49,509 bases of DNA, from assembly GCA_019873625.1 (NCBI GenBank), contig JAIOAW010000019.1, forward strand, positions 1 to 49,509, written 5' to 3'. The position numbers and the translations under genes are program-made. Positions 1-49,509 of the stretch are shown here, piece after piece. Below the pieces are notes generated by a model. It did not search any database, was not told the DNA's origin, and saw only the letters and a list, made by a program, of their open reading frames with translations. This DNA comes from Chloroflexota bacterium. GTDB lineage: Bacteria > Chloroflexota > Anaerolineae > UBA1429. Positions within the stretch are counted from its first letter, which is position 1. The number at the start of each line of letters is the position of its first letter.

Positions 1-5
1 AAGGG

Positions 6-505
6 GTGAGAAAAACCCGATGCCCTGAGGGGTATTAAGACAGACCCATTTACTAGCCAAGTCAAAATTGCCTTTTCCTCCAGTGAGAAAAACCCGATGC
101 CCTGAGGGGTATTAAGACGCCCATGGCCTCGAGGCTTTGAATGACCTCTGGGTTTGTGAGAAAAACCCGATGCCCTGAGGGGTATTAAGACAGATCTGCT
201 CTCCATCCGTCACAAGCAGATCGCCCTCATTCGGTGAGAAAAACCCGATGCCCTGAGGGGTATTAAGACTCTAGGACCGCGCGTGCCGCCCCCGCGTGCC
301 TTGCGCGAACCGTGAGAAAAACCCGATGCCCTGAGGGGTATTAAGACTCTCCTTTAAGACCATTAACCACATACTGAGGCCAAACCCCAAGAGTGAGAAA
401 AACCCGATGCCCTGAGGGGTATTAAGACGAGACTCGCCATTGAGTCTCTCTCTCACTATTTACGGCTTCTTTCCGTGAGAAAAACCCGATGCCCTGAGGG
501 GTATT
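6..505 (+). CRISPR. CRISPR array, leader-distal end (7 repeats, 6 spacers visible)
   Basis: Six identical 36-bp repeats start at 6, 83, 156, 234, 312 and 393; each begins GTGAGAAAAACCC and ends ATTAAGAC. A seventh at 475 matches for 31 bp (to 505) and then diverges. Spacers are 41, 37, 42, 42, 45 and 46 bp, and bases 1-5 belong to a further spacer, so the array continues to the left. The degenerate last repeat marks the leader-distal end, so the leader should lie left of the window and transcription should run rightward. The repeat can form a stem (GCCC/GGGT, extendable outward) with a TGAG loop, leaving ATTAAGAC as a plausible 8-nt 5' crRNA handle of the Cas6 kind. No cas gene is in the window, so the type is undetermined; long variable spacers are common in type I and III arrays of thermophiles. 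Confidence 0.97.
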
Positions 506-511
506 GTGGCG

Positions 512-542
512 CCCTCCCGTAGGTTCCCAACCTGCGGCAGGG
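512..542. repeat. Repeat element C, copy 1 (14-bp stem)
   Basis: Inverted repeat CCCTCCCGTAGGTT (512-525), loop CCC, AACCTGCGGCAGGG (529-542), with two stem mismatches. The same element occurs with a perfect stem at 24555-24589. It begins only 6 bp after the last recognisable CRISPR repeat base. Confidence 0.75.
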
Positions 543-550
543 TGTGTTAT

Positions 551-599
551 GGAGCGCGGGCCTCCCGGCCCGCGGCGCGAGGCAGGAGCCTCGCGCTCC
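551..599 (+). repeat. Repeat element A, copy 1 (49 bp)
   Basis: Element A starts GGAGCGCGGGCC and ends CTCGCGCTCC. It contains two adjacent small hairpins (GCGGGCC/GGCCCGC and GCGAGGC/GCCTCGC) and its ends are also complementary (GGAGCGC/GCGCTCC). Both copies in this stretch are preceded by TTATGGAGC. This copy carries a one-base length difference and a CAGGAG centre in the second hairpin. Confidence 0.85.
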
Positions 600-604
600 G
601 CCTT

Positions 605-628
605 GCCCCTCTCCCACCCCCATGGGAG
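605..628 (+). repeat. Repeat element B, truncated copy
   Basis: CCCTCTCCCACCCCCATGGGAG is the stem-loop of element B, cut before the GAGGG...GGTGAGGGCC tail and followed directly by the lead-in of the next element A. It looks like a unit interrupted by, or recombined with, the following unit. Confidence 0.7.
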
Positions 629-632
629 TTAT

Positions 633-757
633 GGAGCGCGGGCCTCCCGGCCCGCGTGCGAGGCTCTCGCCTCGCGCTCCTATTCTTCCCACTCCCACCC
701 CCATGGGAGAGGGCAGGGTGAGGGCCGAATGCCCGCCGCCCCTTGACATCCCCGCCC
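633..757 (+). repeat. Composite repeat A-B-P, copy 1 (~125 bp) upstream of the PAS gene
   Basis: Element A (633-680) is followed by element B (688-726, stem-loop around CACCCCCATG, then AGGGTGAGGGCC) and by a tail, P, at 731-757 that contains TTGACA at 743-748. A second copy at 1389-1513 has the same order, and its TTGACA lies at exactly the same offset (110 bp from the start of A). After the tail the two copies diverge into gene-specific sequence. Confidence 0.85.
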
Positions 758-773
758 ATTCGCGGCATATAAA
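743..773 (+). promoter_or_regulatory. Candidate promoter of the PAS gene
   Basis: TTGACA (743-748) followed after 17 bp by CATATA (766-771), or after 19 bp by TATAAA (768-773). The -35 box belongs to the composite repeat, the -10 to the unique sequence. It lies about 45 bp before the start codon at 817. Confidence 0.55.
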
Positions 774-816
774 CCTTGACGCAGCAGAACCCTTCACCCG
801 GCCCAAGGAGGTGCCT

Positions 817-1368
817 ATGGCAGCCCAAGAAGACCTAATCTACCGCCTCAACCGCCAGGATGAGATCGTCTTTGTCAACGAAGCGTGGGATCGCTTCGCC
901 CTCGCCAACGATGCCCCTGACGTTACGGCGGAACACGTCCTAGGCCGGCCCATCTGGGAGTTCATCACCGACCTTAGCACCCAACAAATCTATCGCGATC
1001 TCCTCGCGCGAGTGCGAGAAGGGCGTTCCGTGCGCTTCCCCTTCCGCTGCGACTCGCCCGCCGAGCGCCGCTTCCTGGAGATGCACATCCACCTTATGGA
1101 GGATGGGCAGATCGAATTCCGGACCCAAACGCTCTCCATCGAACGCCGGCCGGCCGTGCCTTTGCTCGCGCGCCAGGCCAGCCCCTCGCGCGACCTCCTG
1201 CGGATGTGCAGTTGGTGCAAGAAGGTATTCGCCGATGGGGAGTGGGTAGATATCGAGGAAGGGATCGAGCGCCTGCGCCTTTTTGAAGCGCCCGCCTTGC
1301 CGATGATCACCCATGGGATGTGCGACCACTGCGCCGTCAAGATGGCCGAGATCCTCGCCGCCATGTAG
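817..1368 (+). CDS. Small PAS-fold sensor-like protein with C-terminal Cys motif
   Basis: 183 aa, starting at ATG 817 behind AAGGAGG; longer in-frame starts would run through repeat DNA. Residues about 5-110 read as a PAS-type fold (opening with a LNRQDEIVFVNEAWDRFA stretch). The C-terminus carries CSWCKK (from ~131) and HGMCDHC (~166). This paired CxxC / HGxCxxC arrangement follows PAS domains in many bacterial sensor proteins and probably binds a metal or acts as a redox site. No kinase, HTH or other output domain is present, so the protein may act through a partner. Ligand and partner cannot be read from sequence. No signal peptide or membrane segment; cytoplasmic. Confidence 0.7.
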   Translation: MAAQEDLIYRLNRQDEIVFVNEAWDRFALANDAPDVTAEHVLGRPIWEFITDLSTQQIYRDLLARVREGRSVRFPFRCDSPAERRFLEMHIHLMEDGQIEFRTQTLSIERRPAVPLLARQASPSRDLLRMCSWCKKVFADGEWVDIEEGIERLRLFEAPALPMITHGMCDHCAVKMAEILAAM

Positions 1369-1388
1369 GCGCTGTACGGAGTGCGCGG

Positions 1389-1513
1389 GGAGCGCGGGCC
1401 TCCCGGCCCGCGTGCGAGGCTCTCGCCTCGCGCTCCGCCTTTCCCCTCTCCCACCCCCGTGGGAGAGGGCCGGGGTGAGGGCCTATACCCGCCGCCCCTT
1501 GACATCCCCGCCC
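1389..1513 (+). repeat. Composite repeat A-B-P, copy 2 (~125 bp) upstream of cobO
   Basis: Element A at 1389-1436, element B at 1443-1482 (CCCTCTCCCAC / GTGGGAGAGGG stem) and tail P to 1513 with TTGACA at 1499-1504. Sequence and spacing are nearly identical to 633-757. It lies between the PAS gene and cobO and could also act as a terminator-like structure for the PAS gene. Confidence 0.85.
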
Positions 1514-1526
1514 GTTTGGCGAAGAT
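1499..1526 (+). promoter_or_regulatory. Candidate promoter of cobO
   Basis: TTGACA (1499-1504), 16-bp spacer, GAAGAT (1521-1526). The -35 is supplied by the composite repeat, as for the PAS gene. The -10 is weak. Confidence 0.4.
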
Positions 1527-1546
1527 GGGGTGCGCACTCATAGATT

Positions 1547-1555
1547 GGGGGGGGG
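1547..1555 (+). repeat. G9 homopolymer in the cobO ribosome-binding region
   Basis: Nine consecutive G residues end 2 bp before the ATG at 1558 and take the place of a normal Shine-Dalgarno sequence. Length changes in such a tract could alter translation. Confidence 0.8.
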
Positions 1556-1557
1556 CT

Positions 1558-2088
1558 ATGGCTCACGAGACGCGCGGCCTCATCATCCTCTACATCGGCC
1601 GGGGCAAGGGGAAGACCTCTGCCGCCCTGGGCACCCTCTTGCGCGCCTGGGGGCATGGGCTGCGCGTGGGGGTCATCCAGTTCATCAAGGGCGCCGCATG
1701 GCGCTCTGGCGAGGCGCTCGCTGCCGAGAGGCTGGGCATCCCCTGGCGCATTGTGGGCGAGGGGTTCGTCTACGATCCGGTGCGCGACGAATCGGCCCGC
1801 CGTTCGGCCCTGGCGGGCTGGAAAATCGCCCAGGAGATGATCGCCAGCGGCGCCTTCGACCTCCTCGTGCTCGATGAGTTCACCTACCTCTTTTCCTTCG
1901 GCTGGCTGGAGGCGGCCGAGGCCCTCGCCTGGCTGGAGGCGCACCGGCCGCCGGCGCTCCATCTCGTCCTCACCGGGCAAGAAGCGCCGCCCGAGTTCCT
2001 CAAGGCCGCCGACCTCGTTACAGAGATGCAGGCCATCAAACACCCCTACGAGGCGGGCATCCCCGCCCAAGAGGGCATCGAGTTTTAG
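1558..2088 (+). CDS. cobO: Cob(I)yrinic acid a,c-diamide adenosyltransferase (CobA/CobO/BtuR type)
   Basis: 176 aa, the usual family length. The enzyme transfers the 5'-deoxyadenosyl group of ATP to cob(I)alamin or its precursor to make adenosylcobamide. Visible: N-terminal P-loop GRGKGKTS (residues ~14-21), VIQFIKG, VLDEFTY (Walker B-like), LTGQ, and the family C-terminal signature IKHPYEAGIPAQEGIEF. The start at ATG 1558 is chosen because the homology begins just after it. Upstream lies a repeat-borne promoter and a G9 tract instead of a clear Shine-Dalgarno. No other cobalamin gene and no cobalamin riboswitch is visible nearby, so it may serve salvage rather than full synthesis. The stop codon abuts a remnant of element A. 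Confidence 0.93.
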   Translation: MAHETRGLIILYIGRGKGKTSAALGTLLRAWGHGLRVGVIQFIKGAAWRSGEALAAERLGIPWRIVGEGFVYDPVRDESARRSALAGWKIAQEMIASGAFDLLVLDEFTYLFSFGWLEAAEALAWLEAHRPPALHLVLTGQEAPPEFLKAADLVTEMQAIKHPYEAGIPAQEGIEF

Positions 2089-2146
2089 CCTCGCGCTCCT
2101 CCTTTCCCCTCTCCCAGTTCGCTGGGAGAGGGCCAGGGTGAGGGCC
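2089..2146 (+). repeat. Partial element A plus element B after cobO
   Basis: CCTCGCGCTCCT (2089-2100) is the 3' end of element A. It is followed by element B (2106-2146) with stem CCCTCTCCCA / TGGGAGAGGG and tail CAGGGTGAGGGCC. The stem could also act as a transcription terminator for cobO. Confidence 0.75.
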
Positions 2147-2152
2147 AAATGT

Positions 2153-2174
2153 GGGGCGCGTTACAACGTGCCCC
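2153..2174. repeat. Short palindrome (element D)
   Basis: GGGGCGCGTT pairs with AACGTGCCCC across a 2-nt centre, with one mismatch, followed by TAC. It is embedded between element B and the ROK gene. A single copy is seen in this window. Confidence 0.45.
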
Positions 2175-2197
2175 TACGCATTGGCGGCCTTTTTTGG

Positions 2198-2203
2198 TAT
2201 CAT
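2198..2203 (+). promoter_or_regulatory. Extended -10 promoter of the ROK-SIS pair
   Basis: TGGTATCAT (2195-2203) gives an extended -10 (TGG plus TATCAT). No good -35 is seen at 17 bp. The start codon follows 31 bp downstream. Confidence 0.4.
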
Positions 2204-2234
2204 ACGCCCCAGACACCAGGGCTTGGAGGGGAGT

Positions 2235-3203
2235 ATGGCCGAGGGGCAACGCGTGGTAGTAGGGATGGATGTGGGCGCCACGAAGGTGCTGGCGGGCTAT
2301 GTGGATGAGGCGGGCCGGGTGCTTCGCCAGGCGCGCTCGCCGATGGATCGCTCCAACCAGGATGCCGCCCTTTGGAGCATCGAGGCCGCGCTGGAGGCCC
2401 TGATGAGCGCGCCCTGGGAGGGGCCTGCGCCCCTCGCCGTGGGGTTCGGCGTGGTGGGGCAGACGGATCCCGCCACGGCTACCTGGGTGCGGGCGATGAA
2501 CATCCCCATTCACACGAGCGTGGATATGACGGCTCGCTTCACGGCCCGCTACGGCTTGCCGGCCGCGGTGGATAACGACGTGCACGCCGCCACGCTTGCC
2601 GAACTCCGCTGGGGGGCGGGGCGCGGCGCGCGCGAGTTCATCTACCTCAACGTGGGCACGGGGGTGGCCGCTGGGCTGGTGTGTAACGGGCAACTCGTGC
2701 GCGGCGCGGCGAACTATGCCGGCGAATTGGGCCATATGGCCGTTGCGGGGGAGGATATCCTTTGCCCCTGCGGGCGCCGGGGGTGCCTCGAGCCGGTGGC
2801 CTCCGGCGGGGGGATGATTCAGCGGGCGCGCGACCTCCTGCCTACATATCCCGATTCGGCGCTGGGAAGGTTGCCCGAGGGGATGCCCCTCGATGCGCAC
2901 GCCATCTTTACCTATGCGGAGGCGGGCGATCCCCTGGCGCAGCGCTTGGCCTCGGAGGCCGTAGAGGCGCTGGGCAAGGCGCTCGTGAACCTCATCAACC
3001 TCCTCAACCCGGAGATCATCGTGGTGGGCGGCGGGGTCTTTGCCGATGGTTGGCTTTTGCCGCGCCTGCGCGCCGTGGTGGAGCGCGATGCCCTCTCTGG
3101 GGCGCTCCGCACCCTGCGGGGCATTCACCTTTCCACGCTCCAGCCGGACCTCGTGGGCTTGCTCGGCGCGGCCGTCTTGGCGTGGGACCGCATCGCATCC
3201 TAA
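2235..3203 (+). CDS. ROK-family sugar kinase
   Basis: 322 aa, ATG at 2235 behind GGAGGGGAG. ROK (repressor/ORF/kinase) fold, ATP-dependent phosphorylation of a hexose or amino sugar. Visible: N-terminal phosphate-binding DVGATK (residues 12-17), the VDNDVHAA catalytic-Asp segment, NVGTGVAAGLV, GELGHM, the zinc-site cluster CPCGRRGCLE, and a C-terminal EIIVVGGG adenosine loop. There is no HTH domain, so it is a kinase rather than a ROK repressor. The next gene, 18 bp downstream, is a SIS-domain protein, which suggests shared work on an amino sugar (for example GlcNAc kinase plus a sugar-phosphate isomerase/deaminase), but glucokinase activity is equally possible from sequence. Confidence 0.88.
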   Translation: MAEGQRVVVGMDVGATKVLAGYVDEAGRVLRQARSPMDRSNQDAALWSIEAALEALMSAPWEGPAPLAVGFGVVGQTDPATATWVRAMNIPIHTSVDMTARFTARYGLPAAVDNDVHAATLAELRWGAGRGAREFIYLNVGTGVAAGLVCNGQLVRGAANYAGELGHMAVAGEDILCPCGRRGCLEPVASGGGMIQRARDLLPTYPDSALGRLPEGMPLDAHAIFTYAEAGDPLAQRLASEAVEALGKALVNLINLLNPEIIVVGGGVFADGWLLPRLRAVVERDALSGALRTLRGIHLSTLQPDLVGLLGAAVLAWDRIAS

Positions 3204-3221
3204 GATAAGGAGAGTGAAAGG

Positions 3222-4349
3222 ATGATGACCTACCCAATCTTGCAGAACATCCTCGATTTGGCCGACCGCGCCACGTGGGCGTATGCCCTGGAGGTGAGCG
3301 CCGAAACGACCCACATATGGCTCAAAGGCCTGAACGCTGGCGGGATTCGGCGCATCTACCTCACGGGGTGCGGCACCTCCTGCTATGCCGGCGAGGTGGG
3401 GCGCAACATCCTGGAAACGATCGCGCACCTCCCCGCGCAGGCTATGCACGCCTTCAACTTGGGGCAATATCTCCACCCCAGCATCCTAGGGCCGGAGGTC
3501 TTGGTCATCGGCATTTCCACCTCCGGCGGCACCCAAGCCGTGGCCGATGCGTTGGCCCACGCTCGCCGGCACGGCGCGCATACCCTGGCCCTCACGGCCG
3601 AAAAGGGTGGGGCCGTGGCCGAAGCGGCGGAGGCCGTCGTGCTCACGGGGGGCGAGGCAGATCGCACGCCGGTCAAGACGAAATCCTACGTGCAGACCCT
3701 GCTCAGCCTGTTTGAAGTGGCCCTGGGCCTGGCCGAGGCGCGCGGCCAGGAGGCGCGGCGGGCCTATTGGCAGGGCGAATTGGATAAGGCCGCCGAAGGG
3801 GCGAAGCGGTTCCTAGAGGCCCAGCGCGAGGAGGTGCAGGCCCTGGTGGAAACCTACGGCGGCGCGCAGATCGTCTTCATCTTGGCAAGCGGCCCGAACC
3901 TGGGCACCGCGCAGGAGGCGGCCCTGAAGGTCATCGAGATGGCCAAGATGTACTGCGAGTGGGGCGAACTGGAGGATTTCCTCCACGGCCGCTACCGCGA
4001 GGTGGATCAGGCGAACCCGATGGTGTTCATCGCGCCGCAGGGGCGCTCCAGTGCCCACGTGTTGGACGTCTTGACGGTGAACCGCTACATCGGCGCGCCC
4101 TCGGTCGTGCTCACCGATGTCGCCTCCGAGGGCCTGCGCGAGTTGGCCAGCCAGGTGGTGCAAATGCCCGCATCGCTAGACGAGTTGGCGACGCCCCTCC
4201 TTTACATAACGCCACTCCATCTCTTGGCCCACCAAATGGCCATTCGGCGAGGGTGGGACCCCCTCTCGCGCCGCTATGATGACATCATCCCGCACCGCGT
4301 GCGCTATGGCAACCTTTCTGCCGGGTTGGTGGGCGGTAAGCGCCTGTAG
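3222..4349 (+). CDS. SIS-domain sugar-phosphate isomerase/deaminase (GlmS isomerase-like)
   Basis: 375 aa from ATG 3222 (an ATG at 3225 also fits) with an upstream AAGGAGAG. Two SIS domains: the first with LTGCGTSCYAG and GISTSGGTQAV (sugar-phosphate-binding Ser/Thr loops), the second with ILASGPNLGTAQEAALKVIEMAKMYCEWGELEDFLHG, recalling the GlmS isomerase segment. There is no glutaminase domain, so it is not a full glucosamine-6-phosphate synthase. It probably isomerises or deaminates an amino- or keto-sugar phosphate made by the ROK kinase just upstream. Substrate not readable; AgaS- or FrlB-like activity is possible. A second, only distantly similar SIS protein lies at 23431. Confidence 0.85.
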   Translation: MMTYPILQNILDLADRATWAYALEVSAETTHIWLKGLNAGGIRRIYLTGCGTSCYAGEVGRNILETIAHLPAQAMHAFNLGQYLHPSILGPEVLVIGISTSGGTQAVADALAHARRHGAHTLALTAEKGGAVAEAAEAVVLTGGEADRTPVKTKSYVQTLLSLFEVALGLAEARGQEARRAYWQGELDKAAEGAKRFLEAQREEVQALVETYGGAQIVFILASGPNLGTAQEAALKVIEMAKMYCEWGELEDFLHGRYREVDQANPMVFIAPQGRSSAHVLDVLTVNRYIGAPSVVLTDVASEGLRELASQVVQMPASLDELATPLLYITPLHLLAHQMAIRRGWDPLSRRYDDIIPHRVRYGNLSAGLVGGKRL

Positions 4350-4380
4350 GGCAGGGCCTTTTGCCCCGTGAAGACTTGGC

Positions 4381-4408
4381 TTGACACGATACACGCCTTG
4401 CCTATAAT
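4381..4408 (+). promoter_or_regulatory. Consensus sigma70 promoter of the yceD-rpmF operon
   Basis: Perfect TTGACA (4381-4386) and perfect TATAAT (4403-4408) with a 16-bp spacer, about 40 bp before the yceD start. It is the best-matching promoter in the window, as expected for a ribosomal-protein operon. Confidence 0.9.
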
Positions 4409-4447
4409 CAGGGGCGAGGTAGGGCTCGGCTATAAAAAAGAGGCAAA

Positions 4448-4987
4448 ATGTTATCATTTAACGTAGCGCAACTCCTCAAGGAGGGCGTAGGGGCCTTTCG
4501 GCATTATCACCTCTCCGGGGAGTTGCTGGAGATTGACGAAAACAATCCCGGGCCCGTGTCGGTGGAAGGGGAAATCTCCTTTATCAGGACTCCCCGAGGC
4601 ATCCTAGCCCAAGGCCATGCCAGCCTTGCGTTAGTGCAAACTTGCCGGCGTTGCCTGGAATTGTTGACTTCTCAGACCGTACTGCAAATCGAGGAGGAGT
4701 ATATCCCCTCGATTGATATTGAGACGGGGGCGACGTTGCCGCTCACCGATGAGGACGAACCCGAATTGGTGATTGACGCGCATCACATCTTGGATGTGAC
4801 GGAGGTCCTGCGGCAGTTGGCGGTGGTGGCGCTTTTGACCCCGGCGCTCTGCAAGAGCGACTGCAAGGGCCTTTGCCCCGTGTGCGGCGCCAACCTGAAT
4901 TACGAGACCTGCACCTGCAGCCCTGCGCACCTGGATCCGCGCCTGGCGGCGTTGGCCGCTCTGCTCGGAGATCGCGACACCGAATAA
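4448..4987 (+). CDS. yceD: YceD-family (DUF177) protein
   Basis: 179 aa, ATG at 4448 with GAGG upstream. The family lies almost universally just before rpmF and is linked to large-subunit rRNA/ribosome biogenesis (the plant relative acts on plastid 23S rRNA). Visible: a mid-protein CRRCLE motif and the C-terminal signature ALCKSDCKGLCPVCGANLN, a Cys cluster that may bind zinc. The next gene is rpmF, 25 bp downstream. The operon starts from the consensus promoter at 4381. Confidence 0.9.
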   Translation: MLSFNVAQLLKEGVGAFRHYHLSGELLEIDENNPGPVSVEGEISFIRTPRGILAQGHASLALVQTCRRCLELLTSQTVLQIEEEYIPSIDIETGATLPLTDEDEPELVIDAHHILDVTEVLRQLAVVALLTPALCKSDCKGLCPVCGANLNYETCTCSPAHLDPRLAALAALLGDRDTE

Positions 4988-5012
4988 ACTTTGCCGAAAG
5001 GATTGACGACCG

Positions 5013-5195
5013 ATGACACCACTCCCGAAACGGAAGCATTCTCACGGGCGCACCCATCGGCGCCGCAGCCACGATGCCCTCAAGGCGCGGCGCCTTATCG
5101 AGTGCCCTACGTGCCACAGCCCGCGTTTGGCTCACCGCGTGTGCCCTGTGTGCGGCCACTATCGTGGGCAGGCCGTCTTGCCAGATACGCGCTGA
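5013..5195 (+). CDS. rpmF: 50S ribosomal protein L32
   Basis: 60 aa. Typical L32: N-terminal TPLPKRKHSHGRTHRRRSHD, then a four-cysteine zinc ribbon, CPTC at about residues 31-34 and CPVC at about 44-47. This is the C+ (zinc-binding) form. Start ATG 5013; the Shine-Dalgarno is weak (GAAAGG some distance upstream). The gene follows yceD, as in most bacteria. Confidence 0.95.
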   Translation: MTPLPKRKHSHGRTHRRRSHDALKARRLIECPTCHSPRLAHRVCPVCGHYRGQAVLPDTR

Positions 5196-5319
5196 CGCAT
5201 AGAGGTTTGTACGATGTGGAAGAGCCGTTCGCGGGCCGGGGTGCCGGGGCGGCTCTTGCCCTTTACCTTATGCCGTTTGGCCACCACGATGTGAAGGCGC
5301 CTTAGGAGGGAGGATCCGG
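5196..5319 (+). other. Intergenic between rpmF and the Asp23 gene, with a weak hairpin
   Basis: 124 bp without a convincing gene. AGAGCCG (5221-5227) pairs with CGGCTCT (5250-5256) around a GC-rich loop and is followed by TGCCCTTTACC. It could be a partial attenuator after rpmF, but there is no real T-run. Confidence 0.35.
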
Positions 5320-5673
5320 ATGGAAGAAAAACTCGGCAGCGTGCGCATTTCTCCTCAGGTGCTGACGACCATCGCGCGCCTGACGACGCTCGCCGTGCCG
5401 GGCGTGGTGCGGATGCATCAGGATATCACCACCGGCGTGGATCGCCTGCTCAAGGGGAAGGCTGGTTCGGGCGGCGTGCACCTCGAGGTGGTGGATGACG
5501 CCGTCTCGTTGGACCTTTATGTGGTGGCCTCCAGCGACGTGAACCTCTATGAACTCGGCCGCACCATCCAGAGCCAGGTGTCGCGGGCCATCCGAGATAT
5601 GGTGGGGATGCCCGTGCTGGCCGTGAACGTCCACATCGAAGATGTGGAGAGCGTTCCGGCCCAAGACGCGTAA
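5320..5673 (+). CDS. Asp23/Gls24-family envelope-associated protein
   Basis: 117 aa, ATG 5320 with AGGAGGGAGGAT upstream. Asp23/Gls24 (DUF322) proteins are small, often membrane-associated envelope or alkaline-stress proteins. The N-terminal GSVRISPQVL, the VPGVVRMH segment and the AVNVHIEDVE ending match the family. It sits directly before nusB, a common gene pairing in Gram-positive and Chloroflexi genomes. No transmembrane segment of its own; function in this organism is not defined. Confidence 0.85.
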   Translation: MEEKLGSVRISPQVLTTIARLTTLAVPGVVRMHQDITTGVDRLLKGKAGSGGVHLEVVDDAVSLDLYVVASSDVNLYELGRTIQSQVSRAIRDMVGMPVLAVNVHIEDVESVPAQDA

Positions 5674-5694
5674 CCCCGGAAGCGGAGAAAGGCC

Positions 5695-6171
5695 TTGAAG
5701 CCTCGACGGCGGGCAAGAGTTATTGCCCTTCAAGTTCTTTTCGAAGTGGATATGGTCCATCACGACCCGGCCTTCTCTCTCCGAGAGCGGCTGGCGGCTT
5801 CTCCTTTGCCGCCGACGGCCTTGGATTTCTGCCAGGGCCTCGTCTATGGCGTGTTGACCCATCGGGATGCCCTCGATGCGATCATTCAGGGCATTGCCCC
5901 GGAATGGCCCGTGGACCAGATCGCGCCGATTGACCGCAATATCCTCCGCATGGCCGCGTTCGAGATCCTGGTTGACCACGAGACGCCCCCCAAACTTGCG
6001 ATCAACGAGGCCGTCGAACTTGCCAAAATGTTCGGCAGCGATAGTTCAAGCCGTTTTGTGAACGGCGTGTTGGGCACGCTCTTGGCAGATCGCGCCAAGT
6101 ACGCCGCCCAACTCAAAGGGGCCGCTGACCGAGCCGAACCGCCCACGCCGCAGGGCAACCCGGCCTCATAG
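5695..6171 (+). CDS. nusB: Transcription antitermination factor NusB
   Basis: 158 aa from TTG 5695, placed 7 nt after GGAGAAAGG, giving the canonical MKPRRRARVIALQVLFEVD start. NusB binds boxA RNA with NusE (S10) to support antitermination of rRNA operons. The conserved ILRMAAFEIL and PKLAINEAVELAKMFGSDSSSRFVNGVLG segments are intact. The tail after ~140 is a short Ala/Pro-rich extension. It lies 21 bp after the Asp23 gene and 27 bp before tatA/B. Confidence 0.94.
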   Translation: MKPRRRARVIALQVLFEVDMVHHDPAFSLRERLAASPLPPTALDFCQGLVYGVLTHRDALDAIIQGIAPEWPVDQIAPIDRNILRMAAFEILVDHETPPKLAINEAVELAKMFGSDSSSRFVNGVLGTLLADRAKYAAQLKGAADRAEPPTPQGNPAS

Positions 6172-6198
6172 GCCCCTCAGGAGGAGGCGAACGATACG

Positions 6199-6726
6199 AT
6201 GTTCGGAATTGGCACAGGGGAATTGTTACTTATCCTCGTGATCGCCGTCTTGGTGATCGGCCCAGAAAAGATGGTCGAATTCGCCGGCAAGTTGGGGCGC
6301 TTTGTGGCCAAACTGCGCCAGCAGAGCGACCAGATCACGCGCGAGTTCCGCGAGGCTTTGTCGGTGGATGAGGTCACCCAGCAGATTCAAGACCTCAAGA
6401 AGGACGTTCAAGATATCCAAAAAGGGATTGCCACCGGCCAATTGCTCGAATCGTTGGAGGGGCCTGCCCCCGCGCCGCAGGAGCCGGCGCCCGCTCAACC
6501 TTCGTCGGCCGCGGTAGCGGAGGAGCCGAAACCGGCCCCCGCCCCCCTGCCGAGCCGCCAAGAGGCCCCGCGCCCCAACCTTATGCCCTCGGCGGAGCCG
6601 GTGATCATCGAGGCGGGCCAGCCCGTGTGGGATGATGAAGGGGCGGAGGCCATCTCCATCGAGCCGGTGGAGGTCGTGCAGGAAGAGCCGCTCACCACCG
6701 AGAAGGATACTACGGGCGAGGGTTGA
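6199..6726 (+). CDS. Sec-independent translocase protein TatA/TatB family (TatB-like)
   Basis: 175 aa, ATG 6199 after CAGGAGGAGG. One N-terminal transmembrane helix (residues ~7-22, GTGELLLILVIAVLVIGPEK), then an amphipathic helix (MVEFAGKLGRFVAKLRQQ), a charged coiled region and a long Pro/Ala/Glu-rich, probably disordered tail from ~95. The early Glu (GEL) and the GPEK hinge are TatB-like, whereas short proteins with FG hinges are TatA. It works with TatC, encoded next, to export folded twin-arginine substrates. No separate TatA is visible in the window. Confidence 0.85.
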   Translation: MFGIGTGELLLILVIAVLVIGPEKMVEFAGKLGRFVAKLRQQSDQITREFREALSVDEVTQQIQDLKKDVQDIQKGIATGQLLESLEGPAPAPQEPAPAQPSSAAVAEEPKPAPAPLPSRQEAPRPNLMPSAEPVIIEAGQPVWDDEGAEAISIEPVEVVQEEPLTTEKDTTGEG

Positions 6727-6731
6727 CGCGT

Positions 6732-7466
6732 ATGACCAAAGATGTGGAACTCACCCTCTTTGAACACCTGGCCGAGTTGCGGTCGCGTTTGGTCAAGGCA
6801 GCCATTGCCCTCATTTTGGGCACGGTCATCAGCGTGATTTTCGCTTCGCGAATGCTCAAAATCCTCATCCTGCCGCTGGGCGATGCGGTTCCCCAGACCA
6901 TCGCCCCCACCGAATCGTTCATCGTCTACTTCCGCGTGGCTCTCCTCGGCGGGGCGGTCCTCGCGATGCCCGTCATCGTCTATCAGATTATCCGCTTCAT
7001 CCTGCCGGGCCTCTTGCCCAACGAGCGACGCTTCCTCTTTTGGCTCTTGCCGGGAGTGTTCGTCTGTTTTGGGGGCGGGGTGGCCTTTGCGGCGCTCGTG
7101 ATGCTCCCTGCGGCCATCAACTTTATGCAGGGGTTCCTCGCGACGATCATCGAGAACCGTTGGACGCTCAACAACTATATCAGTTTCGTAACGACCGTCC
7201 TCTTTTGGATGGGCATCGTCTTCCAGACGCCGCTCATCATCTTCTTCCTGGCCAAATTAGACGTCGTCACCCCCAAACAACTCGGCCGCTACCGCAAGTA
7301 CGCCATCCTTGTCATCGCGGCTATCGCCGCCATCGTCACGCCCACGCCGGACCCCGTGAATATGATGATCGTGATGGTGCCGCTCTATCTGCTCTATGAG
7401 GTCGGCATCATCTTGGCGCGGGTGGCCCGCATCGGCAAGGATAAAAAGCCCGCCGAGGCGAACTAG
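6732..7466 (+). CDS. tatC: Twin-arginine translocase subunit TatC
   Basis: 244 aa from ATG 6732, with GAGGG 10 nt upstream; an alternative TTG at 6723 would overlap the upstream stop by 4 nt. TatC is the six-helix receptor of the Tat pathway. The N-terminal LFEHLAELRSRLVKAA signature, the FxxPLIIFFLAKLDVVTPKQLGRYRKYA segment and the late VTPTPDPVNMMIVMVPLYLLYE helix match the family. It is the last gene of the operon and is followed by a strong bidirectional terminator. Confidence 0.95.
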   Translation: MTKDVELTLFEHLAELRSRLVKAAIALILGTVISVIFASRMLKILILPLGDAVPQTIAPTESFIVYFRVALLGGAVLAMPVIVYQIIRFILPGLLPNERRFLFWLLPGVFVCFGGGVAFAALVMLPAAINFMQGFLATIIENRWTLNNYISFVTTVLFWMGIVFQTPLIIFFLAKLDVVTPKQLGRYRKYAILVIAAIAAIVTPTPDPVNMMIVMVPLYLLYEVGIILARVARIGKDKKPAEAN

Positions 7467-7480
7467 CGTGCCACAAAACG

Positions 7481-7517
7481 GCGAGGCTCCGCATTCCCAA
7501 TGCGGAGCCTCGCTTTT
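7481..7517. terminator. Bidirectional intrinsic terminator between tatC and bcp
   Basis: Perfect 15-bp stem GCGAGGCTCCGCATT / AATGCGGAGCCTCGC with a CCC loop, followed by TTTT on the plus strand. The minus strand also has a T-run after the stem (AAAACG at 7476 on the plus strand). It serves both convergent genes. Confidence 0.9.
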
Positions 7518-7524
7518 CTGAGGG

Positions 7525-7977
7525 TTAGAGATAGGCGAGCACCTCTTGCGCATGCCCCTCGGGCTTGACGTTCCGAAAGGCCTTCACGACCTTGCCCTCT
7601 TCATCAATCACAAAGGTGCTACGCAAGATGCCCTCATAGGTGCGGCCGTACATCCTCTTCTCTCCCCAGGCCCCATACATCTCGGCCACGCGATGGTCGG
7701 GGTCGCTGAGGAGGTAGAAGGGCAGACCGTATTTAGCGCGGAATTTCTGGTGCGAATCCGCACTATCGGGGCTGACGCCGATGACCACCGCACCCTTGAG
7801 GGCAAATAGGCTGTAATCATCCCGAAAACTGCAAGCCTCTTTGGTGCAACCAGGGGTGTCATCCTTGGGGTAAAAGTAGAGGACGACTTTGCGCCCCCGA
7901 AACTGCGCCAGGGTGATCTCCTCGCCCTCGTCCGAGGTGAGGGTGAAATCCGGAGCAAATTCCTGCTCTGCGACCAT
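7525..7977 (-). CDS. bcp: Thioredoxin-dependent peroxiredoxin, Bcp/PrxQ type
   Basis: 150 aa, ATG 7977 behind AGGAGG; a longer frame upstream includes promoter DNA and is rejected. It reduces hydrogen and organic peroxides with thioredoxin as donor. The active site [15 protein letters not shown] shows the peroxidatic Cys and the resolving Cys five residues later, the PrxQ pattern. VLYFYPKD and VIGVSPDS are typical. Cytoplasmic and monocistronic, with its own strong promoter divergent from that of the M50 protease. Confidence 0.95.
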
Positions 7978-8004
7978 ACGGCACCTCCTGAGTGATTTGT
8001 TTAT

Positions 8005-8033
8005 ATTATAACAAACTTTAGCGAAAAAGTCAA
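8005..8033 (-). promoter_or_regulatory. Promoter of bcp
   Basis: On the minus strand TTGACT (8033-8028), 17-bp spacer, TATAAT (8010-8005), about 28 bp before the start codon. Confidence 0.85.
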
Positions 8034-8066
8034 TATTTTCTTTGCCCCTGTTCCAACGCCAGCGCA

Positions 8067-8094
8067 TTGACGCCTTGGGCGGATTGGGTAGAAT
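8067..8094 (+). promoter_or_regulatory. Promoter of the M50 protease gene
   Basis: TTGACG (8067-8072), 16-bp spacer, TAGAAT (8089-8094); the GTG start is 39 bp downstream. It is divergent from the bcp promoter. Confidence 0.65.
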
Positions 8095-8132
8095 AGAGGC
8101 GATTTATGGCCGTCTGAAAAGGGGAGGGCGCT

Positions 8133-9260
8133 GTGCTCCCAAAAGAACATATCCGCCTCGGCAAGGTGTTGGGCATCCCCGTGCAGGTGGATTTGAGTTG
8201 GATTCTCATCTTCCTCTGGCTCAGTTGGAGCCTGGCCGGGGGCTACTTCCCACGGAATTACCCCCATTGGTCGCTCGGCCTCTATTGGCTGTTGGGCGTC
8301 CTCACCAGCCTTTTGTTTTTCGGCTCGGTGCTCCTGCACGAGTTGGGGCATTCCCTCGTGGCGCGGTCGCAAGGCGTGCCCGTGCGGAGCATTACGCTCT
8401 TTATCTTCGGCGGGGCCGCCGAAATCACCGAGGAACCCTCCAGCCCCAACCGAGAAATCGCCATGGCCCTGGTCGGCCCGGGCATCAGCGTCGCCTTGGG
8501 CCTGATATTTATGGCCATCTATGCTTTGGCGGGCCTCTTTTCGGAGCCGGTGAAGGCCGTCGCGCTCTATTTGGGGGGCATCAACATCAGCCTGGGGCTG
8601 TTCAATCTGATCCCCGGCTTCCCGCTGGATGGCGGGCGCGTCTTGAGGGCCATCCTCTGGCGCGCCTACGGCAACCTCGTCATCGCCACGCAATGGGCCA
8701 CCCGCGTGGGGCAGGTGGTGGCCTACGGGTTTATGGTGTTCGGCATCGTCCGCGCCTTTACGGGAGATTGGATCGGCGGGTTGTGGATTGCTTTCATCGG
8801 CCTCTTCCTCGATGGGGCCGCGCGCAGCGCGTATATGCAGATGACGCTCAATAACCTCCTAGAGGGCCACGTGGCCGCCGAGGTGATGACGAGCGATTGC
8901 CTTTGGGTGCCCCCACAACTCACCTTGGACCTCCTGGTCGAGCACTATATCCTGCGGCAGAACCGGCGCTGCTATTTGGTGGGCCAGCCAGACCACGTGC
9001 TGGGGCTGTTGACCGTGCATCACGTTCAGCAGGTGCCCCGGGCCAATTGGCCGTATACGCGGGTGGAGCAGGTGCTCGTGCCGATCGAGCGCTTGCGCAC
9101 CGTCTCTCTTGAGACGCCCCTGCGCGAGGTGCTCCAGCATATGACGGCCGACGGCGTGAACCAACTCCCCGTGATGGATGGGGGCCGCCTGGTGGGGATG
9201 GTGACGCGCGAAAACCTGATTACCTTCATCCAGAATCGCAGCCTACTCAGCGCCAAGTGA
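8133..9260 (+). CDS. M50-family (site-2 protease type) membrane zinc metalloprotease with CBS domains
   Basis: 375 aa from GTG 8133 behind GGGGAGGG. Multi-pass membrane protein: the catalytic zinc motif HELGH lies at about residues 69-73 within a helix and the third ligand motif NLIPGFPLDGGRV at about 155-168, the S2P arrangement. After ~240 come two CBS domains (the second ends QLPVMDGGRLVGMVTRENL), which usually sense adenosine nucleotides. It belongs to the SpoIVFB/Rip3-like group, performing intramembrane cleavage of an unknown substrate such as an anti-sigma factor. The sulfatase gene begins right after it. Confidence 0.9.
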   Translation: MLPKEHIRLGKVLGIPVQVDLSWILIFLWLSWSLAGGYFPRNYPHWSLGLYWLLGVLTSLLFFGSVLLHELGHSLVARSQGVPVRSITLFIFGGAAEITEEPSSPNREIAMALVGPGISVALGLIFMAIYALAGLFSEPVKAVALYLGGINISLGLFNLIPGFPLDGGRVLRAILWRAYGNLVIATQWATRVGQVVAYGFMVFGIVRAFTGDWIGGLWIAFIGLFLDGAARSAYMQMTLNNLLEGHVAAEVMTSDCLWVPPQLTLDLLVEHYILRQNRRCYLVGQPDHVLGLLTVHHVQQVPRANWPYTRVEQVLVPIERLRTVSLETPLREVLQHMTADGVNQLPVMDGGRLVGMVTRENLITFIQNRSLLSAK

Positions 9261-9268
9261 GGGGGAGA

Positions 9269-10747
9269 ATGCGCATCCTGTACCTCGATTGCGATACCTT
9301 GCGGCCCGATCACCTCGGTTGCTATGGCTACCTGCGGAATACCTCGCCCAATATAGACCGCATCGCCTCGGAAGGGATACGCTTTGAGAACGTCTATGCG
9401 AGCGATGCGCCGTGCCTGCCCTCGCGTTCGGCCCTCTTTATGGGGCGCTTCGGCATCCACACGGGCGTCGTGGGCCACGGCGGGAGCGCAGCCGATCCCT
9501 ACATCGAGGGGGCCTCGCGAGGGTTTCGCCAATCGCGTGAGACGGCCAGTTGGATGGACATCCTCCGCGAGGCGGGGTTCTACACCGTCTCCATCAGCCC
9601 TTTTGCGGAGCGCCACTCGGCCTGGTGGTTCGCTCGTGGGTTCCGCGAGATGTATAATTCCGGCAAAGGGGGTATGGAGCGCGCCGATGAAATAGCCCCC
9701 CTCGCCCTCGATTGGATCAAACGGCACGGCCGAGAAGACGGGTGGTTCCTGCAAGTCAATATGTGGGACCCGCACACCCCCTATCGCACACCGCTCGAGT
9801 ACGGCAACCCCTTCGAGGGGGAGCCGATTGCCCCGTGGATTACGGAGGACAAGATCCGCGAGGATTATGCCTCGTTCGGCCCGCATAGCGCCCAGGACGT
9901 GGGCGGATATGGGCCGAATGACCCTTTGCGTTGGCCCCGTTTGCCCGTGGATATTGCGACCTTGGAGGACTATCGCCGCTGGATAGACGGCTACGATACG
10001 GGCATCCGCTATATGGATGACCACATCGGTATGATTCTAGAGGCTTTGGAAGAGCAGGGCGTTCTGGAAGAGACGATCCTTATCGTCTCCGCCGACCACG
10101 GTGAGAACCAGGGCGAACTCGGCGTCTACGGCGACCATCAGACGGCCGATCAGATCACTTCGCGCATCCCGCTCATCATCCGCTGGCCGGGGCTGCCCGG
10201 CGGCCGCGTCGAGCGCGCTTTGCATTATAACCTCGATTTGCCGCCCACCTTGGCGGAGATGCTCGGCGCTCGCATCCCCGCCCTTTGGGATGGCTCTAGT
10301 TTTGCCGCCTCGCTGCGGGGCGAGCAGGAGGTGGGCCGGGAGGCTCTCGTGGTGAGCCAGTGCGCTTGGAGTTGCCAACGGTCGGTGCGGTGGGATCGGT
10401 GGCTCCTCATCCGCACCTATGACGATGGGCTAAAGGGCTACCCGCCCTATATGCTCTTCGACGTGGAAGCCGATCCCCACGAACTCCACGACCTTGCCGC
10501 CGAACGGCCAGACCTCGTCAACGAAGGGCTGGCGCGCCTAGAGGCCTGGCACACCGAGATGATGGCTCGTTCCCCTCGCGATACGGACCCGCTGTGGACG
10601 GTGATGCGCGAAGGGGGGCCATACCACACGCGGGGGTTCCTGGAACGGTACGTCCAGCGCCTCCGCGCGAGCGGCCGCGCCCATCACGCGGAACGGCTCC
10701 TTGAGAAGCATCGCCAGGGGGCCTGGCATAGCCCAGAACACCCCTGA
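9269..10747 (+). CDS. Sulfatase / phosphodiesterase-type alkaline-phosphatase-superfamily hydrolase
   Basis: 492 aa from ATG 9269 behind GAGGGGGAG; an upstream GTG at 9257 overlapping the protease gene is possible. Metal-site DCDTLRPDHLG near the N-terminus and the sulfatase signature CLPSR at about residue 48, where the Cys is converted to formylglycine by an FGE-type enzyme not seen in the window. VSADHGENQGELG supplies further metal ligands. There is no signal peptide, so it acts in the cytoplasm or on imported sulfate esters. Substrate unknown; choline-sulfatase- and heparan-sulfatase-like families share this layout. Confidence 0.87.
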   Translation: MRILYLDCDTLRPDHLGCYGYLRNTSPNIDRIASEGIRFENVYASDAPCLPSRSALFMGRFGIHTGVVGHGGSAADPYIEGASRGFRQSRETASWMDILREAGFYTVSISPFAERHSAWWFARGFREMYNSGKGGMERADEIAPLALDWIKRHGREDGWFLQVNMWDPHTPYRTPLEYGNPFEGEPIAPWITEDKIREDYASFGPHSAQDVGGYGPNDPLRWPRLPVDIATLEDYRRWIDGYDTGIRYMDDHIGMILEALEEQGVLEETILIVSADHGENQGELGVYGDHQTADQITSRIPLIIRWPGLPGGRVERALHYNLDLPPTLAEMLGARIPALWDGSSFAASLRGEQEVGREALVVSQCAWSCQRSVRWDRWLLIRTYDDGLKGYPPYMLFDVEADPHELHDLAAERPDLVNEGLARLEAWHTEMMARSPRDTDPLWTVMREGGPYHTRGFLERYVQRLRASGRAHHAERLLEKHRQGAWHSPEHP

Positions 10748-10779
10748 CGTTTACGCCAAACGCAAATGCACCCCAACTG

Positions 10780-10823
10780 AATCGAGCCGCTGTGGGCTTT
10801 TGAGAAGGCACAGCGGCTCGATT
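10780..10823. terminator. Hairpin after the sulfatase gene
   Basis: AATCGAGCCGCTGTG (10780-10794) pairs perfectly with CACAGCGGCTCGATT (10809-10823) around a 14-nt loop. Only TTTGTG follows the stem, so it is a strong structure with a weak U-tract. Confidence 0.7.
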
Positions 10824-10852
10824 TGTGCGCTTGAGGGGTGCGGGGGTAAGAT
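10823..10852 (+). promoter_or_regulatory. Candidate promoter of manA
   Basis: TTGTGC (10823-10828), 18-bp spacer, TAAGAT (10847-10852). It overlaps the end of the preceding hairpin; the start codon is 31 bp downstream. Confidence 0.35.
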
Positions 10853-10882
10853 GCAAACCGATTGCGCATAGAGGTTTACGAG

Positions 10883-11902
10883 ATGCAGGAGCAAATCTAT
10901 CCACTTACCTTTGAACCGGTGCTCCGAGATTACCTCTGGGGCGGCCGCAATCTCGAGAGGCTCTTCGGCAGGCGCTTGCCGCCGGGCATTACCGCCGAAA
11001 GTTGGGAGATTTCGGGCCACCCCTCTGCACCCACCCGCGTGGATTGGGGCTTTTGGCAGGGCCGCACCCTTCCGGAGGTGCTCACGGCCTTGGGCGAGGC
11101 GCTCGTAGGGGCGCGCTCGCGCCCTATGCTTCGTATGGGGCGGTTTCCGCTCCTGGTGAAACTGCTCGACGCGAACCACGATCTCTCCGTGCAAGTGCAC
11201 CCTTCGGATGATTACGCCCTGCGCCACGAAGGCGACCTGGGCAAGACGGAGGCTTGGTACATCCTCTATGCCGTGCCGGGGGCGCATTTGATTTACGGCT
11301 TGGCCGAGGGCGTCACGCGCGAGTCGTTCATCCAAGCCCTGCGGAATGGCACCTTAGAAAGCCAACTGCACCGCTTGGGCGTCAAAGAGGGAGATACCGT
11401 CTTTGTGCCGGCGGGCCTCGTGCACGCGTTGACGGCGGGCATCGTGGCCGCCGAAATCCAGCAGAATTCGGATGCGACCTACCGCGTGTACGATTGGGGA
11501 CGCGTCTCGACGAACGGCGAAACGCGCCCCTTGCATATCGAGAAGGCGCTCGATGTGATTGACTGGTCGCGCACCGCGCCGGGCAAGGAGGAGCCTGTTC
11601 TCCTCTCCCAAGGGGAGGGCATCCTCCATACGCGGCTGGTAGCCTGCGACAAGTTCGTGATGGAATGCCTTGACCTTGAGGCGGGGGCGGCCTTCCGGGG
11701 GGCCTGCACCGGTGAGACGTTCGAAATCTGGGGGTGCGTCTCGGGCGAGGCGCACCTCACGTGGGCTGGGGAACCCGTTTCGCTACCGACAGTGCGTTTT
11801 GTGCTCTTGCCTGCGGTTTTGGGCGAATACGCCGTGCAGGCGGCTACAGCGAGCCGCCTGCTGCGCGTTTACGTGGGTGCGGAAGGGTCTAATCAAAGAT
11901 AA
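10883..11902 (+). CDS. manA: Type I phosphomannose isomerase (ManA)
   Basis: 339 aa from ATG 10883 (GAGGTTTACGAG upstream; an in-frame TTG at 10862 is less likely). A cupin zinc enzyme interconverting mannose-6-phosphate and fructose-6-phosphate. Visible: LRDYLWGG, LLVKLLDANHDLSVQVHPSD with the QVH zinc ligands, GKTEAWYIL, the second His/Glu site HALTAGIVAAEIQQNSDATYRVYDWGR, and a C-terminal jelly-roll. Short 'class I' bacterial form. Its last 14 bp overlap the convergent alcohol dehydrogenase gene. Confidence 0.92.
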   Translation: MQEQIYPLTFEPVLRDYLWGGRNLERLFGRRLPPGITAESWEISGHPSAPTRVDWGFWQGRTLPEVLTALGEALVGARSRPMLRMGRFPLLVKLLDANHDLSVQVHPSDDYALRHEGDLGKTEAWYILYAVPGAHLIYGLAEGVTRESFIQALRNGTLESQLHRLGVKEGDTVFVPAGLVHALTAGIVAAEIQQNSDATYRVYDWGRVSTNGETRPLHIEKALDVIDWSRTAPGKEEPVLLSQGEGILHTRLVACDKFVMECLDLEAGAAFRGACTGETFEIWGCVSGEAHLTWAGEPVSLPTVRFVLLPAVLGEYAVQAATASRLLRVYVGAEGSNQR

Positions 11903-12923
11903 ACACAGAGCGGATGTTCCCCTCGACGCCTTTGTACAGGCGGTCGAACACAGCCTGGCCATCTTCCAGGCGCACATATTCGCTGATGAGCGGGTCCACC
12001 GTGATGCGCCCCGCCGCGATGAGGTCCACACAATCGGGGATTTCGCCGTTGGAGGCGCACACGCCGTAAAGCGTGATCTCGCGGCTGATGATGCTCTGCC
12101 AATTCGCCTCGATGCGGGGCGTTACGTTCCCGATGAGGGCCAGCGCGCCGCCGGGGCGCGTCCAGGCAAGGGCGGTCTCTACGGTGCTGGGCAGGCCCAC
12201 GGCCTCGATGACGGCATCGGCCCCGCGCGGGCCGATGATTTGCCGAACGCGCGCTTCGAGGTCCGGATCATCCGCGCGGAGGGCAGCGTCGGCGCCGAGT
12301 TGCCGCGCGAGTTCCAGGCGCGCGGGCGAAAGGTCCGTGATGACCACCTTGCCCGCCCCTTTGAGGCGGATGGCCTGCAAGGCCACCAGGCCCACCGCGC
12401 CCGCGCCGACGATGGCGACCGTATCGTTCAATTGGAGAGGTAGGCGGTTCGCGGCGTGCACGCCGATGGAGGTCGTCTCTACCAAGGCTCCTTGGGCGAA
12501 GGAGAGGTTCTCGGGCAAGTGCACGGCGATCCAATGGGGCACGACGACGTAATCTGCCATCGCGCCGTGGCGGCGATAGGTGCCCTCCGATACGCCGAGC
12601 ACCTGGCGATTTTCGCACAGGTTATAATGCCCCGTTAGGCAGTAGGCGCAGCGCAGACAGTAGATGGTGGAATCGAACGTGACGCGGTCTCCGGGGGCGA
12701 AGGTCGTTACGTTTTCACCCACAGCCTCGACGATGCCGGCGGCCTCATGGCCCATCACGATGGGCGGCTGGCGGCGGCCCGTCTTGCCGGAATAGCCTTT
12801 GATATCCGAGCCGCAAATGGCGCAAGCCTTGACGCGCACCAAGAGGTCATCCGGCCCATATTCGGGGATGGGCCATTCCTGAAGTTCCATCACATAGGGA
12901 GCGGTATGAACGAGCGCGCGCAT
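11889..12923 (-). CDS. Zinc-dependent medium-chain alcohol/polyol dehydrogenase
   Basis: 344 aa, ATG 12923 with GAGGAGAAAAGG upstream. GroES-like domain with catalytic zinc ligands CAICGSD and GHEAAGIVEAVGE, structural zinc loop YCLRCAYCLTGHYNLCENRQ (four Cys), then a Rossmann NAD(P) domain with VAIVGAGAVGLVALQ. Similar to threonine 3-dehydrogenase and sorbitol or galactitol-phosphate dehydrogenases; the exact substrate cannot be read. Transcribed from its own TTGACA promoter next to a repeat cluster, and its 3' end overlaps manA. Confidence 0.88.
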   Translation of the reverse strand: MRALVHTAPYVMELQEWPIPEYGPDDLLVRVKACAICGSDIKGYSGKTGRRQPPIVMGHEAAGIVEAVGENVTTFAPGDRVTFDSTIYCLRCAYCLTGHYNLCENRQVLGVSEGTYRRHGAMADYVVVPHWIAVHLPENLSFAQGALVETTSIGVHAANRLPLQLNDTVAIVGAGAVGLVALQAIRLKGAGKVVITDLSPARLELARQLGADAALRADDPDLEARVRQIIGPRGADAVIEAVGLPSTVETALAWTRPGGALALIGNVTPRIEANWQSIISREITLYGVCASNGEIPDCVDLIAAGRITVDPLISEYVRLEDGQAVFDRLYKGVEGNIRSVFIFD

Positions 12924-12952
12924 CCTTTTCTCCTCGAGAAGGGGTTGGGCAC

Positions 12953-12981
12953 ATTATGGGCGTAGGCGAGGGGCTTGTCAA
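12953..12981 (-). promoter_or_regulatory. Promoter of the alcohol dehydrogenase gene
   Basis: Minus strand: TTGACA (12981-12976), 17-bp spacer, CATAAT (12958-12953). The nearest repeat element A starts 9 bp upstream of the -35 box. Confidence 0.8.
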
Positions 12982-12989
12982 CCGCGCAG

Positions 12990-13241
12990 GGAGCGCGAGG
13001 CTCTCGCCTCGCACGCGGGCCGGGAGGCCTGCGCTCCATACATTCGGCCCTCACCCTGGCCCTCTCCCAGCAAACTGGGAGAGGGAAGATGGGAGCGCGA
13101 GGCTCCCGCCTCGCACGCGGGCCAGGAGGCCCGCGCTCCATACATTCGGCCCTCACCCTGGCCCTCTCCCAGCAAACTGGGAGAGGGAAGGTAGGAGCGC
13201 GAGGCTCCCGCCTCGCACGCGGGCCGGGAGGCCCGCGCTCC
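12990..13241 (-). repeat. Tandem cluster of elements A-B-A-B-A (reverse orientation)
   Basis: Elements A at 12990-13037, 13092-13139 and 13194-13241 (48 bp each) alternate with elements B at 13046-13085 and 13148-13187. The A-B period is exactly 102 bp between the three A starts. B here has the loop GCAAAC and stem CCCTCTCCCAG / CTGGGAGAGGG. The near identity of the two 102-bp units points to recent tandem duplication. Confidence 0.9.
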
Positions 13242-13271
13242 GGGGGGTTACCTTATTTTCAAGGAGGGACA

Positions 13272-14387
13272 ATGGGGCTTTCGGTAGGTATGGTGGGGTT
13301 AGGGCAATTCGGCCAAGAATTCGTGGGCCTCTTCAAAAGCCACCCCGACGTGAGCCGCATCGCGCTGTGCGACCTCTCCGCAGAACGGCTGGCGCGTATG
13401 GCCCAACAATACCACATCCGCGAATGCTACCAGAGTTTGGATGAGATTTGCCGGAGCGATCTCGATGCCTTGGTCATCATCACGCAACCCTGGCTGCACT
13501 TTGAGCAGGTGATGAAATCGCTCCAAGCGGGCAAGCATACCTACAGCGCGGTGCCGCCTGTGTTCGGCGTAGAGGGCGACGCGCTCCTCGAACAGTGCGA
13601 CCGCCTGGTGGAAACGGTCAAGCGCACCGGCTTGAACTATATGCTCGGCGAAACGACCTTCTTCCGCCGCGAGACGATGTATTGCCGAGCGCGCGCGGCG
13701 CGGGGCGATTTTGGCGAGTTCACCTTCGGCGAGTGCGAATACTGGCACGACCTCGATGAGCCGCACTCGAACCTGCGCGAGGTAGCGCGCAACCGCTGGG
13801 GCAAAGATTGGGGCCCCGATAAGCGCGGGCACATCCCGATGCATTACCCCACGCACGCCACGGCGAGTATGGTCTCCATTATGAAGGCCCATATGGTCTC
13901 CGTCTCGGCTATGGGCTACCGTTACCCGAACGAAGATTGGTTCCTCGAGGAGGCCTATTACCGCAACCCCTTTTGCAACGAGGTGGCCCTTTACCGTATG
14001 AGCAACGGCGCCCTGGTGCGGCACGCCGAATTTCGGCGCATCGGGCACCCGGGGCGAGAGGGGTTTCGCCTATTCGGCACTGAAGGCTCCTTTTTGAGCG
14101 ACCCCTCCGGCGTGCGCTGGGCGACGAAATCCGGCTGGGAGCCGCTTGACCTCTCGGATGTGAGCGAGCCTCTGCCGGAACCCTTGGCGAGCAACCTGGG
14201 CGGGCACGGCGGCTCTCACGCCTACTTGGTGCATGAATTCGTGGATTCCTGCGTCAAAGGGAGGCTGCCGCGCATCCACGTGTGGGAGGCGGTGCGCTAT
14301 GTGGCGCCGGGCATCGTCGCGCACCAATCGGCCTTGCGCGACGGGGAGCCTCTTCCCATCCCCGATTGGGGCGACCCGCCCGCCTAA
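13272..14387 (+). CDS. Gfo/Idh/MocA-family oxidoreductase
   Basis: 371 aa, ATG 13272 behind AAGGAGGG. N-terminal Rossmann domain with VGMVGLGQFGQEFVGLF and a DALVIITQPWLHFEQVMKSLQAGKHTYSAVPP segment; here the usual EKP motif (Lys for sugar contact) is replaced by AVPP, which casts doubt on a standard dehydrogenase mechanism. The C-terminal dimerisation domain follows from ~130. Probably acts on a sugar, inositol or sugar acid with NAD(P); substrate unknown. It stands alone on the plus strand, bounded by a repeat cluster and by convergent minus-strand genes. Confidence 0.85.
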   Translation: MGLSVGMVGLGQFGQEFVGLFKSHPDVSRIALCDLSAERLARMAQQYHIRECYQSLDEICRSDLDALVIITQPWLHFEQVMKSLQAGKHTYSAVPPVFGVEGDALLEQCDRLVETVKRTGLNYMLGETTFFRRETMYCRARAARGDFGEFTFGECEYWHDLDEPHSNLREVARNRWGKDWGPDKRGHIPMHYPTHATASMVSIMKAHMVSVSAMGYRYPNEDWFLEEAYYRNPFCNEVALYRMSNGALVRHAEFRRIGHPGREGFRLFGTEGSFLSDPSGVRWATKSGWEPLDLSDVSEPLPEPLASNLGGHGGSHAYLVHEFVDSCVKGRLPRIHVWEAVRYVAPGIVAHQSALRDGEPLPIPDWGDPPA

Positions 14388-14395
14388 ACGGCCTC

Positions 14396-15565
14396 CTAAG
14401 CCGGCTCCTCGAAAGCGACGAGGAGGTCATTGCCCTCCAGGCGCGCCCACGAGGGCCTCAACCCGCCGAGGTATTGGGGCAGGGCGATGGAACGGCGAAA
14501 AGATCCCAAGCGAATGTGGAGATCGCCCCCTTCCTTTTCGAGTTCCACAGCCCCCGCCGAGAGGCCCGGCGCGCGCAAGGCGAGTATATGGCGGCCATCC
14601 TGCACGAAAAAGCGCAGGGGCCTTTCCTTCGAGAGCGGTGGCACGGGGTCGAAGGTAAAGAGCGCCTCCGCCAAGGCCTCTAACGCCTTTACCCCCACCA
14701 CCTCCTGCGGGCGCAAGGGCACCTCAAACACGGGCAGGGGGGCAAAGGTCTCACGAATCTGCGAAAGGTAATGCGCCTGGTCGCCTTTCCACTGCGCAAA
14801 AAAGGGATCATAGACTTCGCCGGGCAGGATCCGGTTCACAAAGAGGGCATCCACCGAGAGGCCGAACAGGCTAAAGTAGGTAAAGGCGCGCAGCGTCTCT
14901 TGCAGGGAGAGATGCTCCGCGTTGAGAACAAGGCGCACCGAAGTGCGCGCCCCATCGGTGAGAAGGGTGCGCAGGGCTTCGATTTCCTCGAAAAGGGCCG
15001 CGAGGCGCTCTTGGATCAGCGCGTCACTGAGGGCCGGCATCTTGAGCGCGCTGCGCACGGCGGGGATGAGCGCCTTCCCCAGGCCGCGGGAGAGGCCCAA
15101 GAGGTTGCGCGCGTACCAGCGCTGAAGGTCCGGCGCGCCCAAAAGGCGCATCGCCGCGCCCGTCGGGGCGCTATCGATGATGAGCACATCGTAGCGCCCC
15201 TCATCATAAAGGCGCTTCAGGCGCGCCAGGGCCAGGATTTCATCCAGCCCTGGCAAGATGGCCAATTCCCCCGCGATGGGCGCGCTGACCCCTTCCTTTT
15301 GCAGGAACGAGGCGATCCGCCGGCGCAAATCGCCCCACACGCGCTCCAATTCCTCCGCCGTATCCAGTTCGGCGGCATACAGCCGCTCGCCGATGAGCCG
15401 CGGCGCATCCCCCAAAGGGGCCTGGAAGGCATCGGCCAAGCTGTGCGCGATATCGGTGCTCACGAGGAGCGCCTTGTAGCCCAAGGAGGCGCTCCTCAGG
15501 GCCATAGCCGCTGAGAGGGTGGTCTTGCCCACGCCTCCTTTGCCGGTAAACAGGATGATGCGCAC
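14396..15565 (-). CDS. ArsA/Get3-family ATPase with C-terminal HSP20-like domain (Get3d-like)
   Basis: 389 aa from GTG 15565, which gives the usual RIILFTGKGGVGKTT N-terminus; a TTG at 15595 would add ten residues. Deviant Walker A (GKGGVGKTT), a switch-like VSTDIAHSLADAFQ segment, and IIDSAPTGAAMRLL. The last ~75 residues (from LRFFVQDGRHILALRAPG) read as the ArsA HSP20-like (alpha-crystallin) domain, as in the Get3d branch of cyanobacteria, plants and Chloroflexi. No CxxC zinc motif is visible. No arsenic genes are nearby, so a targeting or chaperone role is more likely than arsenite extrusion. It follows the small membrane protein 15570-16046 with a 4-bp gap. Confidence 0.82.
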   Translation of the reverse strand: MRIILFTGKGGVGKTTLSAAMALRSASLGYKALLVSTDIAHSLADAFQAPLGDAPRLIGERLYAAELDTAEELERVWGDLRRRIASFLQKEGVSAPIAGELAILPGLDEILALARLKRLYDEGRYDVLIIDSAPTGAAMRLLGAPDLQRWYARNLLGLSRGLGKALIPAVRSALKMPALSDALIQERLAALFEEIEALRTLLTDGARTSVRLVLNAEHLSLQETLRAFTYFSLFGLSVDALFVNRILPGEVYDPFFAQWKGDQAHYLSQIRETFAPLPVFEVPLRPQEVVGVKALEALAEALFTFDPVPPLSKERPLRFFVQDGRHILALRAPGLSAGAVELEKEGGDLHIRLGSFRRSIALPQYLGGLRPSWARLEGNDLLVAFEEPA

Positions 15566-15569
15566 AGTC

Positions 15570-16046
15570 TCAAGAGGCGGCCAACAGGCCGTCAATGGCC
15601 TTCAGGATGGCGAGACGCCCGGCGTGCTCCTCCTCATAGGCGCGCACGGCGCGCAATTGGTCCGCGTCGAGTTGGGGCAGGCGCTCGATGATTTCCGTAA
15701 CGCTCAACTTGTCATAATCTTCGATGGGCAGAATGCGAATCTTGGCCGAGGGGGCGGCAGGTGCGGGCGTATGCGGGCGCAGCCACTGCACCAGGGTGTG
15801 AGGGAGCGTCCCGGGGCGTTCGGCGGCCTGCGCGCCCGCCTCGTGGGCCACCTCTACGGCGCGCTTGAGGCCGCGCGCCACAAGGACGCCCACGCCCAAC
15901 CCGGTGATGAGCGCCTCCTCTGCCACTTTGCGCCAAGGTTCCCAATCCACCTTGGGGAGTTTGATCTCCTCAGGGCGGGGCAGGCACAGTTCGAACTCGA
16001 CCACGCGCTTGGGCACGGCTTTCTCTGCGGATCCTTGGGGTTCCAT
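15570..16046 (-). CDS. Small single-pass membrane protein with a DUF8129-like tail
   Basis: 158 aa, ATG 16046 behind GGAGGTGACC. One likely membrane or hydrophobic segment near residues 46-58 (ALITGLGVGVLVARG), an Ala/Pro-rich linker, then a C-terminal helical module (ILPIEDYDKLSVTEIIERLPQ...) that resembles the short domain annotated in actinobacterial and Chloroflexi hypothetical proteins as DUF8129. Function unknown. Tight coupling to the Get3d-like ATPase gene suggests the two proteins work together. Confidence 0.65.
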   Translation of the reverse strand: MEPQGSAEKAVPKRVVEFELCLPRPEEIKLPKVDWEPWRKVAEEALITGLGVGVLVARGLKRAVEVAHEAGAQAAERPGTLPHTLVQWLRPHTPAPAAPSAKIRILPIEDYDKLSVTEIIERLPQLDADQLRAVRAYEEEHAGRLAILKAIDGLLAAS

Positions 16047-16086
16047 CGGTCACCTCCGTACAGTTCAATCGGGTCGTTTCATCCTT

Positions 16087-16755
16087 CTATACGCACAAGG
16101 CAGCGGTGCGTTGCGCCGCGCAATGTTGCCCAAGGGGGCAACCCGCACAGTGAGGACGCTTGCGACAGTGCGCCTTGCTGTGGGTTACGATCAGCGCGTG
16201 GAATTCATTATACAAGGCCACATCGGGGGGCAGGCCTTCCATAAAATAGCGACGCACGGCCTCGTAAGGGGCCTTTTCCACCCAATCCTCCCCCAGCCGC
16301 GCGAAAAGGCGGCGCGTGTAGGCATCCACCACGAAGGTGAGGCGCCCAAAGGCATAGAGGAGGATGCTATCCGCCGTCTCGGGGCCGATGCCGTGGATGG
16401 AGAGGAGTTCGGCGCGGGCCTCTTCCACGGGGGCCGTGTGGAGATATTGCCAGGCCCCTTGGCGAGAGTGGAAATATCCCAAGAGCGCTTGCAGGCGCCG
16501 ATATTTGACGTTGTAAAAGCCCGAAGGGGCAATGAGGCGGAGCACCCTCTCGGGGGGCGCCGCGTAGAGCGCCTCCAGAGAGAGCAGCCCTTCGCCCTTG
16601 AGGTTGGCAATGGCGCGGGAGACGTTGTTCCAGGCCGTGTTCTGCGTGAGCACGGCCCCTACGATGATCTCAAAGGGCGTTTCGCCCGGCCACCAATGCT
16701 GGGGGCCATAGGCCGCGAAAAGGTGTTGAAAGATCTCCAGCGGTTCGAAGGACAT
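16087..16755 (-). CDS. Endonuclease III-related HhH-GPD DNA glycosylase
   Basis: 222 aa, ATG 16755. Base-excision repair glycosylase of the Nth/MutY superfamily: LTQNTAWNNV helix, helix-hairpin-helix LLSIHGIGPETADSILLYAF, catalytic-Asp segment FVVDAYTRRLF, and a C-terminal 4Fe-4S loop CRKRPHCAGCPLGQHC (C-x5-C-x2-C-x5-C). The first Cys spacing is one shorter than E. coli Nth, as in some archaeal and thermophile relatives. The canonical Lys of Nth is not obvious in the HhH (Glu-Thr there), so it may be a monofunctional glycosylase. First gene of a minus-strand run with 40 bp before the next. Confidence 0.87.
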   Translation of the reverse strand: MSFEPLEIFQHLFAAYGPQHWWPGETPFEIIVGAVLTQNTAWNNVSRAIANLKGEGLLSLEALYAAPPERVLRLIAPSGFYNVKYRRLQALLGYFHSRQGAWQYLHTAPVEEARAELLSIHGIGPETADSILLYAFGRLTFVVDAYTRRLFARLGEDWVEKAPYEAVRRYFMEGLPPDVALYNEFHALIVTHSKAHCRKRPHCAGCPLGQHCAAQRTAALCV

Positions 16756-16856
16756 CCTGCCTTCCTAGGGCGGGTGTGCCCGTATTGTAAGCGAATCCGC
16801 GCGCCGAGCCGAATGGCGCAAGGGCGATGTTTCTGTATCCTTTTGCGCAAATAGGT

Positions 16857-16885
16857 TTGTGAGCCAACGGGGGTTATGATACAAT
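16857..16885 (+). promoter_or_regulatory. Promoter of the LuxR-Kelch gene
   Basis: TTGTGA (16857-16862), 17-bp spacer, TACAAT (16880-16885). The in-frame ATG at 16876 lies inside this promoter, so the later ATG at 16906 is taken as the start. Confidence 0.65.
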
Positions 16886-16905
16886 CCCTTGGCGAGGGAA
16901 GGGGA

Positions 16906-18231
16906 ATGGCGCAAGAAGGGCACGAGGAACTGAGCGCCCGCGAACTCGAGATCTTGGAGCAAGTGGCCACTGGCGCCACGAACCAGCAGATCGCCCTGTC
17001 GCTGCGCATCAGCGTGAACACCGTCAAGGCCCACCTGCGCAATATCTTTGCCAAATTAGGCGTCGAATCGCGCACGGAGGCGACGCTCTATGCCATCCAA
17101 CACGGCCTCATTGCGGTGGCCCGCCCGGAGGAGGTGGCCCTCGCTCAGCCTGAAAATCCATCCGCCAGGGCGTTTTCTCTCGAGGAAGTTTGGAGGCTCG
17201 CTCGCGGGCCGCGCCTGGCGCTCTTGGCCGTGATCCTCGCCGTGCTCGCCGCTGTGGTGTGGCCGAACGCACGGGCTAGCGCGCCCAAGCCCGCCGGCTA
17301 CCTGGTGGATGAGCCTCGCCCCTCGAGCGCCGAGCGCGAAGTGAGCGCCAGTTCGCGCTGGCGCAACAAGGCGCAAATGCCTACCCCACGGGGGCGCTTT
17401 GCCCAGGCCGAAGTGGGGGGCATCATCTATGTGATCTCGGGCCTGACGGATGAGGGATGGACCGCCCGGGTGGAGGCGTATGACCCCTCGCAGGACCTTT
17501 GGGCGCGGCGCGCCTCCAAGCCCACGGCGGTGGCCAACGTGGGCGCCGTGGCCGTGAACGGCCTAATCTATGTGCCCGGCGGCCTGGGAGAGGACGACCG
17601 CGTGCGCGATGTGCTGGAGGTGTACGATCCGCTGGCCGATGCCTGGAGCACGCACCATCCTCTGCCGCACCCCTTGTGCGCCTATGCCATCGCCCCGTAC
17701 GGCGCGGGGTTTTATCTTTTCGGCGGATGGGATGGATCGGCCTATCAAAACCGCACCTATTACTATGATGCAACCACCGATTCCTGGCGCGAAGAGGCGC
17801 CCTTGAGCTACGCGCGGGCCTTTGCCGCCGCGGTTACCGTAGAAGACCGCATTTATCTCTTGGGTGGGTATGATGGCGAGCGCACGCTGCGCACTTGCGA
17901 ATCCTACACGCCGGGCAGCGCGGAACCCTGGCAGGAGCATACCCCTATGCGCTTTGCGCGCGCCGGCCATGCGGCAGCCGCGGTATTGGGGAACCTCTAT
18001 GTCATCGGCGGGGGCTGGGATGAGCCTTTGGCCTATAACGAACGCTATGACGTCAAGAACGACGCCTGGTCATCTTTCGATAGCCCCATCGTCGGCCCTT
18101 GGAGGGCGTTAGGGGTCTCGCCCATCTCCTCCGGCGACGGGACTTTCCTCTATGCCGTGGGCGGCTGGAATGGGCGCTATCTCAGCAGCGTCAAGGCCTA
18201 TCAGGCGGTGTTTCGCATCTACGTCCCCTAA
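16906..18231 (+). CDS. Membrane-tethered LuxR-type regulator with extracytoplasmic Kelch propeller
   Basis: 441 aa, ATG 16906 directly behind GAGGGAAGGGGA. Residues ~8-70 form a LuxR/GerE HTH (ELSARELEILEQVATGATNQQIA, then SVNTVKAHLRNIFAKLGV). A single transmembrane helix lies at ~104-119, preceded by Arg-rich sequence, which predicts the HTH inside the cell. Residues ~150-441 contain six Kelch-type blades, each with an IYVxGG-like strand and a YDPxxDxW-like turn, so a six-bladed propeller outside the membrane. The layout is ToxR-like but with unrelated modules. It may sense an envelope ligand and act on DNA while tethered. osmC follows by 33 bp, then lpd. Confidence 0.85.
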   Translation: MAQEGHEELSARELEILEQVATGATNQQIALSLRISVNTVKAHLRNIFAKLGVESRTEATLYAIQHGLIAVARPEEVALAQPENPSARAFSLEEVWRLARGPRLALLAVILAVLAAVVWPNARASAPKPAGYLVDEPRPSSAEREVSASSRWRNKAQMPTPRGRFAQAEVGGIIYVISGLTDEGWTARVEAYDPSQDLWARRASKPTAVANVGAVAVNGLIYVPGGLGEDDRVRDVLEVYDPLADAWSTHHPLPHPLCAYAIAPYGAGFYLFGGWDGSAYQNRTYYYDATTDSWREEAPLSYARAFAAAVTVEDRIYLLGGYDGERTLRTCESYTPGSAEPWQEHTPMRFARAGHAAAAVLGNLYVIGGGWDEPLAYNERYDVKNDAWSSFDSPIVGPWRALGVSPISSGDGTFLYAVGGWNGRYLSSVKAYQAVFRIYVP

Positions 18232-18264
18232 AAGGGCGAGATTTTACCAAAGGAGCCTTACATT

Positions 18265-18708
18265 ATGGCAGAAGAGAATGCGACGCACGCCCAACTTACC
18301 TGGGTGGAAGGGATGCAGTTCGTCGGCCGGGCCGACGCCTCCGGTGTGGCCGTCGTGTTGGACGGGGCGCCCGGCCATGGCGGGTTTGGGAGCGGCCTCC
18401 GCCCGATGGAGATGGTCCTCATCGGCCTGGCCGGTTGCACGGCGATGGACGTCATCTCCATCCTTCAAAAAAAGCGCCAAGACGTTACGGCCTTTCGGAT
18501 GAACCTCAAGGGGTACCGCGCCGCCGAGCACCCCAAACGCTACACGCGCATCGAGATCGAATACGTCCTCAAAGGGCGAGACCTTTCGGAGGAGGCCGTT
18601 GCGCGGTCCATCGAACTCTCGCAGACCAAGTATTGCAGCGTCTCGGCCAGCCTAAACGCCGAGATCACCTATACCTACCGCGTGGAACAGGAAGGCGCAT
18701 CAGGATGA
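18265..18708 (+). CDS. OsmC/Ohr-family protein
   Basis: 147 aa, ATG 18265 with AAAGGAG upstream. OsmC-fold thiol peroxidase family: first reactive Cys in IGLAGCTAMDVISIL, second in TKYCSVSASL. The pattern is closer to the YhfA/OsmC-like subgroup than to true Ohr. It probably detoxifies organic hydroperoxides using a lipoylated or other dithiol donor. Ohr/OsmC proteins elsewhere use lipoyl protein and Lpd as reductant, and here lpd follows immediately with a 4-nt ATGA overlap, which supports that route. Confidence 0.9.
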   Translation: MAEENATHAQLTWVEGMQFVGRADASGVAVVLDGAPGHGGFGSGLRPMEMVLIGLAGCTAMDVISILQKKRQDVTAFRMNLKGYRAAEHPKRYTRIEIEYVLKGRDLSEEAVARSIELSQTKYCSVSASLNAEITYTYRVEQEGASG

Positions 18709-20117
18709 CGGAAACGCTTTACGATCTCGTGATCCTCGGCGGCGGGCCAGGGGGATATGTCGCTGCGATCCGCGCGGCGCAGCGCGGGGCCAAGGTGGCC
18801 CTGGTGGAGAAGGATCGCCTGGGCGGCACCTGCCTGAACAGGGGGTGCATCCCCACCAAGGCTATGGTGCGCGATGCGGAAGTCTACCGCGAGGTTACCT
18901 CCGGCATTTACTCGGTCGAGGCCGAGGCGCCGTTCCGCGTGAATTTTGCGCGGCTGATGGCGCGCAAACAGCAGGTGGTGGATACGCTCGTTTCGGGCGT
19001 GGAACACTTGATGAAGGTACATCGCATTCACGTCGTGCGCGGCGTGGGGCGGCTTGTGGGGCCGCGCACCCTCTATGTGGAAACGGCCGAAGGGCCGCTT
19101 ACCCTGCAAGGGCGCGCCATCATCCTGGCCACCGGGTCCAAGCCGGCGGAGGTGCCCATCCCAGGGGTGGACCTGCCCGGCGTGGTCAATTCCGACGGCC
19201 TTTTGCAACTGGAACGCCAGCCCAAGAGCCTCGTCGTGGTGGGGGGGAGCGCCGTGGGCGTGGAGTTCGCCTGCATTTTTCATGCCATCGGCACACAGGT
19301 AGCCGTGCTGGGGCGCCGCACCTTCTTGCGCGATGCGGAACCCCAGTTGGCCAAGCGCTTTCGCACGATGCTGGCGCGCGAGGGGGTTGCCGTCAACATC
19401 GGCCTCGAGTTTGAGAGCATTACGCGGGGCGAGGACGGCCTTTTGCGCGTGAACTATGTTCAGCGCGGTCAACGGCTCCAAGCGGCGGGAGAGGTGGTTC
19501 TCTTGGCCACGGGCCGCCAGCCCCAAACGGCGGGGTTGGGGCTGGAGGAGGTGGGTGTGCGCCTGAATGGCGGGGCTATCGCGGTGAACGAGTACCTGGA
19601 GACGAGCGTGCCCGGCATTTACGCCATCGGCGATTGTATCGGCGGGTATATGTTGGCCCATGTCGCCTCGTATGAGGCCGACGTGGCCGTGGAGAACATC
19701 TTGGGCAAGAGGAGAGCAGCCGATTACCGCGTCGTGCCCAACTGCATCTTTACCATCCCAGAGATCGCCACCGTGGGCTTGACCGAGGAGCAGGCCAAAG
19801 AGGCGGGCATCCCCTACAAGGTGAGCCGTTTCCCCTTTAACGTGAACGGCCGAGCGGTGGCGATGGGCGAAGTGGAAGGGCAGGTCCGCATCCTCTGCGA
19901 GCAAACGAGCGACGGGCGCGGTGGGCGTGTATTGGGGGTGCACATTATGGGGCCACGGGCCAGCGATCTCATCGCCGAGGCGGCGCTTGCGATGCGCCTG
20001 GGTGCCACGGCCGAAGATATCGCCCAGACGATTCACGCTCACCCCACCGTGCCCGAAGCGCTTATGGAGGCGGCTATGGCCCAGGTCGGAGGGGCCATCC
20101 ATTACGAATTGCTGTAA
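18705..20117 (+). CDS. lpdA: Dihydrolipoamide dehydrogenase (E3) / related flavoprotein disulfide reductase
   Basis: 470 aa, ATG 18705 overlapping the osmC stop. FAD-binding GGGPGGYVAAIRAAQ, redox disulfide GGTCLNRGCIPTK (C-x4-C), NAD-binding VVVGGSAVGVEFACIF, second FAD motif GIYAIGDCIGGYMLAH, and the C-terminal catalytic HAHPTVPEALMEA (His-Glu pair present). It oxidises dihydrolipoyl groups with NAD+. No E1/E2 genes of a 2-oxoacid dehydrogenase are adjacent; pairing with OsmC suggests an antioxidant use, or it serves complexes encoded elsewhere. Confidence 0.93.
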   Translation: MTETLYDLVILGGGPGGYVAAIRAAQRGAKVALVEKDRLGGTCLNRGCIPTKAMVRDAEVYREVTSGIYSVEAEAPFRVNFARLMARKQQVVDTLVSGVEHLMKVHRIHVVRGVGRLVGPRTLYVETAEGPLTLQGRAIILATGSKPAEVPIPGVDLPGVVNSDGLLQLERQPKSLVVVGGSAVGVEFACIFHAIGTQVAVLGRRTFLRDAEPQLAKRFRTMLAREGVAVNIGLEFESITRGEDGLLRVNYVQRGQRLQAAGEVVLLATGRQPQTAGLGLEEVGVRLNGGAIAVNEYLETSVPGIYAIGDCIGGYMLAHVASYEADVAVENILGKRRAADYRVVPNCIFTIPEIATVGLTEEQAKEAGIPYKVSRFPFNVNGRAVAMGEVEGQVRILCEQTSDGRGGRVLGVHIMGPRASDLIAEAALAMRLGATAEDIAQTIHAHPTVPEALMEAAMAQVGGAIHYELL

Positions 20118-20151
20118 AGGCCCCCAAGGGCCTTGATGAGGTGGGAATGTG

Positions 20152-20436
20152 ATGGTCATCGGGGTATGCACGATTGAATTGCAGGTACCGGGCAGCGCCT
20201 CGTTGAAGGATAAGCGGCGCATTGTGAAATCGGTGATCGCGCGCGTGCGCAACACCTATAACGTCTCCATCGCCGAGGTGGATCATCAGGATAGTTGGCA
20301 ACTGGCCACTTTGGCGGTCGCCTGCGTCGCCACCGACCCGGGGTATGTGCACGGCCTCCTCGAACGCGTGGTGAGCAGCCTTGAGGAAGGGCGGCAAGGG
20401 CTGGTGCTCTTGAATTACGAGACCGAACTCTTGTAA
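20152..20436 (+). CDS. DUF503-family protein (YlxP-like)
   Basis: 94 aa from ATG 20152, with GAGGTGGGA upstream; a GTG at 20149 also fits. The sequence matches the DUF503/YlxP family, with VPGSASLKDKRRIVKSVIARVRNTYNVSIAEVD. The family is small, widespread in Firmicutes, Chloroflexi and relatives, and often located near rbfA/nusA; biochemical function is not established. Here it follows lpd and precedes two tiny membrane-associated proteins. Confidence 0.85.
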   Translation: MVIGVCTIELQVPGSASLKDKRRIVKSVIARVRNTYNVSIAEVDHQDSWQLATLAVACVATDPGYVHGLLERVVSSLEEGRQGLVLLNYETELL

Positions 20437-20457
20437 AAAAAGGCGTGGAGGTCTGCC

Positions 20458-20763
20458 ATGGCCATCTCGAACATCTTGGCGCTCGCGCGCGATTGGGGTA
20501 TTCTCGTTTTGGCCGTTCAGGGGCTGGTCATCTTGACGATCACGTGTTTTTTGGCGTACAGAATGGCGCGCGCGTTGGGCCGCTTCCTGCCCAAGGTGCG
20601 GGCCTTTTTGCAAACCGCGCGAGATTGGGTTGAACGAGGGAACCGTTCCGTGGCGCGCGCCAGCGCTGCGGTGAGGAAACCTTTTATCTGGTTCCACAGT
20701 ATGGCTCAGGGCCTCAAGGCCGCTAGGGGCGCCTGGAGCGCCCCCACCATCAGGAGGAGGTGA
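20458..20763 (+). CDS. Small single-pass membrane protein of unknown function
   Basis: 101 aa, ATG 20458 with GTGGAGGTC upstream. A hydrophobic helix at residues ~15-35 (ILVLAVQGLVILTITCFLAY) followed by a basic amphipathic region rich in Arg/Ala (to +10 or more charge). Not recognised as a named family; the layout recalls DUF948/YtxH-type small envelope stress proteins. The next ORF starts 3 bp after it, so the two are translationally coupled. Confidence 0.6.
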   Translation: MAISNILALARDWGILVLAVQGLVILTITCFLAYRMARALGRFLPKVRAFLQTARDWVERGNRSVARASAAVRKPFIWFHSMAQGLKAARGAWSAPTIRRR

Positions 20764-20766
20764 ACC

Positions 20767-20973
20767 TTGCGAGACGATTTGAGAAACCTCATACGAGGAG
20801 CGGCGATAGGTGCTCTGTTGGGTGCGCTCGTGGGTTTGTTCGCTGGGCGGGCCTTGAGGAAAGGCAAAATGCCGCTCGCCGCCGGAGAAAGCGCGCGAAA
20901 ACTCGATGCGGGCCGCCTGCTGCGTTTGGGGATGTCTTTCGTGGGCATTGTGCGGCAGATGCTCGAGTTGTAG
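20767..20973 (+). CDS. Tiny glycine-zipper membrane protein (YtxH-like)
   Basis: 68 aa from TTG 20767, 6 nt after AGGAGGTG. Residues ~9-26 (IRGAAIGALLGALVGLFAGRA) form a Gly-rich hydrophobic helix of glycine-zipper type, followed by Arg/Lys and a second weakly hydrophobic C-terminal helix. The start is supported by the strong Shine-Dalgarno and coupling to the previous gene. Function unknown. A strong terminator follows. Confidence 0.6.
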   Translation: MRDDLRNLIRGAAIGALLGALVGLFAGRALRKGKMPLAAGESARKLDAGRLLRLGMSFVGIVRQMLEL

Positions 20974-20990
20974 GCGGATGGGCTGCCAAG

Positions 20991-21017
20991 GCCGCCTCTT
21001 GCAGGAGGCGGCTTTTT
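20991..21017 (+). terminator. Intrinsic terminator after the small membrane protein genes
   Basis: GCCGCCTC (20991-20998) pairs with GAGGCGGC (21005-21012), followed by TTTTT. It closes the unit that starts at the LuxR-Kelch promoter. Confidence 0.88.
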
Positions 21018-21116
21018 GAAAAGGGGAGAAGGCGGAGTATCCTTCTTGGGTCATACTCTGTATTCGATGATAACGCTTTGAGCGCCCATCAAGCGCCCAG
21101 CGGGGAGGGGAAACGC

Positions 21117-21959
21117 GTGTATCGCATCGTGCACAAAGAGGTTTTGACGCCGGTCACCAAGTTATTCGTCATCGAGGCGCCCGAGGTGGCGCGCAAGGCC
21201 CAAGCGGGGCAGTTCGTGATGGTGCGCGTCCACGAAAAGGGGGAGCGCATCCCGCTGACCATCGCCGATTATGACCGCCAGGCGGGCACGATCACCCTCA
21301 TCGCGCAAGAGGTCGGTAAGACGACCCATATGCTCGGATCTATGGCGGTGGGGGAGAGCCTGGCGAGTTTCACCGGCCCCTTGGGGCGGCCCACCGAAAT
21401 CGCCTCGTACGGCACGGTGGCCCTCGTGGGTGGGGGCCTCGGCATCGCGGCCATCTACCCCATTTGCCGCGCCCTCCGCGAGGCCGGCAACGAGGTGATC
21501 GGCATCATCGGGGCGCGCAACGCCGACCTCCTCTTTTGGGAGGACAAGATGCGCACCGTGACGGACGAACTCATCGTCTGCACCGACGATGGCAGTTACG
21601 CGCGCAAGGCCGTGGTTACGGTGCCCCTCAAAGAGTTGCTTGACGCGGGCCGGCCCATTCGGCGCATTTGGGGCATCGGCCCGGCGATTATGATGAAGTT
21701 CGTCTCGCTCACTTCTCAACCGTATGGCGTACCGACCATCGTGAGCCTCAACTCGATTATGGTGGATGGCACGGGGATGTGCGGCGCATGCCGCGTCTCG
21801 GTGGGGGGGCGCACCCAATTCGCCTGCGTCGATGGCCCCGAGTTCGATGGCCACCAGGTGGATTGGGACCTCCTCTTGACGCGCCAGCGCATCTATGTGG
21901 ATTTGGAAAAACAGGCCATGGAGGCCTATGTCGCCGCTGTCGCATCGCAACACGCTTAG
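21117..21959 (+). CDS. nfnA: NfnA-type ferredoxin:NADP oxidoreductase small subunit (sulfide dehydrogenase subunit beta-like)
   Basis: 280 aa from GTG 21117 behind GGGGAGGGG, giving the family N-terminus YRIVHKEVLTPVTKLFVIEAP. FAD domain with ERIPLTIADYD, NAD(H)-binding VALVGGGLGIAAIYPICRAL, and a C-terminal 2Fe-2S site GTGMCGACRVSVGG...FACVDGPEFDGHQVDW. With NfnB (next gene, 12 bp on) it forms the enzyme that couples NADH and reduced-ferredoxin oxidation to NADP+ reduction by electron bifurcation. Related pairs were named sulfide dehydrogenase or the small-subunit partner of glutamate synthase. Confidence 0.88.
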   Translation: MYRIVHKEVLTPVTKLFVIEAPEVARKAQAGQFVMVRVHEKGERIPLTIADYDRQAGTITLIAQEVGKTTHMLGSMAVGESLASFTGPLGRPTEIASYGTVALVGGGLGIAAIYPICRALREAGNEVIGIIGARNADLLFWEDKMRTVTDELIVCTDDGSYARKAVVTVPLKELLDAGRPIRRIWGIGPAIMMKFVSLTSQPYGVPTIVSLNSIMVDGTGMCGACRVSVGGRTQFACVDGPEFDGHQVDWDLLLTRQRIYVDLEKQAMEAYVAAVASQHA

Positions 21960-21971
21960 GAGAGGCACCTC

Positions 21972-23408
21972 ATGGCTGAAGCACGAAAGGGCGCCCGGGG
22001 CCGCCAAGAAATGCCCCGGCAAGATGCGCGCGTGCGCATCCACAATTTCAACGAAGTGGCCTTGGGGTATCCGCTAAAGGTAGCCATCGAAGAGGCCAAC
22101 CGTTGCATCCAGTGCAAGAATCCCCAATGCGTAACGGGCTGCCCCGTGGGGGTGCGCATCCCCGAGTTCATCAAGGCCCTGCGCGAAGGGGATCTGTGGA
22201 ATGCCGTCTTTCTCCTCAAAGATAAGAACAGCCTGCCGGCCATCTGCGGGCGGGTATGCCCGCAAGAGACCCAGTGCGAGGAACGGTGCGTCTTGGGCAG
22301 GCGAGGTGAACCGGTGGCCATTGGCCGGCTGGAGCGCTTTGTGGCCGATTGGGAGCGCGCTCAGGGGATGCGCACTCCCGAACGCGCCGCGCCGGTGGGC
22401 AAACGCATCGCCGTGGTTGGCTCCGGCCCAGCGGGGCTGACCTTGGCCGGCGATATGGCCAAGAAGGGCTATGAGGTGGAGGTGCTCGAATCGCTCCACG
22501 TGCCGGGGGGCGTGCTGGTGTACGGCATCCCCGAGTTCAGGCTGCCCAAAGAGATCGTCTCCGCCGAGATCAACTATCTTCGCAGCCTAGGGGTTACCAT
22601 CCGCACAAACGTGGTCGTGGGCAAACTCTATACGTTGCGCGAGTTGGTGGCGCAATATGACGCCGTTTTTTTGGGCACAGGGGCGGGGTTGCCCATCTTG
22701 ATGAACATCCCCGGCGAGAACCTGAACGGCGTCTATTCGGCGAACGAACTCCTCACGCGCGTCAACCTGATGAAGGCCTACCTCTTCCCCGAATGGGATA
22801 CGCCCATCAAGGTGGGCGAGAGGGTGGCTGTGGTGGGCGCCGGGAACGTGGCAATGGACGCGGCGCGCTGCTCATTGCGGCTAGGCGCCAAAGAGGTGCA
22901 CATCGTCTATCGCCGTTCGCGCGAAGAGGCCCCCGCGCGCGCCGAGGAACTCCACCATGCGGAAGAAGAGGGAATCCTCTTTGACTATCTGACGAACCCC
23001 ATCGAGATTTATGGCGACGAGAAGGGTTGGGTGCGCGGTATGCGGTGCATCCGCATGGCCCTGGGCGAGCCGGATGCGAGCGGGCGCCCGCGGCCCATCC
23101 CCATCGAGGGGTCGGAATTCGATATGGCTGTGGATACCGTCGTGATGGCCCTGGGCACGCGGCCTAATCCCTTGGTCTTTTCGGATGCGCCGGAACTCCT
23201 CCGCACGCGCCATGGGACTGTGGTGGCCAACCCGGCCAATGGGCGCACGCGGATGAAGCGCGTCTGGGCGGGGGGCGATATCGTGACAGGGGCGGCTACC
23301 GTCATCAGCGCGATGGGGGCGGGGCGCATCGCGGCCAACGATATGGATGCCTACCTTTCCAACGGCTGCCCCGAGCCATGGTGGGATGAGACCCAATCCT
23401 CATCATAA
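21972..23408 (+). CDS. nfnB: NfnB / NADPH-dependent glutamate synthase small-subunit-type flavoprotein
   Basis: 478 aa, ATG 21972 behind TAGGAGAGG. N-terminal 4Fe-4S ligand sets CIQCKNPQCVTGCPV and CGRVCPQETQCEERC, then two Rossmann folds: VVGSGPAGLTLAGDMAKKG (FAD) and VVGAGNVAMDAARCSLRLG (NADPH), ending TAATVISAMGAGR-like GAATVISAMGAGR. The family is called gltA/SudA in databases. As no glutamate synthase large subunit is present and NfnA is adjacent, an Nfn transhydrogenase role is favoured. This points to ferredoxin-dependent, possibly anaerobic or microaerobic metabolism. Confidence 0.88.
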   Translation: MAEARKGARGRQEMPRQDARVRIHNFNEVALGYPLKVAIEEANRCIQCKNPQCVTGCPVGVRIPEFIKALREGDLWNAVFLLKDKNSLPAICGRVCPQETQCEERCVLGRRGEPVAIGRLERFVADWERAQGMRTPERAAPVGKRIAVVGSGPAGLTLAGDMAKKGYEVEVLESLHVPGGVLVYGIPEFRLPKEIVSAEINYLRSLGVTIRTNVVVGKLYTLRELVAQYDAVFLGTGAGLPILMNIPGENLNGVYSANELLTRVNLMKAYLFPEWDTPIKVGERVAVVGAGNVAMDAARCSLRLGAKEVHIVYRRSREEAPARAEELHHAEEEGILFDYLTNPIEIYGDEKGWVRGMRCIRMALGEPDASGRPRPIPIEGSEFDMAVDTVVMALGTRPNPLVFSDAPELLRTRHGTVVANPANGRTRMKRVWAGGDIVTGAATVISAMGAGRIAANDMDAYLSNGCPEPWWDETQSSS

Positions 23409-23430
23409 CAATGCAGGAGATGAGAGGCGT

Positions 23431-24468
23431 ATGAGCCGACTGCTTCAGGAGATTATGGAACAGCCCTCGGTGCTGGAGGGATTGCTGAGTTCGGAATATC
23501 CCGTCATCCAAGAGGTGGCGGCGGCCATCCGCGAGCGAGGCGTGCGGGCCGTGCTCATCGCGGCGCGGGGCACCTCCGATAACGCGGCCACCTATGCCAA
23601 ATACATCTGGGGGGCCTTCAACGGCCTGCCTGTGATGCTCGCAGCGCCTTCGCTCTACACGTTCTACCAAAGGCCGCCGCGCCTGCACGATACATTGGTG
23701 GTGGGCATTTCGCAATCGGGAATGTCTCCGGATGTGGTCGCGGTGGTCGAAGACGGGCGCGCCCAAGGGATGCTCACCTTGGCCATCACGAACGATACGC
23801 AATCGCGCCTGGCGCGCACCGCGGAATACGTCCTCTCCTGCCGGGCAGGGGAGGAGCGCAGCGTGGCCGCCACCAAAAGTTACACGGCCGAACTGATGAC
23901 TATCGCACTCCTCTCGGTGGCTCTGGCCGAAGATGGCCATCGCTTGGAGGAGACCCGGCGCCTGCCCGAGGCCGTGGCAAAGACCTTGGCGCTCGAGAAG
24001 GTCATCGCGCAACGCGCGGAGCGTTATCGATTTATGACCAGTTGCGCCGTGGTGGGGCGCGGTTTCAACTACGCCACAGCCTTTGAGGTCGCCCTCAAGG
24101 TCAAAGAACTCACCTACGTGAGCGCGCAGCCCTATTCTTCGGCGGATTTTATGCACGGCCCCGTGGCCGTGGTAGGGAGGGATTACCCGGTCATCGTCAT
24201 CGCGCCGAGCGGACGCGTGTATGATGATCTTTCGGCGCTGGTCGCCGAACTGAAGCGCCGAGAGGCGGAACTCATCATCGTGAGCGATCGTCCAGACCTT
24301 GCCCAGCAGGCCCAGTTCCCCTTGGTCTTGCCGGCGGCGCTCCCCGAGTGGCTCTCGCCCATCACGGCGGTGATACCGGGGCAACTCTTGGGCTATCATC
24401 TGGCGCTCGCCAAAGGGCTGGACCCCGAGCAACCGCGTGGCCTGCGCAAAGTAACAGAGACGCGCTAG
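23431..24468 (+). CDS. SIS-domain protein, GlmS isomerase-domain type (GlcN-6-P deaminase/aminotransferase-like)
   Basis: 345 aa, ATG 23431 behind CAGGAG. Two SIS domains without a glutaminase domain: ARGTSDNAATYAKY, GISQSGMSPDVVAVV, then VAATKSYTAELM and VVGRGFNYATAFEVALKVKELTYVSAQPYSSADFMHGP, ending with the GlmS-like DPEQPRGLRKVTETR. Such stand-alone proteins act as glucosamine-6-phosphate deaminases (NagB-II) or frame-shifted substrates thereof. It follows nfnB by 22 bp, probably as a co-transcribed gene without an obvious functional link. Confidence 0.86.
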   Translation: MSRLLQEIMEQPSVLEGLLSSEYPVIQEVAAAIRERGVRAVLIAARGTSDNAATYAKYIWGAFNGLPVMLAAPSLYTFYQRPPRLHDTLVVGISQSGMSPDVVAVVEDGRAQGMLTLAITNDTQSRLARTAEYVLSCRAGEERSVAATKSYTAELMTIALLSVALAEDGHRLEETRRLPEAVAKTLALEKVIAQRAERYRFMTSCAVVGRGFNYATAFEVALKVKELTYVSAQPYSSADFMHGPVAVVGRDYPVIVIAPSGRVYDDLSALVAELKRREAELIIVSDRPDLAQQAQFPLVLPAALPEWLSPITAVIPGQLLGYHLALAKGLDPEQPRGLRKVTETR

Positions 24469-24477
24469 CCCATCCCC

Positions 24478-24525
24478 GGAGCGCGGGCCTCCCGGCCCGC
24501 GTGCGAGACGGGAGCCTCGCGCTCC
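24478..24525 (+). repeat. Element A plus truncated element B after the SIS gene
   Basis: A full 48-bp element A (GGAGCGC...GCGCTCC) with GGGAG in the second hairpin loop. It is followed by a degraded element B (24532-24550, CCCTCTCCCGCATAGGAGAG). Confidence 0.85.
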
Positions 24526-24554
24526 CATTTCCCTCTCCCGCATAGGAGAGAAAA

Positions 24555-24589
24555 AACCCTCCCGCAGGTTTTGAACCTGCGGGAGGGTT
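24555..24589. repeat. Element C, copy 2, perfect 16-bp stem
   Basis: AACCCTCCCGCAGGTT, loop TTG, AACCTGCGGGAGGGTT. The A-run just before it (24550-24556) gives a T-run after the stem on the minus strand, so it could terminate minus-strand transcription. Relative of 512-542. Confidence 0.85.
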
Positions 24590-24603
24590 AGCGCACTCAT
24601 CCC

Positions 24604-24651
24604 GGAGCGCGGGCCTCCCGGCCCGCGTGCGAGGCTCTCGCCTCGCGCTCC
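24604..24651 (+). repeat. Element A, last copy, upstream of polA
   Basis: 48-bp element A identical in layout to 1389-1436. It ends 10 bp before the -35 box of the polA promoter. Confidence 0.85.
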
Positions 24652-24661
24652 CACTCTCACA

Positions 24662-24690
24662 TTGCCCCCCTCGGCCCCTGGTGGTATAAT
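24662..24690 (+). promoter_or_regulatory. Promoter of polA-argS
   Basis: TTGCCC (24662-24667), 17-bp spacer, TATAAT (24685-24690) with the extended -10 TGG. The start codon is 41 bp downstream. Confidence 0.8.
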
Positions 24691-24731
24691 CCGCAAGAAG
24701 CGGCCCGCGAGGGGGGAAGGAGAGCCTACGT

Positions 24732-27491
24732 ATGGGTGAAAAGAAGCGCCTGCTTTTGATTGATGGCCATGCCCTGGCCTATCGGGCCTACCATGCCCTT
24801 CCGCCGATGACCGGCCCGACCGGCGAACCGACGAACGCCGTTTTGGGATACGCGAATATGCTCCTGAAGGCGATTCAGGATTACCAGCCCGATTACGTCA
24901 TCGCCACGTTTGACTCGGGCCGCACCTTCCGCCATGAGGCCTATGCGGAGTACAAGGCGAACCGCGCCGAAACGCCCTCTGACTTGCGCGTCCAGTTCGA
25001 GCGCATCCGCCAGTTGACCGAGGCCTTGGGCATCCCCATCTATATCAAAGAGGGATACGAGGCGGATGATCTCCTGGGCACCCTGGCCGAACAGGCCGCC
25101 CAGCAGGGCCTGGAGACGATCATCGTTACGGGCGATAGCGATACCTTCCAACTCATCTCCCCCGATATCAAAGTCCTCACGCCACGGCGCACCCTGGGGG
25201 ATATCCAATTGTACGATGTGGAGGCCATCCGCGAGCGCTACGGGCTGGAGCCGAGCCAACTGAGCGATCTCAAGGCCCTCACGGGCGATGCATCGGATAA
25301 CATTCCGGGCGTTTCCGGCGTGGGCGAAAAGGGCGCCATCGCGCTCCTGCAAAAATACGGCTCGCTGGAGAACATCCTGGCCCACCTCGATGAAATCGAG
25401 CAGGTTCGCTATCGCAAAGCCTTGGAGGCGGGGCGCGAGGCCGCCTTGCAGAGCCAAAAACTCGTGCGCATCGTGCGCGATGTGGATGTGAAACTGGATC
25501 TCTCTCGCAGCCAATGGGGGCATTATGACCGCGAGGCGGTGATGGCCATCTTGCGCGAATTGGGGATGCATTCCCTCGTGGCGCGCATCCCCGAAGGCCG
25601 CCCCCAAGAGGTGCGCCAACTGGGCCTCTTTGAAGAGGTTCCGCCTGCGCCCGCCGCGGCCCCCGAGCGTCTTTTGGGCAACTATCGCGCCGTGATGACG
25701 CCCGAGGAACTGACCGCCCTCGCCAAGCGGTTTGAGGGCGCACAGCGCGTCGCCGTGGATACGGAGACAACCGGCACAGACCCGATGCGCGCCCACCTCG
25801 TGGGCATTTCGCTCGCCCTTGAGCCAGGAGAGGCTTTCTACATCCCCATTGGGCACATCCGCGCGCGAGAAGAAAGGCCGCTTCTGAGCCTCGAAGAGGT
25901 CAAAGCGGCCCTGGGTCCGCACTTGGCCGATGAGCGCCTGGCCAAGGTGATGCATAACGCCAAATTCGACCTCCTCGTGCTCGAAGAGCAGGGGATGCCT
26001 TTGCGCGGCCCCCTCTACGATACGATGCTCGCCGCCTGGCTTCTGGCGCCCTCGGGGCGCGGCATCGGCCTCAAAGAGCAGGTCTGGCAGCGGCTGGGCA
26101 TTGAGATGACCCCCATCGCCGACCTCATCGGCTCGGGGCGGAACCGCACGACGATGGATCGCGTGCCCATTGAGCAGGTGATGCCGTACGCCTGCGCCGA
26201 TGCGGATATGACCCTGCGGTTGATGGACGTCTTGCGAGAGGAATTGAACAAGACGGCCCAATGGTCGCTCTTTGCCGATTTGGAGATGCCCCTGGTGCCC
26301 GTCCTCGCCCGTATGGAGCGGCGCGGGATGATGGTGGATGTGGAATACCTCCGCGAGATGTCTCGCGCCTTGGGCAAACGCCTCGAAGACCTGCAAGAGC
26401 GGATCTATGCGGCGGCGGGGCACCCCTTTAACATCAACTCGCCCAAACAACTCGGCGCCGTCCTCTTTGAGGAACTCAAGTTGCCCGCAGGCCGCCGCAC
26501 GCAGACGAGTTACTCTACGGATTCGAGCGTCCTCGAGGAACTGCGGGCCTATCACCCCATCGCCGATCTCATCCTCGAATACCGCCAGATAGATAAACTC
26601 AAAAGCACCTATGTGGATGCCTTGCCCGCGCTGGTCAATCCCCGCACGGGGAGGGTGCACACCTCTTTCAACCAGACGGGCACGAGCACAGGGCGCCTTT
26701 CCTCAAGCGACCCCAATTTGCAGAACATCCCCGTGCGCACGGAATTGGGCCGCCAGGTGCGCCGCGCCTTTGTGGCGCCGCCGGGGTATGTGCTCCTCAG
26801 TTGCGATTACTCGCAGGTGGAATTGCGGCTCTTGGCGCACCTTTCGGAGGACCCCGAGTTGATGAGCGCCTTCCACCGGGGAGAGGACGTCCATGCGACC
26901 ACGGCGGCGGCTATTTTCGGCATCCCCCTGGCAGAGGTAACCTACGAACAGCGCAGCCTGGCCAAGGCCATCAACTTTGGGCTGATGTACGGTATGTCTG
27001 ACTACGGCCTTTCGGCCCGCACCGACCTCACGCGCGAGGATGCCCGCCGTTTCATCGAGAACTATTTCGCGCGGTTCGCCCGCGTCAAGGTCTATTTGGA
27101 AGAGACCATCCGCATCGCCCGCGAGAGGGGCTATGTGGAGACGGTGCTGGGCCGGCGGCGCTACTTCCCCGAGTTGCGCCCCAATAGCGCCGCGAACCAG
27201 ATGCTTCAGCGTGCCGCCGAACGCGCCGCCGTGAATATGCCCATCCAAGGGAGCGCCGCGGATATCATCAAACTGGCGATGATCCGCTTGGATGCACGCC
27301 TGGCCGAGCAGCGCCTGCGGGGGGCGATGATCTTGCAGGTGCACGATGAACTCGTGCTCGAGGTGCCCGAGGAGGAATTGGAGGCGACGCGGGCCTTGGT
27401 CGTGGAAGCGATGGAGACGGCCTACCCCTTGCGCGTCCCCCTCAAGGTGGATTCGGCCGTTGGAAAAAACTGGATGGAGATGACATCGTGA
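24732..27491 (+). CDS. polA: DNA polymerase I
   Basis: 919 aa, ATG 24732 behind GGAAGGAGAG. 5'-3' exonuclease domain ~1-290 (LIDGHALAYRAYHAL, GYEADDLLGTLA, GDSDTFQLI, GDASDNIPG). 3'-5' exonuclease domain ~320-500 with intact proofreading motifs: DTET near residue 343, HNAKFDLLVLE, and YACADADMTLRL. Polymerase domain ~520-919: motif A CDYSQVELRLLAH (~691), motif B RSLAKAINFGLMYGMSDYG (~744), motif C VHDELVLEVPE (~871). The enzyme fills gaps and removes RNA primers. All three activities look intact, unlike Taq-type enzymes that lack proofreading. argS overlaps its stop (GTGA). Confidence 0.97.
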   Translation: MGEKKRLLLIDGHALAYRAYHALPPMTGPTGEPTNAVLGYANMLLKAIQDYQPDYVIATFDSGRTFRHEAYAEYKANRAETPSDLRVQFERIRQLTEALGIPIYIKEGYEADDLLGTLAEQAAQQGLETIIVTGDSDTFQLISPDIKVLTPRRTLGDIQLYDVEAIRERYGLEPSQLSDLKALTGDASDNIPGVSGVGEKGAIALLQKYGSLENILAHLDEIEQVRYRKALEAGREAALQSQKLVRIVRDVDVKLDLSRSQWGHYDREAVMAILRELGMHSLVARIPEGRPQEVRQLGLFEEVPPAPAAAPERLLGNYRAVMTPEELTALAKRFEGAQRVAVDTETTGTDPMRAHLVGISLALEPGEAFYIPIGHIRAREERPLLSLEEVKAALGPHLADERLAKVMHNAKFDLLVLEEQGMPLRGPLYDTMLAAWLLAPSGRGIGLKEQVWQRLGIEMTPIADLIGSGRNRTTMDRVPIEQVMPYACADADMTLRLMDVLREELNKTAQWSLFADLEMPLVPVLARMERRGMMVDVEYLREMSRALGKRLEDLQERIYAAAGHPFNINSPKQLGAVLFEELKLPAGRRTQTSYSTDSSVLEELRAYHPIADLILEYRQIDKLKSTYVDALPALVNPRTGRVHTSFNQTGTSTGRLSSSDPNLQNIPVRTELGRQVRRAFVAPPGYVLLSCDYSQVELRLLAHLSEDPELMSAFHRGEDVHATTAAAIFGIPLAEVTYEQRSLAKAINFGLMYGMSDYGLSARTDLTREDARRFIENYFARFARVKVYLEETIRIARERGYVETVLGRRRYFPELRPNSAANQMLQRAAERAAVNMPIQGSAADIIKLAMIRLDARLAEQRLRGAMILQVHDELVLEVPEEELEATRALVVEAMETAYPLRVPLKVDSAVGKNWMEMTS

Positions 27492-29161
27492 CGCCATTGG
27501 TAGATGAAATGCTGCGCCGCGCGTTGGGCCACGCCCTTCGCCAGGCCCAAAAAGAGGGCGCCCTACCCGATTTTGAGGTGCCCCAAGAGATTCCCATCGA
27601 GCGCCCCAAACAGGAGGACTTGGGAGATTGGGCCACGCCCGTCTGTATGCAACTGGCGCGTTTGGCGCGCTTGGCGCCCATCAAGATTGCCGAAGCCATC
27701 GTGCCCCGCCTAGACCACTTGGAGGCCATTGGCGAGGTGAACGTGGCACCGCCGGGTTACATCAATTTCTATGCCGCCAAAGGGTGGCTTCAAAAGCAAG
27801 TGGAAGAGATCCTGCGCCAAGGCGCCGCCTACGGGCGGGTGGATTTCGGCCAGGGGCGCAAGGTGCAGGTCGAGTTCGTCAGCGCGAACCCGACGGGCTA
27901 CCTCCATATGGGGTCAGCGCGCAACGCCGTGCTGGGGGATGCGCTCGCTTCTGTGCTGGAAGCAGCGGGGTATGACGTCCAGCGCGAATATTACATTAAC
28001 GATTCGGGCAGCCGTATGCGCCTATTTTACGAGACGCTCCTCGCCCGCTATGCCCAGGCGCTCGGCGAGGATTGGCTAGTGCCCGAAGAGGGGTATCACG
28101 GCGCGGATGTCGTCGAGATGGCGCAGGCTATCGCCGCGGAGTATGGCCGGCGATTCTTGGAGATGCCCCGTGAGGAGGCCCTAGAGGCCATCGGCGCCCT
28201 GGGATTGGAGAAGGTCATCCAGCGGGCGCGCGAGGATTTGGCCTTGATGGGCATCCAGTACGATGGCTGGTTTTCAGAAAAATCGCTCTATACGAACGGC
28301 CAATTCGAGCGGATTATGACCCTCCTGCGGGAAGGTGGCCACCTCTATGAGCACGACGGCGCCGTGTGGTTCAGGGCCACGGCGCTGGGCGGGCCGAAGG
28401 ACGAGGTCGTCGTCCGCTCCGATGGGTCACCGGGATATTTCGCCTCAGATATCGCCTACCACTATAACAAGTTCATCGAACGAGGCTTCGATACCGTCAT
28501 CAACGTATGGGGGGCGGATCATCAAGGGCATGTGCCGCGTATGAAGGCGATGATGCGCGCCTTGGGGCTGGACCCCAACCGCCTTATCATCATCCTCTAT
28601 CAACTCGTTACGCTCAAGCGGGGCGGCGAGATCGTGCGCCTTTCCAAGCGGACGGGCGATACGATTACCCTGCGCGAGGTATTGGAGGAGGTGGGCGCCG
28701 ACGCAGTGCGGTATTTTCTCCTCTCGCGCTCGGCAGATAGCCAAATGGAGTTCGATCTAGACCTGGCCAAAGAGCAATCCGAGGCAAACCCCGTGTACTA
28801 TATCCAGTACGCCCATGCGCGCATCGCCTCTATTTTGCGGCTGGCTAGAGACATCTCCTACCAAGGGGGAGACGTCTCGCTGTTGAACCATCCGGCCGAG
28901 TTAGCCCTGTTGCGCCGTATGGTGCGCCTGCCCGAGACGGTCAAAATGGCAGCGGCGCAACTCGCGCCGCACCTCTTGGCCTATTATGCCTATGACTTGG
29001 CCTCGGCCTTTCATGCCTTCTACCGGGATTGCCGCGTGGTGAGCACCGAGCCGGGCGATGAGGCGCTAACGGCGGCTCGCCTCAAACTCGTGGCGGCTTG
29101 CAAAATCGTGCTGGCGAGGGCGCTCGGCCTGATGGGGATGACGGCGCCGGAGGCAATGTAA
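27488..29161 (+). CDS. argS: Arginyl-tRNA synthetase
   Basis: 557 aa from GTG 27488, overlapping the polA stop by 4 nt. Class I synthetase. N-terminal Add1-like domain (~1-110), HIGH-type motif in NPTGYLHMGSARNAVLGDAL (around residue 138), a KMSKS equivalent degenerated to VRLSKRTGDTITL, as is common in ArgRS, and a C-terminal alpha-helical anticodon-binding (DALR) domain ending ALGLMGMTAPEAM. Charges tRNA-Arg in the cytoplasm. It is followed by a separate promoter and tRNA-Glu. Confidence 0.96.
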   Translation: MTPLVDEMLRRALGHALRQAQKEGALPDFEVPQEIPIERPKQEDLGDWATPVCMQLARLARLAPIKIAEAIVPRLDHLEAIGEVNVAPPGYINFYAAKGWLQKQVEEILRQGAAYGRVDFGQGRKVQVEFVSANPTGYLHMGSARNAVLGDALASVLEAAGYDVQREYYINDSGSRMRLFYETLLARYAQALGEDWLVPEEGYHGADVVEMAQAIAAEYGRRFLEMPREEALEAIGALGLEKVIQRAREDLALMGIQYDGWFSEKSLYTNGQFERIMTLLREGGHLYEHDGAVWFRATALGGPKDEVVVRSDGSPGYFASDIAYHYNKFIERGFDTVINVWGADHQGHVPRMKAMMRALGLDPNRLIIILYQLVTLKRGGEIVRLSKRTGDTITLREVLEEVGADAVRYFLLSRSADSQMEFDLDLAKEQSEANPVYYIQYAHARIASILRLARDISYQGGDVSLLNHPAELALLRRMVRLPETVKMAAAQLAPHLLAYYAYDLASAFHAFYRDCRVVSTEPGDEALTAARLKLVAACKIVLARALGLMGMTAPEAM

Positions 29162-29172
29162 AAGGCCCGGTT

Positions 29173-29201
29173 TTGACCCGTGCGCCCTTCTGTGGTATAT
29201 T
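29173..29201 (+). promoter_or_regulatory. Promoter of tRNA-Glu
   Basis: TTGACC (29173-29178), 17-bp spacer, TATATT (29196-29201) with extended -10 TGG; the tRNA starts 15 bp downstream. Confidence 0.8.
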
Positions 29202-29215
29202 AGCACCGTTCAAGT

Positions 29216-29293
29216 GCCGCATTCGTCTAGTGGCCTAGGACACCTCCCTCTCAAGGAGGAGATTCGGGGGTTCGAATCCCCCATGCGGTACCA
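29216..29293 (+). tRNA. tRNA-Glu (CTC)
   Basis: Cloverleaf: acceptor GCCGCAT / ATGCGGT (29216-29222 with 29283-29289, G-U at the first pair), D arm GTC...GAC, anticodon stem CCTCC / GGAGG with loop CTCTCAA (anticodon CTC, Glu GAG codon), T arm GGGGG-TTCGAAT-CCCCC, discriminator A, and an encoded CCA at 29291-29293. Confidence 0.96.
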
Positions 29294-29333
29294 AAGTGCG
29301 AGCCGACTGATTCAGTCGGCTCGCACTTGTTTT
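29294..29333. terminator. Terminator between tRNA-Glu and the PLP-enzyme gene
   Basis: AAGTGCGAGCCGACTGA (29294-29310) pairs with TCAGTCGGCTCGCACTT (29312-29328), followed by GTTTT. It starts right at the tRNA CCA end and also faces the convergent gene ending at 29339. Confidence 0.9.
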
Positions 29334-29338
29334 CGCGT

Positions 29339-30526
29339 TCAGATCGCCGCCAGGGCCTGGTCAAGGTCGGCGACCAAATCGGCCGTTTCCTCGATGCCGG
29401 CGCTCAAGCGCACCAGCCCCTCGCCGATGCCGATTTGAGCGCGCACCTCCGGCGGCACCGAGCGATGCGAGGAGTGCGCAGGGTAGAGCACCAGACTGTA
29501 GATATCCCCCAGCGTCGTAGCGGGCTGGATGAGCCGCAGCGCCTCCATAAAGCGAAAGACGGTCGCCTGGTCTCCCTTGGCGAGTTCAAAACTGAGCACC
29601 CCGCCGTAGCCCCGCCCCTCGAACAGGCGCTCGGCCAAGGTATGTTGGGGGTGGCTGGCTAGGCCGGGATAGTTCACGTGGGCCACCTTGGGGTGTGCCG
29701 CGAGGTGTTCGGCGATGGCCAGGGCATTGGCGCACTGCTCGCGGACGCGCAGGGGCAACGTCTTGAGGCCCCGCAAGAGGAGCCAGGCCTCAAAGGGGCC
29801 GAGGTTCGCGCCCGTAATCTTTTGCTGATCGCGCAAGGTTGCGGCATAGGCGGCAGAGCAGGCGACGACGCCCCCCATCACATCCCCATGGCCGCCGAGG
29901 TATTTTGTGGCGGAATGCACCACCATATCGGCCCCCCAAGCGATGGGCCGCACGAGGTAGGGGCTGGCGAAGGTGCTATCTACAATCAAGAGGGCGCCCT
30001 CGGCGTGGGCGATCTCAGCAAGGGCGGCGAAATCGGCCAGGCGCAAGAGGGGATTCGAGATCGTCTCGCAGAAAAGGGCCACCGGTTTGGCGCGCTGCAC
30101 GGCCTCGGCCACCTCGTCGAGGTGATCAATGCGCACAAAGGTCGCCTCGACGCCCAGGCTGCGCAAAATCTTGTCGAGCAAGGTATAACTCGCGCCATAA
30201 AGGTCTGCGGCGGCCACGAGGCGCGCGCCTTGGCGCACCCCTGCCCCAAGCAACGCCCCGTGGACGGCGGCCATCCCCGTGGTATAGGCCACGGCCTCCT
30301 CCGTTCCCTCCAAGGCGGCCACGGCCTGCTCAAAAGCGTGAACGGTGGGGTTCCCATACCGCGTATAGACGTAACCGGGGCGCGCGTTGGCGAACACCGC
30401 ATCGAGGTCTTCCATCGCCTCGTAGGCGAAGGCGACCGAGGCATAGATGGGCGTGCTCACCGGCCGAAAGTCCGGCCGTGGGGCACGTTCCCCCGCGTGG
30501 ACGGCCATCGTACGAAGACTCTTCAT
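29339..30526 (-). CDS. Cys/Met-metabolism PLP enzyme (methionine gamma-lyase / cystathionine gamma-synthase family)
   Basis: 395 aa, ATG 30526 behind GGGAGGTGAAG. Fold-type I transsulfuration family: YTRYGNPT, TTGMAAVHGALLGAG, an IVDSTFASPYLVRPIAWGADMVVHSATKYLGGHGD stretch whose Lys forms the PLP aldimine, and a C-terminal IRLSAGIE-like VRLSAGIEETADLVADLDQAL. Members include methionine gamma-lyase, cystathionine gamma-synthase/lyase and O-acetylhomoserine sulfhydrylase; the sequence alone does not separate them here. Last gene of a minus-strand group, 14 bp after the TIM-barrel gene. Confidence 0.87.
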   Translation of the reverse strand: MKSLRTMAVHAGERAPRPDFRPVSTPIYASVAFAYEAMEDLDAVFANARPGYVYTRYGNPTVHAFEQAVAALEGTEEAVAYTTGMAAVHGALLGAGVRQGARLVAAADLYGASYTLLDKILRSLGVEATFVRIDHLDEVAEAVQRAKPVALFCETISNPLLRLADFAALAEIAHAEGALLIVDSTFASPYLVRPIAWGADMVVHSATKYLGGHGDVMGGVVACSAAYAATLRDQQKITGANLGPFEAWLLLRGLKTLPLRVREQCANALAIAEHLAAHPKVAHVNYPGLASHPQHTLAERLFEGRGYGGVLSFELAKGDQATVFRFMEALRLIQPATTLGDIYSLVLYPAHSSHRSVPPEVRAQIGIGEGLVRLSAGIEETADLVADLDQALAAI

Positions 30527-30540
30527 CGCGCTTCACCTCC

Positions 30541-31323
30541 CTATCCTCGCGAGGCGAGGCCCCGCAAAAAGGCCGCGGCCTGGCGGGCCTCTTGTGCGAA
30601 ATCCTCGCCCCAGCGGCACTCCACGCTCACCCGGCCTTGGTAGCCGATGCGCCGCAAGAGGGCGAACAGTTCGGGCAAGGGATACGTGCCCGTGCCGGGG
30701 TGGCGCCGATCGCTATCGGCCACATGCACGTGGCATAGCCACTCGGGGGCCTGGGCGATATCCTCCAATGGCTCGCCATCGTGCATAAAGTGGTAAAGGT
30801 CCGCGAGCACGCGCACCTGCGGAAGGGCCACCTGGCGGGCGAGTTGCACCCCCTCCAAATAGGTGTTCAGGATGTTGCACTCGCCCCTATTCAGCGGCTC
30901 GATGGCAAAGAGGATGCCATACTCTTGCGCGAACCCCGCGCACAGGCGCAGGAACTCGGCCAATTGCTCCCAGGCCCTTTCGCGGGGGAAGCCCTCCGGC
31001 ACGGCGCGCGCCCCGCCACTCCCGAAGACGATGCACTCCACGCCCAACGCGCCCGCCCGGCGGATGGCTTTCTCGACATAACGCCTGACGAGGGCTTGAT
31101 CCACCGCCTCGCCCACGAGTTTGATCTCGCGGGGGACGAACACATTCAGGGCGCGAACGGGTAGGGGGAGCGCCTGGAGCATCCGCAAGCGTGGGGCAAA
31201 GGCATCGTCTTCCTCCAAGGGCGCGAGGGCAGACGTCGGGAGTTCGATATAATCATAGACGCCCGCTACCTCAGGGGCGCGTTCTGGGCCAGCGCAAATG
31301 CCAAGGCGCAGTGCTATAGCCAT
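30541..31323 (-). CDS. Sugar phosphate isomerase/epimerase (xylose isomerase-like TIM barrel)
   Basis: 260 aa from ATG 31323 behind GGAGGTGGCT; a GTG 12 nt upstream is a weaker choice. AP-endonuclease-2-type TIM barrel: VECIVFGSGGARAVPEGFPRE, LFAIEPLNRGECNILNT, VLADLYHFMHDGE, HVHVADSDRRHPGTG and a late VSVECRWGEDF carry the metal-binding Glu/Asp/His set of the family. Likely an isomerase or epimerase of a keto-sugar, inositol or sugar acid. Its start lies just before the end of the upstream Gfo/Idh/MocA gene, a frequent partnership in sugar catabolism. Confidence 0.85.
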   Translation of the reverse strand: MAIALRLGICAGPERAPEVAGVYDYIELPTSALAPLEEDDAFAPRLRMLQALPLPVRALNVFVPREIKLVGEAVDQALVRRYVEKAIRRAGALGVECIVFGSGGARAVPEGFPRERAWEQLAEFLRLCAGFAQEYGILFAIEPLNRGECNILNTYLEGVQLARQVALPQVRVLADLYHFMHDGEPLEDIAQAPEWLCHVHVADSDRRHPGTGTYPLPELFALLRRIGYQGRVSVECRWGEDFAQEARQAAAFLRGLASRG

Positions 31324-31338
31324 AGCCACCTCCACGGT

Positions 31339-32370
31339 TCAGATCGTCACCCACGCGCCCTCTTGGGCCGTGAGGATCTTGTCATAGGCCGTCATAATAT
31401 GCAGCATTTCAATGAGGTTGCCGTAACGCGGCGGCTCGCCCCGGAGCAATTGCTCGGCGAAATGCCGCAAACACCCCACATAGCCGCTCATAAACAGGCC
31501 GCCATCCAGATGGCCTTCGGCCGTGAAATCGGGCTGCCATACCCGTGGGGCAAGCGCCTCGGGGCCGAGAGGATCTTCCCGATCCCTCGGTGCCCCCGAC
31601 CCGTAGGATTGAAAGATGACCTGGGCGGCCCCTTCCACGGCGACCCAGCCGGCCGTGCCGAAAATCTCCAGCCGTTCCCAGGCGTCTCGCGCGGCAGGGG
31701 CGCCCGTCAATACAAGGTTGCCTACGGCCTCGCGAAAGCGCAAAAGGATCGTCATCGCGCCGGTGGGTTCGCTTCGCAAAAGCGTGAACCCTTGGGCCTC
31801 GCCAAAAAGGTACACCAAGAGAGAATAAGGATGCACAAATCGCAAAAAGGACGCATCTTTCGAAAAGGCCAGCGGATAGCGCAAACTGAAGCCCACGGCC
31901 TTGCCGAACTCGGGGCGCGTTATGAGTTCTTTGGCCTTCACATAGGCAGGGGCGAACATTCGCCGGAAGCCCGTCATAATGTAATGGCGAGACCGCAAAC
32001 AGGCATCCGTATAGGTGCGGATGTCGCTCGCGCTGGCGCAGGGCGGGGCATCTATCCAGACGTGCAAACCGGCAGTCAAGGCCTCGGCGGCGATCTCCGG
32101 GTAGCGAGGGCGCCCTTGCGCATCCGGCCCGACGACGATGAGCAGGGCATCCAGTTTCTCTTTGGCGAGCAAGGCCTTGTGGTTGGGATAAAAACGGCGC
32201 GCGCCAAAATGGCGAGCCACGGCCAGGCCGCGATCCGTATTGTGGTCGGCCAAGGCCACCAGTTCGATGGGCGCATAGCGCAAGCAGGGCAGAATGTGCC
32301 GGTAGGAGTGTTCTCCCGCGCCGATGTAGCCCACTTGAAGGCGCTTCTCATAGGCATAATTCAGCGGCAC
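31339..32370 (-). CDS. Gfo/Idh/MocA-family oxidoreductase (second copy)
   Basis: 343 aa from GTG 32370 behind AAGGAGGTATC; a longer frame to 32475 has no better start. Rossmann N-terminus LQVGYIGAGEHSYRHILPCL, LIVVGPDAQGRP, and a HVWIDAPPCAS segment where the classical EKP is replaced (DAPP), similar in position to the AVPP of the protein at 13272. The C-terminal half (FRRMFAPAYVKAKELI) fits the oxidoreductase domain. NAD(P)-linked action on a sugar or cyclitol is likely; it pairs with the TIM-barrel isomerase. Confidence 0.83.
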   Translation of the reverse strand: MPLNYAYEKRLQVGYIGAGEHSYRHILPCLRYAPIELVALADHNTDRGLAVARHFGARRFYPNHKALLAKEKLDALLIVVGPDAQGRPRYPEIAAEALTAGLHVWIDAPPCASASDIRTYTDACLRSRHYIMTGFRRMFAPAYVKAKELITRPEFGKAVGFSLRYPLAFSKDASFLRFVHPYSLLVYLFGEAQGFTLLRSEPTGAMTILLRFREAVGNLVLTGAPAARDAWERLEIFGTAGWVAVEGAAQVIFQSYGSGAPRDREDPLGPEALAPRVWQPDFTAEGHLDGGLFMSGYVGCLRHFAEQLLRGEPPRYGNLIEMLHIMTAYDKILTAQEGAWVTI

Positions 32371-32404
32371 CGCGATACCTCCTTGGTGGAGAGTCTGAAT
32401 GCGT

Positions 32405-33274
32405 TCAAGGTTGGCTCTGTTGGGCGTTAGAAGGCTCTTTGCCCAGCCAGAGGGCCAGCCCAAGGCCCAACGCAAAGGCCAAGAGGAGCAGGATAAGCGA
32501 ATCGGCCCCCCGTTGGCGCGGCACCAGGACGTAAATGGAGCCGAGGATCATCCCCAGCACGCCATAATAGGCCACGGAAGGGGACCTCTTAATCAGGGTG
32601 TCAATCAACTTGGAAAAGACAAAGATGCCGATGAGGGTGCATATCGCAGTGGTGAGGATGGGCCACCAATAGATGACCAGGTTTTTGAGGGCGCTGATGG
32701 CCTGCAGGAGAGGCTCGTAAATGCCGCCCACGATGAGCACGAGGGAGCCATCCAACCCCGGCGTAACAGCCGCGCCCCCGGCGAGAAAACTCACCAGCCC
32801 ATTGTAGGCCACGCCCATCGGCTCGTTGAGTGCCTCGAGGGTCCACTTTTGGCCGTGGCCCGCGCGGAGATAGGCCTCAAGGCCCCGTAACCCCAGAACG
32901 AGGATAATTCCCAACGATGAAGCCCCGAGGCGCGCCTTCGAAAGGCGCATATCGCGATGCATACGCCACACCGAGGGCACAGCGCCGGCCAAAAGCCCTA
33001 CGAAAAAGGCGTTCGTCGCCGCAGGGTGATCTGCCAGGAGCCTCTCAAAAACGATGGCCGCAAGGAGGATGCCGAGCACCATACCAATGCCAAGGGGAAT
33101 CAAAAAAGCGGCAAATTCGCGCCAACGATGCCTCTGGATGAACAAGTTCCCCACGGCATCTACAAACGGCTCATAAATGCCCATCAGTATCAGAGCGATA
33201 GCACCTCCCAGCCCCGGCAAGATGTGTGTGATGCCATAGGCCATCCCCTTGAAAATAAGCACGATGCGCTTCAT
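32405..33274 (-). CDS. DUF368 membrane protein (candidate undecaprenyl-phosphate translocase, PopT type)
   Basis: 289 aa, ATG 33274 with GGAGATT upstream. About eight hydrophobic helices; the family's paired pore-like repeats are seen as ITHILPGLGGAIALILMGIYEPF and, about 150 residues later, GAAVTPGLDGSLVLIVGGIYEPLL (internal duplication). Work on other bacteria showed that DUF368 proteins recycle undecaprenyl phosphate across the membrane. Here the second repeat has TPGLDG instead of the usual PGVSG, so the assignment is by family. First gene of a minus-strand group with its own promoter. Confidence 0.85.
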   Translation of the reverse strand: MKRIVLIFKGMAYGITHILPGLGGAIALILMGIYEPFVDAVGNLFIQRHRWREFAAFLIPLGIGMVLGILLAAIVFERLLADHPAATNAFFVGLLAGAVPSVWRMHRDMRLSKARLGASSLGIILVLGLRGLEAYLRAGHGQKWTLEALNEPMGVAYNGLVSFLAGGAAVTPGLDGSLVLIVGGIYEPLLQAISALKNLVIYWWPILTTAICTLIGIFVFSKLIDTLIKRSPSVAYYGVLGMILGSIYVLVPRQRGADSLILLLLAFALGLGLALWLGKEPSNAQQSQP

Positions 33275-33309
33275 AATCTCCTTTGCCGCGCCGATCTTGA
33301 ATCGAGCCG

Positions 33310-33338
33310 ATTATAGCCCAGTCGCCCAGAAGGGGCAA
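33310..33338 (-). promoter_or_regulatory. Promoter of the DUF368 gene
   Basis: Minus strand: TTGCCC (33338-33333), 17-bp spacer, TATAAT (33315-33310), 35 bp before the start. Same -35 variant as at polA. Confidence 0.8.
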
Positions 33339-33433
33339 TCGCCCGCCCAGAGCCATACCGCTCGGAGCGCGAAAGCGAATCTCCCACTCCCGGGCAAGGT
33401 TTCGGCGCCTCAAAACCACAAATGGTGGCGGGC

Positions 33434-33461
33434 TTGCCTCTTGACTAAAAGATGGTATGAT
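33434..33461 (+). promoter_or_regulatory. Promoter of the D-2-hydroxyacid dehydrogenase gene
   Basis: TTGCCT (33434-33439), 16-bp spacer, TATGAT (33456-33461) with an extended TGG; 63 bp before the start codon. Confidence 0.6.
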
Positions 33462-33524
33462 GGAGAGGACGCCTTGAGCGCGCCCATAGCGAAGGCGCTA
33501 GAGCACCATAGAAAGGAACAGAGC

Positions 33525-34478
33525 ATGAAGATCGTCGTACTCGATGGCTACACGCTCAACCCCGGCGACCTCTCGTGGGAGGGCCTATCTGCCTTGGGCG
33601 ACCTGACGGTGTATGACCGTACGCCGTACGACCAGGTGGTCAAACGGCTAGAGGGAGCCGATATCGCCCTCACGAACAAAACGATCATAGACAGGGCCGT
33701 CCTCGAGCAGTCGCCCAACCTCAAGTTCATCAGCGTCCTTGCCACGGGGTATGATATCGTGGATGTCAAGGCCGCGCGGGAGAGGGGCATTCCGGTGAGC
33801 AACGTGCCCACCTACGGCACGCTCTCTGTAGCGCAGATGGTCTTTGCACACCTCCTGAACCTGACCCAGCACGTCGCCGAGCACGCCCAAGGCGTGGCCC
33901 AGGGGCGCTGGTTGGCCTCTCCCGATTGGTGCTATTGGGATTATCCCCTCATCGAACTTGCGGGATTGACGATGGGGATTATCGGGTTCGGGCGCATCGG
34001 CCGCACCACGGCCAAGATCGCCAAAGCCTTTGAGATGCGCGTCATCGCCTACGATGCCTACATCCGCGATTCGGGCGACCCGGATATCGAAATGGTCAAC
34101 CTAGATCGCATCTTCCGCGAGAGCGATGTGATCAGCCTGCACTGCCCCCTGACGCCGGAGACGTACAACCTGGTGAACGCCGAGCGGCTCAGGATGATGA
34201 AGCCGACGGCCTTTCTCATCAACACGAGCCGCGGCGCCGTGGTGAACAATGCGGACCTGGCCGATGCCCTGAACCGGGGCCTCATCGCCGGCGCTGGGCT
34301 AGATGTGCTGGAGGTGGAACCCCCTGCGGCCGATAACCCGCTCCTCACGGCCAAGAATTGTTACATCACGCCGCACATCTCTTGGGCGACGCGCTCAGCG
34401 CGGGCGCGCCTTATGCAGGCCACGGTGGAGAACGTCGCCGCCTTTATCGCGGGCAAACCGCAAAACGTCGTGAACTGA
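33525..34478 (+). CDS. D-2-hydroxyacid dehydrogenase (glycerate/hydroxypyruvate reductase-like)
   Basis: 317 aa, ATG 33525 with AAAGGAACAGAG upstream. NAD-binding GIIGFGRIGRTTAKIA, catalytic Arg in LINTSRGAVVNN, the Glu segment in GLDVLEVEPP, and catalytic His in ITPHISWATRSAR. The 317-aa length and the lack of an ACT domain make it unlike SerA; it is closest in feel to glycerate dehydrogenase (HprA). Reduces or oxidises a small 2-oxo/2-hydroxy acid. The 250-bp upstream region holds the two divergent promoters and no gene. Confidence 0.9.
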   Translation: MKIVVLDGYTLNPGDLSWEGLSALGDLTVYDRTPYDQVVKRLEGADIALTNKTIIDRAVLEQSPNLKFISVLATGYDIVDVKAARERGIPVSNVPTYGTLSVAQMVFAHLLNLTQHVAEHAQGVAQGRWLASPDWCYWDYPLIELAGLTMGIIGFGRIGRTTAKIAKAFEMRVIAYDAYIRDSGDPDIEMVNLDRIFRESDVISLHCPLTPETYNLVNAERLRMMKPTAFLINTSRGAVVNNADLADALNRGLIAGAGLDVLEVEPPAADNPLLTAKNCYITPHISWATRSARARLMQATVENVAAFIAGKPQNVVN

Positions 34479-34548
34479 CGTTTAGGCCCGCCGGGTTCCG
34501 TCAAGTGCTACGGCATCGTCATCTTAATTCACAAGGGGAGTTCGCACG

Positions 34549-34938
34549 ATGGCTATTCTGAAAGCGCACCACATCGCCTTGAGGGCACGCGACTATGCGG
34601 CTATGAGGGTTTTTTACACCGAGACGCTCGGTTTCAACGTGCTGGGGCAAATCCCCGGCCGAAACCCGGGTCAGGATATCCTCTTTGTGGATATCGGCGG
34701 CACCACCATCGAACTGATAAGCGCCGAGGGGGCCGAGCCGGCCAAACCCACGAGCGGGTTTGCCCATTTGGCCTTTGAGGTGGACGATGTGGATGCCACC
34801 TATGAGGCGCTCAAGGCCAAGGGCGTCGCCTTCCACGTGGAGCCGCGGAGCGTGGGCGACATCCGCTTGGCCTTCTTCCGAGACCCAGATGGCAACGAGT
34901 TAGAACTCTTTCACAGCCCCACGCTACACTGGAAATGA
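34549..34938 (+). CDS. VOC-superfamily (glyoxalase I/dioxygenase fold) protein
   Basis: 129 aa, ATG 34549 behind AAGGGGAG. Tandem beta-alpha-beta-beta-beta modules: HHIALRARDYAAMRVFYTETLGFNV and GFAHLAFEVDDVDATYEALKAKGVAF, ending FFRDPDGNELELFHSP with the usual metal-ligand Glu. Candidate lactoylglutathione lyase-like, methylmalonyl-CoA epimerase-like or dioxygenase activity; unresolved. Confidence 0.85.
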   Translation: MAILKAHHIALRARDYAAMRVFYTETLGFNVLGQIPGRNPGQDILFVDIGGTTIELISAEGAEPAKPTSGFAHLAFEVDDVDATYEALKAKGVAFHVEPRSVGDIRLAFFRDPDGNELELFHSPTLHWK

Positions 34939-34975
34939 GGCCATAGAGGCCGTTGCGGCGACGAGTATCGAAAAG

Positions 34976-35007
34976 CCGGCGGGGCGCTTGATCAAGCGCC
35001 CCGCCGG
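34976..35007. terminator. Perfect 32-bp palindromic terminator between convergent genes
   Basis: CCGGCGGGGCGCTTGA followed directly by its exact complement. On the minus strand the stem is followed by CTTTTCG, so it mainly terminates the nucleotidyltransferase transcript. Confidence 0.82.
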
Positions 35008-35016
35008 TGTAAAGCC

Positions 35017-35769
35017 TTACAAGTAGGCCGAGAAATCCTCGCAGGGGCGTTTGGTTTTCTTTTGCGCCCAGTAGGCGTTGGCCCGGAAAAGGCTTTCGAA
35101 CGTGCCCGCGTCTGACCAGAAACCGCCGAGTTCGGCCCAGCGCAACTCGCCCATCGCAATATAGGCATTGTTGACATCCGTAATCTCGAGTTCGCCGCGC
35201 GCCGAGGGCTTGATGTTACGGATGATGTCAAACACGCGATGATCGTACAGATAAAGTCCCGTTACCGCGTAGCGGCTCTTGGGTTGGGCGGGTTTTTCCT
35301 CAATGGCGATGATGCGCGTGGGGTCTTGAGGGTCGAATACGGGCACCCCAAAGCGCTCCGGGTCGGGCACCGGCCGCAAGAAGACCATTGCCCCTGAGGT
35401 GAAGGAGGCCACGGCCTCGCTGATATCCGCGTCGGTGGTGTTATCGCCGAGGATGACGGCGATGTTCCCGCCATCGGCGAAATCCTCGCACAGGCTGAGC
35501 GCCTCGGCGATGCCCCCTTCGCGCTCCTGATAGGCGTACTCGAGGTGCTTGACGCCCAATTCGCGCCCATTTTTGAGGACGGCGATGAAATCGCCTGCGT
35601 GAGGGCCTCCTGTTACCACCATAATCTCCTTGATGCCGGCCTGCACCAAGGTGGTGATGGGGTAAAAGATCATCGGCTTGTCATACACCGGCAGCAGGTG
35701 CTTGTTCGTCGCATAGGTCAGGGGGTAAAGGCGCGTCCCCAACCCTCCGGCCAACACCACTCCTTTCAT
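35017..35769 (-). CDS. rmlA: Glucose-1-phosphate thymidylyltransferase-like nucleotidyltransferase
   Basis: 250 aa, ATG 35769 behind GGAGGGAAGG. Signature VVLAGGLGTRLYPLT plus NKHLLPVYDKPMIFYPI, the D in VILGDNTTDADI, FGVPVFD, IEEKPAQPKS and ELEITDVNNAYI. It activates a hexose-1-phosphate with dTTP for dTDP-sugar synthesis. It is about 40 residues shorter than the standard RmlA (C-terminal allosteric part reduced), matching the short form common in archaea and thermophiles. No rmlBCD genes are adjacent. Confidence 0.88.
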   Translation of the reverse strand: MKGVVLAGGLGTRLYPLTYATNKHLLPVYDKPMIFYPITTLVQAGIKEIMVVTGGPHAGDFIAVLKNGRELGVKHLEYAYQEREGGIAEALSLCEDFADGGNIAVILGDNTTDADISEAVASFTSGAMVFLRPVPDPERFGVPVFDPQDPTRIIAIEEKPAQPKSRYAVTGLYLYDHRVFDIIRNIKPSARGELEITDVNNAYIAMGELRWAELGGFWSDAGTFESLFRANAYWAQKKTKRPCEDFSAYL

Positions 35770-35809
35770 CCTTCCCTCCTAGGTTTGATGTACGCTCCGC
35801 ATCGAACCG

Positions 35810-36577
35810 TTAGTGGATAGTATAGCCGCCATCCACCAGAAGTAAATGGCCGTTGATGAGATCGGCGGCGCTGGAGAGGAGAAAGCGCACGGCGCCGAGC
35901 ACGTCTTGGGGTGTGCCAAAACGCCCGCTGGGGATGCGCGGCAGGTTTTCAGCGATGAAGGCGGGGTCTGAAAACATGCTCGTGGTGAGGGGTGTGGAGA
36001 CGAAAGTCGGCCCTACGGCGTTGACCGTGATGCCCAGCGGCCCGAGTTCTAGGGCAAAGGCCTTGGCCAGATGGGCCACCCCCGCCTTGGTGATGGCGTA
36101 AATGGAACGATCCTTCATAGCCACCACGGCCAGTTGCGAGGCGATCTGGACGATCTTGCCGTGCCCTTGTTTGACCATCTCGCGCGCCGCGATTTGGGTG
36201 CAGAAAAAGACCCCCTTCAGGTTGACGGAGACGATCTTTTCCCAATCGGCCTCGGTGTATTCCAACACAGGTTTGCGGATGTTCACGCCGGCGCAGTTGA
36301 CGAGAAAGTCTATTCGGCCGAAGGCCTCCACCATAGCCCGCACGGCGGCCTCGATGGAGGGTAGGGAGGTCACGTCGAGCTCGAGCACCAGGGCCTGCGT
36401 GCCACGCGCTTCCACCTCACGGGCCGTATCCAAGGCGTTTTCGCGCTGCGCAGGGAGATCAGCCACGGCGATATGCGCCCCCGCTTCCGCCAGGCCGATG
36501 GCCAGCGCCTTGCCGATGCCGTTCGCAGCCCCGGTGATCATCCCCGCTTGGCCATCCAAGCGATAATCAAAAGTCAT
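35810..36577 (-). CDS. Short-chain dehydrogenase/reductase (gluconate 5-dehydrogenase-like)
   Basis: 255 aa, ATG 36577. Classical SDR: MITGAANGIGKALAIGLAEAGA (NAD(P) loop), DVTSLPS, NCAGVN (NAG equivalent), the catalytic Ser in IVQIASQLAVVA, and YAITKAG (Tyr/Lys). The C-terminus GHLLLVDGGYTIH is typical. Probably oxidises a sugar acid or polyol; the exact substrate is not readable. 40 bp upstream of the nucleotidyltransferase gene on the same strand. Confidence 0.88.
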   Translation of the reverse strand: MTFDYRLDGQAGMITGAANGIGKALAIGLAEAGAHIAVADLPAQRENALDTAREVEARGTQALVLELDVTSLPSIEAAVRAMVEAFGRIDFLVNCAGVNIRKPVLEYTEADWEKIVSVNLKGVFFCTQIAAREMVKQGHGKIVQIASQLAVVAMKDRSIYAITKAGVAHLAKAFALELGPLGITVNAVGPTFVSTPLTTSMFSDPAFIAENLPRIPSGRFGTPQDVLGAVRFLLSSAADLINGHLLLVDGGYTIH

Positions 36578-36611
36578 CGTTCCCCTGCCTTTCTGGATTG
36601 CTACCCTATGT

Positions 36612-36640
36612 ATGATAGACCCTTGGGGCGCAGATGTCGA
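36612..36640 (-). promoter_or_regulatory. Candidate promoter of the SDR gene
   Basis: Minus strand: TCGACA (36640-36635), 17-bp spacer, TATCAT (36617-36612), 35 bp before the start. Confidence 0.5.
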
Positions 36641-36661
36641 GCGAGCGCTCTAGCCCCCTGT

Positions 36662-36690
36662 TTGACGCCACCTTGGGCGCGTGGTAGGAT
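36662..36690 (+). promoter_or_regulatory. Promoter of the DtxR-family regulator
   Basis: TTGACG (36662-36667), 17-bp spacer, TAGGAT (36685-36690), 40 bp before the start codon. Confidence 0.65.
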
Positions 36691-36696
36691 AGGATT

Positions 36697-36710
36697 ATAC
36701 AACGATGTAT
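36697..36710. promoter_or_regulatory. Candidate operator: ATACA-ACGA-TGTAT palindrome
   Basis: Inverted repeat ATACA / TGTAT with a 4-bp centre at the expected transcription start of the DtxR-family gene. Its position suits autorepression; whether the protein binds it is inferred only. Confidence 0.35.
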
Positions 36711-36729
36711 TCCTTTCGAGGATAGGACG

Positions 36730-37437
36730 ATGGATAAGGAAGAACGGCCGACGCCGACCGTAGAGGATTATCTGGGCGTCATTTATACCTTGACGCGCGA
36801 CGGCGAGGCGGTCATCGGGCGTAAATTGGCCGATTGGCTGGAGGTTTCGGCGCCCACGGTTACGGCCACCTTGCAGCGCATGGTGCGAGATGGCTGGGTG
36901 ACGATGGCCCATGATAAGACCATCCATCTGACCGAGATGGGCAAGCGCGCCGCGGCCTCGGTCATCCGCCGGCATATGCTTACGGAACTCCTCTTGGCCC
37001 GCGTGTTGGGCGTGCCGTGGTCCAAAGTGCACGCCGAGGCGGATCGTTTAGAGCATAGCCTTTCGGCAGAGACCACGGATGCCGTCGAAAACCTCGTGGA
37101 GGATCCGCGGTTTTGCCCCCATGGCAACCCCTTGCCCGGCCACGAGGACCTCACCCAGAACCTCATCCCGCTTCTGGAGGCGGAAGTCAGCCAGACCTAC
37201 ATCCTGGCGCGGGTGCATGAGGAGATCGAGCAAAACCCCGACCTCCTGCATTTCCTCGAGGCGCGCCACCTGATGCCCGGCACGCCCATCACCGTCACGG
37301 CGATCTTGCCCTTCAATGAGACGATCACCGTCCAGGCGGAGGGCGTCGAGACGGTTCTGGGCCTTAATATCGCTCGGCACCTGTTTGTAGATAGAGTCCC
37401 CGCCAAACCGTGCGCTTGCGGTGCAACCTCGAAATAG
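36730..37437 (+). CDS. DtxR/MntR/IdeR-family metal-dependent transcriptional regulator
   Basis: 235 aa, ATG 36730 with GAGGATAGG upstream. Winged HTH ~5-70 (TVEDYLGVIYTL...VSAPTVTATLQRMVRDGWV), dimerisation/metal domain ~70-150 (IRRHMLTELLLARVLGVPWSKVHAEADRLEH, then DPRFCPHGNPLPG), and a C-terminal FeoA/SH3-like domain ~155-225. The HxxE/EADRLEH residues and CPHGNPIPG-like loop are the metal-binding parts. It senses Fe(II) or Mn(II). No metal transporter is next to it, so its regulon lies elsewhere. Confidence 0.9.
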   Translation: MDKEERPTPTVEDYLGVIYTLTRDGEAVIGRKLADWLEVSAPTVTATLQRMVRDGWVTMAHDKTIHLTEMGKRAAASVIRRHMLTELLLARVLGVPWSKVHAEADRLEHSLSAETTDAVENLVEDPRFCPHGNPLPGHEDLTQNLIPLLEAEVSQTYILARVHEEIEQNPDLLHFLEARHLMPGTPITVTAILPFNETITVQAEGVETVLGLNIARHLFVDRVPAKPCACGATSK

Positions 37438-37455
37438 CCGCCCCGCGGTTTTTTT
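37438..37455 (+). terminator. Terminator of the DtxR-family gene
   Basis: Short GC stem CCGC-CCC-GCGG immediately after the TAG stop, followed by seven T residues. Confidence 0.7.
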
Positions 37456-37465
37456 CCAGCGAATT

Positions 37466-38572
37466 CTACTCTTTTTCTCCCTTTTGGCCGGCTATGCGCC
37501 TCGATTGCGCCTGCGAGGGCGTGAGGCCATAGGTCGCGATCATATCGGCCAGGCGCTCCTCTTCCGTCTCCCAGGCATAGACGATGCGCGTCGTATCGGG
37601 GTGCTCGTGCCCCAAGAGGGCCGCCACCCATTCCAGGGGCATTCCTTCATCCAACAGGTCTTGTGCGCGGCGGTGCCGCAGGGAGTGGGGGGAGGTATTC
37701 GCATAGAGGCCCTCGGCCTCGGCGGCCTTTTTCACGATGAGCCAGGCGTGGCCCGGCGTGATGGCGCCCCCTTTGCCCCGGCCGTGGGAGGCGAAGAGGG
37801 GCGCATAGGCGCCATCCTCCCGTTCCTTGACATAATCTTTGATGAGTTGCTGGGTCTCCTCCGAGAGAAAGACCGTGCGCGGTTTGCGGTTTTTCGTAAT
37901 CGTCAGCCGGATGCGGTGGGCACGGCCGTCGAGCACATCCTCGCGCGTAAGAGCGAGGGCCTCGCTGATGCGCATCCCCGTATCGTAGAGGAGGGCCATT
38001 AGGGCACGGTTGCGCAAGAGCGAGAGGCGCCGCGCCCCGCGCTTTTCGGGCAGGGGCTGGCGCAGGTAATGGGTCAAAACGCGCATCACCTCGGGATCCA
38101 CTTTGCGCTGCTGGTAGCCCGCGCGGCGGCTGCCGCGGCCTTGGTCAATGCGGCGCACCATCCGATCGTACGACACGCCAGGCGGAAGGAGGCCCTGCAA
38201 GTCGAGCCAGTTCATCAGGCGCCGCGCTGCGACCAGATAGGTGCGGCCCGTGCGGCTGGGTTGAGCGCCCACCTCCGGGCGGGTGTGAGGATCCGGATAG
38301 GCCTCGCGGAGCCAGCGGTTAAAGGCATACAGCGTCTCCTCCGAAATCCACTCCAGGGGGCAGGGGGCGAGGGCCTCTGCCGCGGCGTCATTTTGACGCG
38401 AGATGTGCAAAAAGCGGATGAGCGCATTGAGGCCGTGGCGATAGGTGCGCTTGGAGAGTTCGCTCAGATCGAGATCGTCGAGCATACGCTCCGCCGCTTC
38501 GTTCACCGTGCGGATGTCGCGGCTTGGCGGCGGAGTAGGGGCATTCCGTGCTTCATCGGGCCGGCTGCTCAT
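37466..38572 (-). CDS. Tyrosine recombinase (XerC/XerD-like integrase)
   Basis: 368 aa, ATG 38572. N-terminal SAM-like DNA-binding domain (~20-140), then a catalytic domain with Arg in YDTGMRISEALAL, Lys in ITKNRKPRTVFLSEE, HSLRHRRAQDLL (HxxR), LLGHEHPDTTRIVYAW (third His and nucleophile Tyr): the full active set is present. It is longer than XerC/D (~300 aa), with an extra N-terminal region. No phage, transposon or integron cassette genes and no direct-repeat attachment sites are visible nearby, so it is an orphan. The unusually AT-rich promoter region suggests either strong expression or different ancestry. Confidence 0.9.
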   Translation of the reverse strand: MSSRPDEARNAPTPPPSRDIRTVNEAAERMLDDLDLSELSKRTYRHGLNALIRFLHISRQNDAAAEALAPCPLEWISEETLYAFNRWLREAYPDPHTRPEVGAQPSRTGRTYLVAARRLMNWLDLQGLLPPGVSYDRMVRRIDQGRGSRRAGYQQRKVDPEVMRVLTHYLRQPLPEKRGARRLSLLRNRALMALLYDTGMRISEALALTREDVLDGRAHRIRLTITKNRKPRTVFLSEETQQLIKDYVKEREDGAYAPLFASHGRGKGGAITPGHAWLIVKKAAEAEGLYANTSPHSLRHRRAQDLLDEGMPLEWVAALLGHEHPDTTRIVYAWETEEERLADMIATYGLTPSQAQSRRIAGQKGEKE

Positions 38573-38610
38573 TTCTTATGCTCCAAAATCATATTTAATT
38601 TTCAATAAAT

Positions 38611-38639
38611 CATATAATCCAAACGCCCTGATTTGTCAA
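38611..38639 (-). promoter_or_regulatory. Promoter of the tyrosine recombinase gene in AT-rich leader
   Basis: Minus strand: TTGACA (38639-38634), then TTATAT at 16 bp (38617-38612) or TATATG at 17 bp (38616-38611). The 38580-38640 segment is strikingly AT-rich against a GC-rich genome. Confidence 0.7.
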
Positions 38640-38717
38640 AATCAGCCGTGCCCCAAGCGCTCCTCCCCCACCGCGAGGCAAAAAAACGGCGCCTGGCCGC
38701 AGGCCCGATTTTCGTGG

Positions 38718-38723
38718 TATAAT
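38718..38723 (+). promoter_or_regulatory. Extended -10 promoter of the small Cys protein gene
   Basis: TGGTATAAT (38715-38723) with no good -35; 47 bp before the start codon. Confidence 0.6.
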
Positions 38724-38769
38724 ATGCGTACGATACGCGAAAGCATCTTGCGCCACAGGAGAGGACGCC

Positions 38770-39150
38770 ATGGGCTTTTGGGAAAAACTGCGCGCGTTCT
38801 TTGGAGGGCAAGCGGCCGGCGAAAAAAAGCCAAGGGCGCCCCGAACCCAGCCGACGGATCCGGACGCCCTCTGGCTGCACTTTCGCTGCAAACGCTGCGG
38901 CAGCGTGGTGCGCGTCCGCGCCCACAAGCGGAACGACTTGAACCGTATCGAAGAAGAGGAAGCGCTGCCTGGCGTTTTTGTCCTCCACAAAGATGTGATG
39001 GACAACAAGTGCTTTCAACTGATGCACGCCGACATCTATTTCGATGCCTCGTATCAGGTCGTCTCGGCGGATGTACAAGGCGGCGAACTGATCAGCCAAG
39101 AGGAATACGAGGCGGCGCAACAACCCTCCGCTACTCCGCGCGGCGCGTAA
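38770..39150 (+). CDS. Hypothetical 126-aa protein with a CxxC pair
   Basis: ATG 38770 behind CAGGAGAGG. Basic N-terminus, then FRCKRCGSVVRVRAHKRNDLNRIEEEE around residues 38-64, with a zinc-ribbon-like CKRC and a third Cys later (NKCFQL). Not recognised as a named family, though it reads like small Chloroflexi-specific proteins. No membrane segment. Its 3' end overlaps the convergent pdtaR gene by 20 bp. Confidence 0.65.
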   Translation: MGFWEKLRAFFGGQAAGEKKPRAPRTQPTDPDALWLHFRCKRCGSVVRVRAHKRNDLNRIEEEEALPGVFVLHKDVMDNKCFQLMHADIYFDASYQVVSADVQGGELISQEEYEAAQQPSATPRGA

Positions 39151-39754
39151 ACGGCCCCCCGCTGCGGCCTTCTTCGTTGGTGGCCTCGTAGGTCAAGATG
39201 ATCGCTTGGGCGATCTCTTTCATAGACTTGCGCGTATTCATAGACATCTTTTGGATGCGCCGGAAGGCCGCAGCCTCCGTCAACCCCTGCGTATCCATCA
39301 GGATGCCCTTGGCGCGATCAACGAGTTTACGCGTTTCGAGTTGATCTTTGAGGTTATCCACCTCCTTTTCCAGGGCGCGGAACTCCTGAAAGCGCGCCAG
39401 AGCTACCTCGATGGCCGGTGCGAGGTCGGCCTCTTGGAAAGGTTTGACGAGGTACCCCACGACGCCGGCCGCCTTGGCCCGTTCGACGAAATCTTTCTGG
39501 CTGTAGGCCGTGAGGAGCACCACCGGCGCGATGCGTTCCTCCGTCAGGATGCGGGCCGCCTCGATGCCATCCATATCGGGCATAAGGATATCCATCAGCA
39601 CGACGTCGGGGCGCAGTTCACGCGCCAAGTTCACCGCGCTCTTGCCATCCCCGGCCTCCCCCACAACCAAGTAGCCCAGGTTGTGGAGCATTTCGCGCAA
39701 TTCCATGCAAATGACCGATTCGTCATCCGCTATGATCACACGCACCCGTTCCAA
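39131..39754 (-). CDS. pdtaR: ANTAR-domain response regulator (PdtaR-type antiterminator)
   Basis: 207 aa from TTG 39754, with AGGAGGTCG upstream. Receiver domain ~1-120: acidic pair in IIADDES, phospho-Asp in VVLMDILMPDMDG, Lys in YLVKPF. A coiled linker (FRALEKEVDNLKDQLETRKLV) leads into a C-terminal ANTAR RNA-binding domain (DRAKGILMDTQGLTEAAAFRRIQKMSMNTRKSMKEIAQAII). ANTAR proteins bind paired hexaloop hairpins in nascent RNA and prevent termination. The partner sensor kinase gene is directly upstream (30-bp gap). Confidence 0.93.
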   Translation of the reverse strand: MERVRVIIADDESVICMELREMLHNLGYLVVGEAGDGKSAVNLARELRPDVVLMDILMPDMDGIEAARILTEERIAPVVLLTAYSQKDFVERAKAAGVVGYLVKPFQEADLAPAIEVALARFQEFRALEKEVDNLKDQLETRKLVDRAKGILMDTQGLTEAAAFRRIQKMSMNTRKSMKEIAQAIILTYEATNEEGRSGGPFTRRAE

Positions 39755-39784
39755 TTTCGACCTCCTCTTTCACCCTACGATGCC

Positions 39785-41254
39785 TTACGGCAAGGTTTTG
39801 GCAAAGCGCACATGCGCCTGCACGCCGTAAGGACTATTATGTAAAGTAAACTGCCCTCGCAAATCGCGCTGCACCATATTATGCACGATTTGCAGCCCCA
39901 AATGGGCATCCGTTGCCAAGTCGAACCCCTCCGGCAAGCCCTCGCCGTTATCCGTCACGAGGATGCTCACCGAGTCGCCGTGATCCACAAGTTCCACGTC
40001 AATGCGCCCCGCGTCGCGGTGGGCCATGCCGTGCTCGATGGCGTTCTGCACCAACTCGTTGATCACCAGGGCGCACTGAGTGGCCCGTTCGGCCGGGAGC
40101 CAGATATCCGGCCCTTGCACGCCCATATGGATCGTCTTATCGGGGCTGATCAAACCCCGTTGAATCTGGCCCAGGATGCGGTGCGCCACGTCTTTGAGGT
40201 TGATCATCCCCTTGGCGTTCTGCGAGAGGAACTCGTGCACCACGGCCACGCTCAAAATGCGGTTCACGCCCTCCTCCAAGACGGCGCGCGCCTCCTCGTC
40301 GCGGGCGCGCCGCGCCTGCATACGCATAATCGAGGCGATGATCTGCAGATTATTCTTGACGCGATGGTGCACCTCGCGCACCAAGGCCATCCGCGCCTCG
40401 AGTTCGCGCTGCGTTCGCAGGGCCTCGGTCGCATCGTGGATCAGGATGAACACGCCCCGCACGCGGCGCGCTCGCGCCTCCAAACGTTTGGGGTATTTGC
40501 CAAACAGCCCCTGTTTGGGCGCCGCCACGATGGGGATGGCCTTGCGCACCCACGTCAGCCCCCCCTGCTCTACCTGCACCTCGTAACAGCGGCGCTCGTT
40601 GATGGCGCGCATCACGAGTTGATGATCAATCGTCTCGATTTCGCTGACGCGCCGCCCGATGAGGCTATCTCGATAGCCGAGGTTGCGATACAGCTCGGCG
40701 GCGATGCCGCTCATATACTGGATGCACCGATCTGGCCCCACGTACACGATGCCATCGTGCTCGCCAAAAGGCGAAAGGCCCTCGGCGCCCTCCAAATCTC
40801 CCCGCAAGACGGAACGCGTGAACTCGTCCAGCGCCCTTTGGAACACCCGGCTGCGCCGCCGATGCCGCTCATAGGCCAGCCAGTAGGCATCGCGCACGGC
40901 GTACCCGATGACCTGCCGATGCGCCGCGTCGAACACAGGGAAGACTTGCCGCGCCACCGTGGCGCCGCGCACAAGCAGGGTGTGCACGCGGCGCACGTGA
41001 ACGCGCCCCCCTAGCCCCGGCATCGAGGCGATGGGCAGGCGTTCCCCTATGCTCAGGCGATCGTACAACGGGGTGGACGAATGCGGCTGAGCATGGGCCC
41101 AAAGGATGACGGCCTCTTCTCGCGGCAGCCGCGCATATAAGAGAAGGTCGGCGCGGCTCATATCGGCCAAGATGGGCAAGTCTTGGGCAATCTTATCGAG
41201 CAACGCCTTCGTCTCTTTGGGCAGATCGGCCTGCACTCCCCCCTGTGCTTCCAT
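39785..41254 (-). CDS. pdtaS: PdtaS-type sensor histidine kinase
   Basis: 489 aa, ATG 41254. Cytoplasmic, no membrane segments. N-terminal GAF-like domain (~10-140), PAS domain (~165-290), HisKA_2 dimerisation domain with REVHHRVKNNLQIIASIMRMQ (phospho-His HH), and HATPase_c with INELVQNAIEHGM and VTDNGEGLPEGFD. The pair with pdtaR is typical of Actinobacteria and Chloroflexi. No Shine-Dalgarno is visible, and the -10 box at 41263-41268 is so close that the transcript would start almost at the ATG (leaderless or nearly so). Confidence 0.92.
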   Translation of the reverse strand: MEAQGGVQADLPKETKALLDKIAQDLPILADMSRADLLLYARLPREEAVILWAHAQPHSSTPLYDRLSIGERLPIASMPGLGGRVHVRRVHTLLVRGATVARQVFPVFDAAHRQVIGYAVRDAYWLAYERHRRRSRVFQRALDEFTRSVLRGDLEGAEGLSPFGEHDGIVYVGPDRCIQYMSGIAAELYRNLGYRDSLIGRRVSEIETIDHQLVMRAINERRCYEVQVEQGGLTWVRKAIPIVAAPKQGLFGKYPKRLEARARRVRGVFILIHDATEALRTQRELEARMALVREVHHRVKNNLQIIASIMRMQARRARDEEARAVLEEGVNRILSVAVVHEFLSQNAKGMINLKDVAHRILGQIQRGLISPDKTIHMGVQGPDIWLPAERATQCALVINELVQNAIEHGMAHRDAGRIDVELVDHGDSVSILVTDNGEGLPEGFDLATDAHLGLQIVHNMVQRDLRGQFTLHNSPYGVQAHVRFAKTLP

Positions 41255-41262
41255 AGTATACT

Positions 41263-41292
41263 ATTATAACACGGCCTTTGGTCCTACACCAA
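41263..41292 (-). promoter_or_regulatory. Promoter of pdtaS, predicted near-leaderless
   Basis: Minus strand: TTGGTG (41292-41287), 18-bp spacer, TATAAT (41268-41263) with an extended -10 (TGT). The ATG at 41254 lies 8 bp past the -10. The -35 overlaps the hairpin at 41272-41298. Confidence 0.6.
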
Positions 41293-41298
41293 AGGCCG
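41272..41298. terminator. Hairpin between the phosphatidyltransferase gene and pdtaS
   Basis: CGGCCTTTGG (41272-41281) pairs with CCAAAGGCCG (41289-41298) around a 7-nt loop. Minus-strand readthrough meets it after 41338; only TGTTATAAT follows, so termination would be partial. Confidence 0.5.
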
Positions 41299-41337
41299 CC
41301 TCAAAGGCCCTATCGCACGCGGCGAGGATGGGCTTGA

Positions 41338-41946
41338 TTATGTCGAGTTGACGTTCGTCAGGGGTTGGTCTTTCACCTGGCGATAGACGTCATACATACG
41401 GTGGAAGGTCGTCCACACCGTGCCGACGGCCAAAACCCAGAGGGCCGGCAGCAGCAAAGTGGGGAACACCAGCCCTACGATGAGCACGATGCACCGCTCG
41501 ACGCGGGTCAAGATGCCCACTTTTGTCGAGACGCCCAGCCCCTCTCCGCGCGCCCGCGTATAACTCACCAGCATCGAGCCGACGATGGCGATGTAGGCCA
41601 GGAGTTCTTCCCAAAGGCCGGGCATCCTCATAGCCCACAGGGCGATGCCCAAAAGAACGGCAGATTCGGAGATGCGATCCAGCACGGAATCTAAAAAGGC
41701 GCCGAACTTGGTGGGGCGGCCCACGCGGCGGGCCACGGTGCCATCGAGCGCGTCAAAGGCGGAAGCCACGATGAGCAAGACCCCGCCCCAGCGGAGGTAG
41801 CCCATCCCCACGATGACGCCCACCAGGATATTGAGCACACAACCGAATACGGTCAGCGTATTGGCATGGATGCCATGCCGCGCCAGAAAAGCGGCGATGG
41901 GTTCGATGACCCCTTTGGTGATGCGGCGCAGCCAGTCTGTGAACAT
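41338..41946 (-). CDS. CDP-alcohol phosphatidyltransferase (phosphatidylinositol-phosphate-synthase-like)
   Basis: 202 aa from ATG 41946 behind AAAGGAGAGG; the longer upstream frame overlaps the Mut7-C gene and is rejected. Six-helix membrane enzyme with the family signature in FDALDGTVARRVGRPTKFGAFLDSVLDR (DG..AR....G...D...D) around residues 60-87. The SYTRARGEGLGVSTKVGILTRVERC segment after it resembles archaetidylinositol-/phosphatidylinositol-phosphate synthases. It joins a CDP-lipid to an alcohol such as inositol-phosphate or glycerol-phosphate to make membrane phospholipid. Confidence 0.87.
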   Translation of the reverse strand: MFTDWLRRITKGVIEPIAAFLARHGIHANTLTVFGCVLNILVGVIVGMGYLRWGGVLLIVASAFDALDGTVARRVGRPTKFGAFLDSVLDRISESAVLLGIALWAMRMPGLWEELLAYIAIVGSMLVSYTRARGEGLGVSTKVGILTRVERCIVLIVGLVFPTLLLPALWVLAVGTVWTTFHRMYDVYRQVKDQPLTNVNST

Positions 41947-41962
41947 CCTCTCCTTTCCTCGA

Positions 41963-42469
41963 TTAGGGTTCGGCGCCTCCGCTCGGCGAGCCTTCAGCCG
42001 ACCGCGCGAGAACGCCCTTCGCCTCCCAGGTGGCAATATTCGCGCGCATACGTTCCCAGTGCGTGCCCGGCCAGTACACGCGCCCGCAGTTCGGGCAGAT
42101 GTAGAATGCGCTCTGCGTGGCATAGACGTAGGTCGGCACGCGTTCGCGCACGGCCCAGGGCGAGATGGGTTTTACGATGGCATTGCAGCACAGGCACCGG
42201 CTAAAGGGCGCCACGGCCCGCACACCCAAAATGGCCCGCAATTGGGCCAACTGCTCGACGAGTGCTTCGCTCTCAATCACGATAGCCCATGCGCCCGCCC
42301 GTTGGGCAAGGGCCAGGTCGCGCGTGAGGAGAAACCGCCCCTCCTGATGGGCGATGCGCACCAGGGCGCCATCCTCCCATGAGGCATCGTAGAGCGTATC
42401 GTAGCCCAAGGCGCGCAGCCAACGCGCGAGCCGCCCCAGCATCGAATCGGCTACAAAAGAGAGTGCCAT
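41963..42469 (-). CDS. Mut7-C RNase-domain protein with zinc ribbon
   Basis: 168 aa from ATG 42469 behind GAGGGGACGAG. N-terminal Mut7-C/PIN-like nuclease fold: FVADSMLGRLARWLRALGYDTLY, then ILTRD-like FLLTRDLALAQRAG. C-terminal zinc-ribbon cysteines CLCC...CPNCGRVYWPGTHWERM (HWxRM is the family ending). The family (formerly DUF82) is predicted to cut RNA; substrate unknown. It sits upstream of the phosphatidyltransferase gene by 16 bp. Confidence 0.88.
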   Translation of the reverse strand: MALSFVADSMLGRLARWLRALGYDTLYDASWEDGALVRIAHQEGRFLLTRDLALAQRAGAWAIVIESEALVEQLAQLRAILGVRAVAPFSRCLCCNAIVKPISPWAVRERVPTYVYATQSAFYICPNCGRVYWPGTHWERMRANIATWEAKGVLARSAEGSPSGGAEP

Positions 42470-42547
42470 CTCGTCCCCTCGGCAGGGATTATAAACCAAG
42501 ATGGCACAGCACAAAAGGGGTTCACGCGAACTGCATCAGGGCCGAGT

Positions 42548-43435
42548 TTACGCGAACGCTAGCGCATCTTCCGGGGGCAGGCCGCATACGGACGTGGGGC
42601 AAGCGCATAGGCCAAGCGTCCCATTGCCCACGTGCGCGCCGAGCACGGGCGGCAGAGGCCAAATGCGAATAGCCGCTGCCTTGAGGTACTGCGGCACGAT
42701 TTCTTTGAGGGCCAGGGCGCGATCCATAGCCTCCGCCTGGATGATCACGACCTGAACCGGTTGATCCCCCATCCACTCGCGCATCACCTCGGCCATACGC
42801 GTGAGCACGCGGCTCGAGGTGCGCACGCGCTCCAGCGCATCAATGCGCCCTTGGTTGAAGCACAAAAGGGGTTTGAACTGCAAAAGCGACCCTAGCAGCG
42901 CGGCAGCGCCGCCGATTCGCCCGCCCTTGTAGAGGTATTCCAACGTGTCTACGCCAAAGACGATGCGTTGCGCCTGAACCACGGCTCGTGCGGCAGCCAC
43001 AACCTCCTCAAAGGGCTTGCCCTCCTCCACCGCCCGCACGGCCGTCTCCACAGTCAACATATGGCCGGCCGAAGCGCACTGCGTATCTACGATTTCGATG
43101 GGCGTGCCCTCGAACTGCTGTTTGGCCAGTTCGGCCGAGTTGACCGTGCCGCTGATGCCGGAGGAGAGATGGATGGAGATAATCCCCTCAGCCCCGCCCT
43201 CGATGAGTTCGCCATACACCTTGGCAAAATCCCCTGCCGAAGGCTGAGAGGTCGTCGGCAGAGGATCGCATTTGGGCAGTTGGGCATAAAAGTCCTCAAT
43301 CGAGATATCGAACATATCTCGCAGGGTTTTGCCTTGCATATGCATGTACAGGGGCACAATGGATACGTTGTGCCGTTCGGCAAAGGCGGTTGAGATGCAG
43401 GCGGTGCTGTCGGTTACGACGCCGATGCGGGCCAT
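42548..43435 (-). CDS. DegV-family fatty-acid-binding protein
   Basis: 295 aa, ATG 43435 behind AGGAGGTGG. DegV fold that binds a long-chain fatty acid (FakB-like role in bringing fatty acids to a kinase). Visible: GVVTDSTACIS N-terminus, PLYMHMQGKTLRDMFDIS, TSQPSAGDF, IISIHLSSGISGTVNSAEL (Ser/Thr lipid head site) and FGVDTLEYLYKGGRIGGAAALLG. No FakA kinase gene is in the window. Confidence 0.9.
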   Translation of the reverse strand: MARIGVVTDSTACISTAFAERHNVSIVPLYMHMQGKTLRDMFDISIEDFYAQLPKCDPLPTTSQPSAGDFAKVYGELIEGGAEGIISIHLSSGISGTVNSAELAKQQFEGTPIEIVDTQCASAGHMLTVETAVRAVEEGKPFEEVVAAARAVVQAQRIVFGVDTLEYLYKGGRIGGAAALLGSLLQFKPLLCFNQGRIDALERVRTSSRVLTRMAEVMREWMGDQPVQVVIIQAEAMDRALALKEIVPQYLKAAAIRIWPLPPVLGAHVGNGTLGLCACPTSVCGLPPEDALAFA

Positions 43436-43491
43436 AATCCACCTCCTAGGCTAAGTGGCTCACCAAAACGCACACTGCTCGTCAACCGTAT

Positions 43492-43515
43492 AACCCCATA
43501 GGGCTGCCGGGGTTA
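43492..43515. terminator. Hairpin between glyQS and degV
   Basis: TAACCCC (43492-43498) pairs with GGGGTTA (43509-43515). It lies just after the glyQS stop on the minus strand but lacks a T-run; termination is only possible, not certain. Confidence 0.35.
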
Positions 43516-43526
43516 CTCGCCTGGCC

Positions 43527-46511
43527 CTAGAACCCCTCCATCACGGTCAGATCAACGATGCCCTCCGTCAGCCGGCCGATGGCCTGCAGGAGGCCCAGCC
43601 GATTGTTGCGCAGGGCCTCGTCTTCGGCCATAACGAGCACGTCATCGAAAAAGCGGCTGATGTAGGGCTTGAGTTCCAACAAGGCCTGCATCAACGTCTC
43701 GATATTCCCCTGTGCCTGGACGCGGGGCGCCACGGCCCAATAGCGCTCATAGAGGGCGATCTCGGCCGGCTCGCGGAGGATTTCCCTTTCGACGGCGTGC
43801 ACATAGGGTTCGGAACGCGTGATCCGCACGCACCGCGCGTAGGCATCGAGGAGTTCTTCCCAATCCGGCCGGGCTACCCAGGCCTCGAGGGCCAAAAGCG
43901 TCCGATGGGCGAGCGCCGGATCGTAACCCCTTTCCGCCAAGACGGCATCCACCACGTCGTAGCGGTGGCCGCTTTCCAGCAGCCAGTTGCGGAAGCGTTG
44001 GAGGATGTACTCATACACCTGCCGCAAGGCCTCTTCTTCGGCCTTCACGGGCAACCCTTCGGCAGCCAGAGAAATCGCCTCAGGCAGGGCAAGCGATATC
44101 CCCTTTTCGACGAGGATCTGCACAATGCCCAGCGCCGCTCGGCGCAGGCCCCACGGGTCAGCCGCGCCCGTCGGCCGAATGCCCACAGCGAACAAGCCCA
44201 CGAGCGTATCGAAGCGATCTGCCAGGCCCACGGCCACCCCCGCCATCCCCTCAGGAACGCGATCGCCCATCGAGGTCGGCCAGTAGTGTTCCTCGATGGC
44301 CTGGGCCACTTCGGGGGCCTCGCCCGAAAGGAGCGCATAGTGCCGGCCCATCTTGCCCTGCAAGGAGGTCAGTTCCACCACGAGTTGCGTGGCCAGGTCG
44401 CTCTTGCACAGGGCCGCCGCCCGTTCGGCCCAAGCCTTTTCTTCGGGCGTTAGCCCCAGCATCTCGGCGAGTTCGGGCACCAGGCGTTTGATGCGTTCCA
44501 CCTTATCGAGCATTGAGCCGAGTTGCTCTTGGAAGGTCAGCGTGGCCAGGCGCGGCGTGAAGGCCTCCAGGGGCTTTTGCGTGTCGGCATCGTAAAAGTA
44601 AGCGGCGTCTGCATAGCGCGCCCGCAAGACCTGCTCGTTCCCATCGCGGACGAGTTCCCTATCCAGCCCTTGGCCGTTGGCGATGACCACGAAATAGGGC
44701 AAAAGGCGCCCCTGGCGCATCACCGGCAGATAGCGCTGATGTTTGCGCATCACGGCGAGGAGGACAACCTCCGGCAAGCGCAGGTACTCCTCTGCAAAGG
44801 TGCCTCGGATGGCCAGCGGCCATTCGACCAAGTTCGCCACCTCATGGATGAGTTCCGCATCCTCCGGAATCTCGCCCCCTACCTCTTCGGCCAGGCGCCG
44901 GGCTTGCTCGCGGATGAGCGCCTCGCGCGCTCGCCCATCGAGCAGGACGCCGGCCCGCTGGATGACCTCCTCATAGGCCGCCGCCGAAGGGATAGAGATA
45001 TCCGGCGACCCTTGCGGGCGGATGCCCCGCGTGATGCGCCCGCTCCGCACGCCGGCATACTCAAAGGGCACCACCTCGTCACCGAGGAGGGCCACATACC
45101 AGCGGATGGGCCGAGAGAAACTCACGTTCGAGGCATTCCAGCGCATACTCTTGGGGAAGGCGATGCCCCCGATCACCCCCGGCAGGAGGTCCGCCAAGAC
45201 GGCCGCCGCCTCGCGCCCCTTTTCGACCATCACGGCCACCACGTACTCCTTACCATCCAGAAGGCGCCTTTCTAAGGCGCCCACCGAGACGCCCCGGCTC
45301 CGCGCGAACCCTTCGGCGGCGCGCGTCGGTTTACCCTCCGCATCGTAGGCGATGGCTGCCGCCGGCCCCCGGATGATGCGTTCGACATCGCGCTGGCGCG
45401 CGGCTAGCCCCTTCACGTGGGCCACAAGGCGGCGGGGCGTGCCCGAGACGGTCAGGGTCTCGTAAGCGAGCCGCGCCTCCTGCAAGGCTTGGGCGAGGCG
45501 ATCCTGCACCTGGGCCAGGGCCGTATCGAGATCGGCCACGGGCAGTTCCTCCGTGCCGATTTCCAGAAGGAAGTCGAAAGGCCCCTCCCCCACGGGCTGG
45601 ACGGGCGCCGGGAGGGGCGCCGGCGCCGCCGAAGGGATGACGATTTTATCCTTGAAGGGGAAGCCCATCTCCTGCCGCTGCGCCACATAGAGGGCCGCCA
45701 CCTGTTTGGCAAGGTCGCGCATCCGCACAAAGTAGCGCGCGCGCTCCGTCACCCCCACTGCTCCCCGCGCATCGAGCACGTTGAAAAGGTGTGAGCACTT
45801 GAGGACGTAATCGTGCGCCGGCATCACCAGGCCCCTCGCCAGGGCATTCTTGGCCTCGGCCTCGCAGAGGTCATACATCTGGCGGAGGCTGTTCACATCG
45901 GCTACCTCAAAGTTATAGATGCAGTGTTCAATCTCGCCCCGCAAAAGGAGGTCGCCGTAGGTTACCGCGCCGCTCCAGCGGATATCCGGGAACCCCTGCA
46001 CCCCCTGGAGGACCATCACGATGCGCTCCAAGCCATAGGTCAACTCCACCGAGACGGGGTTCATCTCTTGGCCGCCGGCCTGTTGGAAGTAGGTGTACTG
46101 GCTGATCTCCTGCCCATCCAGCCAGACCTCCCAGCCCAACCCCCAAGCGCCCAACGCGGGAGATTCCCAATTATCCTCCACAAAACGCACATCGTGGGCA
46201 CTCAGGTCAATCCCCAGGGCCTCGAGGCTCCCCAAGTACAGTTCCTGTGGGTTCCCCGGGTCGGGCTTGAGGATGACTTGATATTGATAGTACTGCTGCC
46301 AGCGGTTTGGGTTTTCTCCGTAGCGCCCATCATCGGGCCGTACCGAAGGCTCCACATAGGCGACGTTCCACGGCTCCGGCCCTAGCACGCGCAGGGCCGT
46401 GGCCGGGTTCATCGTGCCGGCGCCCACTTGGACGTTGTGCGGCTGCCACAGGAGGCACCCTTGGGCGGCCCAATATTCGTTTAGGCGCATTATGACGGTT
46501 TGAAAATCCAT
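43527..46511 (-). CDS. glyQS: Glycyl-tRNA synthetase, fused alpha-beta chain
   Basis: 994 aa from ATG 46511 behind GGAGGAGAG. Residues ~1-290 are the alpha (catalytic class II) subunit, starting [14 protein letters not shown] and with [20 protein letters not shown] and the [24 protein letters not shown] core. A Pro/Ala linker (~298-312) joins the beta subunit (~315-994: [22 protein letters not shown], a DALR-like C-terminal segment). Most bacteria encode the two as separate glyQ and glyS; a single chain is known from Chlamydia and some other phyla. Charges tRNA-Gly. Follows recO by 24 bp. Confidence 0.95.
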
Positions 46512-46535
46512 CTCTCCTCCACACTCCAACTTGGG

Positions 46536-47339
46536 TTAGACGGCCTCCGCCGCTGGGCGGTTAGCCCGGCGTTCGGCGCGGCGTATCTCCTCACGAAGGC
46601 GTTTTAGGACGGCCGCCGAACGCAGATCGCGCTCGAGGATGTACTCCAGATAGCGCTCCAGGAGCGCCTCGAGTTCGTTATGCGTCTCGGGTTTGAGCGT
46701 GAGCGCGCGAATCTCCTCTGGCGAACGGCTCAACAGATAGCGGAGCACCTTCTGGGCGCCAAGGGAGACCGGGCGCGCCTGGGGCGCCACGGGCGCACAG
46801 CGCGGGCAGACGATGCCCCCACGTTCGGCATCGAACAAGTTGCCCTCTGGCAGGATCTCTCGCTCGCACACCGTGCACCGATACAACTGGGGCTGATACC
46901 CCCCCAAACTCAAGAGCCGCAACTCAAAGTAGCGCATCCATAGCCTGGGGTCGGCCTCATTCGCTAGCCACTCTAGCCCTTTGGCCATCAGGTCATAAAA
47001 GGCCGCGCTATCTTCCTCTTCCTCCTGCACGAACCGATCCATCAGTTCGGCGGCATAACAGGCATAGGCAAAACGGAAAAGGTCCTGGCGGATCCCCTCA
47101 TACGTCTCGAGGCTTTGGGCCTGGGAGACGATATCCATATTCCGCCCACGGGCCAGCACAAGTTCGGCGCGGCAGAATAGGCCCAACTGCCCGGCCTTGC
47201 GGCTCGTCATACGGCGAATCCCTTTGGCCAGCGCGGTAACCTTGCCCGTGGGCGTGAGGAGCGTCAAGATGCGATCGGCCTCGCCGTAATCCATCTCTTT
47301 CAGGACGATGGCCTCAAGCCGGTAAATGCGCGGTGGCAT
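46536..47339 (-). CDS. recO: DNA repair protein RecO
   Basis: 267 aa, ATG 47339 behind GAGGGGAG. N-terminal OB fold (YRLEAIVLKEMDYGEADRILTLLTPTGKVTALAKGIRR), helical middle, and zinc-finger CTVCEREIL...GIVCPRCAP near residue 155-180. RecO loads RecA at gaps with RecR. The C-terminus is rich in Arg/Ala. In the glmU-cdd-recO-glyQS run, a common arrangement with glyS and cdd/era in Firmicutes. Confidence 0.93.
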   Translation of the reverse strand: MPPRIYRLEAIVLKEMDYGEADRILTLLTPTGKVTALAKGIRRMTSRKAGQLGLFCRAELVLARGRNMDIVSQAQSLETYEGIRQDLFRFAYACYAAELMDRFVQEEEEDSAAFYDLMAKGLEWLANEADPRLWMRYFELRLLSLGGYQPQLYRCTVCEREILPEGNLFDAERGGIVCPRCAPVAPQARPVSLGAQKVLRYLLSRSPEEIRALTLKPETHNELEALLERYLEYILERDLRSAAVLKRLREEIRRAERRANRPAAEAV

Positions 47340-47373
47340 CTCCCCTCACTTTGCCCAGGCGGCCCCAGTGGCC

Positions 47374-47811
47374 CTACTCCCCATAGGATACGCGCGGGAA
47401 GGGATCTGGCAAAAGCGCGCGGAGGGAGGTGAACCAGGCATGCCCGGCGAGATCTGCGACGAGGATGGGCAAATCTTCGGCGAACTCGCTCATCACCTGC
47501 CGGCAGGCGCCGCAGGGCGTGCTCCCCGGCCCTGTAACCACCGCGAGGGCCACAAATTCCTGCTCGCCGTGCGCGACCGCGTTCCAGATGGCCACGCGCT
47601 CGGCGCACACCGTCAAACCGCTGGAGGCATTCTCCACATTGCACCCCGCGTAGATGCGCCCCTCGCGCGTGCGCACGGCGGCCCCTACCGGAAAGTGGGA
47701 ATACGGCGCATAGGCCCGCTCGCGCGCCTCCTTAGCCGCCTCGAGCAGGGCGCGCCACTCAGGGGCAAGGGCCTCTTGAGCGATCGCCTTATGGGGATTT
47801 GGGTTGGGCAT
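47374..47811 (-). CDS. cdd: Cytidine deaminase
   Basis: 145 aa from ATG 47811 behind GGAGGAGAAG; the first ~23 bp overlap the end of glmU. Homotetrameric zinc enzyme converting cytidine to uridine. Zinc site CAERVAIWNAV (Cys-Ala-Glu) and PCGACRQVM (second Cys pair), with NVENASSGLTVCAER typical. Pyrimidine salvage in the cytoplasm. Confidence 0.94.
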   Translation of the reverse strand: MPNPNPHKAIAQEALAPEWRALLEAAKEARERAYAPYSHFPVGAAVRTREGRIYAGCNVENASSGLTVCAERVAIWNAVAHGEQEFVALAVVTGPGSTPCGACRQVMSEFAEDLPILVADLAGHAWFTSLRALLPDPFPRVSYGE

Positions 47812-49183
47812 CTTCTCCTCCGGATTCGGCCTGTGCCTTTGGCGTATCATGCCGGCGGGCGGGGACCCCATAGACCAACGCGCCCGCTGGCACATCGCGC
47901 GTCACCACCGCGCCCGCGCCGATGCGCGCCCCCTCCCCCACGGTGACGGGGGCTACGAGCATCGTGCCGCTCCCGATAAAGGCGCGGTCGCCGATGACCG
48001 TGCGGTGTTTGCGTTGCCCGTCGTAATTACAGGTTACTGTGCCCGCGCCGATGTTCACATCGCGGCCCACGTAGGAATCGCCGATGTAACTGAAATGCCC
48101 CATCTTGGTGCCGGGGCCGAGGTAACTATCCTTGACCTCGCCAAAGTTCCCCATATGGACGCCTTCGCCCAAATGCGCCCCTTTACGCAGGTGCCCAAAG
48201 GGGCCGATATTCGCGCCCTCTTCCATCACGGCCTCTTCGACCACCGACATAAGCACCCGGCAACCGTTGCCGATGCGCGAATCTCGAATGAGCGTGTTGG
48301 GGCCGATGACGGCCCGTTCGCCGATCATTGTACGCCCCTGCAAAAAGGTGTTGGGGTAGATGACCGTCTCTCGGCCAATCTGCACGGCGGCCTCAATATA
48401 CGTGGTGTCGGGGTCCACGAGGGTAACGCCCTCCAGCATCCACCGCTCGTTGATGCGCCGCCGCAGGATGCGTTCGGCCTGGGCGAGGTGTAGGCGCGTA
48501 TTGATGCCCTGCACCTCGCTCACATCGTGCGTGGTCAACACTTCGACGCGCGCCCCTTCGGCCACAGCCAGGCCCACCATATCGGTGAGGTAATATTCCC
48601 CCTTGGGAGGCGTTATGGGGATATCCGGCAGGCGGCGCCACAGCCAATCGGCGTCAAAGCAGTACACGCCACAGTTCAATTCGCGGATGGCCAAAATCTC
48701 TGGGCTGGCCACCGCCTCCTCGATGATGGCGCAGACGCGCCCATCGGCGCCGCGCACCACGCGCCCAAACCCCATCGAATCCTCCGAGAGGACGCTGAGC
48801 ATCGTCATCGCGGGGCGCTTTTCGCGGTGGAGCGCCACGAGGCGCTGGAGCGTCTCGGCTGTGAGGGTGGGCATATCGCCATAGAGGACGAGTACATCCC
48901 TCGCTTGGCCTTCTAGGAGAGGGCGTGCTTGGAGCACGGCATGCCCCGTGCCCAACTGCTTCTCTTGATAGGCATAGAGCACTTGGTCACCCATCGCCTG
49001 GCGGACGGCCTCGGCCTTGTAGCCCACCACGAGGACGATAGGCGCGGCCCCCAAGGCCTGCGCATTCTGGATGGACCACGCCACCATAGGGATGCCCCCC
49101 ACGGGATGAAGCACCTTGGGAAGATCGGATTTCAGGCGCGTACCCTGGCCCGCCGCCAAGATGACCGCGGCAAGTTCGCTCAT
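47789..49183 (-). CDS. glmU: Bifunctional UDP-GlcNAc pyrophosphorylase / glucosamine-1-phosphate acetyltransferase
   Basis: 464 aa from ATG 49183 behind GGGAGGTGTGGG. N-terminal uridyltransferase (~1-230: VILAAGQGTRLKSDLPKVLHPVGG, VLYGDMPTLT, ELNCGVYCFDADWLW) and C-terminal left-handed beta helix of hexapeptide repeats (IGRETVIYPNTFLQGRTMIGERAVIGPNTLI, then NIGAGTVTCNYDGQRKHRTVIGD with catalytic residues). Makes UDP-GlcNAc for peptidoglycan and envelope polymers. Extra ~15-residue acidic tail overlaps the cdd start. Confidence 0.95.
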   Translation of the reverse strand: MSELAAVILAAGQGTRLKSDLPKVLHPVGGIPMVAWSIQNAQALGAAPIVLVVGYKAEAVRQAMGDQVLYAYQEKQLGTGHAVLQARPLLEGQARDVLVLYGDMPTLTAETLQRLVALHREKRPAMTMLSVLSEDSMGFGRVVRGADGRVCAIIEEAVASPEILAIRELNCGVYCFDADWLWRRLPDIPITPPKGEYYLTDMVGLAVAEGARVEVLTTHDVSEVQGINTRLHLAQAERILRRRINERWMLEGVTLVDPDTTYIEAAVQIGRETVIYPNTFLQGRTMIGERAVIGPNTLIRDSRIGNGCRVLMSVVEEAVMEEGANIGPFGHLRKGAHLGEGVHMGNFGEVKDSYLGPGTKMGHFSYIGDSYVGRDVNIGAGTVTCNYDGQRKHRTVIGDRAFIGSGTMLVAPVTVGEGARIGAGAVVTRDVPAGALVYGVPARRHDTPKAQAESGGEDAQPKSP

Positions 49184-49252
49184 CCCACACCTCCCAGATA
49201 AACAAATAGCCAGCCCTGCGCTCGGCCCCAAGGCCGAAAGCAAGCCTGGTCT

Positions 49253-49281
49253 ATTCTAAACGGGTGAACAAAACCTGTCCA
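49253..49281 (-). promoter_or_regulatory. Promoter of the glmU-cdd-recO-glyQS operon
   Basis: Minus strand: TGGACA (49281-49276), 17-bp spacer, TAGAAT (49258-49253), 70 bp before the glmU start. It begins just past the end of tRNA-Gln. Confidence 0.65.
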
Positions 49282-49286
49282 CTTTT

Positions 49287-49361
49287 TGGCTGGGGCGGAA
49301 GGATTCGAACCTTCGAATAACGGCTCCAAAGGCCGCTGCCTTACCGCTTGGCGACGCCCCA
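49287..49361 (-). tRNA. tRNA-Gln (TTG)
   Basis: Minus-strand cloverleaf: acceptor TGGGGCG / CGCCCCA, anticodon loop CTTTGGA giving anticodon TTG (Gln, CAA/CAG), T arm GAAGG-TTCGAAT-CCTTC, discriminator G, encoded CCA (49289-49287). U at position 1 pairing with A72 is the normal Gln feature. Confidence 0.95.
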
Positions 49362-49371
49362 GTGCGCTGAA

Positions 49372-49400
49372 ATTCTAGCACAAAGCGGCCCGCACGCCAA
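49372..49400 (-). promoter_or_regulatory. Promoter of tRNA-Gln
   Basis: Minus strand: TTGGCG (49400-49395), 17-bp spacer, TAGAAT (49377-49372), 10 bp before the tRNA. It allows expression independent of the upstream 5S rRNA. Confidence 0.6.
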
Positions 49401-49416
49401 AACGCAAAACAGGTTC

Positions 49417-49509
<93 letters not shown>

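Follow-up and report, generated by a model that had tools for sequence, protein, structure and literature searches.

Two neighbouring genes of a Chloroflexota bacterium (Anaerolineae; UBA1429) are each preceded by a copy of the same composite repeat, and both copies carry a TTGACA box in their tail. This raises the question whether a repeat brings its own -35 box to new genes, as a preliminary description of the locus had proposed, or whether the likeness is the product of plain segmental duplication, which the same description named as its alternative. The window analysed here is the whole stretch of 49,509 nucleotides that contains both copies; it is contig C19 of an assembly of 2.76 Mb in 47 contigs with an estimated completeness of 97.6%.

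Two A-B-P units in the window

The repeat consists of an element A, an element B and a tail P, and the features of the window that bear on it are the following.

1-511, plus strand: CRISPR array with a 36-bp repeat, GTGAGAAAAACCCGATGCCCTGAGGGGTATTAAGAC, confined to this array and to C11:80-269
551-628, plus strand: partial unit A'-B' without P, in tandem with unit 1
633-680, plus strand: element A of unit 1, a 48-nt palindromic element of two hairpins closed by a GGAGC/GCTCC stem
688-726, plus strand: element B of unit 1, a hairpin CCC(T/A)CTCCCA...TGGGAGAGGG plus GGGTGAGGG
727-757 (start 727/728), plus strand: tail P of unit 1, with TTGACA at 743-748 and TATAAA at 768-773, 19 nt further on
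817-1368, plus strand: PAS-domain gene, 183 aa (PF08448, E 1.9e-5), with Shine-Dalgarno sequence AAGGAGG
1389-1436, plus strand: element A of unit 2
1444-1483, plus strand: element B of unit 2
1484-1513, plus strand: tail P of unit 2, with TTGACA at 1499-1504 and without a good -10 before cobO
1558-2088, plus strand: cobO/btuR, ATP:corrinoid adenosyltransferase, 176 aa (PF02572, E 2.4e-59)
12990-13241, minus strand: A-B-A-B-A array without P, ending 8 nt ahead of a different promoter (TTGACA-17-CATAAT) of a minus-strand dehydrogenase gene
24478-24651, plus strand: a pair of A elements lacking P; the DNA polymerase I gene has its promoter, again a different one (TTGCCC-17-TATAAT), immediately downstream of them

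We found that both units, at 633-757 and 1389-1513, contain A, B and P as described, and that TTGACA lies at the same offset, 110, in each. The description of the units as near-identical is too strong: the homology is real, but identity is 87% over 128 nt in an ungapped comparison (633-760 versus 1389-1516) and 90% by BLAST, a match that we judge to be far beyond chance. Element A does not differ between the two units at any of its 48 nt, and in unit 1 its RNA fold reaches -36.8 kcal/mol (z -4.15). About a dozen positions differ in B and in the linker between B and P, where most of the divergence lies, and P is 97-100% identical in the two units. The homology begins exactly at the A boundary and stops past CCCCGCCC[A/G]TT, which bears out the claim that the sequences diverge just after the tail. 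No known RNA family from Rfam was found above threshold in window 1-2300.

Distribution of A, B and P across the assembly

With the unit as a BLAST query, the whole assembly returned 70 matches (about 70 of them A-related), of which only three included P. Mapping the three parts separately gave 61 A copies in 38 clusters and three occurrences of P, two in the window and one at C11:11312-11341 (minus strand), so that 3 of the 38 A clusters contain P and 35 do not. This genome-wide search had been proposed as a check on the idea of a promoter-carrying repeat family, and its outcome speaks against that idea: since P is absent from most A clusters, it is not a standard part of the repeat, and a promoter-donating family is refuted. 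A scan of the genome for CCGCCCCTTGACA with up to two mismatches found 118 sites versus 102 for a reversed-pattern control; P-like 13-mers are therefore not clearly enriched, and there is no clear dispersed P motif. Many A elements coincide with assembly breaks and several A clusters stand at contig ends, so that further A-B-P copies could be missing from these counts.

Element A is a dispersed, palindromic, REP-like intergenic repeat. Its core 24-mer matches 67 times in this genome and elsewhere in the 298-genome class set only once, with two mismatches; a 30-mer of A has no exact match in genome contigs of other organisms, and in a 60-genome set of relatives no other genome contains the A-B-P unit. 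The loop of the second hairpin of A occurs in forms resembling reverse complements (TCTC/GAGA, TCCC/GGGA, TCCT/AGGA), as if the hairpin flips. Scattered near A clusters are also copies of another hairpin repeat, CCCTCCCGCAGGTTCAAAACCTGCGGGAGGG and its variants, at window 517-545 and at L100, L104, L109 and L128.

Gene context was taken from extracted regions with a home-made gene caller, which outside the window relied on a simple hexamer model with the window as training sequence. None of the 38 A clusters lies inside a predicted gene. Where both neighbours are known (n = 28), 12 clusters have tandem, 9 divergent and 7 convergent neighbours; with a quarter of them between convergent genes, A clusters do not consistently lie before gene starts, a further ground on which we rejected the promoter-donating family. 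All three A-B-P copies, in turn, are in sense orientation and each precedes a gene. B can face either way with respect to A.

In front of genes, many of the A/B clusters stop 10-30 nt short of a good sigma-70-like promoter; the two P-less arrays listed above are examples, and the sequence of these promoters differs from gene to gene. When 37 element-to-start leaders were compared with one another, a promoter sequence was common to the three A-B-P leaders only; the few remaining matches were to a different hairpin repeat or short. Thus a -35 right after the repeat is common, and a shared -35 is not. Repeats so often placed would fit a reading in which they are inert and crowd promoters, that is, PAS and cobO each had a TTGACA of their own and A-B was inserted upstream. 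However, P of units 1 and 2 is 94-100% alike over about 30 nt, far above what two independent promoters would share, and we consider this reading very unlikely.

A truncated segmental duplicate before a CRISPR operon

The third A-B-P unit, at C11:11312-11435 (minus strand), has a P 100% identical to that of unit 2 and is part of a longer match. The segment C11:11208-11495 (minus strand) corresponds to window 491-550 plus 628-861, with 225 of 234 positions identical in the longer piece, and runs from the end of the array through A-B-P, the -10-like box and the Shine-Dalgarno sequence to codon 15 of the PAS gene; window 551-628, the partial unit A'-B', is missing from it. Because the homology starts inside a CRISPR repeat and ends inside the PAS gene, this segment is a truncated segmental duplicate, and the alternative of plain segmental duplication is thereby shown directly. 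Element A is identical at 48 of 48 positions across the three A-B-P units and most other A copies differ, which indicates that A-B-P most likely moved as a block.

Immediately downstream of the duplicate lies a type III-A CRISPR operon. On C11 the PAS-derived frame ends at 28 aa. The next gene starts about 113 nt past the ATG of this frame, and its product is an NE0113 protein of the CARF type with an HTH; the same strand then continues with cas10 (Csm1), csm2, csm3, csm4, a gene for a RAMP, two ORFs without assignment, cas6, cas1, cas2 and an array, the repeat of which is that of window 1-511 and is found nowhere else in the assembly. In the window array the last repeat (475-511) is degenerate and represents the trailer end. 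Most likely a single CRISPR locus lies between direct copies of the segment made up of array end, A-B-P and PAS start, which would make C11 and C19, two separate contigs of the assembly, neighbours.

Window 1-5 reads AAGGG, as does the end of the C11 CRISPR leader (L119, about 265-275, minus strand), a sign that C11 and C19 may represent alternative or adjoining stretches of a single array. Together, C11:1-11500 and window 1-860 comprise a complete-looking type III-A locus with apparent flanks of about 290-bp direct repeats, between which homologous recombination might delete or amplify the CRISPR locus. C11 also contains a perfect TTGACA-N17-TATAAT with an extended -10 at 11662-11690 (plus strand), upstream of a gene for a large repeat-rich protein (C11:12091-15408).

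The three copies differ in a mosaic fashion: the linker CTATACCC is common to C11 and unit 2, and the C11 flanks match unit 1. Gene conversion between A-B copies already present before PAS and cobO, with P dragged along, would produce such a mosaic and would also account for units 1 and 2 having a 100% identical A but a different B and linker. Yet private changes in unit 1 explain the mosaic equally well, and past P the two loci share no sequence in which the far end of a conversion event could be anchored; we regard gene conversion as very unlikely.

In one form of the original proposal, A-B-P would be a non-autonomous repeat that spreads its own -35 to new genes, a mobile promoter element. 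The placement of A-B-P in sense orientation before three unrelated genes speaks for it, as does the homology of units 1 and 2 that opens exactly at the A boundary. As regards function, the proposal holds in part: the copies precede genes in sense orientation, and the C11 copy has the full stretch from promoter to start codon. Against a mobile element stand the rarity of P among the A clusters, the seven convergent clusters, the membership of one of the three P copies in a longer duplicate that includes PAS coding sequence, the variable orientation of B and a cobO copy without a convincing -10. Furthermore, the genome has no gene for an IS200/REP-type (Y1) transposase: Y1_Tnp (PF01797, the cognate RAYT) gave 0 matches at the estimated completeness of 97.6%, and five control genomes were positive. 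Mobilisation as a REP by a RAYT is rejected on this ground, and a mobile promoter element is, in our view, unlikely.

Starting from the homology, the copy number of P, the truncation on C11 and the gene contexts, all of which are read directly from the assembly, we think it likely that A-B-P is a chance composite, and that a segment around the PAS promoter, beside intergenic repeats, was copied by ordinary recombination or duplication. Dispersed A and B would happen to adjoin the PAS promoter region, and a segment with A-B and the first part of that promoter would have been copied. A longer copy, from the array end to 15 PAS codons, would have been placed before the CARF-cas10-csm operon and probably supplied it with a captured promoter, and a shorter copy, ending after P, would have been placed before cobO; the dispersed A-B copies may have helped recombination. 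The PAS locus appears to be the source of the C11 copy, since the window copy has a complete CRISPR repeat on one side and a complete PAS gene on the other. Between PAS and cobO, the copying may have gone in either direction. The cobO upstream regions of 11 relatives contain no TTGACA in the 200 nt ahead of the matched region, but they are too diverged to decide; homologues of PAS at 48-51% have no related upstream sequence.

Promoter quality and known systems

We asked how well the copied segments would serve as promoters. Exact TTGACA-N15-20-TATAAT pairs number 40 in this genome versus 0 in the control, and classical promoters are, to judge from sequence, in use here. Their spacers are 16 (n = 20), 17 (11), 18 (6), 15 (2) and 19 nt (1), so that 37 of the 40 fall within 16-18. 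In the PAS and C11 (csm) copies the best -10 partner is TATAAA with 5/6 matches at a 19-nt spacer, and this spacing counts against the duplication of a PAS promoter that we favour; before cobO the best partner is GAAGAT with 3/6 matches at 16 nt. The claim that each gene supplies its own -10 therefore applies loosely to PAS and poorly to cobO. None of the shuffled sequences reached the promoter score of PAS and 0.7% reached that of cobO, which rests on TTGACA itself. A stricter scan of window 500-2300, with spacers of 16-18, found no promoter.

From TTGACA to the Shine-Dalgarno sequence, unit 1 and the C11 unit differ at 0 of 71 positions versus 11 of 223 elsewhere, which is suggestive only (Fisher p 0.07), and purifying selection on the promoter was rejected as not significant. 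We infer that the copies are transcribed. Before the CRISPR operon, the C11 copy probably has all that a captured promoter would need. At cobO the copy ends before any -10 and the -35 part alone is shared, so the idea that it supplied this gene with a working promoter has weak support.

Among known systems, the closest kind appears to be promoter capture or a low-copy 'putative mobile promoter'. Putative mobile promoters and promoter propagation were reportedly described by Matus-Garcia et al. in 2012 and van Passel et al. in 2014, as cited in PMC8049555 and PMC11111574. As in those cases, near-identical upstream sequence with likely promoter parts stands before non-homologous genes of one genome, here PAS, cobO and the CARF-cas10 operon; unlike them, there are only three copies, and one of these is plainly a segmental duplicate that has been truncated. 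The capture of a promoter through DNA duplication or deletion is established (PMC11111574). The C11 copy resembles it in joining promoter, leader and truncated first codons to another transcription unit, but here it is seen in anatomy only.

Element A resembles REP/BIME/REPIN sequences in being short, palindromic, intergenic, present in many copies and often paired or clustered. It differs in lacking a RAYT partner, in ending in GGAG rather than GTAG or CGTC, and in often lying between divergent genes (9/28), whereas REPs lie mostly between unidirectional or convergent ORFs (PMC3733652). Correia repeat enclosed elements of Neisseria are small repeats able to generate a promoter at an end (PMC2649163); there the Correia element itself makes the promoter, whereas most A clusters here have no P. 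The present case fits mobile promoters and promoter capture in pattern and is not a Correia member. In hybrid promoters, the outward -35 of an insertion sequence is combined with a -10 of the target. The proposed pairing of a -35 from mobile DNA with a target -10 follows that scheme, but no insertion sequence or transposase is present at the units and cobO offers no good -10.

It would be rather surprising if the PAS sensor, the B12 enzyme CobO and the type III-A CRISPR operon formed a small regulon under one promoter copied next to recombinogenic repeats. The locus would serve as a worked example of a promoter copied to new genes, an immune operon included, without a dedicated mobile element. 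It also suggests that a repeat adjoining a promoter can mimic a promoter-carrying repeat when one window alone is read.
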